Part shown: positions 1 through 39,391 of the stretch, piece after piece
How the letters are laid out: each line of letters opens with the position of its first letter
Numbering within the stretch: position 1 is the stretch's first letter
DNA from: a virus
Strand: one strand, 5' to 3'
Virus record (IMG/VR): IMGVR_UViG_3300042922_000466
Span: 1-39,391 of that record
DNA length: 39,391 nucleotides
The notes under the pieces: model-generated
What the model was told of the DNA's origin: nothing
Database searches by the model: none
What the model saw: the letters and a program-made list of their open reading frames with translations, nothing else
Translations under genes and position numbers: made by a program

Positions 1-44
1 CCCGTGGCTAATTCGTAGTAAACTTTTCTCCCGATCTGTGCCAT
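1..44 (-). CDS. 5' end of the 132-aa tail-module protein (left copy, partial)
   Basis: These are the first codons of the gene that is complete at 38910-39308. The ATG is at 44-42, preceded by a GGAGGTGAG ribosome binding site at about 52-60. The sequence is cut by the window edge only because the circular genome was opened here. It follows the tail fibre gene (stop at 62) by 17 bases in the same late operon. Confidence 0.9.
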   Translation of the reverse strand, partial: MAQIGRKVYYELAT

Positions 45-127
45 AGTCCGCTCACCTCCGTTTATGTTGGTATTTGTCCGAATGCAATCCATGTTACCGA
101 TTCATTCGCCCGCAGTCCTGTAAACGA
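1..127. repeat. Terminal direct repeat, left copy (circular assembly overlap)
   Basis: Bases 1-127 are identical to 39265-39391. The repeat lies inside coding sequence (the start of the 132-aa tail gene and the end of the tail fibre gene), so it is not a biological terminal repeat with its own function. The simplest reading is that the assembler closed a circle with a fixed 127-base overlap. The unit genome is then 39,264 bp and positions 39264 and 1 are adjacent. Confidence 0.95.
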
Positions 128-1120
128 GAACCCACTGGAATTGAGCGTGATTGCGTTACTACCGAGGTCAGAACCGCCGAAAGAACTGGATACAGTCGTA
201 TCAAAATTGTAATTATACGTAAAGACCCTCTGTTCGTCGTCTGCAAAAGCCGCTCCATTGTTTAATACAAATGAGAAAGATGTGAGAAAGAATGGAACGC
301 TGAGGACACTATTGCGTACAAATACTGTTTTCGGCTCAAACAGTAGCCCACCCACCGACCCAGCACCCGACGAATTTGCCGCCGTTGTACCTTTAGCCGC
401 CTGCACACCCGCAGGAATCCAGTCCGTCCCGTTCCAGAACTCAAGCTTGCCAGCGTTGAGACGTGTTTGCGCCATTTCTGTTCCGTTCCAGGAGAATCCA
501 CTTGGAGAATTAACGGTCGATGTCGACACTTGCAAAAGGTAGCCAGAGTTATCCTCTTTGATAACGTTGAACGAGTGACCATTAGCTTTGATGTATGTTG
601 CGCTCGAACCGTCATCACCAATCTTTCCGCCTCCTGCAAAACCAAGTTCGCCGTTTATCGTCTGCCCACCCGTTGTTGTGATAATGTTTGCTCCTTGGAT
701 GCCATCCACGGTGTCCGCATCGAGGCCGCTTCCCGATCCGTCGACCGTCTTGATCTTGGTTAGTACGTCTGCGGCCGTGTACGATGATGCCGGCAACGCA
801 GCGTTCGCGACGGAGCTCACCGCATCTAGCTCCGCCTGCGTCGCAACATCAGCAGCCACCTTTGCAGCTGTGACAGAACCGGCAACTAGGTTTGATCCGT
901 GGACTTGAATATCAGATGCGCCTGCTGCTTTAATCAGTTCGTCTTTCACCTCGTCATACTGCGTCTCCAGGTGCGCCATGTTTGTACTAGAGAGAGGCGT
1001 TCCTGCCTCTGTAACCGTACCTGGTGACGGAGTAAACGTTTTGACTGCCCCGAGCTCATCTGTGTATCGATTTGGGTATTGGACGTTGCGGTCAGTCCAA
1101 GTTGTCGGCGTATAACTCAT
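62..1120 (-). CDS. Tail fibre / receptor-binding protein
   Basis: A 352-aa protein near the distal end of the tail gene block, the usual place for a fibre or receptor-binding protein. The first ~100 residues are helical and polar (for example LSSTNMAHLETQYDEVKDEL), which suits an attachment or coiled-coil segment. The middle is rich in Gly, Ser, Thr and Asn with short repeats such as DTVDGIQGANIITTTGG, typical of phage fibre shafts. The C-terminal ~90 residues (from AAKGTTAANSSGAG) look like a beta-rich head domain. The start has GAGGTG nine bases upstream and lies directly after the stop of the preceding tail gene. Its role in host recognition is inferred from position and composition. Confidence 0.75.
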   Translation of the reverse strand: MSYTPTTWTDRNVQYPNRYTDELGAVKTFTPSPGTVTEAGTPLSSTNMAHLETQYDEVKDELIKAAGASDIQVHGSNLVAGSVTAAKVAADVATQAELDAVSSVANAALPASSYTAADVLTKIKTVDGSGSGLDADTVDGIQGANIITTTGGQTINGELGFAGGGKIGDDGSSATYIKANGHSFNVIKEDNSGYLLQVSTSTVNSPSGFSWNGTEMAQTRLNAGKLEFWNGTDWIPAGVQAAKGTTAANSSGAGSVGGLLFEPKTVFVRNSVLSVPFFLTSFSFVLNNGAAFADDEQRVFTYNYNFDTTVSSSFGGSDLGSNAITLNSSGFSFTGLRANESVTWIAFGQIPT

Positions 1121-1474
1121 TTACGCTGTCACCTCGCTAAATTCGATTTCAAAACTTACTGTGAGGCTTTGGGTGTTATCCTTTTCAACGCTTGAGAGGC
1201 TCGTTGCAAACAGGGTTCCCGTGCCTGCGCTTCCGGTTGCACCATCGGCCAGCGACCCAATCTCGGTTAACGTATTATTCGCCTCGCTTGTGTCAAAGAA
1301 GCACTCCACAATTAAGGTGTTACCGTCGATCTCGGTGTCACTCACAGATTTTCGAAATATCTCATTGCCGAGCTGTGTGCTGCTTATCGCAACGGACCCC
1401 GTTCCGACGGCGACATAGGAAATGTCCGCCTCTACGAGCTCGATAAGCCGTGCTATCCCGCTATCGTTGATCAT
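1121..1474 (-). CDS. Tail protein (fibre-attachment/baseplate-type, small)
   Basis: A 117-aa protein with the pattern ISYVAVGTGS, LGNEIFRKSVSD, FFDTSEANNTLTEIG, SVEKDNTQSLTVSFEIEF. Similar short proteins occur just upstream of the fibre gene in many Gram-positive siphophages and in the N-terminal regions of some fibres. It probably sits at the tail tip and carries the fibre encoded next (62-1120), whose ATG follows this gene's TAA directly. No membrane or signal segment is visible. The family assignment is from sequence memory, not a search. Confidence 0.65.
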   Translation of the reverse strand: MINDSGIARLIELVEADISYVAVGTGSVAISSTQLGNEIFRKSVSDTEIDGNTLIVECFFDTSEANNTLTEIGSLADGATGSAGTGTLFATSLSSVEKDNTQSLTVSFEIEFSEVTA

Positions 1475-1485
1475 AATCTCTCACC

Positions 1486-1704
1486 TCATATAAACGTGTC
1501 GGAGCCGCATGTCGCAGGATATAGAGGCTGCGTGTCTCCGCAAATCCGATACTGATGTAATCGGGCCGTGATCGTCACAGTAACCCCAATCCGGGCGTAG
1601 ATTTTAATGATCCGGGACAAGGACTGATCGACGTCGACTTCTTCTTGCTCGAGCGCCGAAACCCGGTTAAAGAGATTAGCTAGATCGTTTCCGCCGTTAC
1701 TCAT
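1486..1704 (-). CDS. Small tail-module protein, unknown function
   Basis: A 72-aa protein whose start overlaps the end of the tail-hub gene by 8 bases, which implies coupled translation in the late operon. The N-terminal half (LANLFNRVSALEQEEVDVDQSLSRIIKIYARI) is predicted helical and may be a short coiled coil. The remainder is short and includes two Cys. I do not recognise the family. Its position between hub and fibre-attachment genes suggests a tail-tip accessory or assembly factor. Confidence 0.6.
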   Translation of the reverse strand: MSNGGNDLANLFNRVSALEQEEVDVDQSLSRIIKIYARIGVTVTITARLHQYRICGDTQPLYPATCGSDTFI

Positions 1705-2941
1705 CCAGCACCTCCGCTATCTGCGCGGCCTGTAAGAACGCGAAAGTCTGCACTGTTTCCGCTACCGCTGTCCCTCTCAGCGTTGCGACTATGTCCCCCG
1801 GAGTGAAGGTTACGTCCATTTCCTCGATCCGGATGTCCGCCACCAAGTTAAACGGCGGGACAACAATCGAAGCGATCTGCCCAGGTGCGACCTCCCAGTC
1901 TCGCGTTCGCCAGTTGCATACCCTTTGCACGGATTTGGTGCGCTTCAACTCACTTTTCCCACGCTTTCGGGCCGCTGCCTTGTCCGTTATCTTCCGATCG
2001 CGAATAGCCTTTTCGTAAAGCCCATAGGTTGCTACGCTGCCTGAATCCTCAAAATAGTCGATGATCTGTGTCGTCGGTCGATACTTAAACCGCAACGGAA
2101 TCCCATTGCCGAGAGGGCCTGCTACTCGTCTCAGTGCCTTCTCTTTCTTGTTGTATACATAGTCTTCCGAACTGGTCTCGCCTTTCTCGACCTCGATCGT
2201 TTTCTGCACTTCATTCTCGTACACTTCGGGATAATTTGGCACATAGGCCAACGAGAATACTTGCGTCGTATCGTCCCCCACCCATTGCTGCTCCAAGTAG
2301 TTCGTCGCCGCCGTCTTAGACCCGAGCACCCATACCCGGTTAGCGAGGTCCACAGCAGTTGTATCCAGGGTGAAAGAATTACGAGCCATGTTGATCCGGC
2401 TATCGTACGTAGTCGAGGCGCCCCCGTCGCTCTCCGTGAAAAAATGGAGATCGTTATCCTCATCTAAATACCAATAGGCCCCGACCAAATCTGCGATCTT
2501 TTGGATGGCGATTGCGACGCTGTCATAGTCAAAGACCATACTCTCAACCGCCCCGCCCACATCCTGCACGTTAGCGCTTGTCACCCATGAGGCGTAGTCG
2601 GTTATGATAGACTCAATCATTTGCTTCGGGGTCTGGTCCGTAAACACTTCGAGCACCAAGCGACGCTGGAGCTTATCGCTGTCGTCGACACACTCTAGAC
2701 GTGAGATGCGTATTGTCTCTTTGCGTGTGTCGGCCTGCCGCTTAACCGTACCTCGGAACCGGACAATGCCGTCCACGGTCAATGTGACTGCGTCCATGGC
2801 GTGGTTGCGGTACATCTCATGGCACTCTATTGAGAGTGATGCGGCGTCCCCTAAGCGCCTAGTTAACACCGCCAGATGGCTGTTTGACGTGATATCGAAC
2901 GTGCCATCAGGACCGTCAACTACAATGGCATATGTGCTCAT
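1697..2941 (-). CDS. Tail tip hub protein (baseplate hub/Tal N-terminal type)
   Basis: A 414-aa protein directly after the tape measure gene, overlapping it by ATGA (2938-2941). The order tape measure then hub is standard in siphophages. The N-terminal ~180 residues (beta strands around ASLSIECHEMYRNHAMDAVTLTVDG and IRISRLECVDDSDKLQRR, then a helical YASWVTSANV region and YWYLDEDNDLHFF) resemble the gp27-like hub fold found in many phage tail proteins. The C-terminal half (APGQIASIVVPPF and following) matches late-control/hub proteins in style. No peptidase or muramidase motif was seen. A separate distal tail protein (Dit) gene is not evident between it and the tape measure. Confidence 0.7.
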   Translation of the reverse strand: MSTYAIVVDGPDGTFDITSNSHLAVLTRRLGDAASLSIECHEMYRNHAMDAVTLTVDGIVRFRGTVKRQADTRKETIRISRLECVDDSDKLQRRLVLEVFTDQTPKQMIESIITDYASWVTSANVQDVGGAVESMVFDYDSVAIAIQKIADLVGAYWYLDEDNDLHFFTESDGGASTTYDSRINMARNSFTLDTTAVDLANRVWVLGSKTAATNYLEQQWVGDDTTQVFSLAYVPNYPEVYENEVQKTIEVEKGETSSEDYVYNKKEKALRRVAGPLGNGIPLRFKYRPTTQIIDYFEDSGSVATYGLYEKAIRDRKITDKAAARKRGKSELKRTKSVQRVCNWRTRDWEVAPGQIASIVVPPFNLVADIRIEEMDVTFTPGDIVATLRGTAVAETVQTFAFLQAAQIAEVLDE

Positions 2942-5163
2942 GTGACCGCCCCCTTAACCCTAAACATACCGCCCATATACTCGAGTGTCGTGCGGCTAAT
3001 CTCCCGTCCATCGATCTCTTGTATAATAATCATTGGTTGCCCGGTTGCAGCACCACTGTCGCTAGTGGACTGTGTGTCTATGTCGGGTAATGCGCTGAGC
3101 GGCGCAGCTGCTACGGTTAGTCCGGCATCCAGTGCCATCTTCTCCGTATTTTCCAGCCCGATCGCGAAGCCTTCACCCGTCCAGCTTCCGATCTGTTCAA
3201 ATAGTTTGGACGGCGATCCGATTTTAAGAAACGACTTGGCCGCGTCGATAGCGCTTCGCACAACGTCCATCGCGGCGCTCGCCAGATTCGAAGCCATCGA
3301 CGTGATGCCGTTGATCATGCCTTGCATCATGTCTTTACCGATGTCTTGCATCTGCCCTGGCAGCCTGGAGAAGAAATCCTCAATCCCTCCCCAAGCAGAC
3401 GAGAACAGTCCGGAAATCCACTCCCAACCCCTCTGCGCGGCATTTCCGAGCGCTGAAAAAGCTCCAGACCAGATATCGCCAATCTTACCCCAAGCGCCCG
3501 ATACGATGTCGACGATCTTTTCACCGGCTGCTCGGAACAGGTCGCCGAGTTTGTCCCATTGGCCTGTCACTAGGTACACGATCGCCAGGAAAGCTGTAGC
3601 AAAGATCGTTTTGACAAGTTCCCACCACGCCGTAACAATCGTGACGATTGTATCGATGTAAGCATTAAATACGGCCGTCACGCCGTCCCAGAATGCTTGT
3701 AGCGCAGGTTTAAGGAAGTCAAAGGCGACCTGAAAGACACCCTTTATCCATTCCCACGCGGTAGTGAGTGCGGTAACGATTGCGCCCCATACGGTGATCG
3801 TTGACGCTTTGATCTCGTCCCAATACTTATAAATGAGTATCGCTAGTCCGACGATCGCTACCGTGACTAGAGCAATAACCCCTATCACAGCAAGCACCGG
3901 CGCTAATGTCGCCCAAGTAACCGTGGCAAGCGCGCCCATGGCAGCGACCAGGAAGCCAATTACCCCTACTAAAACCAGTAGCCCCGCCACGAGAGCGGCT
4001 GAGATAGCGATGAATTTCTGCGTTTCAGGGCTCAGCTTATTAAACCAATTAACCAACCCTGTGAGTCCGTCGGCTACTGCGCGAACAGCAGGGACGAGTG
4101 CGCTACCCAACGATATGGACATCGACTCGAAAGCGCCGGATAGCTGCTCCACGGAACCGGCCAGATTATCCTTCATCTGCGCCGCAGTTGCTGCGGATGC
4201 TCCGCCTGAATTCTGCAATCCTGTCGTGAGTGCATTAAACTTATCAGGTCCGGCCTCTACTAGTGACAGCATTCCGGTCATTGCTTCAGTTCCGAATATC
4301 GTCGATAGTGCCGCTGCCTTTTGGGCATTACTCATGCCGTCCGTTGACGTCTTCAACTGGCCGATGATCTGATCGAGTGGAAGGAAGTTTCCGGCTGCGT
4401 CCGTCACCGACAAACCAAGTGCATCCATTTGTTTCTTTGCTTCCTTCGGCGGATCGGTAAGCCGTAAGAGCGCTGCCCGGAGCGTTGTACCTGCCTGCTC
4501 ACCTTTCATGCCGTTATCCGCCATGATGCCGGTAGCTGCGGCTAACTGCTCCATCGAGATGCCTAAGCTGTTTGCGACAGGAGCGGCGTACTTAAACGCG
4601 TACTGCAAATCAGTGATGCCGGCTGCCGACGTATTCGCGGACATCGCCAGCACGTCAGCGACGCGTGTAGCGTCACTCGCCTCGAGTTGGAACGCATTAA
4701 GTGCGCTCGCTACCGTATCAGCTACTAGGGCCATGTCCTCGCCAGACGCTTCAGCAGCGGCTATGACGCCAGGCATAGCCGAGAGCACTTCCTGGACTTC
4801 AAAGCCTTTCGCCGCCATGAGCTCCATACCGATCGCGACCTCGGAGGCGGATTTACTCGTACTGGCCCCAAGATCAATCGCGGATTGTCGCATCACCTGA
4901 AGTTCTTCAGATGTGGCCCCTGCTATCGACCCGGCGCGGGCCATTTGGGCATCAAAGTCCATCGCACTCTTAACCGCGAATCCGAGCCCGGCTGCCACGG
5001 CCCCGCCGGCGGCTGTAAACGTAGTGCCTATTTGTGTGCCTGCGGATTGTATCTGCGAACCGAGCTTCCCCCACGTCTTCTTGAACTCCTTCATCGACTT
5101 ATCAAAGTCGCTTAAGTCAACGCCAATGTCGATCGCCAAACTTGCAATTGTTTTTGTCGCCAA
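2938..5163 (-). CDS. Tail tape measure protein
   Basis: A 741-aa protein, the largest in the genome, after the frameshifted tail chaperone genes. The N-terminal third (SAMDFDAQMARAGSIAGATS, then SANTSAAGITDLQYAFKYAAPVA and TGIMADNGMKGEQAGTTLR) is the TP901-type tape measure core. Residues ~385-450 form several strongly hydrophobic helices, and the C-terminus has the recurring W-rich helical segments of such proteins. Using the usual ~0.15 nm per residue, the tail would be about 110 nm long (inference). The start is TTG with GGGGTGAG upstream. The gene overlaps the hub gene by four bases. Confidence 0.92.
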   Translation of the reverse strand: MATKTIASLAIDIGVDLSDFDKSMKEFKKTWGKLGSQIQSAGTQIGTTFTAAGGAVAAGLGFAVKSAMDFDAQMARAGSIAGATSEELQVMRQSAIDLGASTSKSASEVAIGMELMAAKGFEVQEVLSAMPGVIAAAEASGEDMALVADTVASALNAFQLEASDATRVADVLAMSANTSAAGITDLQYAFKYAAPVANSLGISMEQLAAATGIMADNGMKGEQAGTTLRAALLRLTDPPKEAKKQMDALGLSVTDAAGNFLPLDQIIGQLKTSTDGMSNAQKAAALSTIFGTEAMTGMLSLVEAGPDKFNALTTGLQNSGGASAATAAQMKDNLAGSVEQLSGAFESMSISLGSALVPAVRAVADGLTGLVNWFNKLSPETQKFIAISAALVAGLLVLVGVIGFLVAAMGALATVTWATLAPVLAVIGVIALVTVAIVGLAILIYKYWDEIKASTITVWGAIVTALTTAWEWIKGVFQVAFDFLKPALQAFWDGVTAVFNAYIDTIVTIVTAWWELVKTIFATAFLAIVYLVTGQWDKLGDLFRAAGEKIVDIVSGAWGKIGDIWSGAFSALGNAAQRGWEWISGLFSSAWGGIEDFFSRLPGQMQDIGKDMMQGMINGITSMASNLASAAMDVVRSAIDAAKSFLKIGSPSKLFEQIGSWTGEGFAIGLENTEKMALDAGLTVAAAPLSALPDIDTQSTSDSGAATGQPMIIIQEIDGREISRTTLEYMGGMFRVKGAVT

Positions 5164-5216
5164 TCTATCTCACCCCATTCCTATTGATGGGTTAATTGCC
5201 AAATGTAAAAGAGCGG

Positions 5217-5543
5217 TCAGTCATCCTGCCGCTCCCGTATTTTCTCGATCGCTTGCTTCAGCTTCTCGAGCTCCGATTGCTTATCTTCTTCCGTCTGCCG
5301 TTTAGGTCCTTTGCCGAGCAGCTGCTTGACGGTCACTTTCTTTTTAACGTGTACGTTGATCAAATTAGCGGTCTGCCAAGCTAAGCGCTCCATTTCCATA
5401 TCGGATTTGAGCTTATAGCCTTCCGACATTTCGCCAAATTCTGCCGGTGTCAAACACCAAAATTCCCACGGTTTGAGTGCGAGCGGACCGTAAGCTACCC
5501 GTTTCAGTTCGGGCCAGTTTACTCGGTCTGCTCGCTCGTCCCG
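5217..5543 (-). CDS. Tail assembly chaperone, -1 frameshift extension (gpT-like)
   Basis: Open sequence in the -1 frame relative to the upstream chaperone. It is coding from the slippery site at 5543-5549 to the TGA at 5217, giving ~108 residues fused after the upstream protein. Coding character is clear before any local ATG (VNWPELKRVAYGPLALKPW), so it is expressed by frameshifting rather than by independent initiation. The C-terminus is a charged helix (QSELEKLKQAIEKIRERQDD). By analogy with lambda G/GT, the fusion would bridge the tape measure protein and tail tube subunits. It lies immediately upstream of the tape measure gene. Confidence 0.8.
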   Translation of the reverse strand, partial: RDERADRVNWPELKRVAYGPLALKPWEFWCLTPAEFGEMSEGYKLKSDMEMERLAWQTANLINVHVKKKVTVKQLLGKGPKRQTEEDKQSELEKLKQAIEKIRERQDD

Positions 5544-5878
5544 TTTCCCTCGTCATCTTCATCTTCTTTCGTATTACCGAGAACCTTGGAGAGTTTGAGC
5601 GCTTGCATAATCGGCTTCAGGAGCTCGTCAAGACTCCTGCCAGCTGCGACATCGGTGTGCAGCATCTGTCCGACTCGATCAACCGTAAGGCCGCGATCTT
5701 TCCATTTCAATCCGGCCCAGTAAAAGAGTCGGATCACGTTAAAACCGACCTGCTCCTCGGAAAATATCCGAGCGATCCCTTTGCCAAATCGCTCCTCAAT
5801 CTCACAAATCGAATTAAAATCAAAGCGGAGAAGCCGGGGCTTACCGTCCAGCTCCACCTCAAGGTATTGTTGACTCAT
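5519..5878 (-). CDS. Tail assembly chaperone (gpG-like)
   Basis: A 119-aa protein between the tail tube and tape measure genes. It begins with beta-type sequence (QYLEVELDGKPRLLRFDFNS) followed by helices (ICEIEERFGKGIARIF) and an acidic C-terminus (KEDEDDEGNGTSEQTE), as seen in tail tube-associated chaperones. The minus-strand heptamer GGGAAAC at 5549-5543 is in the X-XXY-YYZ register of its reading frame near the end. Ribosomes that slip there produce the longer G-T fusion ending at 5217. The start ATG is preceded by an AGGAGGG-type site. Confidence 0.82.
   Translation of the reverse strand: MSQQYLEVELDGKPRLLRFDFNSICEIEERFGKGIARIFSEEQVGFNVIRLFYWAGLKWKDRGLTVDRVGQMLHTDVAAGRSLDELLKPIMQALKLSKVLGNTKEDEDDEGNGTSEQTE
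5543..5549 (-). promoter_or_regulatory. Programmed -1 ribosomal frameshift site GGGAAAC
   Basis: On the minus strand the chaperone reads ..GA[G GGA AAC].., a canonical X XXY YYZ slippery heptamer close to the GGGAAAG of lambda G/GT. A -1 slip joins the ~112 upstream residues to an open frame that continues to 5217. The 0 frame ends eight codons later at 5519. Confidence 0.85.
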
Positions 5879-5909
5879 TGGAAAGCCCTCCTGTGCAGGC
5901 TAATTTTTT

Positions 5910-6332
5910 TTAGGACTTGCTGACCGTTGAGAGCGCGCCGGTCCCGATCATTGAAAGCGACAATGCCACGGCGTCGTCCATCGTATTTCCCACTTCAAAC
6001 GACGTGATGATGACTGAGCCGGAATATCCGAGCGCACTTGATGTATCTCGCGGGAACAAATTGATGGAAGCAGTCGTCCCGTTAGAAAGCGCAGTAAAAA
6101 GCGCTGTTTGGCCGGATGTGTCGTTCTCGCGATACAGAGCATCAGCGTCAACTTCCCATCCTTTCAGACCGCCGATATACTCATTCCAACCATTAGAGTC
6201 AAAGGATGTGACGTCGATCTCCTTTTGCTCGATCGTGATCGTCGCCTCGCGGATTTCCGCGACCTTCGTCGACACTGTGCCGTTGCGTACGTAGAGGCCG
6301 CCTTTATATCCTGGTGTTGCTTGACTTGCCAT
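5910..6332 (-). CDS. Major tail tube protein
   Basis: A 140-aa protein located between DUF3168-type tail completion and tail chaperone genes, the standard place for the tube subunit. The pattern is typical of Bacillota siphophage tube proteins: a Gly-rich N-terminus (ASQATPGYKGGLYVRNGT), ATITIEQKEIDVTSFDS, then GWEVDADALY and SINLFPRDT. The start at 6332 (ATG GCA) was chosen because AAGGAGG lies nine bases upstream; an in-frame ATG three codons earlier has no such site. It would polymerise around the tape measure protein and should be abundant in virions. Confidence 0.85.
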   Translation of the reverse strand: MASQATPGYKGGLYVRNGTVSTKVAEIREATITIEQKEIDVTSFDSNGWNEYIGGLKGWEVDADALYRENDTSGQTALFTALSNGTTASINLFPRDTSSALGYSGSVIITSFEVGNTMDDAVALSLSMIGTGALSTVSKS

Positions 6333-6337
6333 AACTA

Positions 6338-6805
6338 TCAACCTCCTTCAGAGTTTGTAACTGTCGGTTGTGCATGTGTCAGGAATGCGGATCCTTCTGC
6401 GCTCAGTTCCTGCACTTGCAGTCTGTACCTCACGACCACATGGCGGGTTTGCCCGTCCGGGTCGCGAAATGACTCCATGAACTCGTAATACACCGCAACA
6501 GCGTCGTAACCGTCGACATTGAGGTCTTTATCGGCGAGTAACCGATTCAGGTCATCCAGGATTTCATAAGCCTCCCGGTACCCTTGGTATCGGCTCCAGA
6601 TGTGCAACGTGACCGTAACCTCTTCGCCAAAACGTGTTTGCGTGCGCCAGGGGATTGATGTCGAATCCCCGATTGTTACATAGGGGAATTGGATATCTTG
6701 GTCGACGTCATCATACACACCTGTGATCTTGTCCATCAGGGAGAGGTCTGTCGTGAGACGGTCGTAAATGGCGGTTTGTATTGGCTGAAGGCTAGAGCCA
6801 CTCAT
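6338..6805 (-). CDS. Tail completion protein, DUF3168/HK97 gp11-like
   Basis: A 155-aa protein with the signature of the DUF3168 tail terminator/completion family: LQPIQTAIYDRLTTDLSLMD, GVYDDVDQDIQFPYVTIGD and VTVTLHIWSRYQGYREAYEI. Members cap the tail tube and act at the head-tail junction. It overlaps the gp10-like gene upstream by ATGA (6802-6805), so the two are translationally coupled, and it precedes the tube gene. Confidence 0.88.
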   Translation of the reverse strand: MSGSSLQPIQTAIYDRLTTDLSLMDKITGVYDDVDQDIQFPYVTIGDSTSIPWRTQTRFGEEVTVTLHIWSRYQGYREAYEILDDLNRLLADKDLNVDGYDAVAVYYEFMESFRDPDGQTRHVVVRYRLQVQELSAEGSAFLTHAQPTVTNSEGG

Positions 6806-7161
6806 AATGACCTCACCGCCTGTTTCAGCGCCTGTTCAACGTCTGCCAAATACTTCGGCCGCTCCTCCTCCGCTGTCGGAGCCATAAACGGCTGTGCGCG
6901 CGCCTGGACGGTTCCGAACTCCACGAAATGAGCGAGTGACGATTGCGGAGCAATTTCAGCGGACAGGCCGTCGCTCGCGTACTTGGCGCGAATGCGCTTT
7001 TTCATTTCGCCTGTGTCAACCGGTACGCGGCCTTGCGCCGCTTTGCGGATCCGCGTAGCCGATGCTTTAACTACCTTCCGTACTTCGACACGCGTCTCTG
7101 TGTCATACCGGGAGAACTCGTGGAGGACGTCGTCCAGTCCTTTGATCTTGAGTTTGATCAT
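6802..7161 (-). CDS. Head-tail joining protein, HK97 gp10 family
   Basis: A 119-aa protein with family features: IKGLDDVLHEFSRYDTE at the N-terminus, RKAAQGRVPVDTGEMKKRIR (the conserved PVDTGxL/MxxS/R motif) and LAHFVEFGTVQARAQPFM (the HFVEFGT motif). These proteins help connect the capsid to the tail. ATG at 7161 is preferred, with GGAGG 13 bases upstream; a GTG eight codons earlier lacks a ribosome binding site. Confidence 0.9.
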   Translation of the reverse strand: MIKLKIKGLDDVLHEFSRYDTETRVEVRKVVKASATRIRKAAQGRVPVDTGEMKKRIRAKYASDGLSAEIAPQSSLAHFVEFGTVQARAQPFMAPTAEEERPKYLADVEQALKQAVRSL

Positions 7162-7478
7162 CGAGGGTCTGCCACCTCCTGACACATTAGTTGCATTTCT
7201 CGATCCCGTTCGAAGATGTTAATGACAGAGAGGATACGGAAAATACGCCCCTCAAAAGAGACGCGCATTTTTGGCGTTACTCCGGATCGATATCGAATGC
7301 GGATCCGATGTGTGATCTCAGACTGGATCTGCTGATGATCATACATTTCCTTGCCTCGGAGAGGCTCCACCCCAGCGAAAACCGTTGCGAATGTCGTCCA
7401 GTTCTCTAACCGGCCGCCACTCCCGTCTGGTGAACGTGCGACCTGCTGAATCATGATCTTGTGGCGAAGACGGCTCAT
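7158..7478 (-). CDS. Head-tail adaptor (closure) protein
   Basis: Starts with MSRLRHKIMIQQ, the usual opening of SPP1 gp16/phage head-tail adaptor proteins, and continues with NWTTFATVFAGVEPLRGKEM and RIRYRSGVTPKMRVSFEGRIFRI. It is 106 aa long, the family size. It overlaps the gp10-like gene by four bases. An alternative start at 7508 (ATG AAG TGT) overlaps the connector stop as ATGA and would add ten residues including a C-x-x-C pair. The 7478 start was preferred because it matches the family N-terminus and has AAGGAT upstream. Confidence 0.85.
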   Translation of the reverse strand: MSRLRHKIMIQQVARSPDGSGGRLENWTTFATVFAGVEPLRGKEMYDHQQIQSEITHRIRIRYRSGVTPKMRVSFEGRIFRILSVINIFERDREMQLMCQEVADPR

Positions 7479-7504
7479 CAACGTATCCTTGCAGTCGCCA
7501 CACT

Positions 7505-8080
7505 TCATACCGGCATCACCCGATCCAGATTCAGCAGTGATAGGACGGCACGTGGAGGGTCGCACATGCCATTATCAAACCAATGGCACGTCAGTAGCAT
7601 GATCGCCTGCTTTATCCGCTGAGGGACCGCGCTTGCAGTTCCGTAGCCTGCAACATAAACAACCTTTATCGCGTTGGTTACTTGCAGAGATTCTGCCGGC
7701 CAGCAGTCCGTGGTGACCAAATAGCCCGGCTCCGAGACGTTATCCAGTAGATACGACGATGTCGATACCGTCGTTATTGCTCCGGAAGTACCCGCATATG
7801 TCACTGCAGACACGGTCTGGATTGGAGGCCGTGGTAGCCGAATCTCGTCACCATACGGCCATTCATCCTGTACGAGCTCAATCGTCTGAGAGATGTATGA
7901 ACGGCTCTGGTACTCCTCGCACCATTCTCGCGCTGCGATTAACAACGGCACGATTGTGTCATCCAGCGATGTATCCGATTCGTCGATTCGCATCTGTGCT
8001 TTTACCTCTGCTAACGTGACCGGCTCCGACGAAGGTGGGACAGTGATTTTAAGCTTTAGGGCTTCGCGGCCGTGGGGCAT
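7505..8080 (-). CDS. Head-tail connector protein, gp6-like
   Basis: A 191-aa protein with the family pattern: LKITVPPSSEPVTLAEVKAQ, MRIDESDTSLDDTIVPLLIAAREWCEEYQ, PYGDEIRLPRPPIQTVSAV, then a C-terminal helix with QRIKQAIMLLTCHWFDN. HK97 gp6-like connectors form a ring below the portal. It overlaps the small upstream gene by 32 bases, with GGCGGTG seven bases before the ATG. Confidence 0.88.
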   Translation of the reverse strand: MPHGREALKLKITVPPSSEPVTLAEVKAQMRIDESDTSLDDTIVPLLIAAREWCEEYQSRSYISQTIELVQDEWPYGDEIRLPRPPIQTVSAVTYAGTSGAITTVSTSSYLLDNVSEPGYLVTTDCWPAESLQVTNAIKVVYVAGYGTASAVPQRIKQAIMLLTCHWFDNGMCDPPRAVLSLLNLDRVMPV

Positions 8081-8276
8081 CCGCTTTCACCGCCTTTTCG
8101 ACCTTCGGAGGCGCTGTCGCCTTCTCGATCGCTGGCTCCGCCAGAGTCGGCTCGAGTCCGACGCCGAGCGCCTTAATTGCGTTCACCCGTTCGACGCTCA
8201 GTTCAAGCTCCTCGCCGGGGCGGATGCGGCGGCCGAGCACGCGGTCGACGTATTCATTCTTGACTTGGAATTTCAC
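8049..8276 (-). CDS. Small head-module protein, unknown
   Basis: A 75-aa protein. The N-terminal ~40 residues (EYVDRVLGRRIRPGEELELSVERVNAIKALGVGL) look like the short fold found in small phage proteins upstream of connector genes, while the C-terminal ~35 are an Ala/Pro/Lys-rich disordered tail. The GTG start overlaps the previous stop as GTGA. The function is unknown; a structural or head-assembly role is suggested only by position. Confidence 0.65.
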   Translation of the reverse strand: MKFQVKNEYVDRVLGRRIRPGEELELSVERVNAIKALGVGLEPTLAEPAIEKATAPPKVEKAVKADAPRPRSPKA

Positions 8277-8467
8277 ACTCCTCGCCCCTTTTCTTTGTAA
8301 AGAGATCGAAGTACAAGCACATCCCTCACCGTTTGATAGGATAAAGATATCCCTCTGTCTTGCTCTACACGTCGAATGATGTAGCCGATCAGCTCGTCAT
8401 TTTCGTTAATTTTATCACGCCATCCTTCAGGGGGTGGCGTAACTATAGCAGATGGTTTATCTTGCAT
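8273..8467 (-). CDS. Small protein downstream of glycosyltransferases, unknown
   Basis: A 64-aa protein starting at ATG 8467 with GGAGG nine bases upstream. It overlaps the end of the large glycosyltransferase by 11 bases. It has a Pro-rich N-terminus (KPSAIVTPPPEGW) and a helical rest (NENDELIGYIIRRVEQDRGISLSYQ). Its phasing in the operon and strong ribosome binding site make it a likely real gene. The family is not recognised. Confidence 0.6.
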   Translation of the reverse strand: MQDKPSAIVTPPPEGWRDKINENDELIGYIIRRVEQDRGISLSYQTVRDVLVLRSLYKEKGRGV

Positions 8468-9854
8468 TGCGAAGCACCTCCTGTACATCCGACTCCCGGT
8501 ACAAGTGCCGGGCCGGGTAAGTTGTGTCCATATAAATAGGGAAGCCGGCGCACGCTGCACGAATGCAAAATGCTCGGTCTTCCCATATCGAGTGGCTCAC
8601 GTTATAGATCGCCGAGTAATTCACCCCAGCGTCGATCACTTCGCGGCTAATTAGGATGCACGCGCCGGACATGCCGACCTGGTGCAACCCCGGTTTCTGC
8701 CACGCCTCAAGAGAACCCGCTTGGAACAAATAACGGTCGAAGTCCCAAGCATTCGGCATCTCTGGCGTGTCCGGTCCCCATCGTGTCCAAAACACGTTCG
8801 AGACAATTTGCTTGTCTGCCTTAACGAGCTGCTGCAGCGTGTCCTGGTGAAGCAGTAGATCGGAGTCGACCAGAAAGAAGAAATCGTATCCTCCGTCCTG
8901 TGCCATCCGTAGGAGTTCGTTCTTCATCTCGGCGACCTGTCGCAGGTTCCCCCCGGTCCAGTGGTGAGTCGTGTCGTCGCGAACGTAACTCCCGTCCGAC
9001 GACTGCAGCCTGTACTGGTGCGGCTTCAGGTAATCCGCCAGATGCGGTGAGTTGTGTAATATGAAGAACCAGTCCACCTCAAGCCCGGTCGTGTTAAGCG
9101 CGCGGAGCGAGTTGAGGTAAAGCCGGAAAATCGTCTCATCTTGCCTCACCGGAGCGCCGATCAGCACTTGTTTAGCACCAAACTTCCGAAGCTTCGGAGT
9201 CGGATCGAGAATACTTTCGTATTGGACGGCATTTCCGTGCCCGTTCGTGTCGATCCGTTTGTAAAAATCGTACTTGCGCCGGCGGTCTTCCTCTCGCGAC
9301 CAACCCCAATGCTGAAGGTCCATGCGAGGATCATAGATTCGTTCGGCGGCATTGACCGGGAACCGTCCGCAGTGCAGCGGCTGCTCATTCCATCTGTAGT
9401 TCTTATCGCGGTCTACCTTCACGCACATCGGCCAGAGACGACGGTGAGCCGACCACTGGGCATCGTCGCGGTAGTGCGTCTCACCCCACATGTCATGGAG
9501 GCGGAAGCCGATTGAATCAGCTCCACGCACGGCGGCTTCCTTGACGATTTCCGGCAGTCGATCAATGTTCGGGATCGTCTCATCTGCATCAAGACAAAGA
9601 ATCCAGTCTCCAGTCTCTGCCCATGCTTGGGCCTTAAACCACAGCCTTTTTCGTAGATACAGTTCGTTTTCGCCGAAATAGCTCATTTCAGTTGCTTCGA
9701 TATATGCCCCGTATCGCCGACATATCTCAACTGTGTCGTCCGTACTTGCGTCATCCAGGACTACTATCTCGTCGCACACGCTGCGAATCTGCTCCAGTAC
9801 GCGCTCCAGATACCGGCCGGCCTCGTTTCGTACAAGCATCGCACCGATGATCAT
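8457..9854 (-). CDS. Two-domain glycosyltransferase (GT2-like plus second GT-A domain)
   Basis: A 465-aa protein. Residues 1-~225 are a GT-A family 2 type domain: GAMLVRNEAGRYLERVL, VLDDASTDDTVEICRRYG, and the metal-binding WILCLDADETI (DxD). From ~235 a second GT-A-like domain begins (LIGAPVRQDETIFRLYLNSL) with its own DSD in YDFFFLVDSDLLLHQDTL and later SGACILISREVI. The protein is soluble with no membrane segment. It overlaps the preceding glycosyltransferase by ATGA, so the two are probably made together. Position inside the head-gene block suggests modification of a virion protein during the late phase, which is unusual; host wall modification is an alternative. Confidence 0.8.
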   Translation of the reverse strand: MIIGAMLVRNEAGRYLERVLEQIRSVCDEIVVLDDASTDDTVEICRRYGAYIEATEMSYFGENELYLRKRLWFKAQAWAETGDWILCLDADETIPNIDRLPEIVKEAAVRGADSIGFRLHDMWGETHYRDDAQWSAHRRLWPMCVKVDRDKNYRWNEQPLHCGRFPVNAAERIYDPRMDLQHWGWSREEDRRRKYDFYKRIDTNGHGNAVQYESILDPTPKLRKFGAKQVLIGAPVRQDETIFRLYLNSLRALNTTGLEVDWFFILHNSPHLADYLKPHQYRLQSSDGSYVRDDTTHHWTGGNLRQVAEMKNELLRMAQDGGYDFFFLVDSDLLLHQDTLQQLVKADKQIVSNVFWTRWGPDTPEMPNAWDFDRYLFQAGSLEAWQKPGLHQVGMSGACILISREVIDAGVNYSAIYNVSHSIWEDRAFCIRAACAGFPIYMDTTYPARHLYRESDVQEVLRNAR

Positions 9855-10546
9855 ATGTTGACCACCTCCGCAATCGACTTGCCGGCTGCCATTTCACGGT
9901 CAACGTATGCCTGGAAGTCCTTCTCCAGGATCTGCGTCATACCAAGGTGGCCGCATTGGATCGTCGTGTCGCAGAAGATTTCAAAGCCAGCTTGTCGGGC
10001 CCGATAGCAGAATGCTAGGTCTTCGCCGAGCTCCGGCATTGGAAAAAACCACGGTTGCGGTGTTTGCTCAAACACTGAGCGGTGGATCAAAGCGCAGGCG
10101 AGCCCGCAGCCCTCAATCGGGAGCAACCCTTCCCCGTACTGCAAGGGGATCGCCATTTCCTTCTGCCCGTCAGCGCGGACCTGTACCTTTGTATAGAAAC
10201 ATGGCGAGTAGGGCGGAACGCGCTTGAATGCTTTCGCCGTTACAATGTCCTTCTTGTGACGCGCCAGTAGTACCGGCGTCCGGGGATCCAGCGTCATGTC
10301 ATTGTCAAGGAAAAAGAGATAGTCCGCGTCGCTCGCCAGCAGCTGCCGGCCAAGTTCCTCGCGGGCGTCGTATACTAAACTGTTGCTGACCATTGTGATT
10401 TGAATCTTCACATCTGAGTTCAATCTCGCTAATTCCAAAAGCGAGCGGACAGCAAAAAATTCCATCGGCTTTCCGAATGGAATACCTACTAAGATTTTCA
10501 TTTTCGCGGTATCGGTTAATTGCAGAAGTTCATTGACTCTACCCAT
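9851..10546 (-). CDS. Glycosyltransferase, GT-A fold
   Basis: A 231-aa protein with KILVGIPFGKPMEFFAVRSL, VYDAREELGRQLLASDADYLFFLDNDM (a D-x-D type LDND) and, near the C-terminus, MPELGEDLAFCYRARQAGFEI, which matches the acidic ED catalytic region and late motifs of GT2/Anp1-like enzymes. It resembles the C-terminal half of the next gene (8457-9854), suggesting a related pair. The start at 10546 is the only in-frame ATG with a purine-rich site (GGGAG, 12 bases away). A structured leader precedes it (10576-10644). Confidence 0.75.
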   Translation of the reverse strand: MGRVNELLQLTDTAKMKILVGIPFGKPMEFFAVRSLLELARLNSDVKIQITMVSNSLVYDAREELGRQLLASDADYLFFLDNDMTLDPRTPVLLARHKKDIVTAKAFKRVPPYSPCFYTKVQVRADGQKEMAIPLQYGEGLLPIEGCGLACALIHRSVFEQTPQPWFFPMPELGEDLAFCYRARQAGFEIFCDTTIQCGHLGMTQILEKDFQAYVDREMAAGKSIAEVVNI

Positions 10547-10575
10547 GCTCTATCACTACTCCCTGTTTAGTAGGT

Positions 10576-10644
10576 AGCCTGTGAAGCAGGCTCCGGCAGG
10601 ACCACAGGACAATCTCTTCGGGCGCGCCACCCTAGCCGGAGCCT
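10576..10644 (-). promoter_or_regulatory. Structured leader with two mutually exclusive hairpins
   Basis: In the minus-strand RNA before the glycosyltransferases, AGGCTCCGGC (10644-10635) is perfectly complementary to GCCGGAGCCT (10597-10588). The 3' part of that arm, AGCCTG (10592-10587), can instead pair with CAGGCT (10581-10576) around a 5-nt loop. Both hairpins use 10588-10592, so only one can form at a time. No U-tract follows either one, so they look more like an RNA processing or translation-control element than a terminator. Confidence 0.5.
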
Positions 10645-10649
10645 ATAAA

Positions 10650-11051
10650 TTACATATTGCCGTAGCGGTTGCCGCCTTTAAGGAAGGTCGCTCCGATCGG
10701 CGCAGCGGTATCGGCCTTGGTGACGCGGATCCCGACATATTCCTTCGAAAGAACGTCTGCGTCGATGTCAACCGTTACGACGGCCGATGAGCTCGTCGCG
10801 ACCGAGGTAGTCGATCGAAGTGTAGCGACCTCCGTTGCGACAGCGCCATTCCATGTGGAAGCCGTTGACTCCCACACGGAGACAACCACGCTCGATGCAG
10901 TCGTTAAGGCTCCGACATTCACGCTCGCGGCGATTTTCGAGGACAATGCAGCGGAAATTAGAGCCGAGCTGGATGCGCCAGCCGATGCCGCTGGGGCAAT
11001 GGCTGATACAATTGTCAGCTCCTCAGTAATCTTTTTGCTATTTACAAACAT
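10650..11051 (-). CDS. Small structural protein after the capsid gene (decoration-type candidate)
   Basis: A 133-aa protein rich in Ala, Ser, Thr and Val, directly downstream of the capsid gene. The N-terminus is KKITEELTIVSAIAPA and the body is beta-rich (SVVVSVWESTASTWNG, VVTVDIDADVLSKEYVGIRVT, IGATFLKGGNRYGN). Composition and position fit a capsid decoration or head-fibre-like protein, but I do not recognise a family. Its Ser/Thr richness and location next to two glycosyltransferases make it a possible glycosylation target (inference). Confidence 0.65.
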   Translation of the reverse strand: MFVNSKKITEELTIVSAIAPAASAGASSSALISAALSSKIAASVNVGALTTASSVVVSVWESTASTWNGAVATEVATLRSTTSVATSSSAVVTVDIDADVLSKEYVGIRVTKADTAAPIGATFLKGGNRYGNM

Positions 11052-11090
11052 GCGTTTTCACGCTCCTTTATTGAGTTTCAGAATCAATTG

Positions 11091-11133
11091 AAAATGCCGC
11101 AATCCCTTTCAATACAAGGAGTTACGGCATTTT
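11091..11133 (-). terminator. Hairpin between capsid and next gene
   Basis: AAAATGCCG (11091-11099) and CGGCATTTT (11125-11133) form a perfect 9-bp stem with an inner CCTT/AAGG pairing. On the minus strand it ends in TTTTC, so it could be a partial terminator or an mRNA-stabilising hairpin 3' of the capsid message. Placement after a highly expressed capsid gene is common. Confidence 0.5.
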
Positions 11134-11152
11134 CACCAGCAGCTGACGGATA

Positions 11153-12364
11153 TTAGCCTTGCGGTACGTCCAGTGCAACGAACGGCGATACTTGGTAGCC
11201 ACCCTCTTGGGTGATCTTGCCAGACAACCACGGTTGACCGTCAACCGAAAAGAACGCCTTGATGACGGTTTTGTTCTCGAGGAAATGCACATGCTCGGAT
11301 GCGGAGATCGCGAGCGGAGCGCCGTCTTTAATCAAGTAGTAAGACAGATCATTCAGTACGAGGTCGCCTTTCGCGCCGAGTTGCGGCGAACGCTCGTTCC
11401 ATTCGAGTGGATATCCGAGCAACGTCCCCGGTAGGCCGTCACGGGCATTCGGCTGCCATACGAGATTGCCATTGTCGTCCTTCACAGTCATGAGCTTCGG
11501 CAAGATTGACTGAGATGCTTGCCAGATCGGCGAACCACCCATACGCAATTTCGCGAGCATACCGACGAGATCGACATAGCCGATCTGAGATGCCGTTGTG
11601 CGATTGACTGCGATCGTGGCCGGCGCAGAGATGATACCGAGAGGTTTTCCAGCCCCATCGCCGTTCAGGAACGCATCGTCCTCCGCTGCGCGGATCGCGC
11701 CGCCAAGCAAGCCGCGCAGCATCGAATCTGCAGCATTTGCGTTGCGCAGCAGCTTGTCCGTCACGACAACGTGCCCAGCAACCTCCTTTGGCGTAAGCGT
11801 CACATCGGTAAATTTGGCTTGCGTCTCCGGCTTCTCCTTACCTTCACCGATCCACTGGACGGATACGCCACCATACATACCATAGCCTACTTGGTTGAGC
11901 GCCGGGATCGTTACAGCAGCATCAGGATGCGCGGAGTCTGCGCCGATGACGCGAGCCCGGGGGCGAATGATCGCGCCTTGTTGGCTGACTTGCAGGATTT
12001 CGTCACGGAACGTCGTCGGGACGAGCACGCCACCTTCAGAGCCAACGCCCATGGACTGCTGGCGAAGTTGGACAAGGCGATCGTCGAACGGATTGGAGCG
12101 GACGGCGATGATGAACTCACCGAACGAACCGAAACCGGCCGCGCGCTCGTCGACTTCCGTTTGTTTGTCCTTCTTACCATGTTCCATGAGGATCCGCTGG
12201 GCGCGTTCCTCAGTTTCGATTTCCGTTGCGCGGTTATCGATCTCGGTGAGCAAAGACCTTAGCTGTGTTGTTTGTTCGTCGGAGCGGTTTTCCGTTGTGT
12301 GCAGTGCGCGGGCAGCTTCCTTCTTCGCTGCTAATTCGCGTTTCAATTGCTCAATGTTTTTCAA
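11153..12364 (-). CDS. Major capsid protein, HK97 gp5 family
   Basis: A 403-aa protein with an N-terminal charged coiled-coil scaffold (delta) domain (residues ~1-70, such as LKRELAAKKEAARALH) followed by the HK97 fold. The latter contains GVLVPTTFRDEILQ, VQWIGEGKEKPETQAKF, LTPKEVAGHVVVTDKLLRNA, DDAFLNGDGAGKPLGI and a C-terminal FFSVDGQPWLSGKITQEGG. The prohead protease encoded just upstream should remove the delta domain. The TTG at 12364 is chosen because AAGGAG lies nine bases upstream; the TTG at 12373 abuts that site. Confidence 0.95.
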   Translation of the reverse strand: MKNIEQLKRELAAKKEAARALHTTENRSDEQTTQLRSLLTEIDNRATEIETEERAQRILMEHGKKDKQTEVDERAAGFGSFGEFIIAVRSNPFDDRLVQLRQQSMGVGSEGGVLVPTTFRDEILQVSQQGAIIRPRARVIGADSAHPDAAVTIPALNQVGYGMYGGVSVQWIGEGKEKPETQAKFTDVTLTPKEVAGHVVVTDKLLRNANAADSMLRGLLGGAIRAAEDDAFLNGDGAGKPLGIISAPATIAVNRTTASQIGYVDLVGMLAKLRMGGSPIWQASQSILPKLMTVKDDNGNLVWQPNARDGLPGTLLGYPLEWNERSPQLGAKGDLVLNDLSYYLIKDGAPLAISASEHVHFLENKTVIKAFFSVDGQPWLSGKITQEGGYQVSPFVALDVPQG

Positions 12365-12377
12365 TGCGATCAACTCC

Positions 12378-13010
12378 TTAAGTAGTTTTCATTACAACAT
12401 CAAAAAGGAGGTTTAATTCATCCTCTGCTTCTCGAGCTTGACGTCGAGTCTCCTCGTCGTCGGTATTCGGTTGGCTACTACGATACTCAGCCAAGACTTC
12501 CTCAGTACTTCGGACACCGGCGCTAGTCGACGGGTACGCCGGAAACGCTGTGGAACTGATCTCGAACAGCGTCACGTCCACTAGTGTCCGCGTGACTTGC
12601 TTGTCCTGCTCTTCCCACCTGTCCCCATTCTTTGGAGTCCCAAAGCCGAAGCTCATACCATCCACGTCCTTGCGGCGGACACTTTCCAGTGCCGAATTAC
12701 CCCAAGCAGAGTCTGGCACATCAGCCTCAAAGCGAAGTCCTTTGTCATCCTCCCAAAGCCTGAGCGTCCCGGATTTAGACGAAGCGAGAACAATATCTCG
12801 GTTGTGGTTCCAGAGATACATGACACGGCCTTCTTTTAGGCTACGGGTAAACGCCCCTCGCTGGATCTTCTCCCGGAAGCCGCCGAGATCAACGGACAGT
12901 TTATCGAAACGGGCGGCGTATCCGGTGATGGTGCGACTCTCAGGGTCGTCATCCTTCACCCGAAGTTCAATTTCCTCCAGGTCGTAATATCGGATTTCTC
13001 GTTTACTCAC
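12378..13010 (-). CDS. Prohead protease, HK97 family (S78)
   Basis: A 210-aa protein between portal and capsid. Motifs are TITGYAARFDKLSVDLGGFREKI, GAFTRSL, YLWNHNRDIVLASSKSGTL (the conserved NH... His region) and FEISSTAFPAYPSTSAGVR with the catalytic-type Ser context. It cleaves the scaffold domain from capsid subunits during maturation. The start is GTG at 13010 with GGAGG eight bases upstream, overlapping the portal stop by 8 bases. A long upstream in-frame extension overlaps the portal gene and was not used. Confidence 0.93.
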   Translation of the reverse strand: MSKREIRYYDLEEIELRVKDDDPESRTITGYAARFDKLSVDLGGFREKIQRGAFTRSLKEGRVMYLWNHNRDIVLASSKSGTLRLWEDDKGLRFEADVPDSAWGNSALESVRRKDVDGMSFGFGTPKNGDRWEEQDKQVTRTLVDVTLFEISSTAFPAYPSTSAGVRSTEEVLAEYRSSQPNTDDEETRRQAREAEDELNLLFDVVMKTT

Positions 13011-14250
13011 TACCATCACCTCCTTTCCCGCCGGGTTCCGGTTTCGGTGGATTAACTGCTTGCTCGAGCGGGATTGTCGCTGCGTTGACGGTGTATTTCT
13101 TGCCAAGTCCTCCAGGGATCGCGTTCTGATTTTCCAGCTCTCGCACCTCGTCCCGGTTGTACCACCCATTCTGCAATGCGACCTGATATGCCTCGAATCG
13201 CGTCTTAATGTCGGCCCGCAGCAGCCCTTCAATGACGTGCTCGGCATAGTAAACCTTTTTCAACTCATCTGGGATGAGCGATCCGTAAACCGCTTGTTCC
13301 CACCGCCGCAAATACGGGAGTAGCGTGTGCTTGAGGTAAAACAAGTCCTGCTGCTCGACATTGTTAAACTTGGCGTTTGTCATGTCGCCGATCATGTGCG
13401 GCGGCACGCGGTAAATTCGAGCTATTTCGTCCTGCTGAAATTTCCGTGTCTCCAAGAACTGCGCGTCATCCGGCGGAACAACGTTCTTCTCGAATTTGAG
13501 CCCTTCTTCCAGCAGCATGAGCCTGTGCGCCTTGCCGAGTCCTTCGTACTTGTCTCGAAGGTCCGACTGGAGTCGAGTGAACGCCTTATCGCTAAGCGCG
13601 TTCGGAGTCGTGACGACGCTGCCGACGTTCGTACCGTTCGCGAAAAACTCGTACCCGAAGCTCTCCGTCGCCTGCGCGAGGTTGATCGACCGGCGCGCCA
13701 TCGCGATCGGCGACAGTCCCTTGTCACCCTCAAGTGCGAATCCCGGTATCCTGAGAATACGGTACGGCTGCAACTGCTTGGATTCGTTCGTGCGCGGGAT
13801 CGTAACTTGGTAGTAAAGCTCGTATCGCGGTCCACGCATCGGCTGGACGCACCAATATGGCAACGGCCATAAGGCTACCGGCTGCCCTCCGTCGTCGAAC
13901 TCGATCTCCGCATATGCATCTCCACCGAGCAAGAGATTTGCCATCATCATCTCGCGAAACTGGATGGCGATTTGCTCCGGATTTGGCTTGTTATTCAGCA
14001 GGTTGTAGAGTGGGTAGTCTATCGCCCGTTCCTTGCCGCTCGCCGTGATCCGGTATACTGGGAACGGTAGTGCTGCAACATCTTCGGAAATCAGCTTCAC
14101 GCAGGCGTAGACGGTGCTTGTCTGCATCGCGCGCATAGCGCCGACGGATTCATCCACTTTGCCGTGGCCTCCGAAAATGCGACGCCAGAATTTCTCCTCG
14201 CCGGTCGTACCGCGCTTCTCCGTCTTGATCCGCTGTGCTAGGAAACTCAT
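13003..14250 (-). CDS. Portal protein, HK97 gp3 family
   Basis: A 415-aa protein with the typical sequence course: VYACVKLISEDVAALPFPVY, LLNNKPNPEQIAIQFREMM, LLLGGDAYAEIEFDDGG, LRIPGFALEGDKGLSPI, the RKFQQDEIARIYRVPPHMIGD motif and a Pro/Gly-rich C-terminus. It forms the dodecameric DNA channel at one capsid vertex. It overlaps the small membrane protein gene upstream by ATGA and the protease gene downstream by 8 bases. Confidence 0.95.
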   Translation of the reverse strand: MSFLAQRIKTEKRGTTGEEKFWRRIFGGHGKVDESVGAMRAMQTSTVYACVKLISEDVAALPFPVYRITASGKERAIDYPLYNLLNNKPNPEQIAIQFREMMMANLLLGGDAYAEIEFDDGGQPVALWPLPYWCVQPMRGPRYELYYQVTIPRTNESKQLQPYRILRIPGFALEGDKGLSPIAMARRSINLAQATESFGYEFFANGTNVGSVVTTPNALSDKAFTRLQSDLRDKYEGLGKAHRLMLLEEGLKFEKNVVPPDDAQFLETRKFQQDEIARIYRVPPHMIGDMTNAKFNNVEQQDLFYLKHTLLPYLRRWEQAVYGSLIPDELKKVYYAEHVIEGLLRADIKTRFEAYQVALQNGWYNRDEVRELENQNAIPGGLGKKYTVNAATIPLEQAVNPPKPEPGGKGGDGSE

Positions 14251-14453
14251 CCGTCATCACCCCGCTGCCCAGCCTTCGAACGTACCATGACGATCCCCAA
14301 GCAAAGCAGGATGACGCCGACACCGATATACGCGTAAGCCGGTTCTATCAGATATAGCCCGCGAAAGAGGAAGACTAACGAGGCAAACACAAATAGATCC
14401 CCTGCATCAAACGGGATCTTGATCTTAGGAAATTTGATTTTTGGTAGTTTCAC
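14247..14453 (-). CDS. Small membrane protein between tRNA-like element and portal
   Basis: A 68-aa protein with a basic, Pro-spaced N-terminus (KLPKIKFPKIKIPFDAG), then two hydrophobic segments (residues ~20-38 and ~41-57) and a short polar tail. The start is GTG with GGAGGTGAG nine bases upstream; the overlapping ATG is closed by TGA at once. The last codon overlaps the portal ATG. Small membrane proteins occur here in related phages, but the function is unknown. Confidence 0.7.
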   Translation of the reverse strand: MKLPKIKFPKIKIPFDAGDLFVFASLVFLFRGLYLIEPAYAYIGVGVILLCLGIVMVRSKAGQRGDDG

Positions 14454-14471
14454 ATGGCCTCACCTCCCTAA

Positions 14472-14575
14472 CAATGCGGTGGGATTCGAACCCACGTCGG
14501 CCGGCGCTACCCGTCCGCTTCCCACGGCTTCTACGTGGTAAGCCTGGTTTAACCTGACTTCAGGTACACAGATTG
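14472..14575 (-). ncRNA. tRNA-like element between terL and portal region
   Basis: The minus strand contains a perfect T-arm (GTGGG-TTCGAAT-CCCAC, 14495-14479), then CGCATTG (14478-14472). An anticodon-like hairpin CCACG-TAGAAGC-CGTGG lies upstream, and before it is a D-arm-like hairpin (ACCTG...CAGGT). The presumptive 5' strand CAATCTG (14575-14569) pairs only partly with CGCATTG (CAAT/ATTG plus G-C and a wobble). Position 33 of the loop is A rather than T, the D side is ~10 nt too long, the variable arm is long and no CCA is encoded. It is therefore a degenerate tRNA, a tRNA mimic or a structured leader, not a confident functional tRNA. Confidence 0.45.
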
Positions 14576-14580
14576 AAAAA

Positions 14581-16386
14581 TTAAATGGTCCTTATGCCTC
14601 GCTCTTCGTACACGCTCGGCTTCGCCTCCTGAATCATTGCCCGCACCATTGCATTGATGACCGCAGCTGCGAGGTCGATCCGTTGGCTATCGTCCTTGTG
14701 TTTCTTAGACAACTTGATATTTCCGTTGTTGTCCGTAACTTCAATCGCGTTGGATAAACACCAGGTCAGCAGAGGGCTGCCATCGTGGACGATGCGTCCT
14801 TGCAGAACAAGCTCCCTGAAGAATTTAGTTGGCTCGGAGAGAGTTTGCACGCCCTGCCTGATCTCAATACATTCCTTTCCGGATGCTTGCCGTTCTTGCA
14901 TGAAGTGCGTCGCATTGTAGGGGTCGTAACATTCCTCGAGCACCGTCACGCCATTGTCGAACTCAAACTCGTCCAGGTGCGTGGCAAGGTATCGATAATC
15001 CGTAACGGCCCCAGGCGTGATTGAGCACCAACCCTCAGTCGCCCAATGTCGGTAAGGGACGCGGTCCGAATGCTCATGCTTGGAAACCGACTCCTCGGGG
15101 ATAAACCCGTGTGCGGTAACAGCATATCGCCCATCCTCGAGTGGGATCACATGGCCGTCAGCCGTCAAGTCCTGCCGTTTTGACAAGTCGCCGCCGGCGT
15201 AACCCTGCTTGCCGCGAATCAAATCTAAAAAAGCCCGCCGTGGGATCGCGAGGGCTTTCCATTTGTCCATTATGCCGGACATATATTTTTCTTCGCTGTC
15301 GTCCTGCCAGAGGTTAACGCGCTTGGTTAGCCACTCGCGGATCTTAGCGGCGTCCCCGGAGTTAAATGCTTCCTCATGAGCGGTTCTGATCTCGCGCAGC
15401 AGCTCATCGGAGTATTCATTGCGTTCCTGGAGGATTGGATTCGCCTTCGGCCACTTGCTCTCGTCATGCGGATCGTCTCCCTTGTCCAGCGACCGGATCA
15501 TCGCGAAAGTCGTCTCGATCATCGGCGTCTCGCCGCGAAGCATCTTCTCAAGCGAGTCCCGCTCTTTTTTGCAAGGGTTGTTCTCCGCGTTCTTGCCGGC
15601 TGTCGAGATAATCATCATCAAGGATTGCAGGCGTTTACCAAAGCCGGACCGGAGGACGTCGACGATTTCGCTTGTTGGATGCGCGTGATACTCGTCAATG
15701 ACGATGAGGCATGGTGCGCCGGAGTCCTTATTCTTCGTTTCGCGCGAGAGCGGCCTGAGCCAGCCGCCGCGCGTGGAATGCTCGATATACGTGCGCTTGA
15801 TACGAAGCCGTTTGAGGATGTCGGGGCTTCCCTCGCCCATCTTCTGCGCGTCGCCCCATACCCGCTTCGCCTGCCCTTTGTCGACGGCCGCACACTCGAC
15901 TTCGGGCATGTCCTCATACCGCTTGCGACTCGGGTCACCCGGCGGATAGACGCAGTCGCCGCACATCCCATACAGCGCAATGCCGGACATCTCTGTCGAC
16001 TTGACGTTACCCCGTGCCCGTTCGTTGTACGAGAGCACAAATCGACGTTTGCCGCTCTCCATGTGCACCCAGCCGAACAGGCATCCGAGGTCGAACTTTT
16101 GAAAAGCGACGAGCATGATCGGCTGCCCGGAAAACGGGCCACGAACATGTCGGCAACATTTTTCAAACCATTCGAACACCCGATCGGCACGACTCTCGTC
16201 GAAGACATACGGGAATCCCTCTGTCCCTTGTCGCTGCAGATCCTTGAGATGCCGCTCACAGGCCAACCATTCCAGCTCGTTCGACATACGCAAGCCGGCG
16301 ACAATTTCGACGGCGTACCGATGGGTGGGGTGGAGCTGATCCAAATCAGGGACATTAGTCAAAGAGGTCCGCATTCGGATCGTCAT
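14581..16386 (-). CDS. terL: Terminase large subunit
   Basis: A 601-aa HK97-type terminase. The ATPase half has RARGNVKSTEMSGIALYGM in the Walker A position and SGAPCLIVIDEYHAHP as Walker B with DE. The nuclease half has GYAGGDLSKRQDLTADG (metal-binding D), later CYDPYNATHFM, and a C-terminal DSQRIDLAAAVINAMVRA. It translocates DNA into the prohead and cuts it. It overlaps terS by 32 bases. ATG 16386 and ATG 16374 are both possible starts; an AAGGGA sequence lies 0 or 12 bases from them. Confidence 0.95.
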   Translation of the reverse strand: MTIRMRTSLTNVPDLDQLHPTHRYAVEIVAGLRMSNELEWLACERHLKDLQRQGTEGFPYVFDESRADRVFEWFEKCCRHVRGPFSGQPIMLVAFQKFDLGCLFGWVHMESGKRRFVLSYNERARGNVKSTEMSGIALYGMCGDCVYPPGDPSRKRYEDMPEVECAAVDKGQAKRVWGDAQKMGEGSPDILKRLRIKRTYIEHSTRGGWLRPLSRETKNKDSGAPCLIVIDEYHAHPTSEIVDVLRSGFGKRLQSLMMIISTAGKNAENNPCKKERDSLEKMLRGETPMIETTFAMIRSLDKGDDPHDESKWPKANPILQERNEYSDELLREIRTAHEEAFNSGDAAKIREWLTKRVNLWQDDSEEKYMSGIMDKWKALAIPRRAFLDLIRGKQGYAGGDLSKRQDLTADGHVIPLEDGRYAVTAHGFIPEESVSKHEHSDRVPYRHWATEGWCSITPGAVTDYRYLATHLDEFEFDNGVTVLEECYDPYNATHFMQERQASGKECIEIRQGVQTLSEPTKFFRELVLQGRIVHDGSPLLTWCLSNAIEVTDNNGNIKLSKKHKDDSQRIDLAAAVINAMVRAMIQEAKPSVYEERGIRTI

Positions 16387-16849
16387 TCCCTTCGTCGCCC
16401 AACTTCTTCGCCAGTCGTGCCCGCGAATTCGCATTCAGCCCAAGCTTATCCGCGTATTGCATCATGACCCGAGCGTAGCTCAGCTGCGTCTTAACCCAAG
16501 GCGCTTCGACGAGTGAGCCGGCCGCGTTGTAGACGGTGTAGCCTTTTTCCCGAATCATCTCGGAAAGCTTCTTGTGCCGGGCGACCGCATCGCAGTATGT
16601 GGCGAGCACGTCCTCGTCAACCCGATCCAGGATGTCAAATCCCTTCATGTCCTTGATCGTTTTCTTCCAGATAGTCTGCGCGTCGTCATCGAGCCATACC
16701 GGCATCTTCAGATTGACTTTTTTCTTGCGTGTGACTTTGGTGGCGGCTTCTTTCCGGGACTCGACCTCTTTCTTGGTCCAATGCTTTCCGCCGCCTTTTT
16801 TTCCAATCTGCATTTGAGCAAAGTCGATCACCTGGTTCAGAGCCTCCAC
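16355..16849 (-). CDS. terS: Terminase small subunit, P27 family
   Basis: A 164-aa protein with the P27-like pattern: PVWLDDDAQTIWKKTIKDMKGFDILDRVDEDVLATYCDAVARHKKLSEMI, then PWVKTQLSYARVMMQYADKLGLNANSRARL. It recognises the packaging site and loads TerL. It sits directly upstream of terL and downstream of an HNH gene, the arrangement of cos-type HK97-like phages. The start is uncertain: GTG at 16849 lies immediately after AAGGAG, and GTG at 16831 has GGAGG 11 bases upstream. Confidence 0.93.
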   Translation of the reverse strand: MEALNQVIDFAQMQIGKKGGGKHWTKKEVESRKEAATKVTRKKKVNLKMPVWLDDDAQTIWKKTIKDMKGFDILDRVDEDVLATYCDAVARHKKLSEMIREKGYTVYNAAGSLVEAPWVKTQLSYARVMMQYADKLGLNANSRARLAKKLGDEGNDDPNADLFD

Positions 16850-16855
16850 CTCCTT

Positions 16856-16975
16856 TTTCAGAATTTTTTCGGGGACTATTTCTCACATTCGAGGGGCCGC
16901 CGGTCTTTCGGCAAAGCCGTTTCAACTTTTTGGATGCCCCCTACCCCTTCAATACTTTACCGAACTAAAGCATTT
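16856..16975 (-). other. Non-coding gap between HNH and terS; candidate cos/packaging site
   Basis: About 120 bases without a gene. It contains GC-rich GGGGCCGCCGG (16893-16903), an alternating GCCG-N6-CGGC-AAA-GCCG element (16900-16922 region) and a run of CCCCCT. Direct CATTTTCAC repeats 11 bases apart (16971-16979, 16982-16990) lie at its right edge. In HNH-terS-terL phages the cohesive end site normally lies in this gap. No cut position can be read from the sequence. Confidence 0.35.
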
Positions 16976-17353
16976 TCACTCCATTTTCACGCCGCCAGTC
17001 CCAACGATCGTCTTCTTGCCCTTCACCGTGTTGCACCGCAAGCACGCTGCCTGATGATTGCTTTTGACCCAGAACAACGGATCACTTGGCCCTGTCACTG
17101 CTTGGATGTGATCGACACACTGCGAGAACACCTTGCAACCGGGAAGCTCCAGCTTGCACATCACATTTCCAGGCTGCCGCAAGAACCACTTGCTATACCG
17201 TGCCCATCGACTCGTATACCCGCGCTCATGAGCCGTACCACGCTCGCGTTCAATTGTTTGGCTGGCTTGCTTCGCATGGGCTTCGCAGTAGCGACTTGTC
17301 GTCAGCTCACAACAGCCGGGCTTCCCGCATGGTCGCTTTGGTTTACTTGGCAT
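16976..17353 (-). CDS. HNH endonuclease
   Basis: A 125-aa protein with paired Cys (RPCGKPGCCELTTSRYCEAH at the N-terminus) and the HNH core LPGCKVFSQCVDHIQAV ... FWVKSNHQAACLRCNTVKGKK (DH, N and H, zinc Cys). HNH proteins next to terS are needed for cos cleavage in HK97-like packaging. ATG 17353 is chosen with GGAG seven bases upstream. It overlaps the 79-aa gene by 11 bases. Confidence 0.92.
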   Translation of the reverse strand: MPSKPKRPCGKPGCCELTTSRYCEAHAKQASQTIERERGTAHERGYTSRWARYSKWFLRQPGNVMCKLELPGCKVFSQCVDHIQAVTGPSDPLFWVKSNHQAACLRCNTVKGKKTIVGTGGVKME

Positions 17354-17582
17354 AGGCATTCTCCGTTATCTCTCGGCCTAAGCAAGTTACAAACGTAAAG
17401 CATCCCGGTAGTCCTACCGTAACCCACCAAGCTCCACCAAGGTAAACCAATCGATCTCGCTTGTGGATTGAGGCAGCACGGTACTCTCGCAACAAACTAC
17501 GCGCTAGTTGCTTACGGTCAACGGGTTTCACTCGTTCGCAATATCGTTGCCAAGCATGATGGGATAATCGCATCATTCGCAT
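17343..17582 (-). CDS. Small protein at the head of the late operon, unknown
   Basis: A 79-aa protein, the first gene after the late-leader terminator and before HNH. The sequence (SHHAWQRYCERVKPVDRKQLARSLLREY, then RLVYLGGAWWVTVGLPGCFTFVTCLGRE) resembles small phage proteins seen next to packaging genes in Bacillota phages. It has a helical basic half and a beta half with Trp pairs. GAGGTG is seven bases before the ATG. The function is unknown. Confidence 0.7.
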   Translation of the reverse strand: MRMMRLSHHAWQRYCERVKPVDRKQLARSLLREYRAASIHKRDRLVYLGGAWWVTVGLPGCFTFVTCLGREITENAYAK

Positions 17583-17600
17583 ACGTTCACCTCACAAAAC

Positions 17601-17630
17601 AAAAAAGCCGCAACCCGTGTGGGTGCAGCT
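17601..17630 (-). terminator. Intrinsic terminator in the late leader
   Basis: The minus-strand RNA forms AGC-T-GCACCC-ACAC-GGGTTGC-G-GCT (one bulge, one mismatch) followed by TTTTTTG. It lies after the regulator gene (17661) and about 25 bases after the predicted late promoter start, but before the first late gene. Confidence 0.75.
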
Positions 17631-17635
17631 TTGTC

Positions 17636-17664
17636 ATGCTATAAGCATAGCACAGATTTTTCAA
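17636..17664 (-). promoter_or_regulatory. Candidate late promoter
   Basis: Minus-strand TTGAAA (17664-17659), a 17-base spacer and TAGCAT (17641-17636). An ATGCT-TAT-AGCAT palindrome overlaps the -10. It overlaps the stop codon of the regulator gene and faces the late operon through the terminator at 17601-17630. Confidence 0.45.
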
Positions 17665-18065
17665 TAGTGTTGTTCGTTGTTTGTTCGTTGGGCTCTCTGC
17701 CTTACCCATCCGTATGTGTAGCCTAGCTCAGCTGCAATCTCCTTCAGGCTCTTTCCCTCGACATATCGCTTGTATGCAATCACGTTGTCTGTGCTACTCA
17801 TTTCGCCGATCTTGGCCTCGATCTCACGGCGTACGCGCTCCTGCTCGGCGATCTCCGTCTCAATCCGTACCAGACGCTCGACGACGCTGTTATATCTCGA
17901 TAGTGATTTGTCCAGAGGGACGTGTACCGGCATGGGCTCGGATGGCGCCATACCTGTCCAGACAACACGATGGTGCTGCTCCAACTGCCGGATCAGGTCC
18001 GCCCGCAGCGCCCGCAGGATATCCAGCTCCAAAAGCAAGTCCTTGTAGTTAACTATGCTGCTCAC
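17661..18065 (-). CDS. Sigma-region-4-like regulator (ArpU/RinA-type late activator candidate)
   Basis: A 134-aa protein. The N-terminal ~100 residues are helical and coiled-coil-like (DLLLELDILRALRADLIRQLEQHH, VVERLVRIETEIAEQERVRREIEAKI). The C-terminus is a helix-turn-helix like sigma region 4 (VIAYKRYVEGKSLKEIAAELGYTYGWVRQRAQR). Such proteins sit immediately upstream of the packaging genes in many Bacillota phages and switch on late transcription. The start is GTG 18065 with GGAGG seven bases upstream, overlapping the previous gene. Confidence 0.75.
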   Translation of the reverse strand: MSSIVNYKDLLLELDILRALRADLIRQLEQHHRVVWTGMAPSEPMPVHVPLDKSLSRYNSVVERLVRIETEIAEQERVRREIEAKIGEMSSTDNVIAYKRYVEGKSLKEIAAELGYTYGWVRQRAQRTNNEQHY

Positions 18066-18270
18066 GCGATCGCCTCCGCTCCTCAAGTCTATGCCACGGC
18101 GTATACTGCCAAATCAGTTGGTAGGTGACACGGCTGTCCGAGCTGATGTACCCCCAGTAGTATTTCACATGCTCTCGCTCGATCGCCTCGCGATGGGCCT
18201 GACACAGAGGCACTGTCGCCCACGTCCGCGTCGCCCACTCACAACAGCCGGGTACTTTGCATACTCGCAT
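18049..18270 (-). CDS. Small Cys-rich protein, zinc-knuckle-like N-terminus
   Basis: A 73-aa protein beginning CKVPGCCEWATRTWATVPLCQAHREAI. The C-x4-CC ... C-x2-H spacing resembles the N-terminal zinc knuckle of the HNH protein at 16976-17353 (CGKPGCCELTTSRYCEAH), but there is no HNH core after it. The rest is aromatic and basic (KYYWGYISSDSRVTYQLIWQ). It lies in the short operon 18412-17661 with the late regulator. The function is unknown, possibly nucleic-acid binding. Confidence 0.6.
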   Translation of the reverse strand: MRVCKVPGCCEWATRTWATVPLCQAHREAIEREHVKYYWGYISSDSRVTYQLIWQYTPWHRLEERRRSREQHS

Positions 18271-18412
18271 ATTTGCTCACCCTCACCTCTACCAGGCTAT
18301 CAATCCCGCGCATTAGCTTCACCAGAACGCCGATCAGTTGCACGAGCTCCACGCTCACATGTTGCCGCCGTCCCAACTGTACTGAATCGATGCTTTGCTT
18401 GCTCTTGTTCAT
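18239..18412 (-). CDS. Small protein, unknown (57 aa)
   Basis: An ORF of 57 aa starting ATG 18412 and ending TGA 18239, overlapping the next gene start. Codon third positions are G/C-rich as in neighbours, and the product has a long amphipathic helix (VSVELVQLIGVLVKLMRGIDSLVEVRV). The GGAGG site is 15 bases upstream; a closer ATG in another frame opens only 39 codons with poor codon character. It may be the first gene of the regulator operon. Confidence 0.45.
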   Translation of the reverse strand: MNKSKQSIDSVQLGRRQHVSVELVQLIGVLVKLMRGIDSLVEVRVSKYASMQSTRLL

Positions 18413-18435
18413 GCTTCATTAGGGACACCTCCAGG

Positions 18436-18473
18436 TAGGATAGTCCTATAAATCTAGTAAAAAAAACGCCCAA
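18436..18473 (-). promoter_or_regulatory. Candidate promoter and operator for the late-regulator operon
   Basis: Minus-strand TTGGGC (18473-18468), a 17-base spacer and TATAGG (18450-18445). A TAGGA-TAG-TCCTA palindrome (18436-18448) lies over the -10 and expected start. It reads toward 18412, away from the plus-strand gene at 18522. Confidence 0.4.
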
Positions 18474-18521
18474 TAGGTCTTTTAATATAGTAAAATGTTG
18501 GTAGAAAGGAGGGGATTATAT

Positions 18522-18725
18522 ATGCCGGATAACTTGACGGTCAGCCCAACACCAATTCAACGAAATGTTCTTGATGTTGCAATGGAGCTCACGACATTAT
18601 ATTACAGAAATAGTTCGGAAGCCGATATCGAGAAAATAGATGCGATTTTCGCTCGATTCTACGCAGCTGCCAGAGAACTGAGTTCCACAAGGACAGAGGA
18701 TTTACGAAAGTATCTCAAAATCTAA
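18522..18725 (+). CDS. Small plus-strand protein, unknown
   Basis: A 67-aa protein, the only plus-strand gene between the lysogeny switch and the late operon. It starts at ATG 18522 with GGAGGGG eight bases upstream (GAAAGGAGGGGATTATAT). The sequence (TPIQRNVLDVAMELTTLYYRNS, IDAIFARFYAAAREL) is helical and soluble. It is flanked by a divergent promoter region on the left and a hairpin (18739-18766) on the right, so it is an independent unit, possibly a moron expressed in lysogeny. No family is recognised. Confidence 0.65.
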   Translation: MPDNLTVSPTPIQRNVLDVAMELTTLYYRNSSEADIEKIDAIFARFYAAARELSSTRTEDLRKYLKI

Positions 18726-18738
18726 TTTGATTAAGGTG

Positions 18739-18766
18739 TGCGCGTGATCCGTTCTACTCACGCGCA
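18739..18766. terminator. Hairpin between convergent genes
   Basis: TGCGCGTGA (18739-18747) and TCACGCGCA (18758-18766) form a perfect 9-bp stem with a 10-nt loop, just after the plus-strand stop at 18725 and before the minus-strand stop at 18779. No strong U-tract is present on either side, so termination may be weak. Confidence 0.45.
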
Positions 18767-18778
18767 ATCCCCCCCCTC

Positions 18779-18922
18779 CTACTCCTTCGGGTCGCACATC
18801 CGGATCCGCGTGGCCTCGATCGCCTTGGCCAGTTCATCTCCATGTAGCAAACTGATCGCCATTGCCGTCAACAGGAGGCGCACAATAGCTTGCCGCTTTG
18901 ATTTCCGACGCGTATCTCCCAT
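18779..18922 (-). CDS. Small protein, unknown (47 aa)
   Basis: A 47-aa ORF from ATG 18922 to TAG 18779. It is basic at the N-terminus (GDTRRKSKRQAI), then a hydrophobic helix (VRLLLTAMAISLLHG) and ELAKAIEATRIRMCDPKE. Codon usage matches neighbours and it is the last gene of the early leftward operon. The ribosome binding site (GAGAAAG) is weak. Below usual length cut-offs, but the uninterrupted frame with G/C-rich third positions supports it. Confidence 0.55.
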   Translation of the reverse strand: MGDTRRKSKRQAIVRLLLTAMAISLLHGDELAKAIEATRIRMCDPKE

Positions 18923-18932
18923 GTCTACTTTC

Positions 18933-19097
18933 TCACGCCCGCTTTCTACGAATTTTGCACTGTTGCTGCTTGTATGACTGTTGCCGGTTCCGCCGCGTCA
19001 GTTCCGCCATCGCCTCGATCTTGTGGCGTGGGTTGCATTTGGTATCGTGCAAGGCAATTTCGAGCAATTGGCCGCGTGTTGCTTGTTTCCAATCCAT
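18933..19097 (-). CDS. Small basic protein, unknown (54 aa)
   Basis: Starts at ATG 19097 with AGGAGG eight bases upstream. The sequence DWKQATRGQLLEIALHDTKC followed by RHKIEAMAELTRR and a Gln/Lys-rich tail is helical and basic. It lies downstream of the primase-helicase in the same operon. The function is unknown. Confidence 0.6.
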   Translation of the reverse strand: MDWKQATRGQLLEIALHDTKCNPRHKIEAMAELTRRNRQQSYKQQQCKIRRKRA

Positions 19098-19160
19098 CTC
19101 AACGCCTCCTGTTAAGTCACCTCCTCCAGCCATTCAGCCAGATCATATCCTTTGCGTCGA

Positions 19161-19322
19161 TCAGCTACTTTCTTGCCATGTATAGGTTCTTGTTTGTTCG
19201 ACAAGACGATCATATTTCGCCATTGCAGCGGGACGTTTCGGGTCTGTTGGAGATAACTTCTCGATGAAATTCGCTCCAGCTACGATTCGTTCGAGTAGTT
19301 CCTTATACTCTGTCTCGGTCAT
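19161..19322 (-). CDS. Small protein coupled to primase-helicase, unknown (53 aa)
   Basis: ATG 19322 overlaps the primase-helicase stop as ATGA, with GGAGG six bases before it. The product (TETEYKELLERIVAGANFIEKL, TDPKRPAAMAKYDRLVEQTRTY) is a short helical soluble protein. Its coupling suggests a replication accessory role, but there is no family match I can name. Confidence 0.6.
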   Translation of the reverse strand: MTETEYKELLERIVAGANFIEKLSPTDPKRPAAMAKYDRLVEQTRTYTWQESS

Positions 19323-21445
19323 GTCCCGCCTCCATATCCCTTGCCTGTTCTCTTCGAGTTGCGCCAATTATTAGGCTTTCTATCCTTTGGTTGGAACGAT
19401 CTTTCAGCAGCAGAACGCTTCTGTCCGTCCGTTGCGTCTCCGATTTTCTTGATCATTGGCTCGAAATGAAGCAGGACTTCTCCAATTGGTCCCCAGCGGT
19501 TTTTTAGAATTTGACAATGCATGTCGTTCATTCCGCCCAGACGTTCATTAGGGTCCATCTCGGGGTCTGAGGATGGCCGATAAATCCCAACCATGTAGTC
19601 GCTTGCTTCTTCAATTGCGCCAGTATCTCGAGCCGAGTCCATACGTAATTTTTTTTCTCCCGAACCGCCACCTTCTCGAGTTGACTGCGAAAGCGCGACG
19701 ACGACGCAATTTAATCGTTTCGCTAGGCTTTTCAGTTCACGAGCTCCCTCGGATTTCTCTTCGTATGCCGGGCGCTTCCCAGGAAAACGAATCTGCTGGA
19801 AATAATCAATCACGATAAGGGAAACAGGTTCCCCAAATAGTCGGCCGGCTGCTCGTGCTGTCATCTCAATGTCTTGAAGCGTTTGGCCATCCCGGTCAAC
19901 GAGGCGGAAGCTATTGTCCAAACGCTCATACAATTCCAAGTCTTCAAACGGCTCCCTATCGTTCTTGTACATATCCTCAATTTGCCGCTCTTGCATCTCT
20001 TTAATTATCTGCAGCAATTGGGGAACCACATTTACTCGATGGAGTTCCAGACTGTTGAATACAACACGATGGTTTTGGTTAAAACACGCCTGATAGATCA
20101 GGTTGAGGATAAAGGTTGTCTTACCGCTACCACTCCGTCCGAGTACTGTTCCGACCTCACCGCGCCGCATTCCTCGAATGATGGCATCCAAATCCGTAAG
20201 GCCAAAGAATACTTTCCCCTCATCCCCTTGCTTGACGTATTGTCGGTAGTCATCAAGTGCGGATGAAAACGAAATTAAGTCGTCGTCATAGGACCGAACC
20301 GACCCTGGATCGCTGTTCATCAACTCGTGAACGAGCTCCTTATCCTTGTCCCATCGTTTGACAAGAAAATCAGCCATTTCCGCCCGTATCATCGTGTTCT
20401 TAGTCATTTGTGCAACTTCTCGAGCGACTTCGTACTCATCGTGAATATCGGAACAGCGGTCAATATCATATTTGAGCAGAAACATCTCATGCGGTTCGCC
20501 GCGTAGTTCCTTGAATCGGTCCGTAGCAGACTCATTGTAGTTGATCAAAAAATCATTCATGTCCTTTTCGTCGGCCGGGAGTTGGATAATTCGTATCTGA
20601 TTTCGGACGTGGATGAGGAGTTGATCCACATTCTTTCGAACTGCCGCAAGACCCGTTTCATCGTTATCGGGAATGAGGTATATTTTCGTCTTGGGTGCAA
20701 TGTATTTCCCGATGATGGCTGCTTGGGCATCTGTCAATGTGCTGCCGCAATAGCCAACGGCATTCGGAAATCCCATCTGGTGAAGTGACATGACATCAAA
20801 GTACCCTTCGACGACGTACAACGCATCGTTCATGTGCTTGCGGGCCTTATCCAACCCGAAAAGCAATTCCGATTTCCGGAATGTCTCCGACTCGGCCGCA
20901 TTCTTGTATTTCGGTTCCGCGCCGGGCGTCAAGTAACGGTACGAAATTCCGACGACTTCGCCATAGGTGTTTAAAAATGGAATCGTGAGGCTGTGGTCAT
21001 CCTTGCGATACCCAAGTCCGAATGCTTTGCTCGTCTCCGGTTTAATCCCCCGGTCAATCAAGTACTGGGCTGCATCTCGACCGTCGTTGTAATACTTAAG
21101 TGCCTCGGAACGATTAACGGCAATCCTTTCTTTCCGTTTTGCCCATGCTTCTGTATCGAAGCCGTGGAGCGGAATATCGAAATCTCGTGCGAGTTGTTCA
21201 AGGACTTCGGAAGGGTTCTTTATACCCCGCTCTTGCATCACGTAATCGATGATCGTGCCGCCTGCCTCACACCCGTAGCACTTAAACGTTTTTCGCTCTG
21301 GATCGACTGTAAACGACGGCGTCTTCTCCGAATGGAACGGGCACAGTCCTTTCCACGACTTCCCGGATCGTTTAAGTTGCACCCTTTCTCGCACGTACTG
21401 CATCAGGTCGATTTTTTCCTTGATCAGTTCAAAGTTGTCGGTCAA
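19319..21445 (-). CDS. DNA primase-helicase fusion (CHC2-TOPRIM-DnaB)
   Basis: A 708-aa protein. Residues ~10-70 are a CHC2 zinc finger (GLCPFHSEKTPSF ... KTFKCYGCEAGG). Residues ~120-290 hold the TOPRIM primase core (ALYVVEGYFDVMSLHQMGF and the KIYLIPDNDETG acidic motif). From ~400 comes a DnaB-type helicase with Walker A GRSGSGKT, Walker B VSLIVIDYFQQI and a late ILKNRWGPIG motif. T7 gp4-like fusions both prime and unwind. The TTG start has GGAGG eight bases upstream and overlaps the loader gene stop. It is the main replication enzyme; no phage DNA polymerase is present, so host polymerase is presumably used. Confidence 0.93.
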   Translation of the reverse strand: MTDNFELIKEKIDLMQYVRERVQLKRSGKSWKGLCPFHSEKTPSFTVDPERKTFKCYGCEAGGTIIDYVMQERGIKNPSEVLEQLARDFDIPLHGFDTEAWAKRKERIAVNRSEALKYYNDGRDAAQYLIDRGIKPETSKAFGLGYRKDDHSLTIPFLNTYGEVVGISYRYLTPGAEPKYKNAAESETFRKSELLFGLDKARKHMNDALYVVEGYFDVMSLHQMGFPNAVGYCGSTLTDAQAAIIGKYIAPKTKIYLIPDNDETGLAAVRKNVDQLLIHVRNQIRIIQLPADEKDMNDFLINYNESATDRFKELRGEPHEMFLLKYDIDRCSDIHDEYEVAREVAQMTKNTMIRAEMADFLVKRWDKDKELVHELMNSDPGSVRSYDDDLISFSSALDDYRQYVKQGDEGKVFFGLTDLDAIIRGMRRGEVGTVLGRSGSGKTTFILNLIYQACFNQNHRVVFNSLELHRVNVVPQLLQIIKEMQERQIEDMYKNDREPFEDLELYERLDNSFRLVDRDGQTLQDIEMTARAAGRLFGEPVSLIVIDYFQQIRFPGKRPAYEEKSEGARELKSLAKRLNCVVVALSQSTREGGGSGEKKLRMDSARDTGAIEEASDYMVGIYRPSSDPEMDPNERLGGMNDMHCQILKNRWGPIGEVLLHFEPMIKKIGDATDGQKRSAAERSFQPKDRKPNNWRNSKRTGKGYGGGT

Positions 21446-21990
21446 GGTTCATCCCTCCGTAGAAGGCTCTCGACCCGCTCCGCTGCCTTTTGCAGCATCT
21501 CGTCGATCATCAAAAACCGCCTCGTATTCTGGAATACATGGATGATTGCCATGGACCGGTAGGCTCGCTCTCTCGAAGTAGGTGGGACTGCCAAAACAAA
21601 GTCTTGCAGGGCCGTTTCTACGTCATCTTCTTCGATCGGATCGCCACCAAGTTGATTGGCAAACAGTTTGCAATAGAGCTCCGCATATATCTTTATCTTG
21701 GCTTCATACGACGACTGCTCGCCTACCCTATTCCAGAAGGATTGCATGTCAAGTTGAACCAGATCGTCTATTCGTTTTTCGCGTTTCTCTCGCGCCCTTC
21801 GAATCAAATCCACCGGCTTCAGTGGGTATTCCGATTCACGAAAATGCTCGATAAGATACCCGCGCGCTTCCTCGAAAGGAATCTCTCCTAAGACTTCGGC
21901 CCAGCTTTCCGCAGCTCCCTTTGGCGGCTGGTACGAGGGAACGAAATGGTGCATCAGAATCAGTAGTTTGCCCGCTTCCTCTCTGGTCAT
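21442..21990 (-). CDS. Possible helicase loader (G39P-like N-terminus)
   Basis: A 182-aa protein encoded between the replication initiator and the primase-helicase, overlapping both by four bases. The N-terminal ~70 residues (EEAGKLLILMHHFVPSYQPP, SWAEVLGEIPFEEARGYLIEHF, YPLKPVDLIRRA) match the layout of the SPP1 G39P-type loader/inhibitor N-terminal domain. The C-terminal half is helical with acidic patches. Order initiator-loader-helicase supports the call, but similarity was judged by eye only. Confidence 0.5.
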   Translation of the reverse strand: MTREEAGKLLILMHHFVPSYQPPKGAAESWAEVLGEIPFEEARGYLIEHFRESEYPLKPVDLIRRAREKREKRIDDLVQLDMQSFWNRVGEQSSYEAKIKIYAELYCKLFANQLGGDPIEEDDVETALQDFVLAVPPTSRERAYRSMAIIHVFQNTRRFLMIDEMLQKAAERVESLLRRDEP

Positions 21991-22928
21991 GGACTCTTTT
22001 CATCCTCCCTCAGAGAAGCTAAGTACTCATCTGGATCAAATACGGCCTTCTTCCCCTGTGCCGGTGATTCTTCGCCTCTCAGGCTCGGCAGCTTTCTCTC
22101 TGCCTCTTGCTCAGAGGTATTACGTAGAATCCCGAACGTATACTCCTCTTTCGCCTTTGAATACTCAGGGTTACCCATGTGCGTTCGGATCGCATATTCA
22201 ATGCGGGACGTCGAGTACTTCGCGAAATAATCGTAAATCTTTAATACGGCTTTATCAGACAATAACTTTGCTTTGCGGGTATTGCCGATGAAATCAAGAT
22301 AGGATTCGATTATCAAAACAAGTTCCGACGAGTATCGAGAGCGGAGATTTTGAATATCCGCGGATAAATCTTTTAATACATCATTCTTTACATTCTTTAC
22401 ATTCTTGTTTATATTGTCGGGTGGTCGTTGCCTTCGCGTTGCTTTCGCGTCTTCTTCGGCATTGCTTGCGTCGTCGGTTTCAGCTTCGTGTTCGCCGTTG
22501 CCTTCGTAATTACGAAAATCCTGATATACCCCGTAATTATCAATGGTTATTAGGATGTTGTGCGTTGCTTTCGTCGTCGTAATCATCGTTGCTTTGGTCA
22601 TTGCGTTCGTCGTTGCTTTCATTAGTTCTCCGTGGGGGCTTCGTTGCGATTTCATCGCTTTACCGCGTAAAAACTCTAAAGCTTGAAAAACTTGATCTTT
22701 TGTCGGTCTTTCGACCCTTGCTCCAACCTTCCAAGATACCCCCTCAATGATGTCTGGAATTGAGGTAAGTAGCTGTCCGCGCTTCAACCCTTTGTACTCT
22801 GAATGCTGCGCTTTGGTGAGCAGGAAAAGCCACACCTTCAAATACAAAGGGGGCTTCTCCCATATTTCACTATCCGTAATTTTTCTAGCAACCAAAATGC
22901 ACCCGCCGGGTATCAGAGGACTCTTCAT
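21987..22928 (-). CDS. Replication initiator (winged-helix/DnaD-like)
   Basis: A 313-aa protein. The N-terminus (GGCILVARKITDSEIWEKPPLYLKVWLFLL) and the following residues are the usual opening of Gram-positive phage replisome organisers with a winged-helix DNA-binding domain. Residues ~100-130 are a low-complexity Lys/Ala/Thr/Met stretch and ~140-170 are acidic. The C-terminal part (YDYFAKYSTSRIEYAIRTHMGN) is DnaD-like. The low-complexity coding region contains six iteron-like repeats, as in lambda O. ATG 22928 is chosen with GGAGG eight bases upstream. Confidence 0.78.
   Translation of the reverse strand: MKSPLIPGGCILVARKITDSEIWEKPPLYLKVWLFLLTKAQHSEYKGLKRGQLLTSIPDIIEGVSWKVGARVERPTKDQVFQALEFLRGKAMKSQRSPHGELMKATTNAMTKATMITTTKATHNILITIDNYGVYQDFRNYEGNGEHEAETDDASNAEEDAKATRRQRPPDNINKNVKNVKNDVLKDLSADIQNLRSRYSSELVLIIESYLDFIGNTRKAKLLSDKAVLKIYDYFAKYSTSRIEYAIRTHMGNPEYSKAKEEYTFGILRNTSEQEAERKLPSLRGEESPAQGKKAVFDPDEYLASLREDEKSP
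22426..22621. other. Candidate replication origin with six iterons inside the initiator gene
   Basis: Copies of CGTTGC(C/T)TTCG occur at 22426-22436, 22437-22447, 22496-22506 and 22563-22573, with one-mismatch copies at 22587-22597 and 22611-22621. A T-rich stretch (about 22382-22417) flanks them on the left and could serve as an unwinding element. The arrangement matches origins embedded in phage initiator genes. Confidence 0.55.
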
Positions 22929-22944
22929 CACCATCCCCTCCTAG

Positions 22945-23298
22945 CTAAATTGCGATTTCTTCGCATGGCAACCGAACGGACGAAACGAGCAGTGACTTCC
23001 CATTGCTGTGATACCTGAAGATGAAGAAAGAAGCGTCCGCATGATAATCATAGGCTACGCGAATATCGGGGGTTTCACCAGGGATATGAAAACCCCTATC
23101 GTAAACCTCTACAACGGCGCGTACAACCCTTTTCTCTTTGTCCTGAGGGCTTTCAATGTCATTGGGACGGAGCAGCATCCATTCGTGCAATTTGAGCGTA
23201 GATCCCTCATAGAAGTCGCGAGGGAACACGTCATAAATATAAAGTTGGCCGGCATGTCTTCGTCTAGGCTGGTCCGTGTTTACCATAGGTATCCCCAT
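22945..23298 (-). CDS. Early protein, unknown (117 aa)
   Basis: A soluble 117-aa protein with beta character (HAGQLYIYDVFPRDFYEGSTLKL, VVRAVVEVYDRGFHIPG, DIRVAYDYHADASFFIFRYH). Two starts are plausible: ATG 23298 (GGAG five bases upstream) and ATG 23286 (GGGG six bases upstream). It lies in the early operon before the initiator gene. I do not recognise the family. Confidence 0.6.
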   Translation of the reverse strand: MGIPMVNTDQPRRRHAGQLYIYDVFPRDFYEGSTLKLHEWMLLRPNDIESPQDKEKRVVRAVVEVYDRGFHIPGETPDIRVAYDYHADASFFIFRYHSNGKSLLVSSVRLPCEEIAI

Positions 23299-23623
23299 CC
23301 CTTCTCCGAAACTCTGCTTCTTCTTTGTCCATCATGAAGTCGTCAAACTCAGACCGCAGCCCTTTATTGTCCAAGAACTCAAAGAACTCCCGTACCGTCT
23401 GTTCATAGGTTTCTTTTGTTGACTTGAAGTCCATCTCCAAGCTATCCAAACGCCGATCGGATCGTTCCATTCGTTGAACTAATCGCCCATTTACCTCTTG
23501 TAAAATAAGACGAACCTGGAGGAGACACTCGGTCTCCTCTATCTTCCCGGATTCTGCTTGCTTGATCAGGTCGTCCGCGATAACAAACAATACATCGGTA
23601 TGAAGCCCTTTATATTCGCTCAT
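23264..23623 (-). CDS. Early protein, helical, unknown (119 aa)
   Basis: Mostly charged helices: LFVIADDLIKQAESGKIEET, QVRLILQEVNGRLVQRMERS, RLDSLEMDFKSTKETYEQTV; a coiled coil is likely over residues ~45-90. Its ATG overlaps the previous stop by four bases, and its own end overlaps the next gene by 35. No enzyme motif is seen. Confidence 0.6.
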   Translation of the reverse strand: MSEYKGLHTDVLFVIADDLIKQAESGKIEETECLLQVRLILQEVNGRLVQRMERSDRRLDSLEMDFKSTKETYEQTVREFFEFLDNKGLRSEFDDFMMDKEEAEFRRRDGDTYGKHGPA

Positions 23624-24018
23624 AGCGGCCCCTTGTATGAGCTCTGAATCGTCTTCAGCAGCCGGTAGCCAGCAATGAATCCGGCAATGTAGAACTCGCG
23701 TCCTTCGATTTCCTGAGCACCGTTAAGCTCCGACTCGTATTCTAAATAAAGACCTTGTTGGATTTCGCTGAATGAATCTTCAAGCCGTTGAATGACCTTA
23801 GACAGCCTCTCATTGGCAACGTCGATATGTTGACTGGAGGGGTATTCCAATTCCAACCACTTTAAAATTGCCATATCTCGAAGTGACGACTCCGCACCCG
23901 CTTCATAGACAGCTCGAAACGTAACAATTTCTGTTTGCGAATTATAATCCCAACCGCCATTTTCGTTCACAACATTAGTTAGATCGGATTGCGAAACAAT
24001 CCCTAAATATGAACCCAT
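23620..24018 (-). CDS. Early protein, unknown (132 aa)
   Basis: A 132-aa acidic protein, mainly helical (SLRDMAILKWLELEYPSSQH, ANERLSKVIQRLEDSFSEI) with a C-terminal GREFYIAGFIAGYRLLKTI. A strong GGGAGGGGG site precedes the ATG, one base after the previous stop. The C-terminus (YIAGFIAGYRLL) is reminiscent of small phage/DUF6809-type proteins in which a YxxGFxxGxxL segment recurs; the 88-aa neighbour ends similarly. That resemblance is weak. Confidence 0.6.
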   Translation of the reverse strand: MGSYLGIVSQSDLTNVVNENGGWDYNSQTEIVTFRAVYEAGAESSLRDMAILKWLELEYPSSQHIDVANERLSKVIQRLEDSFSEIQQGLYLEYESELNGAQEIEGREFYIAGFIAGYRLLKTIQSSYKGPL

Positions 24019-24019
24019 A

Positions 24020-24286
24020 TTACAGCCCCCTCCCTAGTTCGATCCCGTCAAGGAGACCGGAGACGTACATTCTGTCTCGCATGAAGCACTCCATCTCAAC
24101 AATTATCCCATCCATTTTTTTTAAAAGCTCATGATGTTCTTCTGGCAAAACGGTCATAACTTTGTCAAAAAGAGAGATGTAGGAATCCTGTAATCCCGTT
24201 CGACGAAGCTCTGTATTCGCTTGTTCTCCCGCTTCGTCAATTCGATTACCTACTGACTTTTTAACAGTCTCAGCAAACTTGGACAT
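24020..24286 (-). CDS. Early protein, unknown (88 aa)
   Basis: An 88-aa helical protein. The second half (LFDKVMTVLPEEHHELLKKMDGI ... YVSGLLDGIELG) resembles the 132-aa neighbour's end (YIAGFIAGYRLL), suggesting related small proteins. It is the first gene after the divergent promoter region at 24316-24364, with GAGGAGG ten bases upstream of ATG, so it may lead the replication operon. Confidence 0.6.
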   Translation of the reverse strand: MSKFAETVKKSVGNRIDEAGEQANTELRRTGLQDSYISLFDKVMTVLPEEHHELLKKMDGIIVEMECFMRDRMYVSGLLDGIELGRGL

Positions 24287-24315
24287 TTATTCCGTTCCTC
24301 CTCTTGGTCGAGGCG

Positions 24316-24364
24316 AAACCCTTGCCAGAATATTGGAGTTTATGTATAATGACGGCAAGGGTTT
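24316..24364. promoter_or_regulatory. Inverted repeat enclosing overlapping divergent promoters
   Basis: AAACCCTTGCC (24316-24326) and GGCAAGGGTTT (24354-24364) are perfect inverted copies separated by 27 bases; outer GAGG/CCTC extend the symmetry. Each arm carries the -35 of a promoter: on plus TTGCCA (24322-24327), 17 bases, TATAAT (24345-24350); on minus TTGCCG (24358-24353), 17 bases, CAATAT (24335-24330). The plus promoter is near consensus. The minus promoter would drive the replication genes. Confidence 0.65.
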
Positions 24365-24425
24365 ATACCTCGGCATTTTACGGATCACCTACGGTTCTTG
24401 GCGGGACTCGGTAGGTGATTTTTCC
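24357..24425 (+). ncRNA. Candidate ~70-nt antisense small RNA
   Basis: Starts about 7 bases after TATAAT (24345-24350) and ends at an intrinsic terminator (ATCACCTAC 24384-24392, GTAGGTGAT 24411-24419, then TTTTCC). No credible ORF lies between. It is antisense to the last codons of the minus-strand 76-aa gene (24389-24619) and to the leader of the next gene. Both promoter and terminator point away from the direction of the surrounding operon. Confidence 0.55.
24384..24425 (+). terminator. Plus-strand intrinsic terminator of the small RNA
   Basis: A perfect 9-bp stem ATCACCTAC/GTAGGTGAT, with an additional inner GTTC/GGAC pairing, is followed by TTTTCCTTTTC on the plus strand. On the minus strand the stem is not followed by a U-tract, so orientation is clear. 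Confidence 0.7.
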
Positions 24426-24619
24426 TTTTCTAGCGAATGGTACAGGTCTGCTTCAAGATTATTAATGCCGGGAATAAGGGCCAACAACCTACGAGCGGCT
24501 TGCTCTCGCGTAACTATTGAGTCATTCACGAGTTGATGGGCGACATTTAGAATTTCTGTTTTAATCTCCGCTATGTCCCGCAAGTCTATGATCCCGGACG
24601 CCAAGCTACTAACCTTCAT
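24389..24619 (-). CDS. Early protein, unknown (76 aa)
   Basis: Starts at ATG 24619 with GGAGG six bases upstream, overlapping the previous gene by 11 bases. The sequence (LRDIAEIKTEILNVAHQLVN, TREQAARRLLALIPGINNLE) is helical and soluble with an acidic/basic tail. Its 3' end is covered by the antisense terminator. The function is unknown. Confidence 0.6.
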   Translation of the reverse strand: MKVSSLASGIIDLRDIAEIKTEILNVAHQLVNDSIVTREQAARRLLALIPGINNLEADLYHSLEKEKSPTESRQEP

Positions 24620-25415
24620 GCAGTTCCTCCCCATCCTCAATTTCTGATCGACACAAACCGATATAGATATGTCCATCATGTTCCCGACAATCGCTAAGAT
24701 AGCAAATTCCTTGTCGATCATGGCGTAAATGCTGGGCAATTTCCTCCAGTGTTTCTGCGGCTTCTGTCCCATTTACTTTGATTGCAAAATGCTTTTCGTT
24801 ACACATTGGGTCATATTTCTTTGCCTCCTCGATCCCCTGCTCAGGCAGCGCTCCACTTAGAAAGAAGGCACTGTGGTTCTTACTGGTGATACAAATATCA
24901 ATTTGGCAATCCGAAATGTGCCGGTTAAACGTATGGTTTCGGAGAGGGAATGCAAGTTCCATTTCATCCAGAAACACAACGAGCGTATCGCCTTCAGAGC
25001 CTTCAATGTAGTCAACCTTAACGGATGCTCGGGCGACGCCTAATAGCGGATCAGGCGAGTTATCTGCCTTCAATTCCAGACTGCATTTGACTCCATATTT
25101 GTTCATTACCTCAAAGAGGTGAGCCACCTCGCCCGCGTCCGATTTGTCCATCCTGATAACACCCGATTCTGGTGTAACGTGTGCGCGGTAATCGACATTC
25201 GCGTTACACAAAAGGTCGGCCAACTTTTCGAGACGTGCAGCTCGTTCTTTGAACCCTTGTGCCACAAGCGCATTCCCTTCAGCAACTTTCTTGGTCCCCA
25301 TAATGCTCGCGTCACCCGATTGATCCATGATCCCGTCGTAAGCATCCAACATATCTTCAAAGCTGAGGGAACGGATGTAGCTTACTAATGCTGATTCTTG
25401 ATTAGAAAGATTCAA
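24609..25415 (-). CDS. Early protein, unknown (268 aa)
   Basis: One of the larger unassigned early proteins. The N-terminal ~85 residues are helical (EDMLDAYDGIMDQSGDASI, VAQGFKERAARLEKLADLL) and the rest is mixed alpha/beta (LVVFLDEMELAFPLRNHTF, ISDCQIDICITSKNHSAFFL, HFAIKVNGTEAAETLEEIAQHL). The TTG start has GGAG seven bases upstream. No catalytic motif is recognised. It lies between the sigma factor block and the divergent promoter region. Confidence 0.6.
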   Translation of the reverse strand: MNLSNQESALVSYIRSLSFEDMLDAYDGIMDQSGDASIMGTKKVAEGNALVAQGFKERAARLEKLADLLCNANVDYRAHVTPESGVIRMDKSDAGEVAHLFEVMNKYGVKCSLELKADNSPDPLLGVARASVKVDYIEGSEGDTLVVFLDEMELAFPLRNHTFNRHISDCQIDICITSKNHSAFFLSGALPEQGIEEAKKYDPMCNEKHFAIKVNGTEAAETLEEIAQHLRHDRQGICYLSDCREHDGHIYIGLCRSEIEDGEELHEG

Positions 25416-25460
25416 AATAATCGCTCCTTTAGAGTTAGAGTGTTCCGATTCTTCAGGTAT

Positions 25461-25616
25461 CTACATCCGTACATCAACGTTGCTACCGAGCTGAGCATCC
25501 TTCGATTTCGCATAGCTGCCGATCGCATCCTCCAGCGTGTACCGGCGGCGGTATGAGCAATTCCCGACGCGGGTATTGTAGTCGGCGTCGCAAGCCCATC
25601 TGATCCACTTTGGCAT
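25461..25616 (-). CDS. Small protein with Cys pair, unknown (51 aa)
   Basis: ATG 25616 to TAG 25461. PKWIRWACDADYNTRVGNCS and YRRRYTLEDAIGSYAKSKDA are clearly protein-like, and third codon positions are mostly C/G. A competing GTG frame (25412-25627) overlaps with GTGA coupling but has poor codon character and composition. The GGAGGGG site lies 13 bases upstream. Confidence 0.55.
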   Translation of the reverse strand: MPKWIRWACDADYNTRVGNCSYRRRYTLEDAIGSYAKSKDAQLGSNVDVRM

Positions 25617-25623
25617 GTTGGTT

Positions 25624-25785
25624 TCACTTCCCCTCCGCGTCGTCCTCATCATCCCAAGCTGACGTGTTGTAAAGCGGCTTGCGCTCTTCTTGGTCCTCGT
25701 CATCAACCCTCATGAAAATCGCATGATAGCCCAGAATGATAACCACGGACATCAGACCTGCCATGATCAAGTTGTGCAGACTCAC
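25624..25785 (-). CDS. Small membrane protein, unknown (53 aa)
   Basis: GTG 25785, with GGAGG ten bases upstream, three bases after the sigma factor stop. Residues ~5-25 are one hydrophobic helix (IMAGLMSVVIILGYHAIFM), followed by a strongly acidic tail (VDDEDQEERK ... DDEDDAEGK). The N-in topology cannot be determined. Being tied to the sigma factor gene, it could anchor or modulate a partner, but this is speculation. Confidence 0.55.
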   Translation of the reverse strand: MSLHNLIMAGLMSVVIILGYHAIFMRVDDEDQEERKPLYNTSAWDDEDDAEGK

Positions 25786-25788
25786 TTC

Positions 25789-26343
25789 CTACGCACCTCC
25801 CATAACCGCCTGCAGTTGCCTTTGACTCCGTCGGAGGATCCGGCTCACGCTGACCTGCCTCATTCCCAACCGATCCCCGATTTCCCGCTGCGAGAAGCCT
25901 TTCATCCTTAACTGAAAAATCTTAATGTCTCGCTTGTGGAACATGCGTTGCAGGGTCACCATCAAATCAACGGCTCCGTATTCTGCCGCCGGACCTTCGA
26001 TCGTCTCCATGAGCGTGAACTCGCCGTCATAAACTGGTTTTTCGAGATTTTCGATTTTTCCTATGCGTTTCGATAGCGGAACTTCCTTGTGCAGCCGCAA
26101 CGGCGATAAGTGGTCCCGCAAGAAATGACGCAATCCACCAAGAATGTAGGTGCCGGCATAAGTTGAAAACTCAAACCCTCGTGTCGGGTCGAACCGCCGA
26201 GCTGCTTGGAGCAGCTGGAGGGACCCTACTTGCTCCAAGTCTTCGCGATCGAAGGCAGACGATACGTGCCAGTAGTGCCGAAACCGATTGACAAAGTAAT
26301 AGACCAGATATTCGTACTTCTCGATGATTTCGTCTTCCGTCAC
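25789..26343 (-). CDS. Phage sigma factor (sigma-70 family)
   Basis: A 184-aa protein. Residues ~1-85 are sigma region 2 (VYYFVNRFRHYW, DLEQVGSLQLLQAARRFDPTRGFEFSTYAGTYILGGLRHFLRDH), with the conserved GFEFSTYA core-binding/-10 region. Residues ~130-180 are region 4 (RDIKIFQLRMKGFSQREIGDRLGMRQVSVSRILRRSQ), a helix-turn-helix for -35 recognition. It resembles the sigma-B/F/G group. It is made early and may redirect host RNA polymerase to middle or late phage promoters. The GTG start has only a distant GGGAG site, so the initiation codon is moderately certain. Confidence 0.88.
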   Translation of the reverse strand: MTEDEIIEKYEYLVYYFVNRFRHYWHVSSAFDREDLEQVGSLQLLQAARRFDPTRGFEFSTYAGTYILGGLRHFLRDHLSPLRLHKEVPLSKRIGKIENLEKPVYDGEFTLMETIEGPAAEYGAVDLMVTLQRMFHKRDIKIFQLRMKGFSQREIGDRLGMRQVSVSRILRRSQRQLQAVMGGA

Positions 26344-26352
26344 GTTTGTTGT

Positions 26353-26562
26353 TCATCTCCCTTCATTGGCGATCGGTGCTTGCGAGGTAGCTTCCAATCT
26401 CTTAATGAAGTTTTCCAACGCCTCGCGCCGGATCCGTCTGCTGTTTCCGGATTTAAAGCTCACAAGCTCGCCTGATGTGCATCTCAGATAAACGGTGTTC
26501 GGGTGCCAGCCCATAATTTCTGCGACTTGCTTGACAGTCATGATGTCAGACAGACCTTTCAA
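26353..26562 (-). CDS. Helix-turn-helix protein, excisionase (HTH_17) family
   Basis: A 69-aa protein: MTVKQVAEIMGWHPNTVYLR ... CTSGELVSFKSGNSRRIRREALENFI matches the MerR-like HTH_17/excisionase fold. The start is TTG 26562 with GGAGGTGATC upstream. It could be the recombination directionality factor for the integrase at 27969-29114, or an early regulator. It is the second gene of the lytic operon, downstream of an operator palindrome at 26604-26619. Confidence 0.75.
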   Translation of the reverse strand: MKGLSDIMTVKQVAEIMGWHPNTVYLRCTSGELVSFKSGNSRRIRREALENFIKRLEATSQAPIANEGR

Positions 26563-26603
26563 AGTGGATCACCTCCAGTTACTTAGATAGGTCGATTATT
26601 AGT

Positions 26604-26619
26604 GTCGCATTAATGCGAC
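26604..26619. promoter_or_regulatory. Repressor operator O1 (perfect palindrome)
   Basis: GTCGCATTAATGCGAC is a perfect 16-bp palindrome directly after the Cro-like stop and before the excisionase-like gene. It is the best match among three related sites and probably defines the CI/Cro recognition sequence. Confidence 0.7.
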
Positions 26620-26831
26620 TACTCACTTAAAAAAATTTCGATTGCTTCTTCTTGCGTGAGCGGGATCGCTGTCACAATCTTGTGCACTTCGCCTACTGTA
26701 AATGCGGCACCGTCAGATTTGACTTTCCTGTAAAATGTGCTCCTGTCTACTCCAATCAAATCAGCAACGGCTTCTTGAGTTGTTCCTGCCTCGACTATCT
26801 TGCCGCGCAGTTTTTGCATATTAGTCTTCAA
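26619..26831 (-). CDS. Cro-like helix-turn-helix repressor
   Basis: A 70-aa protein with an XRE-type HTH (KLRGKIVEAGTTQEAVADLIGVDRSTFYRKVKSDG) and a short C-terminus. It is the first gene of the leftward lytic operon, divergent from the CI-type repressor. The start is TTG 26831 with GGAGG ten bases upstream; an internal ATG at 26819 is too far from that site. It is expected to bind the same operators as CI and favour lytic growth. Confidence 0.78.
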   Translation of the reverse strand: MKTNMQKLRGKIVEAGTTQEAVADLIGVDRSTFYRKVKSDGAAFTVGEVHKIVTAIPLTQEEAIEIFLSE

Positions 26832-26869
26832 CCAAGGCTCACCTCCTATCTAAACCCCGCCTTTCGCCA

Positions 26870-26885
26870 GTCGCATTTTCGCGAC
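26870..26885. promoter_or_regulatory. Repressor operator O2
   Basis: GTCGCATTTTCGCGAC, with five-base arms identical to O1. It lies just downstream of the early promoter start, so bound repressor would block leftward transcription. Confidence 0.65.
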
Positions 26886-26896
26886 CTCGTGATTCA

Positions 26897-26925
26897 ATAG
26901 TACACCCTCAAGAATTAAGAGTCAA
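26897..26925 (-). promoter_or_regulatory. Early lytic promoter (leftward)
   Basis: Minus-strand TTGACT (26925-26920), a 17-base spacer and TACTAT (26902-26897), close to the sigma-A consensus. It is bracketed by O3 upstream and O2 downstream and drives Cro-like and following genes. Confidence 0.75.
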
Positions 26926-26932
26926 TGAAAAA

Positions 26933-26948
26933 GTCGCATTAACGCGAA
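26933..26948. promoter_or_regulatory. Repressor operator O3
   Basis: GTCGCATTAACGCGAA, a near-palindrome of the O1 type, lies between the divergent promoters: 8 bases beyond the lytic -35 and 9 bases before the repressor -35. It is well placed for repressor autoregulation. Confidence 0.65.
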
Positions 26949-26956
26949 ATAAAATG

Positions 26957-26985
26957 TTGCATATTTGCATCATTTGATTTACTAT
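26957..26985 (+). promoter_or_regulatory. Repressor (CI) promoter
   Basis: TTGCAT (26957-26962), 17 bases, TACTAT (26980-26985), followed by AAAAGGAG and the GTG start at 27011. Confidence 0.65.
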
Positions 26986-27010
26986 CAGAATTATAAAAGG
27001 AGTGAACGTT

Positions 27011-27415
27011 GTGACCACTGGAGAAAGAATGAAAGCGAGAAGAAAAGAACTTGGTTATTCTGCAGATTATGTTGCCGACAAACTTAAGGTATCAAGATCA
27101 ACCATCTTTAGGTATGAAGGTGGAGAGATTGAGAAGCTTCCTATCGATATTCTTGAGCCGCTAAGCGCAATACTTCACACGACACCTGCGTATTTAATGG
27201 GATGGATTTCCGATCCAGCAAAATCGGCTGAACCGATTGAGCAGCAGTTCGTCCGCAAATTCAAATCGCTTGACGAAAAAGGCAAACACACCGTCATGAC
27301 GGTTTTAAATATAGAATACGACCGCTGCAAGCGTCTGGAGCCAGTAGCTGCCCATAATGATGATATGTCGGACGAGCAGCTCGAGTTAATGCGTCAAGAC
27401 TTGGAAGATTTGTAG
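27011..27415 (+). CDS. CI-type phage repressor (XRE family, no protease domain)
   Basis: A 134-aa protein. Residues ~3-60 are an XRE helix-turn-helix (TGERMKARRKELGYSADYVADKLKVSRSTIFRYE). The remainder (PIEQQFVRKFKSLDEKGKHTV and an acidic end) is a helical segment, not the S24 autoproteolytic domain of lambda CI. With ImmA/IrrE encoded 12 bases downstream it forms an ImmR-ImmA type switch, in which the partner protease inactivates the repressor. GTG 27011 has GGAG eight bases upstream; GTG 27002 abuts that site and was not used. Confidence 0.85.
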   Translation: MTTGERMKARRKELGYSADYVADKLKVSRSTIFRYEGGEIEKLPIDILEPLSAILHTTPAYLMGWISDPAKSAEPIEQQFVRKFKSLDEKGKHTVMTVLNIEYDRCKRLEPVAAHNDDMSDEQLELMRQDLEDL

Positions 27416-27427
27416 GAGGGAGCAGTA

Positions 27428-27895
27428 TTGGACCAACTTGAGCGATGGGTTAACGAGGCTCATAACTTAGGCTTATCGGTAGTATTTAAAAATTTCAAAT
27501 CCAACGCAAAGGGTCTAATCAAAGGTAAACGCATTGCGATCCGCGAGGGAATGACAAGACCTGAGTCTGCTTGTGCCCTGGCAGAAGAGGTGGGCCATCA
27601 CCATTTCACCGTCGGAGACATCCTCAACCAAGCAATCGCGCGTAACCGAAAGCAGGAGCTATATGCACGCCGTTGGTCTTTCAGACGCCTGGTCCCCTTA
27701 TCCTCAATTGTACAAGCCCACAGATTAGGTATTCGAAATCGGCACGAATTCGCCCGAATGCTAGATATCACCGAAGACGTCCTCCAGCAAGCAATTGAGC
27801 GATACATTGAGGTATACGGACTTTCAACTCGCGTCGGAAAGTACAACGTAGTTTTCGAGCCACTCGGAGTTCTGGAACTGTTTGATACTGACTAA
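27428..27895 (+). CDS. immA: ImmA/IrrE family metallopeptidase (anti-repressor)
   Basis: A 155-aa protein with the family core SACALAEEVGHHHFTVGDIL, followed by the helical RRLVPLSSIVQAHRLGI region and EFARMLDITEDVLQQAIERY. The zinc motif reads E-E-V-G-H-H instead of the textbook H-E-x-x-H, a variant common in phage members of the family. ImmA of ICEBs1 cleaves ImmR to trigger induction. The start is TTG 27428 with GGAGGG upstream. Confidence 0.82.
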   Translation: MDQLERWVNEAHNLGLSVVFKNFKSNAKGLIKGKRIAIREGMTRPESACALAEEVGHHHFTVGDILNQAIARNRKQELYARRWSFRRLVPLSSIVQAHRLGIRNRHEFARMLDITEDVLQQAIERYIEVYGLSTRVGKYNVVFEPLGVLELFDTD

Positions 27896-27926
27896 ACTTG
27901 CGCTTCCCCGCCGCGAGGTGGTTTAC

Positions 27927-27954
27927 TATACTTTTTTAATCGAACATATGTTCC
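27927..27954 (+). promoter_or_regulatory. LexA (SOS) box before integrase, with promoter
   Basis: CGAACATATGTTCC (27941-27954) matches the Bacillus LexA/DinR consensus CGAAC-N4-GTTCG at 13 of 14 positions, including the ideal ATAT centre. It lies 8 bases after a TATACT -10 (27927-27932) whose -35 is poor, and 15 bases before the integrase start. Confidence 0.75.
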
Positions 27955-27968
27955 GAAAGGAGTTGAGA

Positions 27969-29114
27969 ATGATGGCTGGAACATTTAGAAAACGTGGCTG
28001 CAAATGCCCACCGGAGCGCAAGCGATGTACTTGTGGCGCAAAGTGGTACTATCGCTACGACATCACTGATCCAAAGACAGGAAGGCGAAAACAGAAAGAG
28101 GTTGGAGGATTCCGGACAAAGGAAGAGGCACAGGACGCGGCTATTCGCATACAAGCGGAAATTCTAAACGGGACTTACATTGAACCATCGAAATTAACAG
28201 TCGGAGAATACTTGCTGGACTATGTCAAAAACACTTTAAAGAACGAAGTTGCCCCGAACACATATGAACAACGACTAGCGTATGTGACAAATCACATTCA
28301 GCCGCATATCGGAGCTGTATTACTTGCCGATCTAACGCCGCAGCAAGTCCAAAAGTTTTACAATACACTTCGCGAAAAACACGGTTCCGGGCACGTGCAA
28401 AATATCGGAAATCTGCTCAGCAAAGCATTCAGACAAGCTCTCGTTTGGAATATGATCTCTCGAAATCCGATACCACTGGTCAAGAAGCCTCCGACTTCAC
28501 GAAAAAACACAAAAATCAAAGTATGGTCAGCGGAGGAGCAACGTAAATTTTTAAGCCACGTAAAGCAGTCCGCCCCCCAGTGGTGCTACACCATGTTCTT
28601 GCTCGCCCTGACATCCGGCGCGCGTAAGGGGGAACTGATCGGCTTGAAATGGGGTGACGTCGATTTGAAGAGCGGGGTTATGAGCATTAAACGAACGGCA
28701 GTATGGGCAGGGAAGGAGCTATATCTAAAGGATACGCCGAAAACGGAAAGCTCGATTCGAACGATCCAGTTGCCTGAGAAGACAATCCAAGAATTGAAGA
28801 AGTGGAAGATGGCATGTCCGGCCAACTCTTTGAATCTTGTATTCCCTAGTCCGAAAACAAACGGGCTTCTTTACCCAAATTCGTTCGATAAGAGATTCCA
28901 ATCACTGGTCAAAAGCTCAGGTGTTACGATGATATCGTCACATGGCACAAGACACACATTCGCTACAACCCTATTAGCAAACGGCATTAATCCGAAAGTA
29001 GTTCAGGAGATGCTCGGCCATTCTTCTATTAAAACAACTATGGACACCTATGCGCATGTACTCCCCAACATGCAAAAGGATGCAGCTGCACAACTCGCAT
29101 CCGTGCTATTCTGA
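27969..29114 (+). CDS. int: Phage integrase, tyrosine recombinase
   Basis: A 381-aa protein. The N-terminus is Cys-rich and basic (GTFRKRGCKCPPERKRCTCG, an AP2-like arm-binding region). Residues ~70-170 form the SAM-like core-binding domain (LTVGEYLLDYVKNTL ... SKAFRQALVWNMI). The catalytic domain has Arg in LTSGARKGELIGLKW, Lys in DTPKTESSIRTIQL, H-x-x-R in SSHGTRHTFATTLL, His in EMLGHSSIKTT and the Tyr in MDTYAHVLP. GGAG is six bases before ATG 27969; ATG 27972 is also possible. The attachment site lies directly downstream. Confidence 0.95.
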   Translation: MMAGTFRKRGCKCPPERKRCTCGAKWYYRYDITDPKTGRRKQKEVGGFRTKEEAQDAAIRIQAEILNGTYIEPSKLTVGEYLLDYVKNTLKNEVAPNTYEQRLAYVTNHIQPHIGAVLLADLTPQQVQKFYNTLREKHGSGHVQNIGNLLSKAFRQALVWNMISRNPIPLVKKPPTSRKNTKIKVWSAEEQRKFLSHVKQSAPQWCYTMFLLALTSGARKGELIGLKWGDVDLKSGVMSIKRTAVWAGKELYLKDTPKTESSIRTIQLPEKTIQELKKWKMACPANSLNLVFPSPKTNGLLYPNSFDKRFQSLVKSSGVTMISSHGTRHTFATTLLANGINPKVVQEMLGHSSIKTTMDTYAHVLPNMQKDAAAQLASVLF

Positions 29115-29423
29115 TCCGTGTGGGCAAAATGTGGGCAAATACGAAAATTAGCCCTCCAGGGCTTGATATAACGGGCTTTAATGTAATTGGACTCAAACTT
29201 TTTAGACATTGCCCGTTGTATCACATTTACCCACATTCTAACCCCGGAATGCCTTAGTTTATGCCATGCTTTAGCGGCATATAGTGCCCTTTGTTGCCCG
29301 TCTGAAAACAACTAAATACAATCTAAAATTTGCCCCATTGTGGGCAATCTGTGGGCAACCTACGCAATAGCAAACGCCCCGGCATCTTCCGAGGCGCAGC
29401 CGCATACTCTATACAGTCCTTAC
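29115..29423. other. Non-coding attP region with arm-type repeats
   Basis: 309 bases without a gene between the integrase stop and the DUF7667-like gene. TGTGGGCAA occurs four times, in two tandem pairs spaced 11 bases: 29119-29127/29130-29138 and 29339-29347/29350-29358. Further TTGCCC(G/C) inverted copies occur at about 29209, 29294 and 29330. Paired arm sites one helical turn apart on each side of a ~200-bp interval are the expected layout of attP for an AP2-type integrase. The GCCCTCCAGGGC palindrome at 29151-29162 may be the integrase terminator. The core cannot be fixed without the bacterial site. Confidence 0.65.
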
Positions 29424-29681
29424 TCAGTCGGTGCCCAGGCGGCCCGGCTTTTTTGTTATCTGTTGATCTTCATGCGCATCGATCTTCGCACAGATCTCGT
29501 GCAGCCAATCCATGTCTCCGGCCGCATAGGCCGCGTAGGACAGATTCTGCAATGCGATGAGGTCCCAACAGTATTTCGCGTTTGCGGCCATGCAATGCGT
29601 TAGTTCCATCACTTCGACATCCGTCAGCGTCCGCCGCTTCTGAGTTACAAACAACTCCGCAAGCCGGATATGATACGGCAT
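29424..29681 (-). CDS. DUF7667-like small protein
   Basis: An 85-aa protein, start ATG 29681 sharing its A with the TGA of the upstream gene. The sequence PYHIRLAELFVTQKRRTLTD, then EVMELTHCMAANAKYCWDLIALQNLSYAAY and DMDWLHEICAKIDAH matches a protein type common at Paenibacillus phage and prophage ends (DUF7667 by recollection). The function is unknown. It is the last gene before attP. Confidence 0.7.
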   Translation of the reverse strand: MPYHIRLAELFVTQKRRTLTDVEVMELTHCMAANAKYCWDLIALQNLSYAAYAAGDMDWLHEICAKIDAHEDQQITKKPGRLGTD

Positions 29682-29854
29682 CACACCCAAAGCAGCCACC
29701 ACCCTACGCACGCCAGCGTGCCAAGCGCGACGACATACCACGCGGCAAGGGTTTGCTTCCTCTGACTCCGGACAGGCTCCTCAGCGACGTGCACGGCTTT
29801 GGGACGGCCGTCTAGTGTGTATCGGATGCGGTAAACGGTTTGACGATCTTGCAT
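29681..29854 (-). CDS. Small membrane protein, unknown (57 aa)
   Basis: ATG 29854 with GGAG nine bases upstream. The first 35 residues are basic and polar (QDRQTVYRIRYTLDGRPKAV), followed by one C-terminal transmembrane helix (TLAAWYVVALGTLACVGWWL). It is translationally coupled to the DUF7667-like gene. ATATG-CGGT-CATAT (29889-29902) lies upstream and may be an operator for the XRE regulator encoded next to it. Confidence 0.6.
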   Translation of the reverse strand: MQDRQTVYRIRYTLDGRPKAVHVAEEPVRSQRKQTLAAWYVVALGTLACVGWWLLWV

Positions 29855-29917
29855 CTGTACCATCTCCTTTTATTGGGTCTGGTACACTATATGCGGTCAT
29901 ATCGTAAATGTTTCCGT

Positions 29918-30136
29918 TTAAATCGTAATTTCTTTTCGTTTCCAAATTTCCTCTACTCGCTTACCAAAAAACTCAGCGATAATTATCGAGGTCGTTGTCG
30001 GCGGATCCGACTCTCCTCTCACAATGGAACTTATAGCGGAAGCCTTGAGCCCGGTTATCTCGCAGAGCTTCTTTTGCTTTACTCCGGACTCGTCCAAAAT
30101 TTTCGGAAGGTTGCACACAAATCCATCCCTGAGCAT
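29918..30136 (-). CDS. Small XRE-family transcriptional regulator
   Basis: A 72-aa single-domain helix-turn-helix protein (LDESGVKQKKLCEITGLKASAISSIVRGESDPPTTT, then IIAEFFGKRVEEIWKRKE). The motif fits XRE/Cro regulators. The ATG 30136 start has GAGGTG six bases upstream; GTG 30145 is an alternative. It lies in the accessory zone near the prophage end and probably controls itself or the membrane protein/DUF7667 pair. Confidence 0.78.
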   Translation of the reverse strand: MLRDGFVCNLPKILDESGVKQKKLCEITGLKASAISSIVRGESDPPTTTSIIIAEFFGKRVEEIWKRKEITI

Positions 30137-30214
30137 CCCAATCACCTCGCCAACTAACTTCGACGAGCTGCCATGTCGAATCCTTCGAAGAAAAATAGGA
30201 GGTTTTAGCGAAGT

Positions 30215-30457
30215 CTAGTCAACCCCAACGATATCGTTAAAATGTACCCACTCGTAGTCATCGTCTTCCAGTCCAACCTTTAGCATCCCTCTCTGCTGGT
30301 TGATGGAAAGAGGTATGCCAGTAACTTTACTGAATTCGTCCGTCTCAAATAGGAAAAGCTGTAATGTTACCTCCCGACCCACTTGCATAGCCAATCCTAT
30401 ATCCTGAAAAATTCGTTCCTGTTCCTGCGGATCGATCTCCAGACGTGACTTAGCCAT
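30215..30457 (-). CDS. YolD-like protein (paralogue 2)
   Basis: An 80-aa protein: RIFQDIGLAMQVGREVTLQL, FSKVTGIPLSINQQRGMLKVGLEDDDYEWVHFNDIVGV. The beta-rich end with a terminal acidic (F)xDIxxV strand matches the YolD-like family, usually encoded with Y-family polymerases (UvrX/ImpB). It is the last gene of the operon controlled by two LexA boxes. The ribosome binding site is weak (GGCGGG). Confidence 0.7.
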   Translation of the reverse strand: MAKSRLEIDPQEQERIFQDIGLAMQVGREVTLQLFLFETDEFSKVTGIPLSINQQRGMLKVGLEDDDYEWVHFNDIVGVD

Positions 30458-30471
30458 TTTCCCGCCCGCCT

Positions 30472-30729
30472 TTAATAATTAGCCACTTTCCAAATGTCCA
30501 AAAACGGCACCTTCCGCACGGACCCATGCCGCTCCACATGCACAAGCTTTGTCCTAGAGTCGAGATTCGTAATCCGCCCGACCACCGGCTCGTTCTCACC
30601 CCAAACTTGTAATAAAACTTCGGTATCCTCTTCCTTTGCTTCTACCAATTGATTGCCCAGTTCCTCGAGCTCGAATTCGTCGCGCGTCGGCCTCTTCGCT
30701 ATCGGATTCTTTCCTGTCGATTTTGCCAT
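30472..30729 (-). CDS. YolD-like protein (paralogue 1)
   Basis: An 85-aa protein: RPTRDEFELEELGNQLVEAK, then VLLQVWGENEPVVGRITNLDSRTKLVHVERHGSVRKVPFLDIWKV, the YolD-like fold (beta strands ending in a PFxDIxxI strand). ATG 30729 has GGAGG eight bases upstream. A tandem paralogue follows at 30215-30457. No Y-family DNA polymerase is encoded in the genome, so the usual partner is missing. Confidence 0.75.
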   Translation of the reverse strand: MAKSTGKNPIAKRPTRDEFELEELGNQLVEAKEEDTEVLLQVWGENEPVVGRITNLDSRTKLVHVERHGSVRKVPFLDIWKVANY

Positions 30730-30753
30730 TTTAATCGCCTCCATTTTTTTGTC

Positions 30754-31218
30754 TTACCCCTTCAGTTGCTCAATAATACCTTGGATATAGGCGGTGAACC
30801 TTTTGCTTATCTCGGATTTCATAACTTCTCGAATGAAACCCATTTTATATTCGTAACCGCGACAGAAGAATTTGTAATACACGACCAAATCGACCTGGTC
30901 GGCCTGAATAACCTTGATGTTCCTGCGGCTCATTTCTCGCCTCAGGTCGAATAGGTCCTTGCTTATGCGATCCATCACCAGCTTACTAGTAACGAGGTGT
31001 AGCCTCTTTAGGACACCACTTGATCCCTGCAGCTCGTCAACGCCTTTCTGTGCCATGGTGAGCATATGAGGCAAGAGCACGTAGTCGCGGACCATGGTAT
31101 ACTCTTCCTCCGTTGGCACGCTGGAATCTCTGTCTGTTTTTCGTTGATCGTATTGTTCCTGGTGCTCCGTCAAAAGCATCTTAGACTTCCACCTTTCGTT
31201 TCCATCCAACTTGCTCAT
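30754..31218 (-). CDS. SOS-operon protein, unknown (154 aa)
   Basis: Second gene of the LexA-controlled operon. It is helical and basic: WKSKMLLTEHQEQYDQRKTD, EYTMVRDYVLLPHMLTMAQKG, RISKDLFDLRREMSRRNIKV, then DLVVYYKFFCRGYEYKMGF and ISKRFTAYIQGIIEQL. ATG 31218 with GGAGG eight bases upstream is preferred; a TTG at 31266 overlapping the previous stop is an alternative. No domain is recognised. Its fixed position between a WYL-like and two YolD-like genes suggests a shared DNA-damage role. Confidence 0.65.
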   Translation of the reverse strand: MSKLDGNERWKSKMLLTEHQEQYDQRKTDRDSSVPTEEEYTMVRDYVLLPHMLTMAQKGVDELQGSSGVLKRLHLVTSKLVMDRISKDLFDLRREMSRRNIKVIQADQVDLVVYYKFFCRGYEYKMGFIREVMKSEISKRFTAYIQGIIEQLKG

Positions 31219-31262
31219 TACAGCGACCTCCAATCTTTCCGTCTCAAAGAAGTATTGTACGC

Positions 31263-31463
31263 TCAAGAGACATAGCGATTCACCAACTTGTAGGCCAATA
31301 TGCGATCAGTTGATAGGAGACGCGGAGCTTGCTTCTCAATGTCGAAAACAATCAAGCTGGTTCCTTGTAAATTCTTTATGCGGACCTTTCGCTGCGTAAT
31401 TCGCCCATTTCCGTCTTGGTAAATAATCTCGACCACTCGATCAACATATTTTTCAATGTCCAT
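31263..31463 (-). CDS. Small WYL/SH3-like protein, first gene of SOS operon
   Basis: A 66-aa protein: RVVEIIYQDGNGRITQRKVRI, NLQGTSLIVFDIEKQAPRLLSTDRILAY. This is a compact WYL-like beta barrel with the usual (A/P)RxxxxDRIxxV ending, seen as single-domain genes near YolD and UvrX in Bacillota. ATG 31463 follows a GGGGTGGG site. Two LexA boxes cover its promoter. Confidence 0.65.
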   Translation of the reverse strand: MDIEKYVDRVVEIIYQDGNGRITQRKVRIKNLQGTSLIVFDIEKQAPRLLSTDRILAYKLVNRYVS

Positions 31464-31477
31464 GGCCCACCCCATTA

Positions 31478-31521
31478 CGAACGTTTGTTCTAATTCTACA
31501 CGAACGAATGTTCTGTTTCAA
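31478..31521 (-). promoter_or_regulatory. SOS promoter with two LexA boxes
   Basis: LexA/DinR boxes CGAACGTTTGTTCT (31478-31491) and CGAACGAATGTTCT (31501-31514). The minus-strand promoter is TTGAAA (31521-31516), 17 bases, TAGAAT (31498-31493). One box fills the spacer and the other lies directly after the -10, so LexA binding would block both. It drives 31463 to 30215. Confidence 0.88.
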
Positions 31522-31573
31522 TCCAAAAAAAATAAATTATCACGCGCGTGATAAGTACAACACACGCAAGAGA

Positions 31574-31619
31574 AAAAGCCCAATTGCCACAGCTTAGCTT
31601 GTGCATGGGTTATTGGGTC
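31574..31619 (-). terminator. Second terminator-like hairpin after the Panacea operon
   Basis: CCCAAT (31579-31584) pairs with ATTGGG near 31612-31617. On the minus strand the stem is followed by GGGCTTTTTCTC. It lies just downstream of the 31631-31653 terminator. Confidence 0.5.
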
Positions 31620-31630
31620 ACCTCCAAAAT

Positions 31631-31653
31631 AAAAAGCCACTCGAAATCGAGTG
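31631..31653 (-). terminator. Terminator after the Panacea-operon
   Basis: CACTCGA (31638-31644) and TCGAGTG (31647-31653) make a perfect 7-bp stem; on the minus strand it is followed by GGCTTTTTATTTT. Confidence 0.75.
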
Positions 31654-31672
31654 CCTTTGTTAATTTATTTGA

Positions 31673-32272
31673 TTATTCGAAAGCCGAGCGAAGCCAATCG
31701 CTCATGCACTTTGCATTGTTTTGGTGCTGCCGGTATGTGGCGTCTTCCATTTGTTCTTTCGTCATGCCTAAGTGTGCACTTGGTATCACCAGATGAAAAG
31801 GATCGATAAGGACGATGCGGAAAACCGCTTTAAACTTTCCACTGTCTTTTTTAATCAGGTCCGCTTTACTGAAAACTCTGACCGTGGTCGGGACACCGGT
31901 GGCGGTTTCTAATGTGCTCTTGAACAATCGCGGCTCCGTTTCTTGACTCAAGTCCACGTACAGTTCTAAGCACCGATCCACCTTGTTATTCCGATCCACA
32001 GACGTTGCGCGGGCTTCAATGATCGATGGTTGCTCCACCAGTGCATGCAGCCTCATTCGAATATCTTGATGAACGGTTGTGGAAATATAGTTCGTGAACT
32101 TATGATCCGGTAGTTTCTTGGATCGCTTCACGTCATCGCTGTAAAACTCGAAATCCGATGTCAATTCGTCTTGTTCACCTAGTAAGCCATCGGTTATAAA
32201 ATGCGTCTCCGTCACCCGAAACAACTCCGACTTCGGGAGAGATTTGGTAAAAAGGTTATTCTTCTTAGACAT
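31673..32272 (-). CDS. Panacea-partner protein, candidate toxin (199 aa)
   Basis: A 199-aa soluble protein whose ATG overlaps the end of the Panacea-domain gene by 8 bases, so it is coupled to it. It has a basic N-terminus (SKKNNLFTKSLPKSELF), beta-rich middle (FTNYISTTVHQDIRMRLHAL, RCLELYVDLSQETEPRLFKS) and end (FKAVFRIVLIDPFHLVIPSAHLG, then a helical WLRSAFE). I recognise no catalytic motif. In PanA-PanT systems the second gene is often the toxin, which is the basis for this call. A Panacea-linked protein of other function cannot be excluded. Confidence 0.6.
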   Translation of the reverse strand: MSKKNNLFTKSLPKSELFRVTETHFITDGLLGEQDELTSDFEFYSDDVKRSKKLPDHKFTNYISTTVHQDIRMRLHALVEQPSIIEARATSVDRNNKVDRCLELYVDLSQETEPRLFKSTLETATGVPTTVRVFSKADLIKKDSGKFKAVFRIVLIDPFHLVIPSAHLGMTKEQMEDATYRQHQNNAKCMSDWLRSAFE

Positions 32273-32759
32273 ACTTTTCGATGTACTCGGCGATGATCAT
32301 TTCCTTGTCCATCTCAGTTGACTGCCCTTTTTCGTATGCTTTCTGCCAGGATTCATCACGGTGACTGCGATCAACAAGTTTAAAGTCGCTCACCGAATCC
32401 ACTTGGTTGAAGATATCGTCGATAAACGATTTTAATTCTTCATCCTGGGATATCGCTTCGGACGCAGCCCTGACATCCGTTTCGTTGGCATATCCTGCAT
32501 CATCCCGGGAAGCATAGTATACATCGGGAATAACCGGTCCGTACTTCCAGGCTTCAATTTTTGAATCGAACAAGTACTTACCGGATGCACCGTTGCTGCC
32601 CTCAAACACACCTTCTTCTTCCTTGTTTCGATAAACCGCACCATGGAACGCGAAAAGAAAGTACAGACTCTTTTGCAACTTCAATGGGGAAATAGTCGGT
32701 TTGATCGAGTACAAGTACCGTGCCAAGGTATGCACGTTTAGGATTGCATTTGCTGCCAT
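32265..32759 (-). CDS. Panacea-domain (DUF4065/SocA-like) antitoxin
   Basis: A 164-aa protein. VHTLARYLYSIKPTISPLKLQKSLYFLFAFHG and FDSKIEAWKYGPVIPDVYYASRD carry the diagnostic Panacea signatures (LKLQKxLYF and IEAWxxGPVxPxVY). Panacea proteins are the antitoxin half of PanAT systems and often carry the specificity for diverse toxins. ATG 32759 with GGAGG eight bases upstream was chosen over longer upstream frames. Terminators at 31631 and 31574 end the operon. Confidence 0.85.
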   Translation of the reverse strand: MAANAILNVHTLARYLYSIKPTISPLKLQKSLYFLFAFHGAVYRNKEEEGVFEGSNGASGKYLFDSKIEAWKYGPVIPDVYYASRDDAGYANETDVRAASEAISQDEELKSFIDDIFNQVDSVSDFKLVDRSHRDESWQKAYEKGQSTEMDKEMIIAEYIEKYV

Positions 32760-32823
32760 AGTATCCACCTCCGCAAAAACAAGAACAGTTGTTCGTGTTA
32801 ATGCTAAAAATAAATGAAGGTTT

Positions 32824-32880
32824 GGACAACTTTGTCCTAGTCTTCTCCCCCTATTATGGCACAGGTGTTGACATTTGTAT
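32824..32880 (-). promoter_or_regulatory. Panacea-operon promoter and operator
   Basis: Minus-strand TATACA (32880-32875), 17 bases, CATAAT (32857-32852). A palindrome GGACAA-CT-TTGTCC (32824-32837) lies about 8-21 bases after the expected start, suitable for autoregulation of a toxin-antitoxin operon. Confidence 0.55.
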
Positions 32881-32961
32881 ACTGCGCCGCTAACGTATCC
32901 CGAAATAATTGAGTCAAGCGGGACCGGCATCCCCCCTGAGCCAGAATAGGTATTAACTCAC

Positions 32962-32990
32962 TTGCCCCTTATGATTTAATCGCTTACATT
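32962..32990 (+). promoter_or_regulatory. Promoter of the 87-aa plus-strand gene
   Basis: TTGCCC (32962-32967), 17 bases, TACATT (32985-32990), followed by GGGGGG and ATG 33023. It faces away from the Panacea promoter. Confidence 0.5.
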
Positions 32991-33022
32991 AAGTTTAACC
33001 ATTGTCTACAGGGGGGATACGC

Positions 33023-33286
33023 ATGAGTCGATACCGATTCCTAATCAGTGCCAACGACTTTCCCTTAAAGACCGTTTTCAGTTTAAACGAAGAGAGCGGG
33101 TTAAAGAACTGCAAAAAGTACATAGCTAGATTTCAGCGGCAGGTTGCGAATGTGCCAATAAAGATCGATATATCGGTAAGAGAAAAGCAAGAATACTTTG
33201 CTTGGTACGCAGGGAAACCATTTACTCAAGTCAAAACGTTGATAAAGAAACCGATCCCTCCAAAAGAAAGCAAGAAGGAAAAATAA
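33023..33286 (+). CDS. Small plus-strand accessory protein, unknown (87 aa)
   Basis: Start ATG 33023 with a GGGGGG site seven bases upstream. The sequence YRFLISANDFPLKTVFSLNE, CKKYIARFQRQVANVPIKID and EYFAWYAGKPFTQVKTLIKK, with a Lys/Pro tail, suggests a small basic alpha/beta protein. It is divergent from the Panacea operon and ends at a shared terminator with the secreted-protein gene. No family is recognised. Confidence 0.6.
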   Translation: MSRYRFLISANDFPLKTVFSLNEESGLKNCKKYIARFQRQVANVPIKIDISVREKQEYFAWYAGKPFTQVKTLIKKPIPPKESKKEK

Positions 33287-33315
33287 AAAAAGCCCCGCCC
33301 GTGACCTGGGCAGGG
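33284..33315. terminator. Bidirectional terminator
   Basis: CCC-GCCC / GGGC-A-GGG stem (33294-33300 with 33308-33315). On the minus strand it is followed by GGCTTTTTTTATTTTT, ending the secreted-protein gene. The plus strand has a weaker tail for the 87-aa gene. Confidence 0.75.
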
Positions 33316-33324
33316 AATTACTGT

Positions 33325-34086
33325 TTATTGCAATTTAAACCATGATCCACCACTGCCATCGTACTTACGATTTACGGCAACGACAGGAGCCGAGTCTGTC
33401 TTACTTACTTCGAAGACGACCCAACCTGAGTGGGTTGCTCCGGCATACAGGTCTGTGTCTATTTTGGGATCCGGCGTTACGACACTCACCCAATCATACT
33501 TCTTGCCGTCCGAAGCAAACGCCTCAAACCATGTACCATTTAGGTTTACTGAAGCGTCACCCTTTCCGTTCCTCGTAAGCTTTACCTCGAACTTCGCGAG
33601 TATGTATTCGTTGCCGTCCTTGGGTGCCCTGTTGAATTGGTTCGCCGTTTGGATCTGCGTCCATGCCGCGCCGCCACGAATGACCTCTTGCAGTTTTACG
33701 GTTCCAGCAAAGTCGTCTATGATATCTTTTACCTCAAAAGTAAGTGATGCACCTTTGGCAGCAGGGTTTGTCCGAGTCGTTCCTACTACGGATGGCGTTT
33801 CACCCAATAGAACGGTCTCTGTCTCTGCATCCCAACCGACTTTCAAACCAACTGCATCGCCAGCAGCTCGGACAGGTAAGTATGTAGTCCCGTTATAGGT
33901 GATGGGGTATACTGGATTTCCATCCGCATCCTTCGGCGTCCACTCCTTCCCGTTAAGCTTGATCTTCAACCCTTTGTTCAAGTAGGCTGAGATTTCCTCC
34001 AAATTCGATGCCGCATATGCGCCGATTGTCATAGATGATAGGGAGATAGCTGCTCCGGCCAAAACCAATAATAACTTCTTTCGCAT
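33325..34086 (-). CDS. Secreted stalk-domain/DUF4352 protein (lysogenic-conversion moron)
   Basis: A 253-aa protein with a signal peptide (MRKKLLLVLAGAAISLSSMT ... GAYA, cut near AYA-AS). Residues ~40-95 are a copper amine oxidase N-terminal-like (stalk) domain (NGKEWTPKDADGNPVYPITY, GTTYLPVRAAGDAVGLKVGW). Residues ~110-253 are DUF4352-like (AKFEVKLTRNGKGDASVNL, WFEAFASDGKKYDW, HSGWVVFEV). It is exported and has no wall anchor. AGGAGGG precedes the ATG, with its own promoter and terminator, so it can be expressed from the prophage. Stalk domains are very common in Paenibacillaceae. Confidence 0.85.
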   Translation of the reverse strand: MRKKLLLVLAGAAISLSSMTIGAYAASNLEEISAYLNKGLKIKLNGKEWTPKDADGNPVYPITYNGTTYLPVRAAGDAVGLKVGWDAETETVLLGETPSVVGTTRTNPAAKGASLTFEVKDIIDDFAGTVKLQEVIRGGAAWTQIQTANQFNRAPKDGNEYILAKFEVKLTRNGKGDASVNLNGTWFEAFASDGKKYDWVSVVTPDPKIDTDLYAGATHSGWVVFEVSKTDSAPVVAVNRKYDGSGGSWFKLQ

Positions 34087-34134
34087 TTTTTGCCCTCCTA
34101 AAATTGGTATACCACAAATTGTAAATACGAAATA

Positions 34135-34164
34135 ATGATACAGGAAGTTTCAAGAGACTGTAAA
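34135..34164 (-). promoter_or_regulatory. Promoter of the secreted-protein moron
   Basis: Minus-strand TTTACA (34164-34159), 18 bases, TATCAT (34140-34135), between the endolysin terminator and the moron start. Confidence 0.5.
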
Positions 34165-34199
34165 TAGAAAAAGCCCCGTCAGCCGAAGCCAACGGGGCT
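34165..34199 (-). terminator. Terminator after the lysis cassette
   Basis: AGCCCCGT (34172-34179) and ACGGGGCT (34192-34199) form a perfect 8-bp stem; on the minus strand it is followed by TTTTTCTATTT. Confidence 0.85.
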
Positions 34200-34204
34200 A
34201 ATGA

Positions 34205-35134
34205 TCATTCAACTCGTTGCCCTGATACCTTCCGGAGTTCGTTTGCCAGTCGATGGAACTCTTCCTGCGCTTCCGGATCCTCTGTCGCGCCATGTGCAGC
34301 GCTCAGAAACCCGATTACCTTGTTCGCGTCCTCAGCACTGAGTATGTAGAGCAGAGGCGTCACTACACCAACCTGATCGAACAGCGATACGAGCTCCGAT
34401 GCTGCGAGCTGCCCCCGGAATGCCTTGTCCGCGAAAGTGTAATCCGTGATGATGCCGGCGTGATAAAGCGAGTCGAGCCGACTGCCAAGAATGCCCCATT
34501 CTTCGGTAGTCAACGTCATAGTGGCTACTTGAGGAGTTACCAGGGTCGGAACTGGTAAGCTCCAAGCTCCCTCGTCACCATATGCAGTGTTATGGTCCAC
34601 GCCGATTCCGTTCACTACGACATCGTTTTTCCATTGGTAGATATTAATGAATTCAGCCCGCTGGTTTCTACTCCATGCGTAGGTCTGCCAGTACTTGTCC
34701 GCCACCGAAGCATTGGCTATCGCAATCATCACCTCATATTTGCCGTATACGCCGATCGTGTAACCCGGCGTCGTCTCACGGCAACCTCGAAGGTATTCGA
34801 TAATCGTCCACATCTCAGAAGGCATAGCGTCGAAGTCCACTGCGAAGTAGATGCAGCTGCCAGGCGGCTGGCCGACTTCGGCTGCCACCGTCAGCGCTGT
34901 CGCGCCATCTTCCAGTCCCGCCTCATACCCGCCTTTAGGACGCCCTGCGGTCGTCTCGAAAACTGAGATGATCTTAAGGCCGGCGGCGCTGATCGCCTCT
35001 ACCTCCGGCCGAGTGAGCGCCTTCCAGGCTCCCTTAGGCACGAGATAGCGCCCAACAAACTCCTGGCCGTCTGCCTTAAATTTTGCCGCCAGCTCGGCGG
35101 TCAACGGCGTCGCGCAATCAATTCCTTGTATCAT
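34205..35134 (-). CDS. Endolysin with DUF1906 glycoside-hydrolase-like domain
   Basis: A 309-aa protein. The first ~205 residues match the DUF1906/Rv2525c-like GH25-related fold: IQGIDCATPLTAELAAKFKA, EFVGRYLVPKGAWKALTRPE, IISVFETTAGRPKGGYEAGL, IYFAVDFDAMPSEMWTIIEYLRG and FINIYQWKNDVVVNGIGVDHNTAY. The acidic residues in YFAVDFD and GVDHN are candidate catalytic sites. The C-terminal ~100 residues are helical (EEWGILGSRLDSLYHAG, ANKVIGFLSAAHGATEDPEA) and may bind the wall. It follows the holin candidate, overlapping it by 17 bases. No signal peptide, so it needs the holin for release. Confidence 0.85.
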   Translation of the reverse strand: MIQGIDCATPLTAELAAKFKADGQEFVGRYLVPKGAWKALTRPEVEAISAAGLKIISVFETTAGRPKGGYEAGLEDGATALTVAAEVGQPPGSCIYFAVDFDAMPSEMWTIIEYLRGCRETTPGYTIGVYGKYEVMIAIANASVADKYWQTYAWSRNQRAEFINIYQWKNDVVVNGIGVDHNTAYGDEGAWSLPVPTLVTPQVATMTLTTEEWGILGSRLDSLYHAGIITDYTFADKAFRGQLAASELVSLFDQVGVVTPLLYILSAEDANKVIGFLSAAHGATEDPEAQEEFHRLANELRKVSGQRVE

Positions 35135-35441
35135 CTTTTTTTCCTCCTGGTGGATTTATTGACTTGATTTGAATTTGGGCGGCCGCAGCCGCCACAATAA
35201 ACGCGTTGGCAAGCGAGAGGAACCATATCCGCCAATCCCACACCGGCGCGCCAGTGGCGAACTGAGCGGCCAGTAATACGAACCATGCGACCAGTACCGC
35301 ATATACATCCGTCGGCAGCCCCCAGCGCGCCGTCAAGCGGTCGACTAGCACCTTTGTGTACTGCACGACATAAAAGGTCAATAGAGAAGCCCCGCCGATT
35401 GTCAGCAGGGCCGTCCAGGTAAACATTTGTCCGTTGTCCAT
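35118..35441 (-). CDS. Holin candidate
   Basis: A 107-aa protein with three hydrophobic segments: residues ~8-28 (TALLTIGGASLLTFYVVQY), ~45-65 (VYAVLVAWFVLLAAQFATG) and ~72-92 (IWFLSLANAFIVAAAAAQI), then a charged tail (NPPGGKKDDTRN). Size, topology and position next to endolysin fit a class I-type holin. The family is not named with certainty. Confidence 0.72.
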   Translation of the reverse strand: MDNGQMFTWTALLTIGGASLLTFYVVQYTKVLVDRLTARWGLPTDVYAVLVAWFVLLAAQFATGAPVWDWRIWFLSLANAFIVAAAAAQIQIKSINPPGGKKDDTRN

Positions 35442-35443
35442 GA

Positions 35444-35740
35444 TTACTCCTTTCCGTTCTCGAGCCGGTTAAGTCGGTGATGCGCGGACTTAGACGACTC
35501 TTCTAGGCGAGCCATTCGCTCGGCAAGTCCGTCGTATCGCTGGCCCTGCAATTTTATTTCTACCCGCATGTCATCGACACCGCGCATAATGTATGCCAAA
35601 TTTGTCTGCAACGTTGCATCCTGGGCGGCGTTTGTGGCCACGTCCTGCTTGGTCGCCCGGTTGCGGCCGAGCCATCCTAGTGCGATGCCGCTAAGTGTGC
35701 CGGCGACCGCTATTATAGCAAGTAAGGTTTGGGTATCCAC
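35444..35740 (-). CDS. Membrane-anchored coiled-coil lysis protein
   Basis: A 98-aa protein with one N-terminal transmembrane helix (TLLAIIAVAGTLSGIALGWL) followed by an amphipathic coiled coil (MRVEIKLQGQRYDGLAERMARLEESS). XhlA-type haemolysin proteins pair a coiled coil with a membrane segment but place it at the C-terminus; here it is N-terminal. It is probably a holin partner or lysis regulator. The start is GTG 35740. Confidence 0.6.
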   Translation of the reverse strand: MDTQTLLAIIAVAGTLSGIALGWLGRNRATKQDVATNAAQDATLQTNLAYIMRGVDDMRVEIKLQGQRYDGLAERMARLEESSKSAHHRLNRLENGKE

Positions 35741-35764
35741 CTGGCTCTCCGCCTCCTCGAATTA

Positions 35765-35789
35765 AAAATAACCCCGATCGGCTCGGGGG
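35765..35789 (-). terminator. Terminator after the XerC/D-like recombinase
   Basis: CCCCGA (35772-35777) and TCGGGG (35783-35788) with a 5-nt loop; on the minus strand it is followed by TTATTTTTAA. It separates the recombinase unit from the lysis cassette. Confidence 0.8.
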
Positions 35790-35797
35790 AGTTTCCT

Positions 35798-36637
35798 CTA
35801 AAAGTATTTGCGATACAGTTCTCGGCGGCGCTCACCACTCAGTTGGGCGTAAATCCGCGTCGTCTCCGACTTGGTATGGCCAAGGAACTCCTGAACCGCT
35901 TCCAGAGGAGCGCCATTATTCAGCAGGTGGGTCGCGTAGGAATGACGCAGCTTGTGTGGATAGACGTTGACGGTAATGCCGGCGCGCTTGGCGATCCGCT
36001 TGATGACATTCCGAATTTGCGCGATGGACATCCGGTGCGGTGCCCGCTCAGTGACAAAAAGCGCAACGTCTTGGTCCTTCCGGATCCTCAGGTACTTTCG
36101 CAGCCAGATCGAGCATTTGGTCGTGAAGTAGACTTCTCGCTCCTTGTCGCCCTTCCCACGAACCACCATGGCCCGTTTTTCCCAGTCCATAGCGTTACGA
36201 TTTAAACTGGCTATCTCGCCAATCCGGCAGCCGGTCGTATACAGCACTTCCACCAGCGCGTGCTCGAGCGCCGATTGGCACGCCTCGCGCAGCAACTCCA
36301 CGTCTTCCTCATTTAGTGCCTTCGGTATTCGTCCGCCCTGCTTCGGCTCCTTCAGCTTGGAAGTTGGGTTTGGGTAGACATAACCTTCATCCATGGCCCA
36401 TCGGAAAAGTGACTTAAGAAAACGGATGCGGTGACCAAGACTAGACGGCTTGAGTCGGGCCGCGTCTTTAGCTAGGTATGCCTTCAACTGCTCGAGCGTA
36501 ACAGATTTGATATCAACGTCTCCGAAATGGCGGATCAAGAGATTAGACTGTAGTCGGTAGGCTTTCAGTGTAAATGGCGAGTATCCTTCGATTCGCTTCT
36601 CGGATTCGTATTGCGACCAGGCTTCGGTGAGTTTCAC
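35798..36637 (-). CDS. Second tyrosine recombinase, XerC/D-like
   Basis: A 279-aa protein of Xer size. The core-binding domain is YSPFTLKAYRLQSNLLIRHF ... LGHRIRFLKSLFRWAMDEGY. All catalytic residues are present: Arg in YTTGCRIGEIASL, Lys in VVRGKGDKER, H-x-x-R in YPHKLRHSYATHLL, His in FLGHTKSETTRIYAQL with the Tyr. The GTG start overlaps the 67-aa gene stop as GTGA. It lies inside the late region but in its own transcription unit with an RHH-repressed promoter. Its target site was not identified. Confidence 0.92.
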   Translation of the reverse strand: MKLTEAWSQYESEKRIEGYSPFTLKAYRLQSNLLIRHFGDVDIKSVTLEQLKAYLAKDAARLKPSSLGHRIRFLKSLFRWAMDEGYVYPNPTSKLKEPKQGGRIPKALNEEDVELLREACQSALEHALVEVLYTTGCRIGEIASLNRNAMDWEKRAMVVRGKGDKEREVYFTTKCSIWLRKYLRIRKDQDVALFVTERAPHRMSIAQIRNVIKRIAKRAGITVNVYPHKLRHSYATHLLNNGAPLEAVQEFLGHTKSETTRIYAQLSGERRRELYRKYF

Positions 36638-36837
36638 AGCCTCCTCACCCCGCTCTTGTCAAGCTTCGCGGACATCATTATGTGATAAGCATCAACCATA
36701 TCGCTGGTTTCAACTGTTTTGCCGAATGCATCGGTTATGCTAACGTATCCATTCGGACGCTTCTGGGAATGTGGCATACGACGTAATGAGAAACCGTAAC
36801 GCTTGGCGTAGGTACGAACTTTATTCTCCATCGACAT
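36634..36837 (-). CDS. 67-aa protein coupled to the XerC/D-like recombinase
   Basis: ATG 36837 with GAGGAGG nine bases upstream. The sequence YAKRYGFSLRRMPHSQKRPN followed by YVSITDAFGKTVETSDMVDAYHIMM is a short alpha/beta protein with a basic N-terminus. It is translationally coupled to the recombinase and shares its RHH-controlled promoter. A directionality or accessory factor is a reasonable guess; I recognise no family with confidence. Confidence 0.65.
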   Translation of the reverse strand: MSMENKVRTYAKRYGFSLRRMPHSQKRPNGYVSITDAFGKTVETSDMVDAYHIMMSAKLDKSGVRRL

Positions 36838-36857
36838 AGTACTCTTCCTCCTCAAAA

Positions 36858-36919
36858 GTTATATAACCAATATAACCTTGGCACAAGCCGTTGTCAATAT
36901 AGGTTATATAACTTATAAT
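36858..36919. promoter_or_regulatory. Divergent RHH-controlled promoters with palindromic operators
   Basis: Plus promoter TTGTCA (36891-36896), 17 bases, TATAAT (36914-36919). Minus promoter TTGACA (36897-36892), 17 bases, TATATT (36874-36869). The two -35 boxes overlap. GTTATATAAC occurs at 36858-36867 (start region of the minus transcript) and at 36903-36912 (spacer of the plus promoter); a half copy AATATAACC lies at 36869-36877. The layout suits autoregulation by the RHH protein. Confidence 0.85.
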
Positions 36920-36938
36920 GCTATTGGAGGTGTTTATC

Positions 36939-37100
36939 GTGGCCGTCGATAAAGATAAAAACGCTCAAATTCTCGTCACCTTCCCGATCGAGATGATTGA
37001 GGAGATCGAGAAGTTCTGGCACGGAAACAAGTTAAAGAACCGAAGCGAGGCAATCCGGCAGCTCGTTTCACTTGGATTGCAAAAGGCCCCCCGATCTTAG
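36939..37100 (+). CDS. Ribbon-helix-helix (CopG/Arc-type) repressor
   Basis: A 53-aa protein: ILVTFPIEMIEEIEKFWHGN, then KNRSEAIRQLVSLGLQKAP, the RHH pattern (beta strand, helix, RSEAIRxLV). GTG 36939 with GGAGGTG six bases upstream is preferred over the upstream ATG. It is the only plus-strand gene in this region and lies head to head with the 67-aa/recombinase unit, with operators between. It probably represses both promoters. Confidence 0.85.
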   Translation: MAVDKDKNAQILVTFPIEMIEEIEKFWHGNKLKNRSEAIRQLVSLGLQKAPRS

Positions 37101-37109
37101 GAGGGCCTT
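37083..37109. terminator. Terminator between tail operon and RHH gene
   Basis: AAGGCCCCCC (37083-37092) and GGAGGGCCTT (37100-37109) form a 10-bp stem with one mismatch, overlapping the RHH stop codon. It is followed by TTTTGC on the minus strand and TTCTACTTTGC on the plus strand, so it may act in both directions. Confidence 0.6.
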
Positions 37110-37125
37110 CTACTTTGCAGAGGGT

Positions 37126-37281
37126 CTACCGACCAACGAGAATCTTATTCACCTTGTCGCATAGTTCGTCTCGAACCGTAAGGGGTATTCGCTCGTCTTT
37201 CGACACATCGATTAGCGTCTGACAAAGTTCCTGTACAACAGGCATCCCGGTAATCGAAAACGTAAGCCCACCAGTTTTCAT
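37126..37281 (-). CDS. Small protein at the end of the tail operon (51 aa)
   Basis: ATG 37281 to TAG 37126. The sequence GGLTFSITGMPVVQELCQTL and ERIPLTVRDELCDKVNKILV is protein-like and soluble. GGGGG lies about 9 bases upstream. It is the last gene of the late tail unit, before the terminator. The function is unknown. Confidence 0.55.
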   Translation of the reverse strand: MKTGGLTFSITGMPVVQELCQTLIDVSKDERIPLTVRDELCDKVNKILVGR

Positions 37282-37322
37282 CGCCTTATCCCCCCATATC
37301 CTTCGTAAACTATCGAACTTCG

Positions 37323-37454
37323 TTACTCGCTTAACACTTCGATCACAAACTCCGTCTCGCGCTCCTCGACTACTTGCCACCATGTGGCGGTTGTGTCGGG
37401 GCGGAAGGGGTCTTCGTCGGTTCCGGTGCCGATTTTCGGGCATATTCGCTCCAC
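37323..37454 (-). CDS. Small tail-adjacent protein (43 aa)
   Basis: GTG 37454 to TAA 37323, starting on the last base of the previous stop (TAGTG) with GGAGG seven bases upstream. ICPKIGTGTDEDPFRPDTTA and WWQVVEERETEFVIEVLSE match a short protein type often seen after tail fibre genes (CPxIGTGTxEDPxRPD). The role is unknown, possibly a fibre assembly or attachment factor. Confidence 0.65.
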   Translation of the reverse strand: MERICPKIGTGTDEDPFRPDTTATWWQVVEERETEFVIEVLSE

Positions 37455-38014
37455 TAGATCGCCTCCACAATATAGTCATCCCATCGATTCGCGGTATCAG
37501 CCGCAGGTGAATAAACCCCATACATCGTTGCGCTTTGATTAAAAGAATCACTCACTGAAGCTACGACAGTTCCGTTTAAAGTGAATACAATAGATGGGCC
37601 CACCAAAATGATTACCAGCCGATCGCCATCTGCAGGTACTGTAGGAACAGTAGCTAATGTAGTTGTTACATTGGCAACTCGCTTCACTAGTGTGTAGTTC
37701 GACCCTGGTGATGCTAAGATGTATATTTCGTTGGACCCGTCCGTAAATCGCAATAAAATTCTGGGAGATCCGCTTAGAATCGATAGAGTCACACTCACAC
37801 GAATCGGTCCTGAATAATTCGTCTCAACAACTACACGTCCAAGTGATCCAGCTATATGGTAGAGTTGGTTACTGCTTATCCCCCATGTCCCACTTACTAC
37901 ATTCCATGTCTGACCTGTGTTTGTTCTACCGGGGGAAGAAGCATTATCAGGGCGATTGAACCCATCTTTAACAATAACCCGGTTTGGTGATAACAGCGTC
38001 ACAAGATGACTCAT
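37454..38014 (-). CDS. Tail appendage protein with lectin-like jelly-roll fold
   Basis: A 186-aa protein: VIVKDGFNRPDNASSPGRTN, TWNVVSGTWGISSNQLYHIA, RILLRFTDGSNEIYILASPG, ATVPTVPADGDRLVIILVGP and GVYSPAADTANRWDDYIVEA. This is the pattern of concanavalin/LamG-like (DUF1080-type) beta-sandwich domains used for sugar binding. It could be an additional receptor-binding or virion-decorating protein. It follows the other appendage genes in the late operon. Confidence 0.65.
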   Translation of the reverse strand: MSHLVTLLSPNRVIVKDGFNRPDNASSPGRTNTGQTWNVVSGTWGISSNQLYHIAGSLGRVVVETNYSGPIRVSVTLSILSGSPRILLRFTDGSNEIYILASPGSNYTLVKRVANVTTTLATVPTVPADGDRLVIILVGPSIVFTLNGTVVASVSDSFNQSATMYGVYSPAADTANRWDDYIVEAI

Positions 38015-38015
38015 C

Positions 38016-38717
38016 TTACACCGCCTTACTGATCAGCTTAATGTCCCGTGCAGCTCCCTGATTAACTGGTGATCCAGCCGTGCCGCTCCTTACTTTGACG
38101 TAGCGAACACCGATCCAATTAGCCGGAGTGGCGATGATATAACGACTTGCGGCGGCGATCATCGTCAATTCGATTCCTGCATTGTCGTAGATGTCGTTAT
38201 ACGTCACATTATCGTCCGACACCTGAAACGTCAGGTTCGCCGCCGTCCATCCCGCGGGCATTTCGATGCCGACTAGCGTCTTTTGTCCCAGATCGGCCGC
38301 CGCCGATAGGCTTGCTCCATTGGCAATAGTTGCGGTTGTTACTGTCGGTAAACTGCCCGTTAGTTGCATTTTGAGCGAGTCATTCGCTCCGTCCCAAACG
38401 TCGTTCAGAATGGTCCGGAGTTGCTTCACAACCGCAATCAGGCTACCATCTCCGGTAGACGCAGCGTCCGTCTTTGCACCTACGAGTGTCTGTATACCTT
38501 TGAGTAGCGCGACGACACTGGCGGAGCTGGAACCATCAGAAACGGCTACATCTGCCTTCGCGCCGATCGTGGCGATCTTACCGTCCTCTGCCTGAAAAAG
38601 GGGTGCTCCGTCTGATCCCTCAAGCGGCTCGTAATCATCAGCATCAGTATTAAAATACTGCGGGACGGGATTCTTGCCTGTTGCATCTTTTTTAATTGTT
38701 TTTGTGCTGTAGGACAT
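38016..38717 (-). CDS. Tail appendage/structural protein (233 aa)
   Basis: The N-terminal third is PVPQYFNTDADDYEPLEGSD and DGKIATIGAKADVAVSDGSS, the middle a helical segment (GSLIAVVKQLRTILNDVWDG), and the C-terminal third a beta domain (KTLVGIEMPAGWTAANLTFQ, ASRYIIATPANWIGVRYVKV, GAARDIKLI). The C-terminal pattern is a recurring domain in phage structural proteins. GAGGTG lies six bases before the ATG. Probably a virion protein of the tail tip or head surface. Confidence 0.65.
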   Translation of the reverse strand: MSYSTKTIKKDATGKNPVPQYFNTDADDYEPLEGSDGAPLFQAEDGKIATIGAKADVAVSDGSSSASVVALLKGIQTLVGAKTDAASTGDGSLIAVVKQLRTILNDVWDGANDSLKMQLTGSLPTVTTATIANGASLSAAADLGQKTLVGIEMPAGWTAANLTFQVSDDNVTYNDIYDNAGIELTMIAAASRYIIATPANWIGVRYVKVRSGTAGSPVNQGAARDIKLISKAV

Positions 38718-38735
38718 TTAGCTCACCTCATTTTC

Positions 38736-38906
38736 TCAGATTTCAATATCCGGCCGTCTTGAAACGATGTGCGCCTCGACGAGTTCGCGATCCTCGGCCG
38801 ACAGGTTGTACGAGCCGATGACTGCAGACATCGGCGCTTCACCGGCATCGTAGCGAGTAATGCATGCGTTTCCGATGATACGGATTTTGTACATAGGCAT
38901 GGCCAT
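38736..38906 (-). CDS. Small tail-module protein (56 aa)
   Basis: ATG 38906 to TGA 38736 with GGAGG ten bases upstream. MYKIRIIGNACITRYDAGEA and VIGSYNLSAEDRELVEAHIV are protein-like. It lies between two tail genes, three bases after the previous stop. A longer frame on the same strand (38723-38929) has no site and poor composition. The role is unknown. Confidence 0.65.
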   Translation of the reverse strand: MAMPMYKIRIIGNACITRYDAGEAPMSAVIGSYNLSAEDRELVEAHIVSRRPDIEI

Positions 38907-38909
38907 AGA

Positions 38910-39308
38910 TTAAGCACCTCCTCCCGCAAACAATTCAGCTAAAGCAAGTTCAACGTCTGCAAGGCGTAGTTCGGCGTCTGCCTTGTACGCTTGTAATTCG
39001 TGCAGCTTTTCCGCTGTTGTTTTCAGTTCTTCCAGTTCTTCGGCTGATTTCGGGGTCATATCGAACACAATTTCGCCTGTCCCCAAGTCCACGTTGTAAC
39101 CGGAGCAAAGACGGAATTCATCCACCTTTTCACCAAAAGACAACTGTATGCACCCAACTGCCTCGGGGTTTTTATTCTGCAAATCGACGTAAAGTTCAAA
39201 GTCTTCCTCGGTTGTTGTATCACGCACCGAACCAGACATTTCGCTGGTAGATACAATTACATTCCCCGTGGCTAATTCGTAGTAAACTTTTCTCCCGATC
39301 TGTGCCAT
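38910..39308 (-). CDS. Tail-module protein with coiled-coil C-terminus (132 aa)
   Basis: Full copy of the gene that runs over the circular join. The start is ATG 39308 with GGAGGTGAG seven bases upstream. IGRKVYYELATGNVIVSTSE, DLQNKNPEAVGCIQLSFGEK and GYNVDLGTGEIVFDMTPKS give a beta-rich body; the end (LEELKTTAEKLHELQAYKAD) is a coiled coil. Similar proteins follow fibre genes in Bacillota siphophages. It may be a fibre chaperone or a short appendage. Confidence 0.7.
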   Translation of the reverse strand: MAQIGRKVYYELATGNVIVSTSEMSGSVRDTTTEEDFELYVDLQNKNPEAVGCIQLSFGEKVDEFRLCSGYNVDLGTGEIVFDMTPKSAEELEELKTTAEKLHELQAYKADAELRLADVELALAELFAGGGA

Positions 39309-39391
39309 AGTCCGCTCACCTCCGTTTATGTTGGTATTTGTCCGAATGCAATCCATGTTACCGATTCATTCGCCCGCAGTCCTGTAAACGA
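39265..39391. repeat. Terminal direct repeat, right copy
   Basis: Identical to 1-127. It contains the first codons of the 132-aa gene and, from 39326, the last codons of the tail fibre gene. Confidence 0.95.
39326..39391 (-). CDS. 3' end of the tail fibre gene (right copy, partial)
   Basis: Repeats the last 66 bases of the tail fibre gene (62-127 in the left copy), including its TAA at 39326-39328. It has no separate biological meaning and marks the circular join. Confidence 0.9.
   Translation of the reverse strand, partial: SFTGLRANESVTWIAFGQIPT

Follow-up and report, generated by a model that had tools for sequence, protein, structure and literature searches.

In phage lambda, the pO-oop-tO unit specifies OOP, an antisense RNA of 77 nt that has a promoter and an intrinsic terminator of its own and is located just ahead of genes O and P. 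OOP overlaps the 3′ end of the early regulator gene cII by 52-55 nt and acts through RNase III-dependent decay (PMC5869508; PMC12197685). The promoter pO has a LexA site (PMC5869508). Short antisense RNAs also precede the replication genes of plasmids of the R1, pIP501 and ColE1 types, with pMV158 RNAII as a simple case. In these kissing-loop systems a terminator hairpin presents a small recognition loop, with a YUNR loop on one strand, which may be either the sense or the antisense loop (PMC4485353). Small antisense RNAs are further encoded in the regulatory regions of temperate phages, P22 sar among them, and the examples drawn on here from the review PMC12197685 belong to phages of Gram-negative hosts.

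Here we analyzed a 39,391-base virus record (the window, by which we mean this whole stretch of DNA), in which the early genes, at approximately 19.3-26.9 kb, lie on the minus strand. Our findings make it likely that an element within them is a conserved gene for a cis-antisense RNA in temperate phages of Paenibacillaceae, working like lambda OOP RNA. As in lambda, a short RNA with its own sigma-70 promoter and intrinsic terminator is predicted to run against the early operon, to fold into two hairpins, to overlap the end of the upstream gene and to lie between that gene and the genes for the initiator and helicase. The predicted overlap is 36 nt in the window, and the element has both a UUGGC/GCCAA loop and a long inverted repeat around its promoter, whereas lambda oop has neither. 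We found no homology of sequence or structure to lambda oop, and a covariance model built from 21 members (R2) gave no match in lambda positions 38000-39700 at E-values up to 10. Thus the element appears OOP-like in its working, while homology to OOP is not demonstrated.

The likeness to the plasmid RNAs lies in the position before replication genes, in the terminator hairpin with its small recognition loop and in the YUNR loop, which is UUGGCG in the window RNA; in the other members it is the complementary target loop that carries UUGGC. Unlike the plasmid RNAs, however, the element belongs to phages and lies mainly over the 3′ end of a gene rather than over a rep leader only, and kissing is here a prediction. 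P22 sar is likewise a small antisense RNA of a temperate phage regulatory region, but its gene position and target differ from those of the element. Rfam 15, at the gathering score, had no match in the window and no relevant match in 13 member loci. The open-access literature that we searched contained no description of the element.

Promoter, inverted repeat and terminator in the window

The 11-bp sequence AAACCCTTGCC is followed by its exact reverse complement, and outer arms of CGAGG and CCTCG extend the repeat (Table 1), in agreement with the perfect inverted repeat and its GAGG/CCTC extension reported in the first-pass annotation. A near-consensus promoter with a 17-bp spacer, directed against the operon as had been proposed, matches the consensus at 11 of 12 positions. 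Sites of the form TTG(A/C)CA-16..18-TATAAT occur once in the 39-kb window, compared with a mean of 0.045 per window after dinucleotide shuffling, and both the TTG and the -10 region of this promoter are conserved across the 21 members. The 11-bp inverted repeat by itself is weak evidence, since 23% of shuffled windows contain at least one. Rather, the case rests on inverted repeat, promoter and terminator together, and on the conservation of that combination. A third exact copy of AAACCCTTGCC is present at 29744-29754 on the minus strand, outside the element and apparently without a promoter context.

The inverted repeat had also been thought to enclose two promoters facing away from each other. 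The plus-strand promoter is confirmed; its minus-strand partner is not supported. On that side the window has 7-8 of 12 consensus matches, which is at shuffle level, and the 21 members average 7.5 of 12 versus 6.9 for shuffled sequences (9.8 on the plus side). A symmetric divergent promoter is therefore not supported, the oppositely directed second promoter being neither conserved nor above background.

A plus-strand terminator had been placed about 70 nt past the promoter, and there we found a stem followed by TTTTT. The hairpin starts approximately 27 nt past the likely RNA start, and a folding energy of -25.7 kcal/mol (z -4.1) was calculated for the predicted RNA (24354-24424). Our simple terminator scan, which considered loops of up to 8 nt only, missed this terminator because of that ceiling.

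Table 1 Features of the element and its neighboring genes in the window.
Feature	Position	Strand	Remarks
Left arm of inverted repeat	24316-24326		Holds most of the -35; arms covary
Right arm of inverted repeat	24354-24364		Predicted RNA 5′ end; arms covary
Outer left arm, CGAGG	24309-24313		CCTCG on the minus strand; complements outer right arm and Shine-Dalgarno site
Outer right arm, CCTCG	24368-24372		
Sigma-70-type promoter of the antisense RNA	24322-24350	+	-35 TTGCCA 24322-24327; 17-bp spacer; -10 TATAAT 24345-24350
Predicted small antisense RNA, ~68-71 nt	24357-24425	+	Start 24354-24357, end 24423-24425, as predicted from promoter and terminator
Intrinsic terminator hairpin	24384-24423	+	Stem ATCACCTAC/GTAGGTGAT (24384-24392/24411-24419), then TTTTT
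Apical loop, UUGGCG	24398-24403	+	Exact reverse complement of the relatives' CGCCAA loop core; fits YUNR
76-aa early gene, presumed target	24389-24619	-	Good ribosome site; last 36 nt covered by the predicted RNA
Shine-Dalgarno GAGGAGG of downstream gene	24297-24303	-	Similar position in relatives
88-aa gene	24020-24286	-	Begins just past left arm; first gene towards replication
DnaD-like initiator/helicase loader (PHROG 2514)	21987-22934	-	Homologous genes in most members
Helicase loader (PHROG 2289)	21442-21990	-	
Primase-helicase	19319-21445	-	

Relatives in Paenibacillaceae genomes and phages

We searched for relatives of the element by several routes. Neighboring genes and the primase-helicase, queried against viral and genome collections, led to no close relatives, and an integrase search pointed to two Paenibacillus genomes, which were taken as the search center. 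A search with 161 bases of DNA against 399 Paenibacillales genomes yielded one distant copy, in prophage G091, with 78% identity in the promoter region. The whole architecture is repeated there with a different terminator stem, and the gene downstream is distantly related to the DUF6809-like gene of the window. A third copy, G226, was found among loci fetched for another neighboring gene. With the window, G091 and G226 as seeds, a covariance model matched 21 of 390 Paenibacillaceae genomes at E-values up to 0.05, which are rough because calibration was short, and 14 copies in 12 of these genomes were accepted after inspection. A hairpin pattern search added viral contigs with the element. When the element of the window or of G091 served as DNA query, named phages gave no match. 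The named Paenibacillus phage Pd_22F (MZ092003) does carry the element, at 21754-21914, as a DNA search showed, and the RNA is unannotated there. In a Bacilli-wide search of 198 genomes, the sole convincing matches were the previously known G091 and G126. The genomes in these large searches were a sample.

Several candidates were rejected. The exact inverted-repeat pattern had 10 matches in viral contigs, in unrelated contexts and at about the number expected by chance, and an inverted-repeat pattern search of a host family returned near-identical 41-nt matches in 10 genomes that were unlike the promoter unit. The terminator match at L034 was a chance one inside a coding gene, and the model matches at L088, L092, L093 and L095-L099 were terminators without promoter unit or loop. 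G331 (L091/L114), with the loop present and no clear promoter, was left out, and G623, G640, G671 and G596 from the Bacilli-wide search were rejected on inspection. In G696 (L129/L133) a similar hairpin loop (GTCCTGCCAGAC) follows what resembles a promoter; its surroundings are host genes rather than a phage, and it was not counted. Three further divergent copies, identified on visual inspection by their promoter, arms and loop, lie outside the 21, at L040:3103-3230, L041:2837-2965 and L048:1007-1138 (R2 scores of 62.8, 23.3 and 28.0 bits, respectively).

Conservation of the hairpins and the apical loop

The 21 distinct members, window included, were aligned without structure guidance. All share the same architecture, in which a promoter, contained in a covarying inverted repeat, is followed after approximately 25 nt by a terminator hairpin. 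In the proposed structure 81.7% of cells pair, and 15 of its 27 pairs have changes on both sides. Double-changed cells number 47, compared with 20.2 in shuffled alignments (0 of 500 shuffles) and 8-27 in a control with the partner slid by 1-3 columns; because the members are related, these counts are inflated by kinship and do not represent independent events. Helix 2, the terminator, is 91.7% paired, with 6 double-changed pairs. Its stem contains 23 wobbles of the plus-strand type and none of the minus-strand type, so selection acts on the plus-strand terminator hairpin as RNA.

The arms of the inverted repeat covary as well, so far that V120 has arms that are almost unrelated. Their mismatches are mixed (29 minus-strand wobbles, 19 plus-strand wobbles and 44 others), so the arms could act on either strand. 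The first-pass annotation had envisaged a dual-site regulator bound to both arms, and the repeat could indeed be an operator pair through which a phage regulator represses the plus promoter, leaving the RNA as a by-product or a second output. The -35 and the start site are overlapped by the arms, which remain complementary even as their sequence changes, as would operators that co-evolve with a repressor. However, they are absent as repeats in the early/immunity region, where operators would be expected to recur, and elsewhere they recurred twice versus 4.4 times expected in the 10 phages where this test ran, so the dual-site regulator found no positive support. Furthermore, one-sided bulges and the mixed, partly wobble-type mismatches often make the two arm copies differ, as would be expected of a hairpin more than of a duplicated operator, and operators would leave the conservation of loop and terminator unexplained. 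We consider an operator pair unlikely.

All 20 relatives of the window have GCCAA in the terminator loop, where the window itself has UUGGC, the exact reverse complement. In 19 of these 20, GCCAA stands directly in the aligned loop block and is followed by A or G; in G435 it is shifted by one base. The bases that flank the window loop (GTCCCGCCAAGA) are likewise inverted relative to the relatives. The window, one of the three model seeds, is a divergent member, with an inverted loop and an upstream gene that has neither a known domain nor the LAGR tail described below. Its six-base loop is the exact reverse complement of the loops in L056, L079-L094 and L118-L124. Given these opposite loops, the RNAs of two such phages could pair in trans.

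This loop conservation also bears on whether the RNA could be inert, with the element serving as a strand-directed insulator whose terminator blocks stray plus-strand transcription and whose promoter acts by transcriptional interference. Such a role would suit a strong terminator directly past a promoter and convergent transcription within an operon. Yet termination needs neither the apical loop nor its flanking bases, both of which are conserved up to reverse complement, and we regard an insulator as improbable.

Finally, the hairpin could be conserved for the protein that it encodes, and the RNA reading be coincidental, because in 16 of the 21 members it codes for a C-terminal tail of early regulators (..LN.SLAGR) or a close variant. 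This explanation, to which we assign very little probability, was rejected, as it is largely refuted by G091, G435 and G126, where the upstream gene stops before the hairpin and the non-coding hairpin keeps its GCCAA loop. In addition, the window encodes the unrelated tail KSPTESRQEP, the stem wobbles are exclusively of the plus-strand type, and conservation extends beyond the coding region to promoter and inverted repeat. Since non-coding hairpins keep the loop and the window tail differs, the conserved unit is the RNA and not the peptide. A KNHLNLSLAGR- or LNNTLAGR-like tail is common to different early phage proteins (L077:5696-6157, L102, L105-L109, L111, L113, L119, L120, L122 and Pd_22F QVQ56189), because the terminator hairpin is built into the ends of their genes.

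Gene context and proposed mode of action

The predicted RNA ends inside the minus-strand 76-aa gene and would therefore be antisense to its 3′ end. For 17 of the 21 members, the end of the upstream early gene falls within the hairpin, between -34 and -43 relative to the end of the element. Of 10 upstream proteins scanned, 7 match Cro/CI-type HTH models (one weakly); an eighth has a weak match to a non-HTH phage model only and was left out of this count, and the small proteins match no HTH model. In at least three members the predicted RNA does not reach the upstream gene, and the description as antisense to a regulator thus does not hold for the whole family. Conservation at 20 further loci in phages or prophages nonetheless gives good sequence-level support to the earlier proposal that a short RNA from the plus strand is antisense to the end of an early gene.

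The position ahead of the replication genes, also pointed out previously, holds for almost the whole family, the window included. Genes for a DnaD/O-like initiator, a helicase loader and/or DnaB follow 0.3-4 kb downstream of the element in the direction of the operon, and synteny played no part in the member search. The initiator of G091 matches Pfam Phage_rep_O (the lambda O family) and that of Pd_22F matches Lin1244_N. Promoter, terminator, their conservation, the selected strand of the terminator hairpin and this synteny can all be read from the DNA itself. Other features of the window include a primase fused to a DnaB-type helicase (708 aa), related prophages having separate DnaB genes, and a sigma-70-like factor (Sigma70_r2, PHROG 351) encoded in the early region at 25789-26343 on the minus strand. 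A second tyrosine-recombinase-like gene (35798-36637, minus strand), weakly similar to the L056 and L077 integrases, is adjoined by a perfect long inverted repeat (36856-36914).

Most likely, the element produces a cis-antisense RNA that dampens expression of the upstream gene and affects the replication operon, probably with loop-loop pairing as the start. From the sigma-70-type promoter within the inverted repeat, an RNA of approximately 70 nt would be transcribed against the early operon and would stop at the intrinsic terminator embedded in the 3′-terminal part of the upstream early gene. Its apical loop (UUGGCG in the window, CGCCAA elsewhere) would pair first with the complementary loop of the early mRNA, and a full RNA-mRNA duplex would follow. 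Cutting of the duplex, for which RNase III is the obvious candidate, would then lead to less of the upstream gene product. The RNA may also capture the 5′ arm of a long hairpin before the next gene, altering expression towards initiator and helicase. In this scheme we infer transcription, loop pairing, target, cleavage, direction of effect and the role of the inverted repeat.

It is possible, if doubtful, that the main function is instead a translational switch. Here, the left arm of the minus-strand hairpin would be an anti-Shine-Dalgarno sequence; the RNA would take the right arm, and the left arm, once freed, would block the ribosome site belonging to the first gene towards replication. The outer left arm complements both the right arm and the Shine-Dalgarno site in many members (G091, G259, G281, G517, V120 and the window). 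The predicted mean probability that the ribosome site is unpaired falls from 0.45 to 0.30 with the RNA bound, with a clear predicted drop below shuffled arms in G259, G281, V121 and V124. However, shuffled arms give 0.39, the predicted direction of change is found in only 13 of 20 members, and the ribosome site of the window is already paired without the RNA in a fold of the whole leader. A universal Shine-Dalgarno switch is thus borne out only in part, and we rejected it. An effect of the leader hairpin on the next gene is a plausible second effect of the cis-antisense RNA, a possibility rather than a finding.

A more elaborate version, which we consider rather unlikely, would combine these effects in a three-part switch, in a new family of antisense RNAs of Firmicutes phages that independently arrived at the cII-oop-O layout of lambda. 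The RNA would destroy the message of the upstream regulator and flip the long leader hairpin, whose freed arm would then block the ribosome site in front of the first gene towards replication. The recognition loop could lie on either strand, so that RNAs of phages with opposite loops could pair in doubly infected cells.

If expressed, the element would be an unannotated regulatory RNA, absent from Rfam, at the junction between regulator and replication genes in many Paenibacillus phages. It would extend the lambda layout beyond lambdoid phages without sequence kinship, and would suggest that antisense control between regulator and initiator is a recurrent solution. It would also provide a small, testable system with natural variation, in the inversion of the loop and in members with and without gene overlap.
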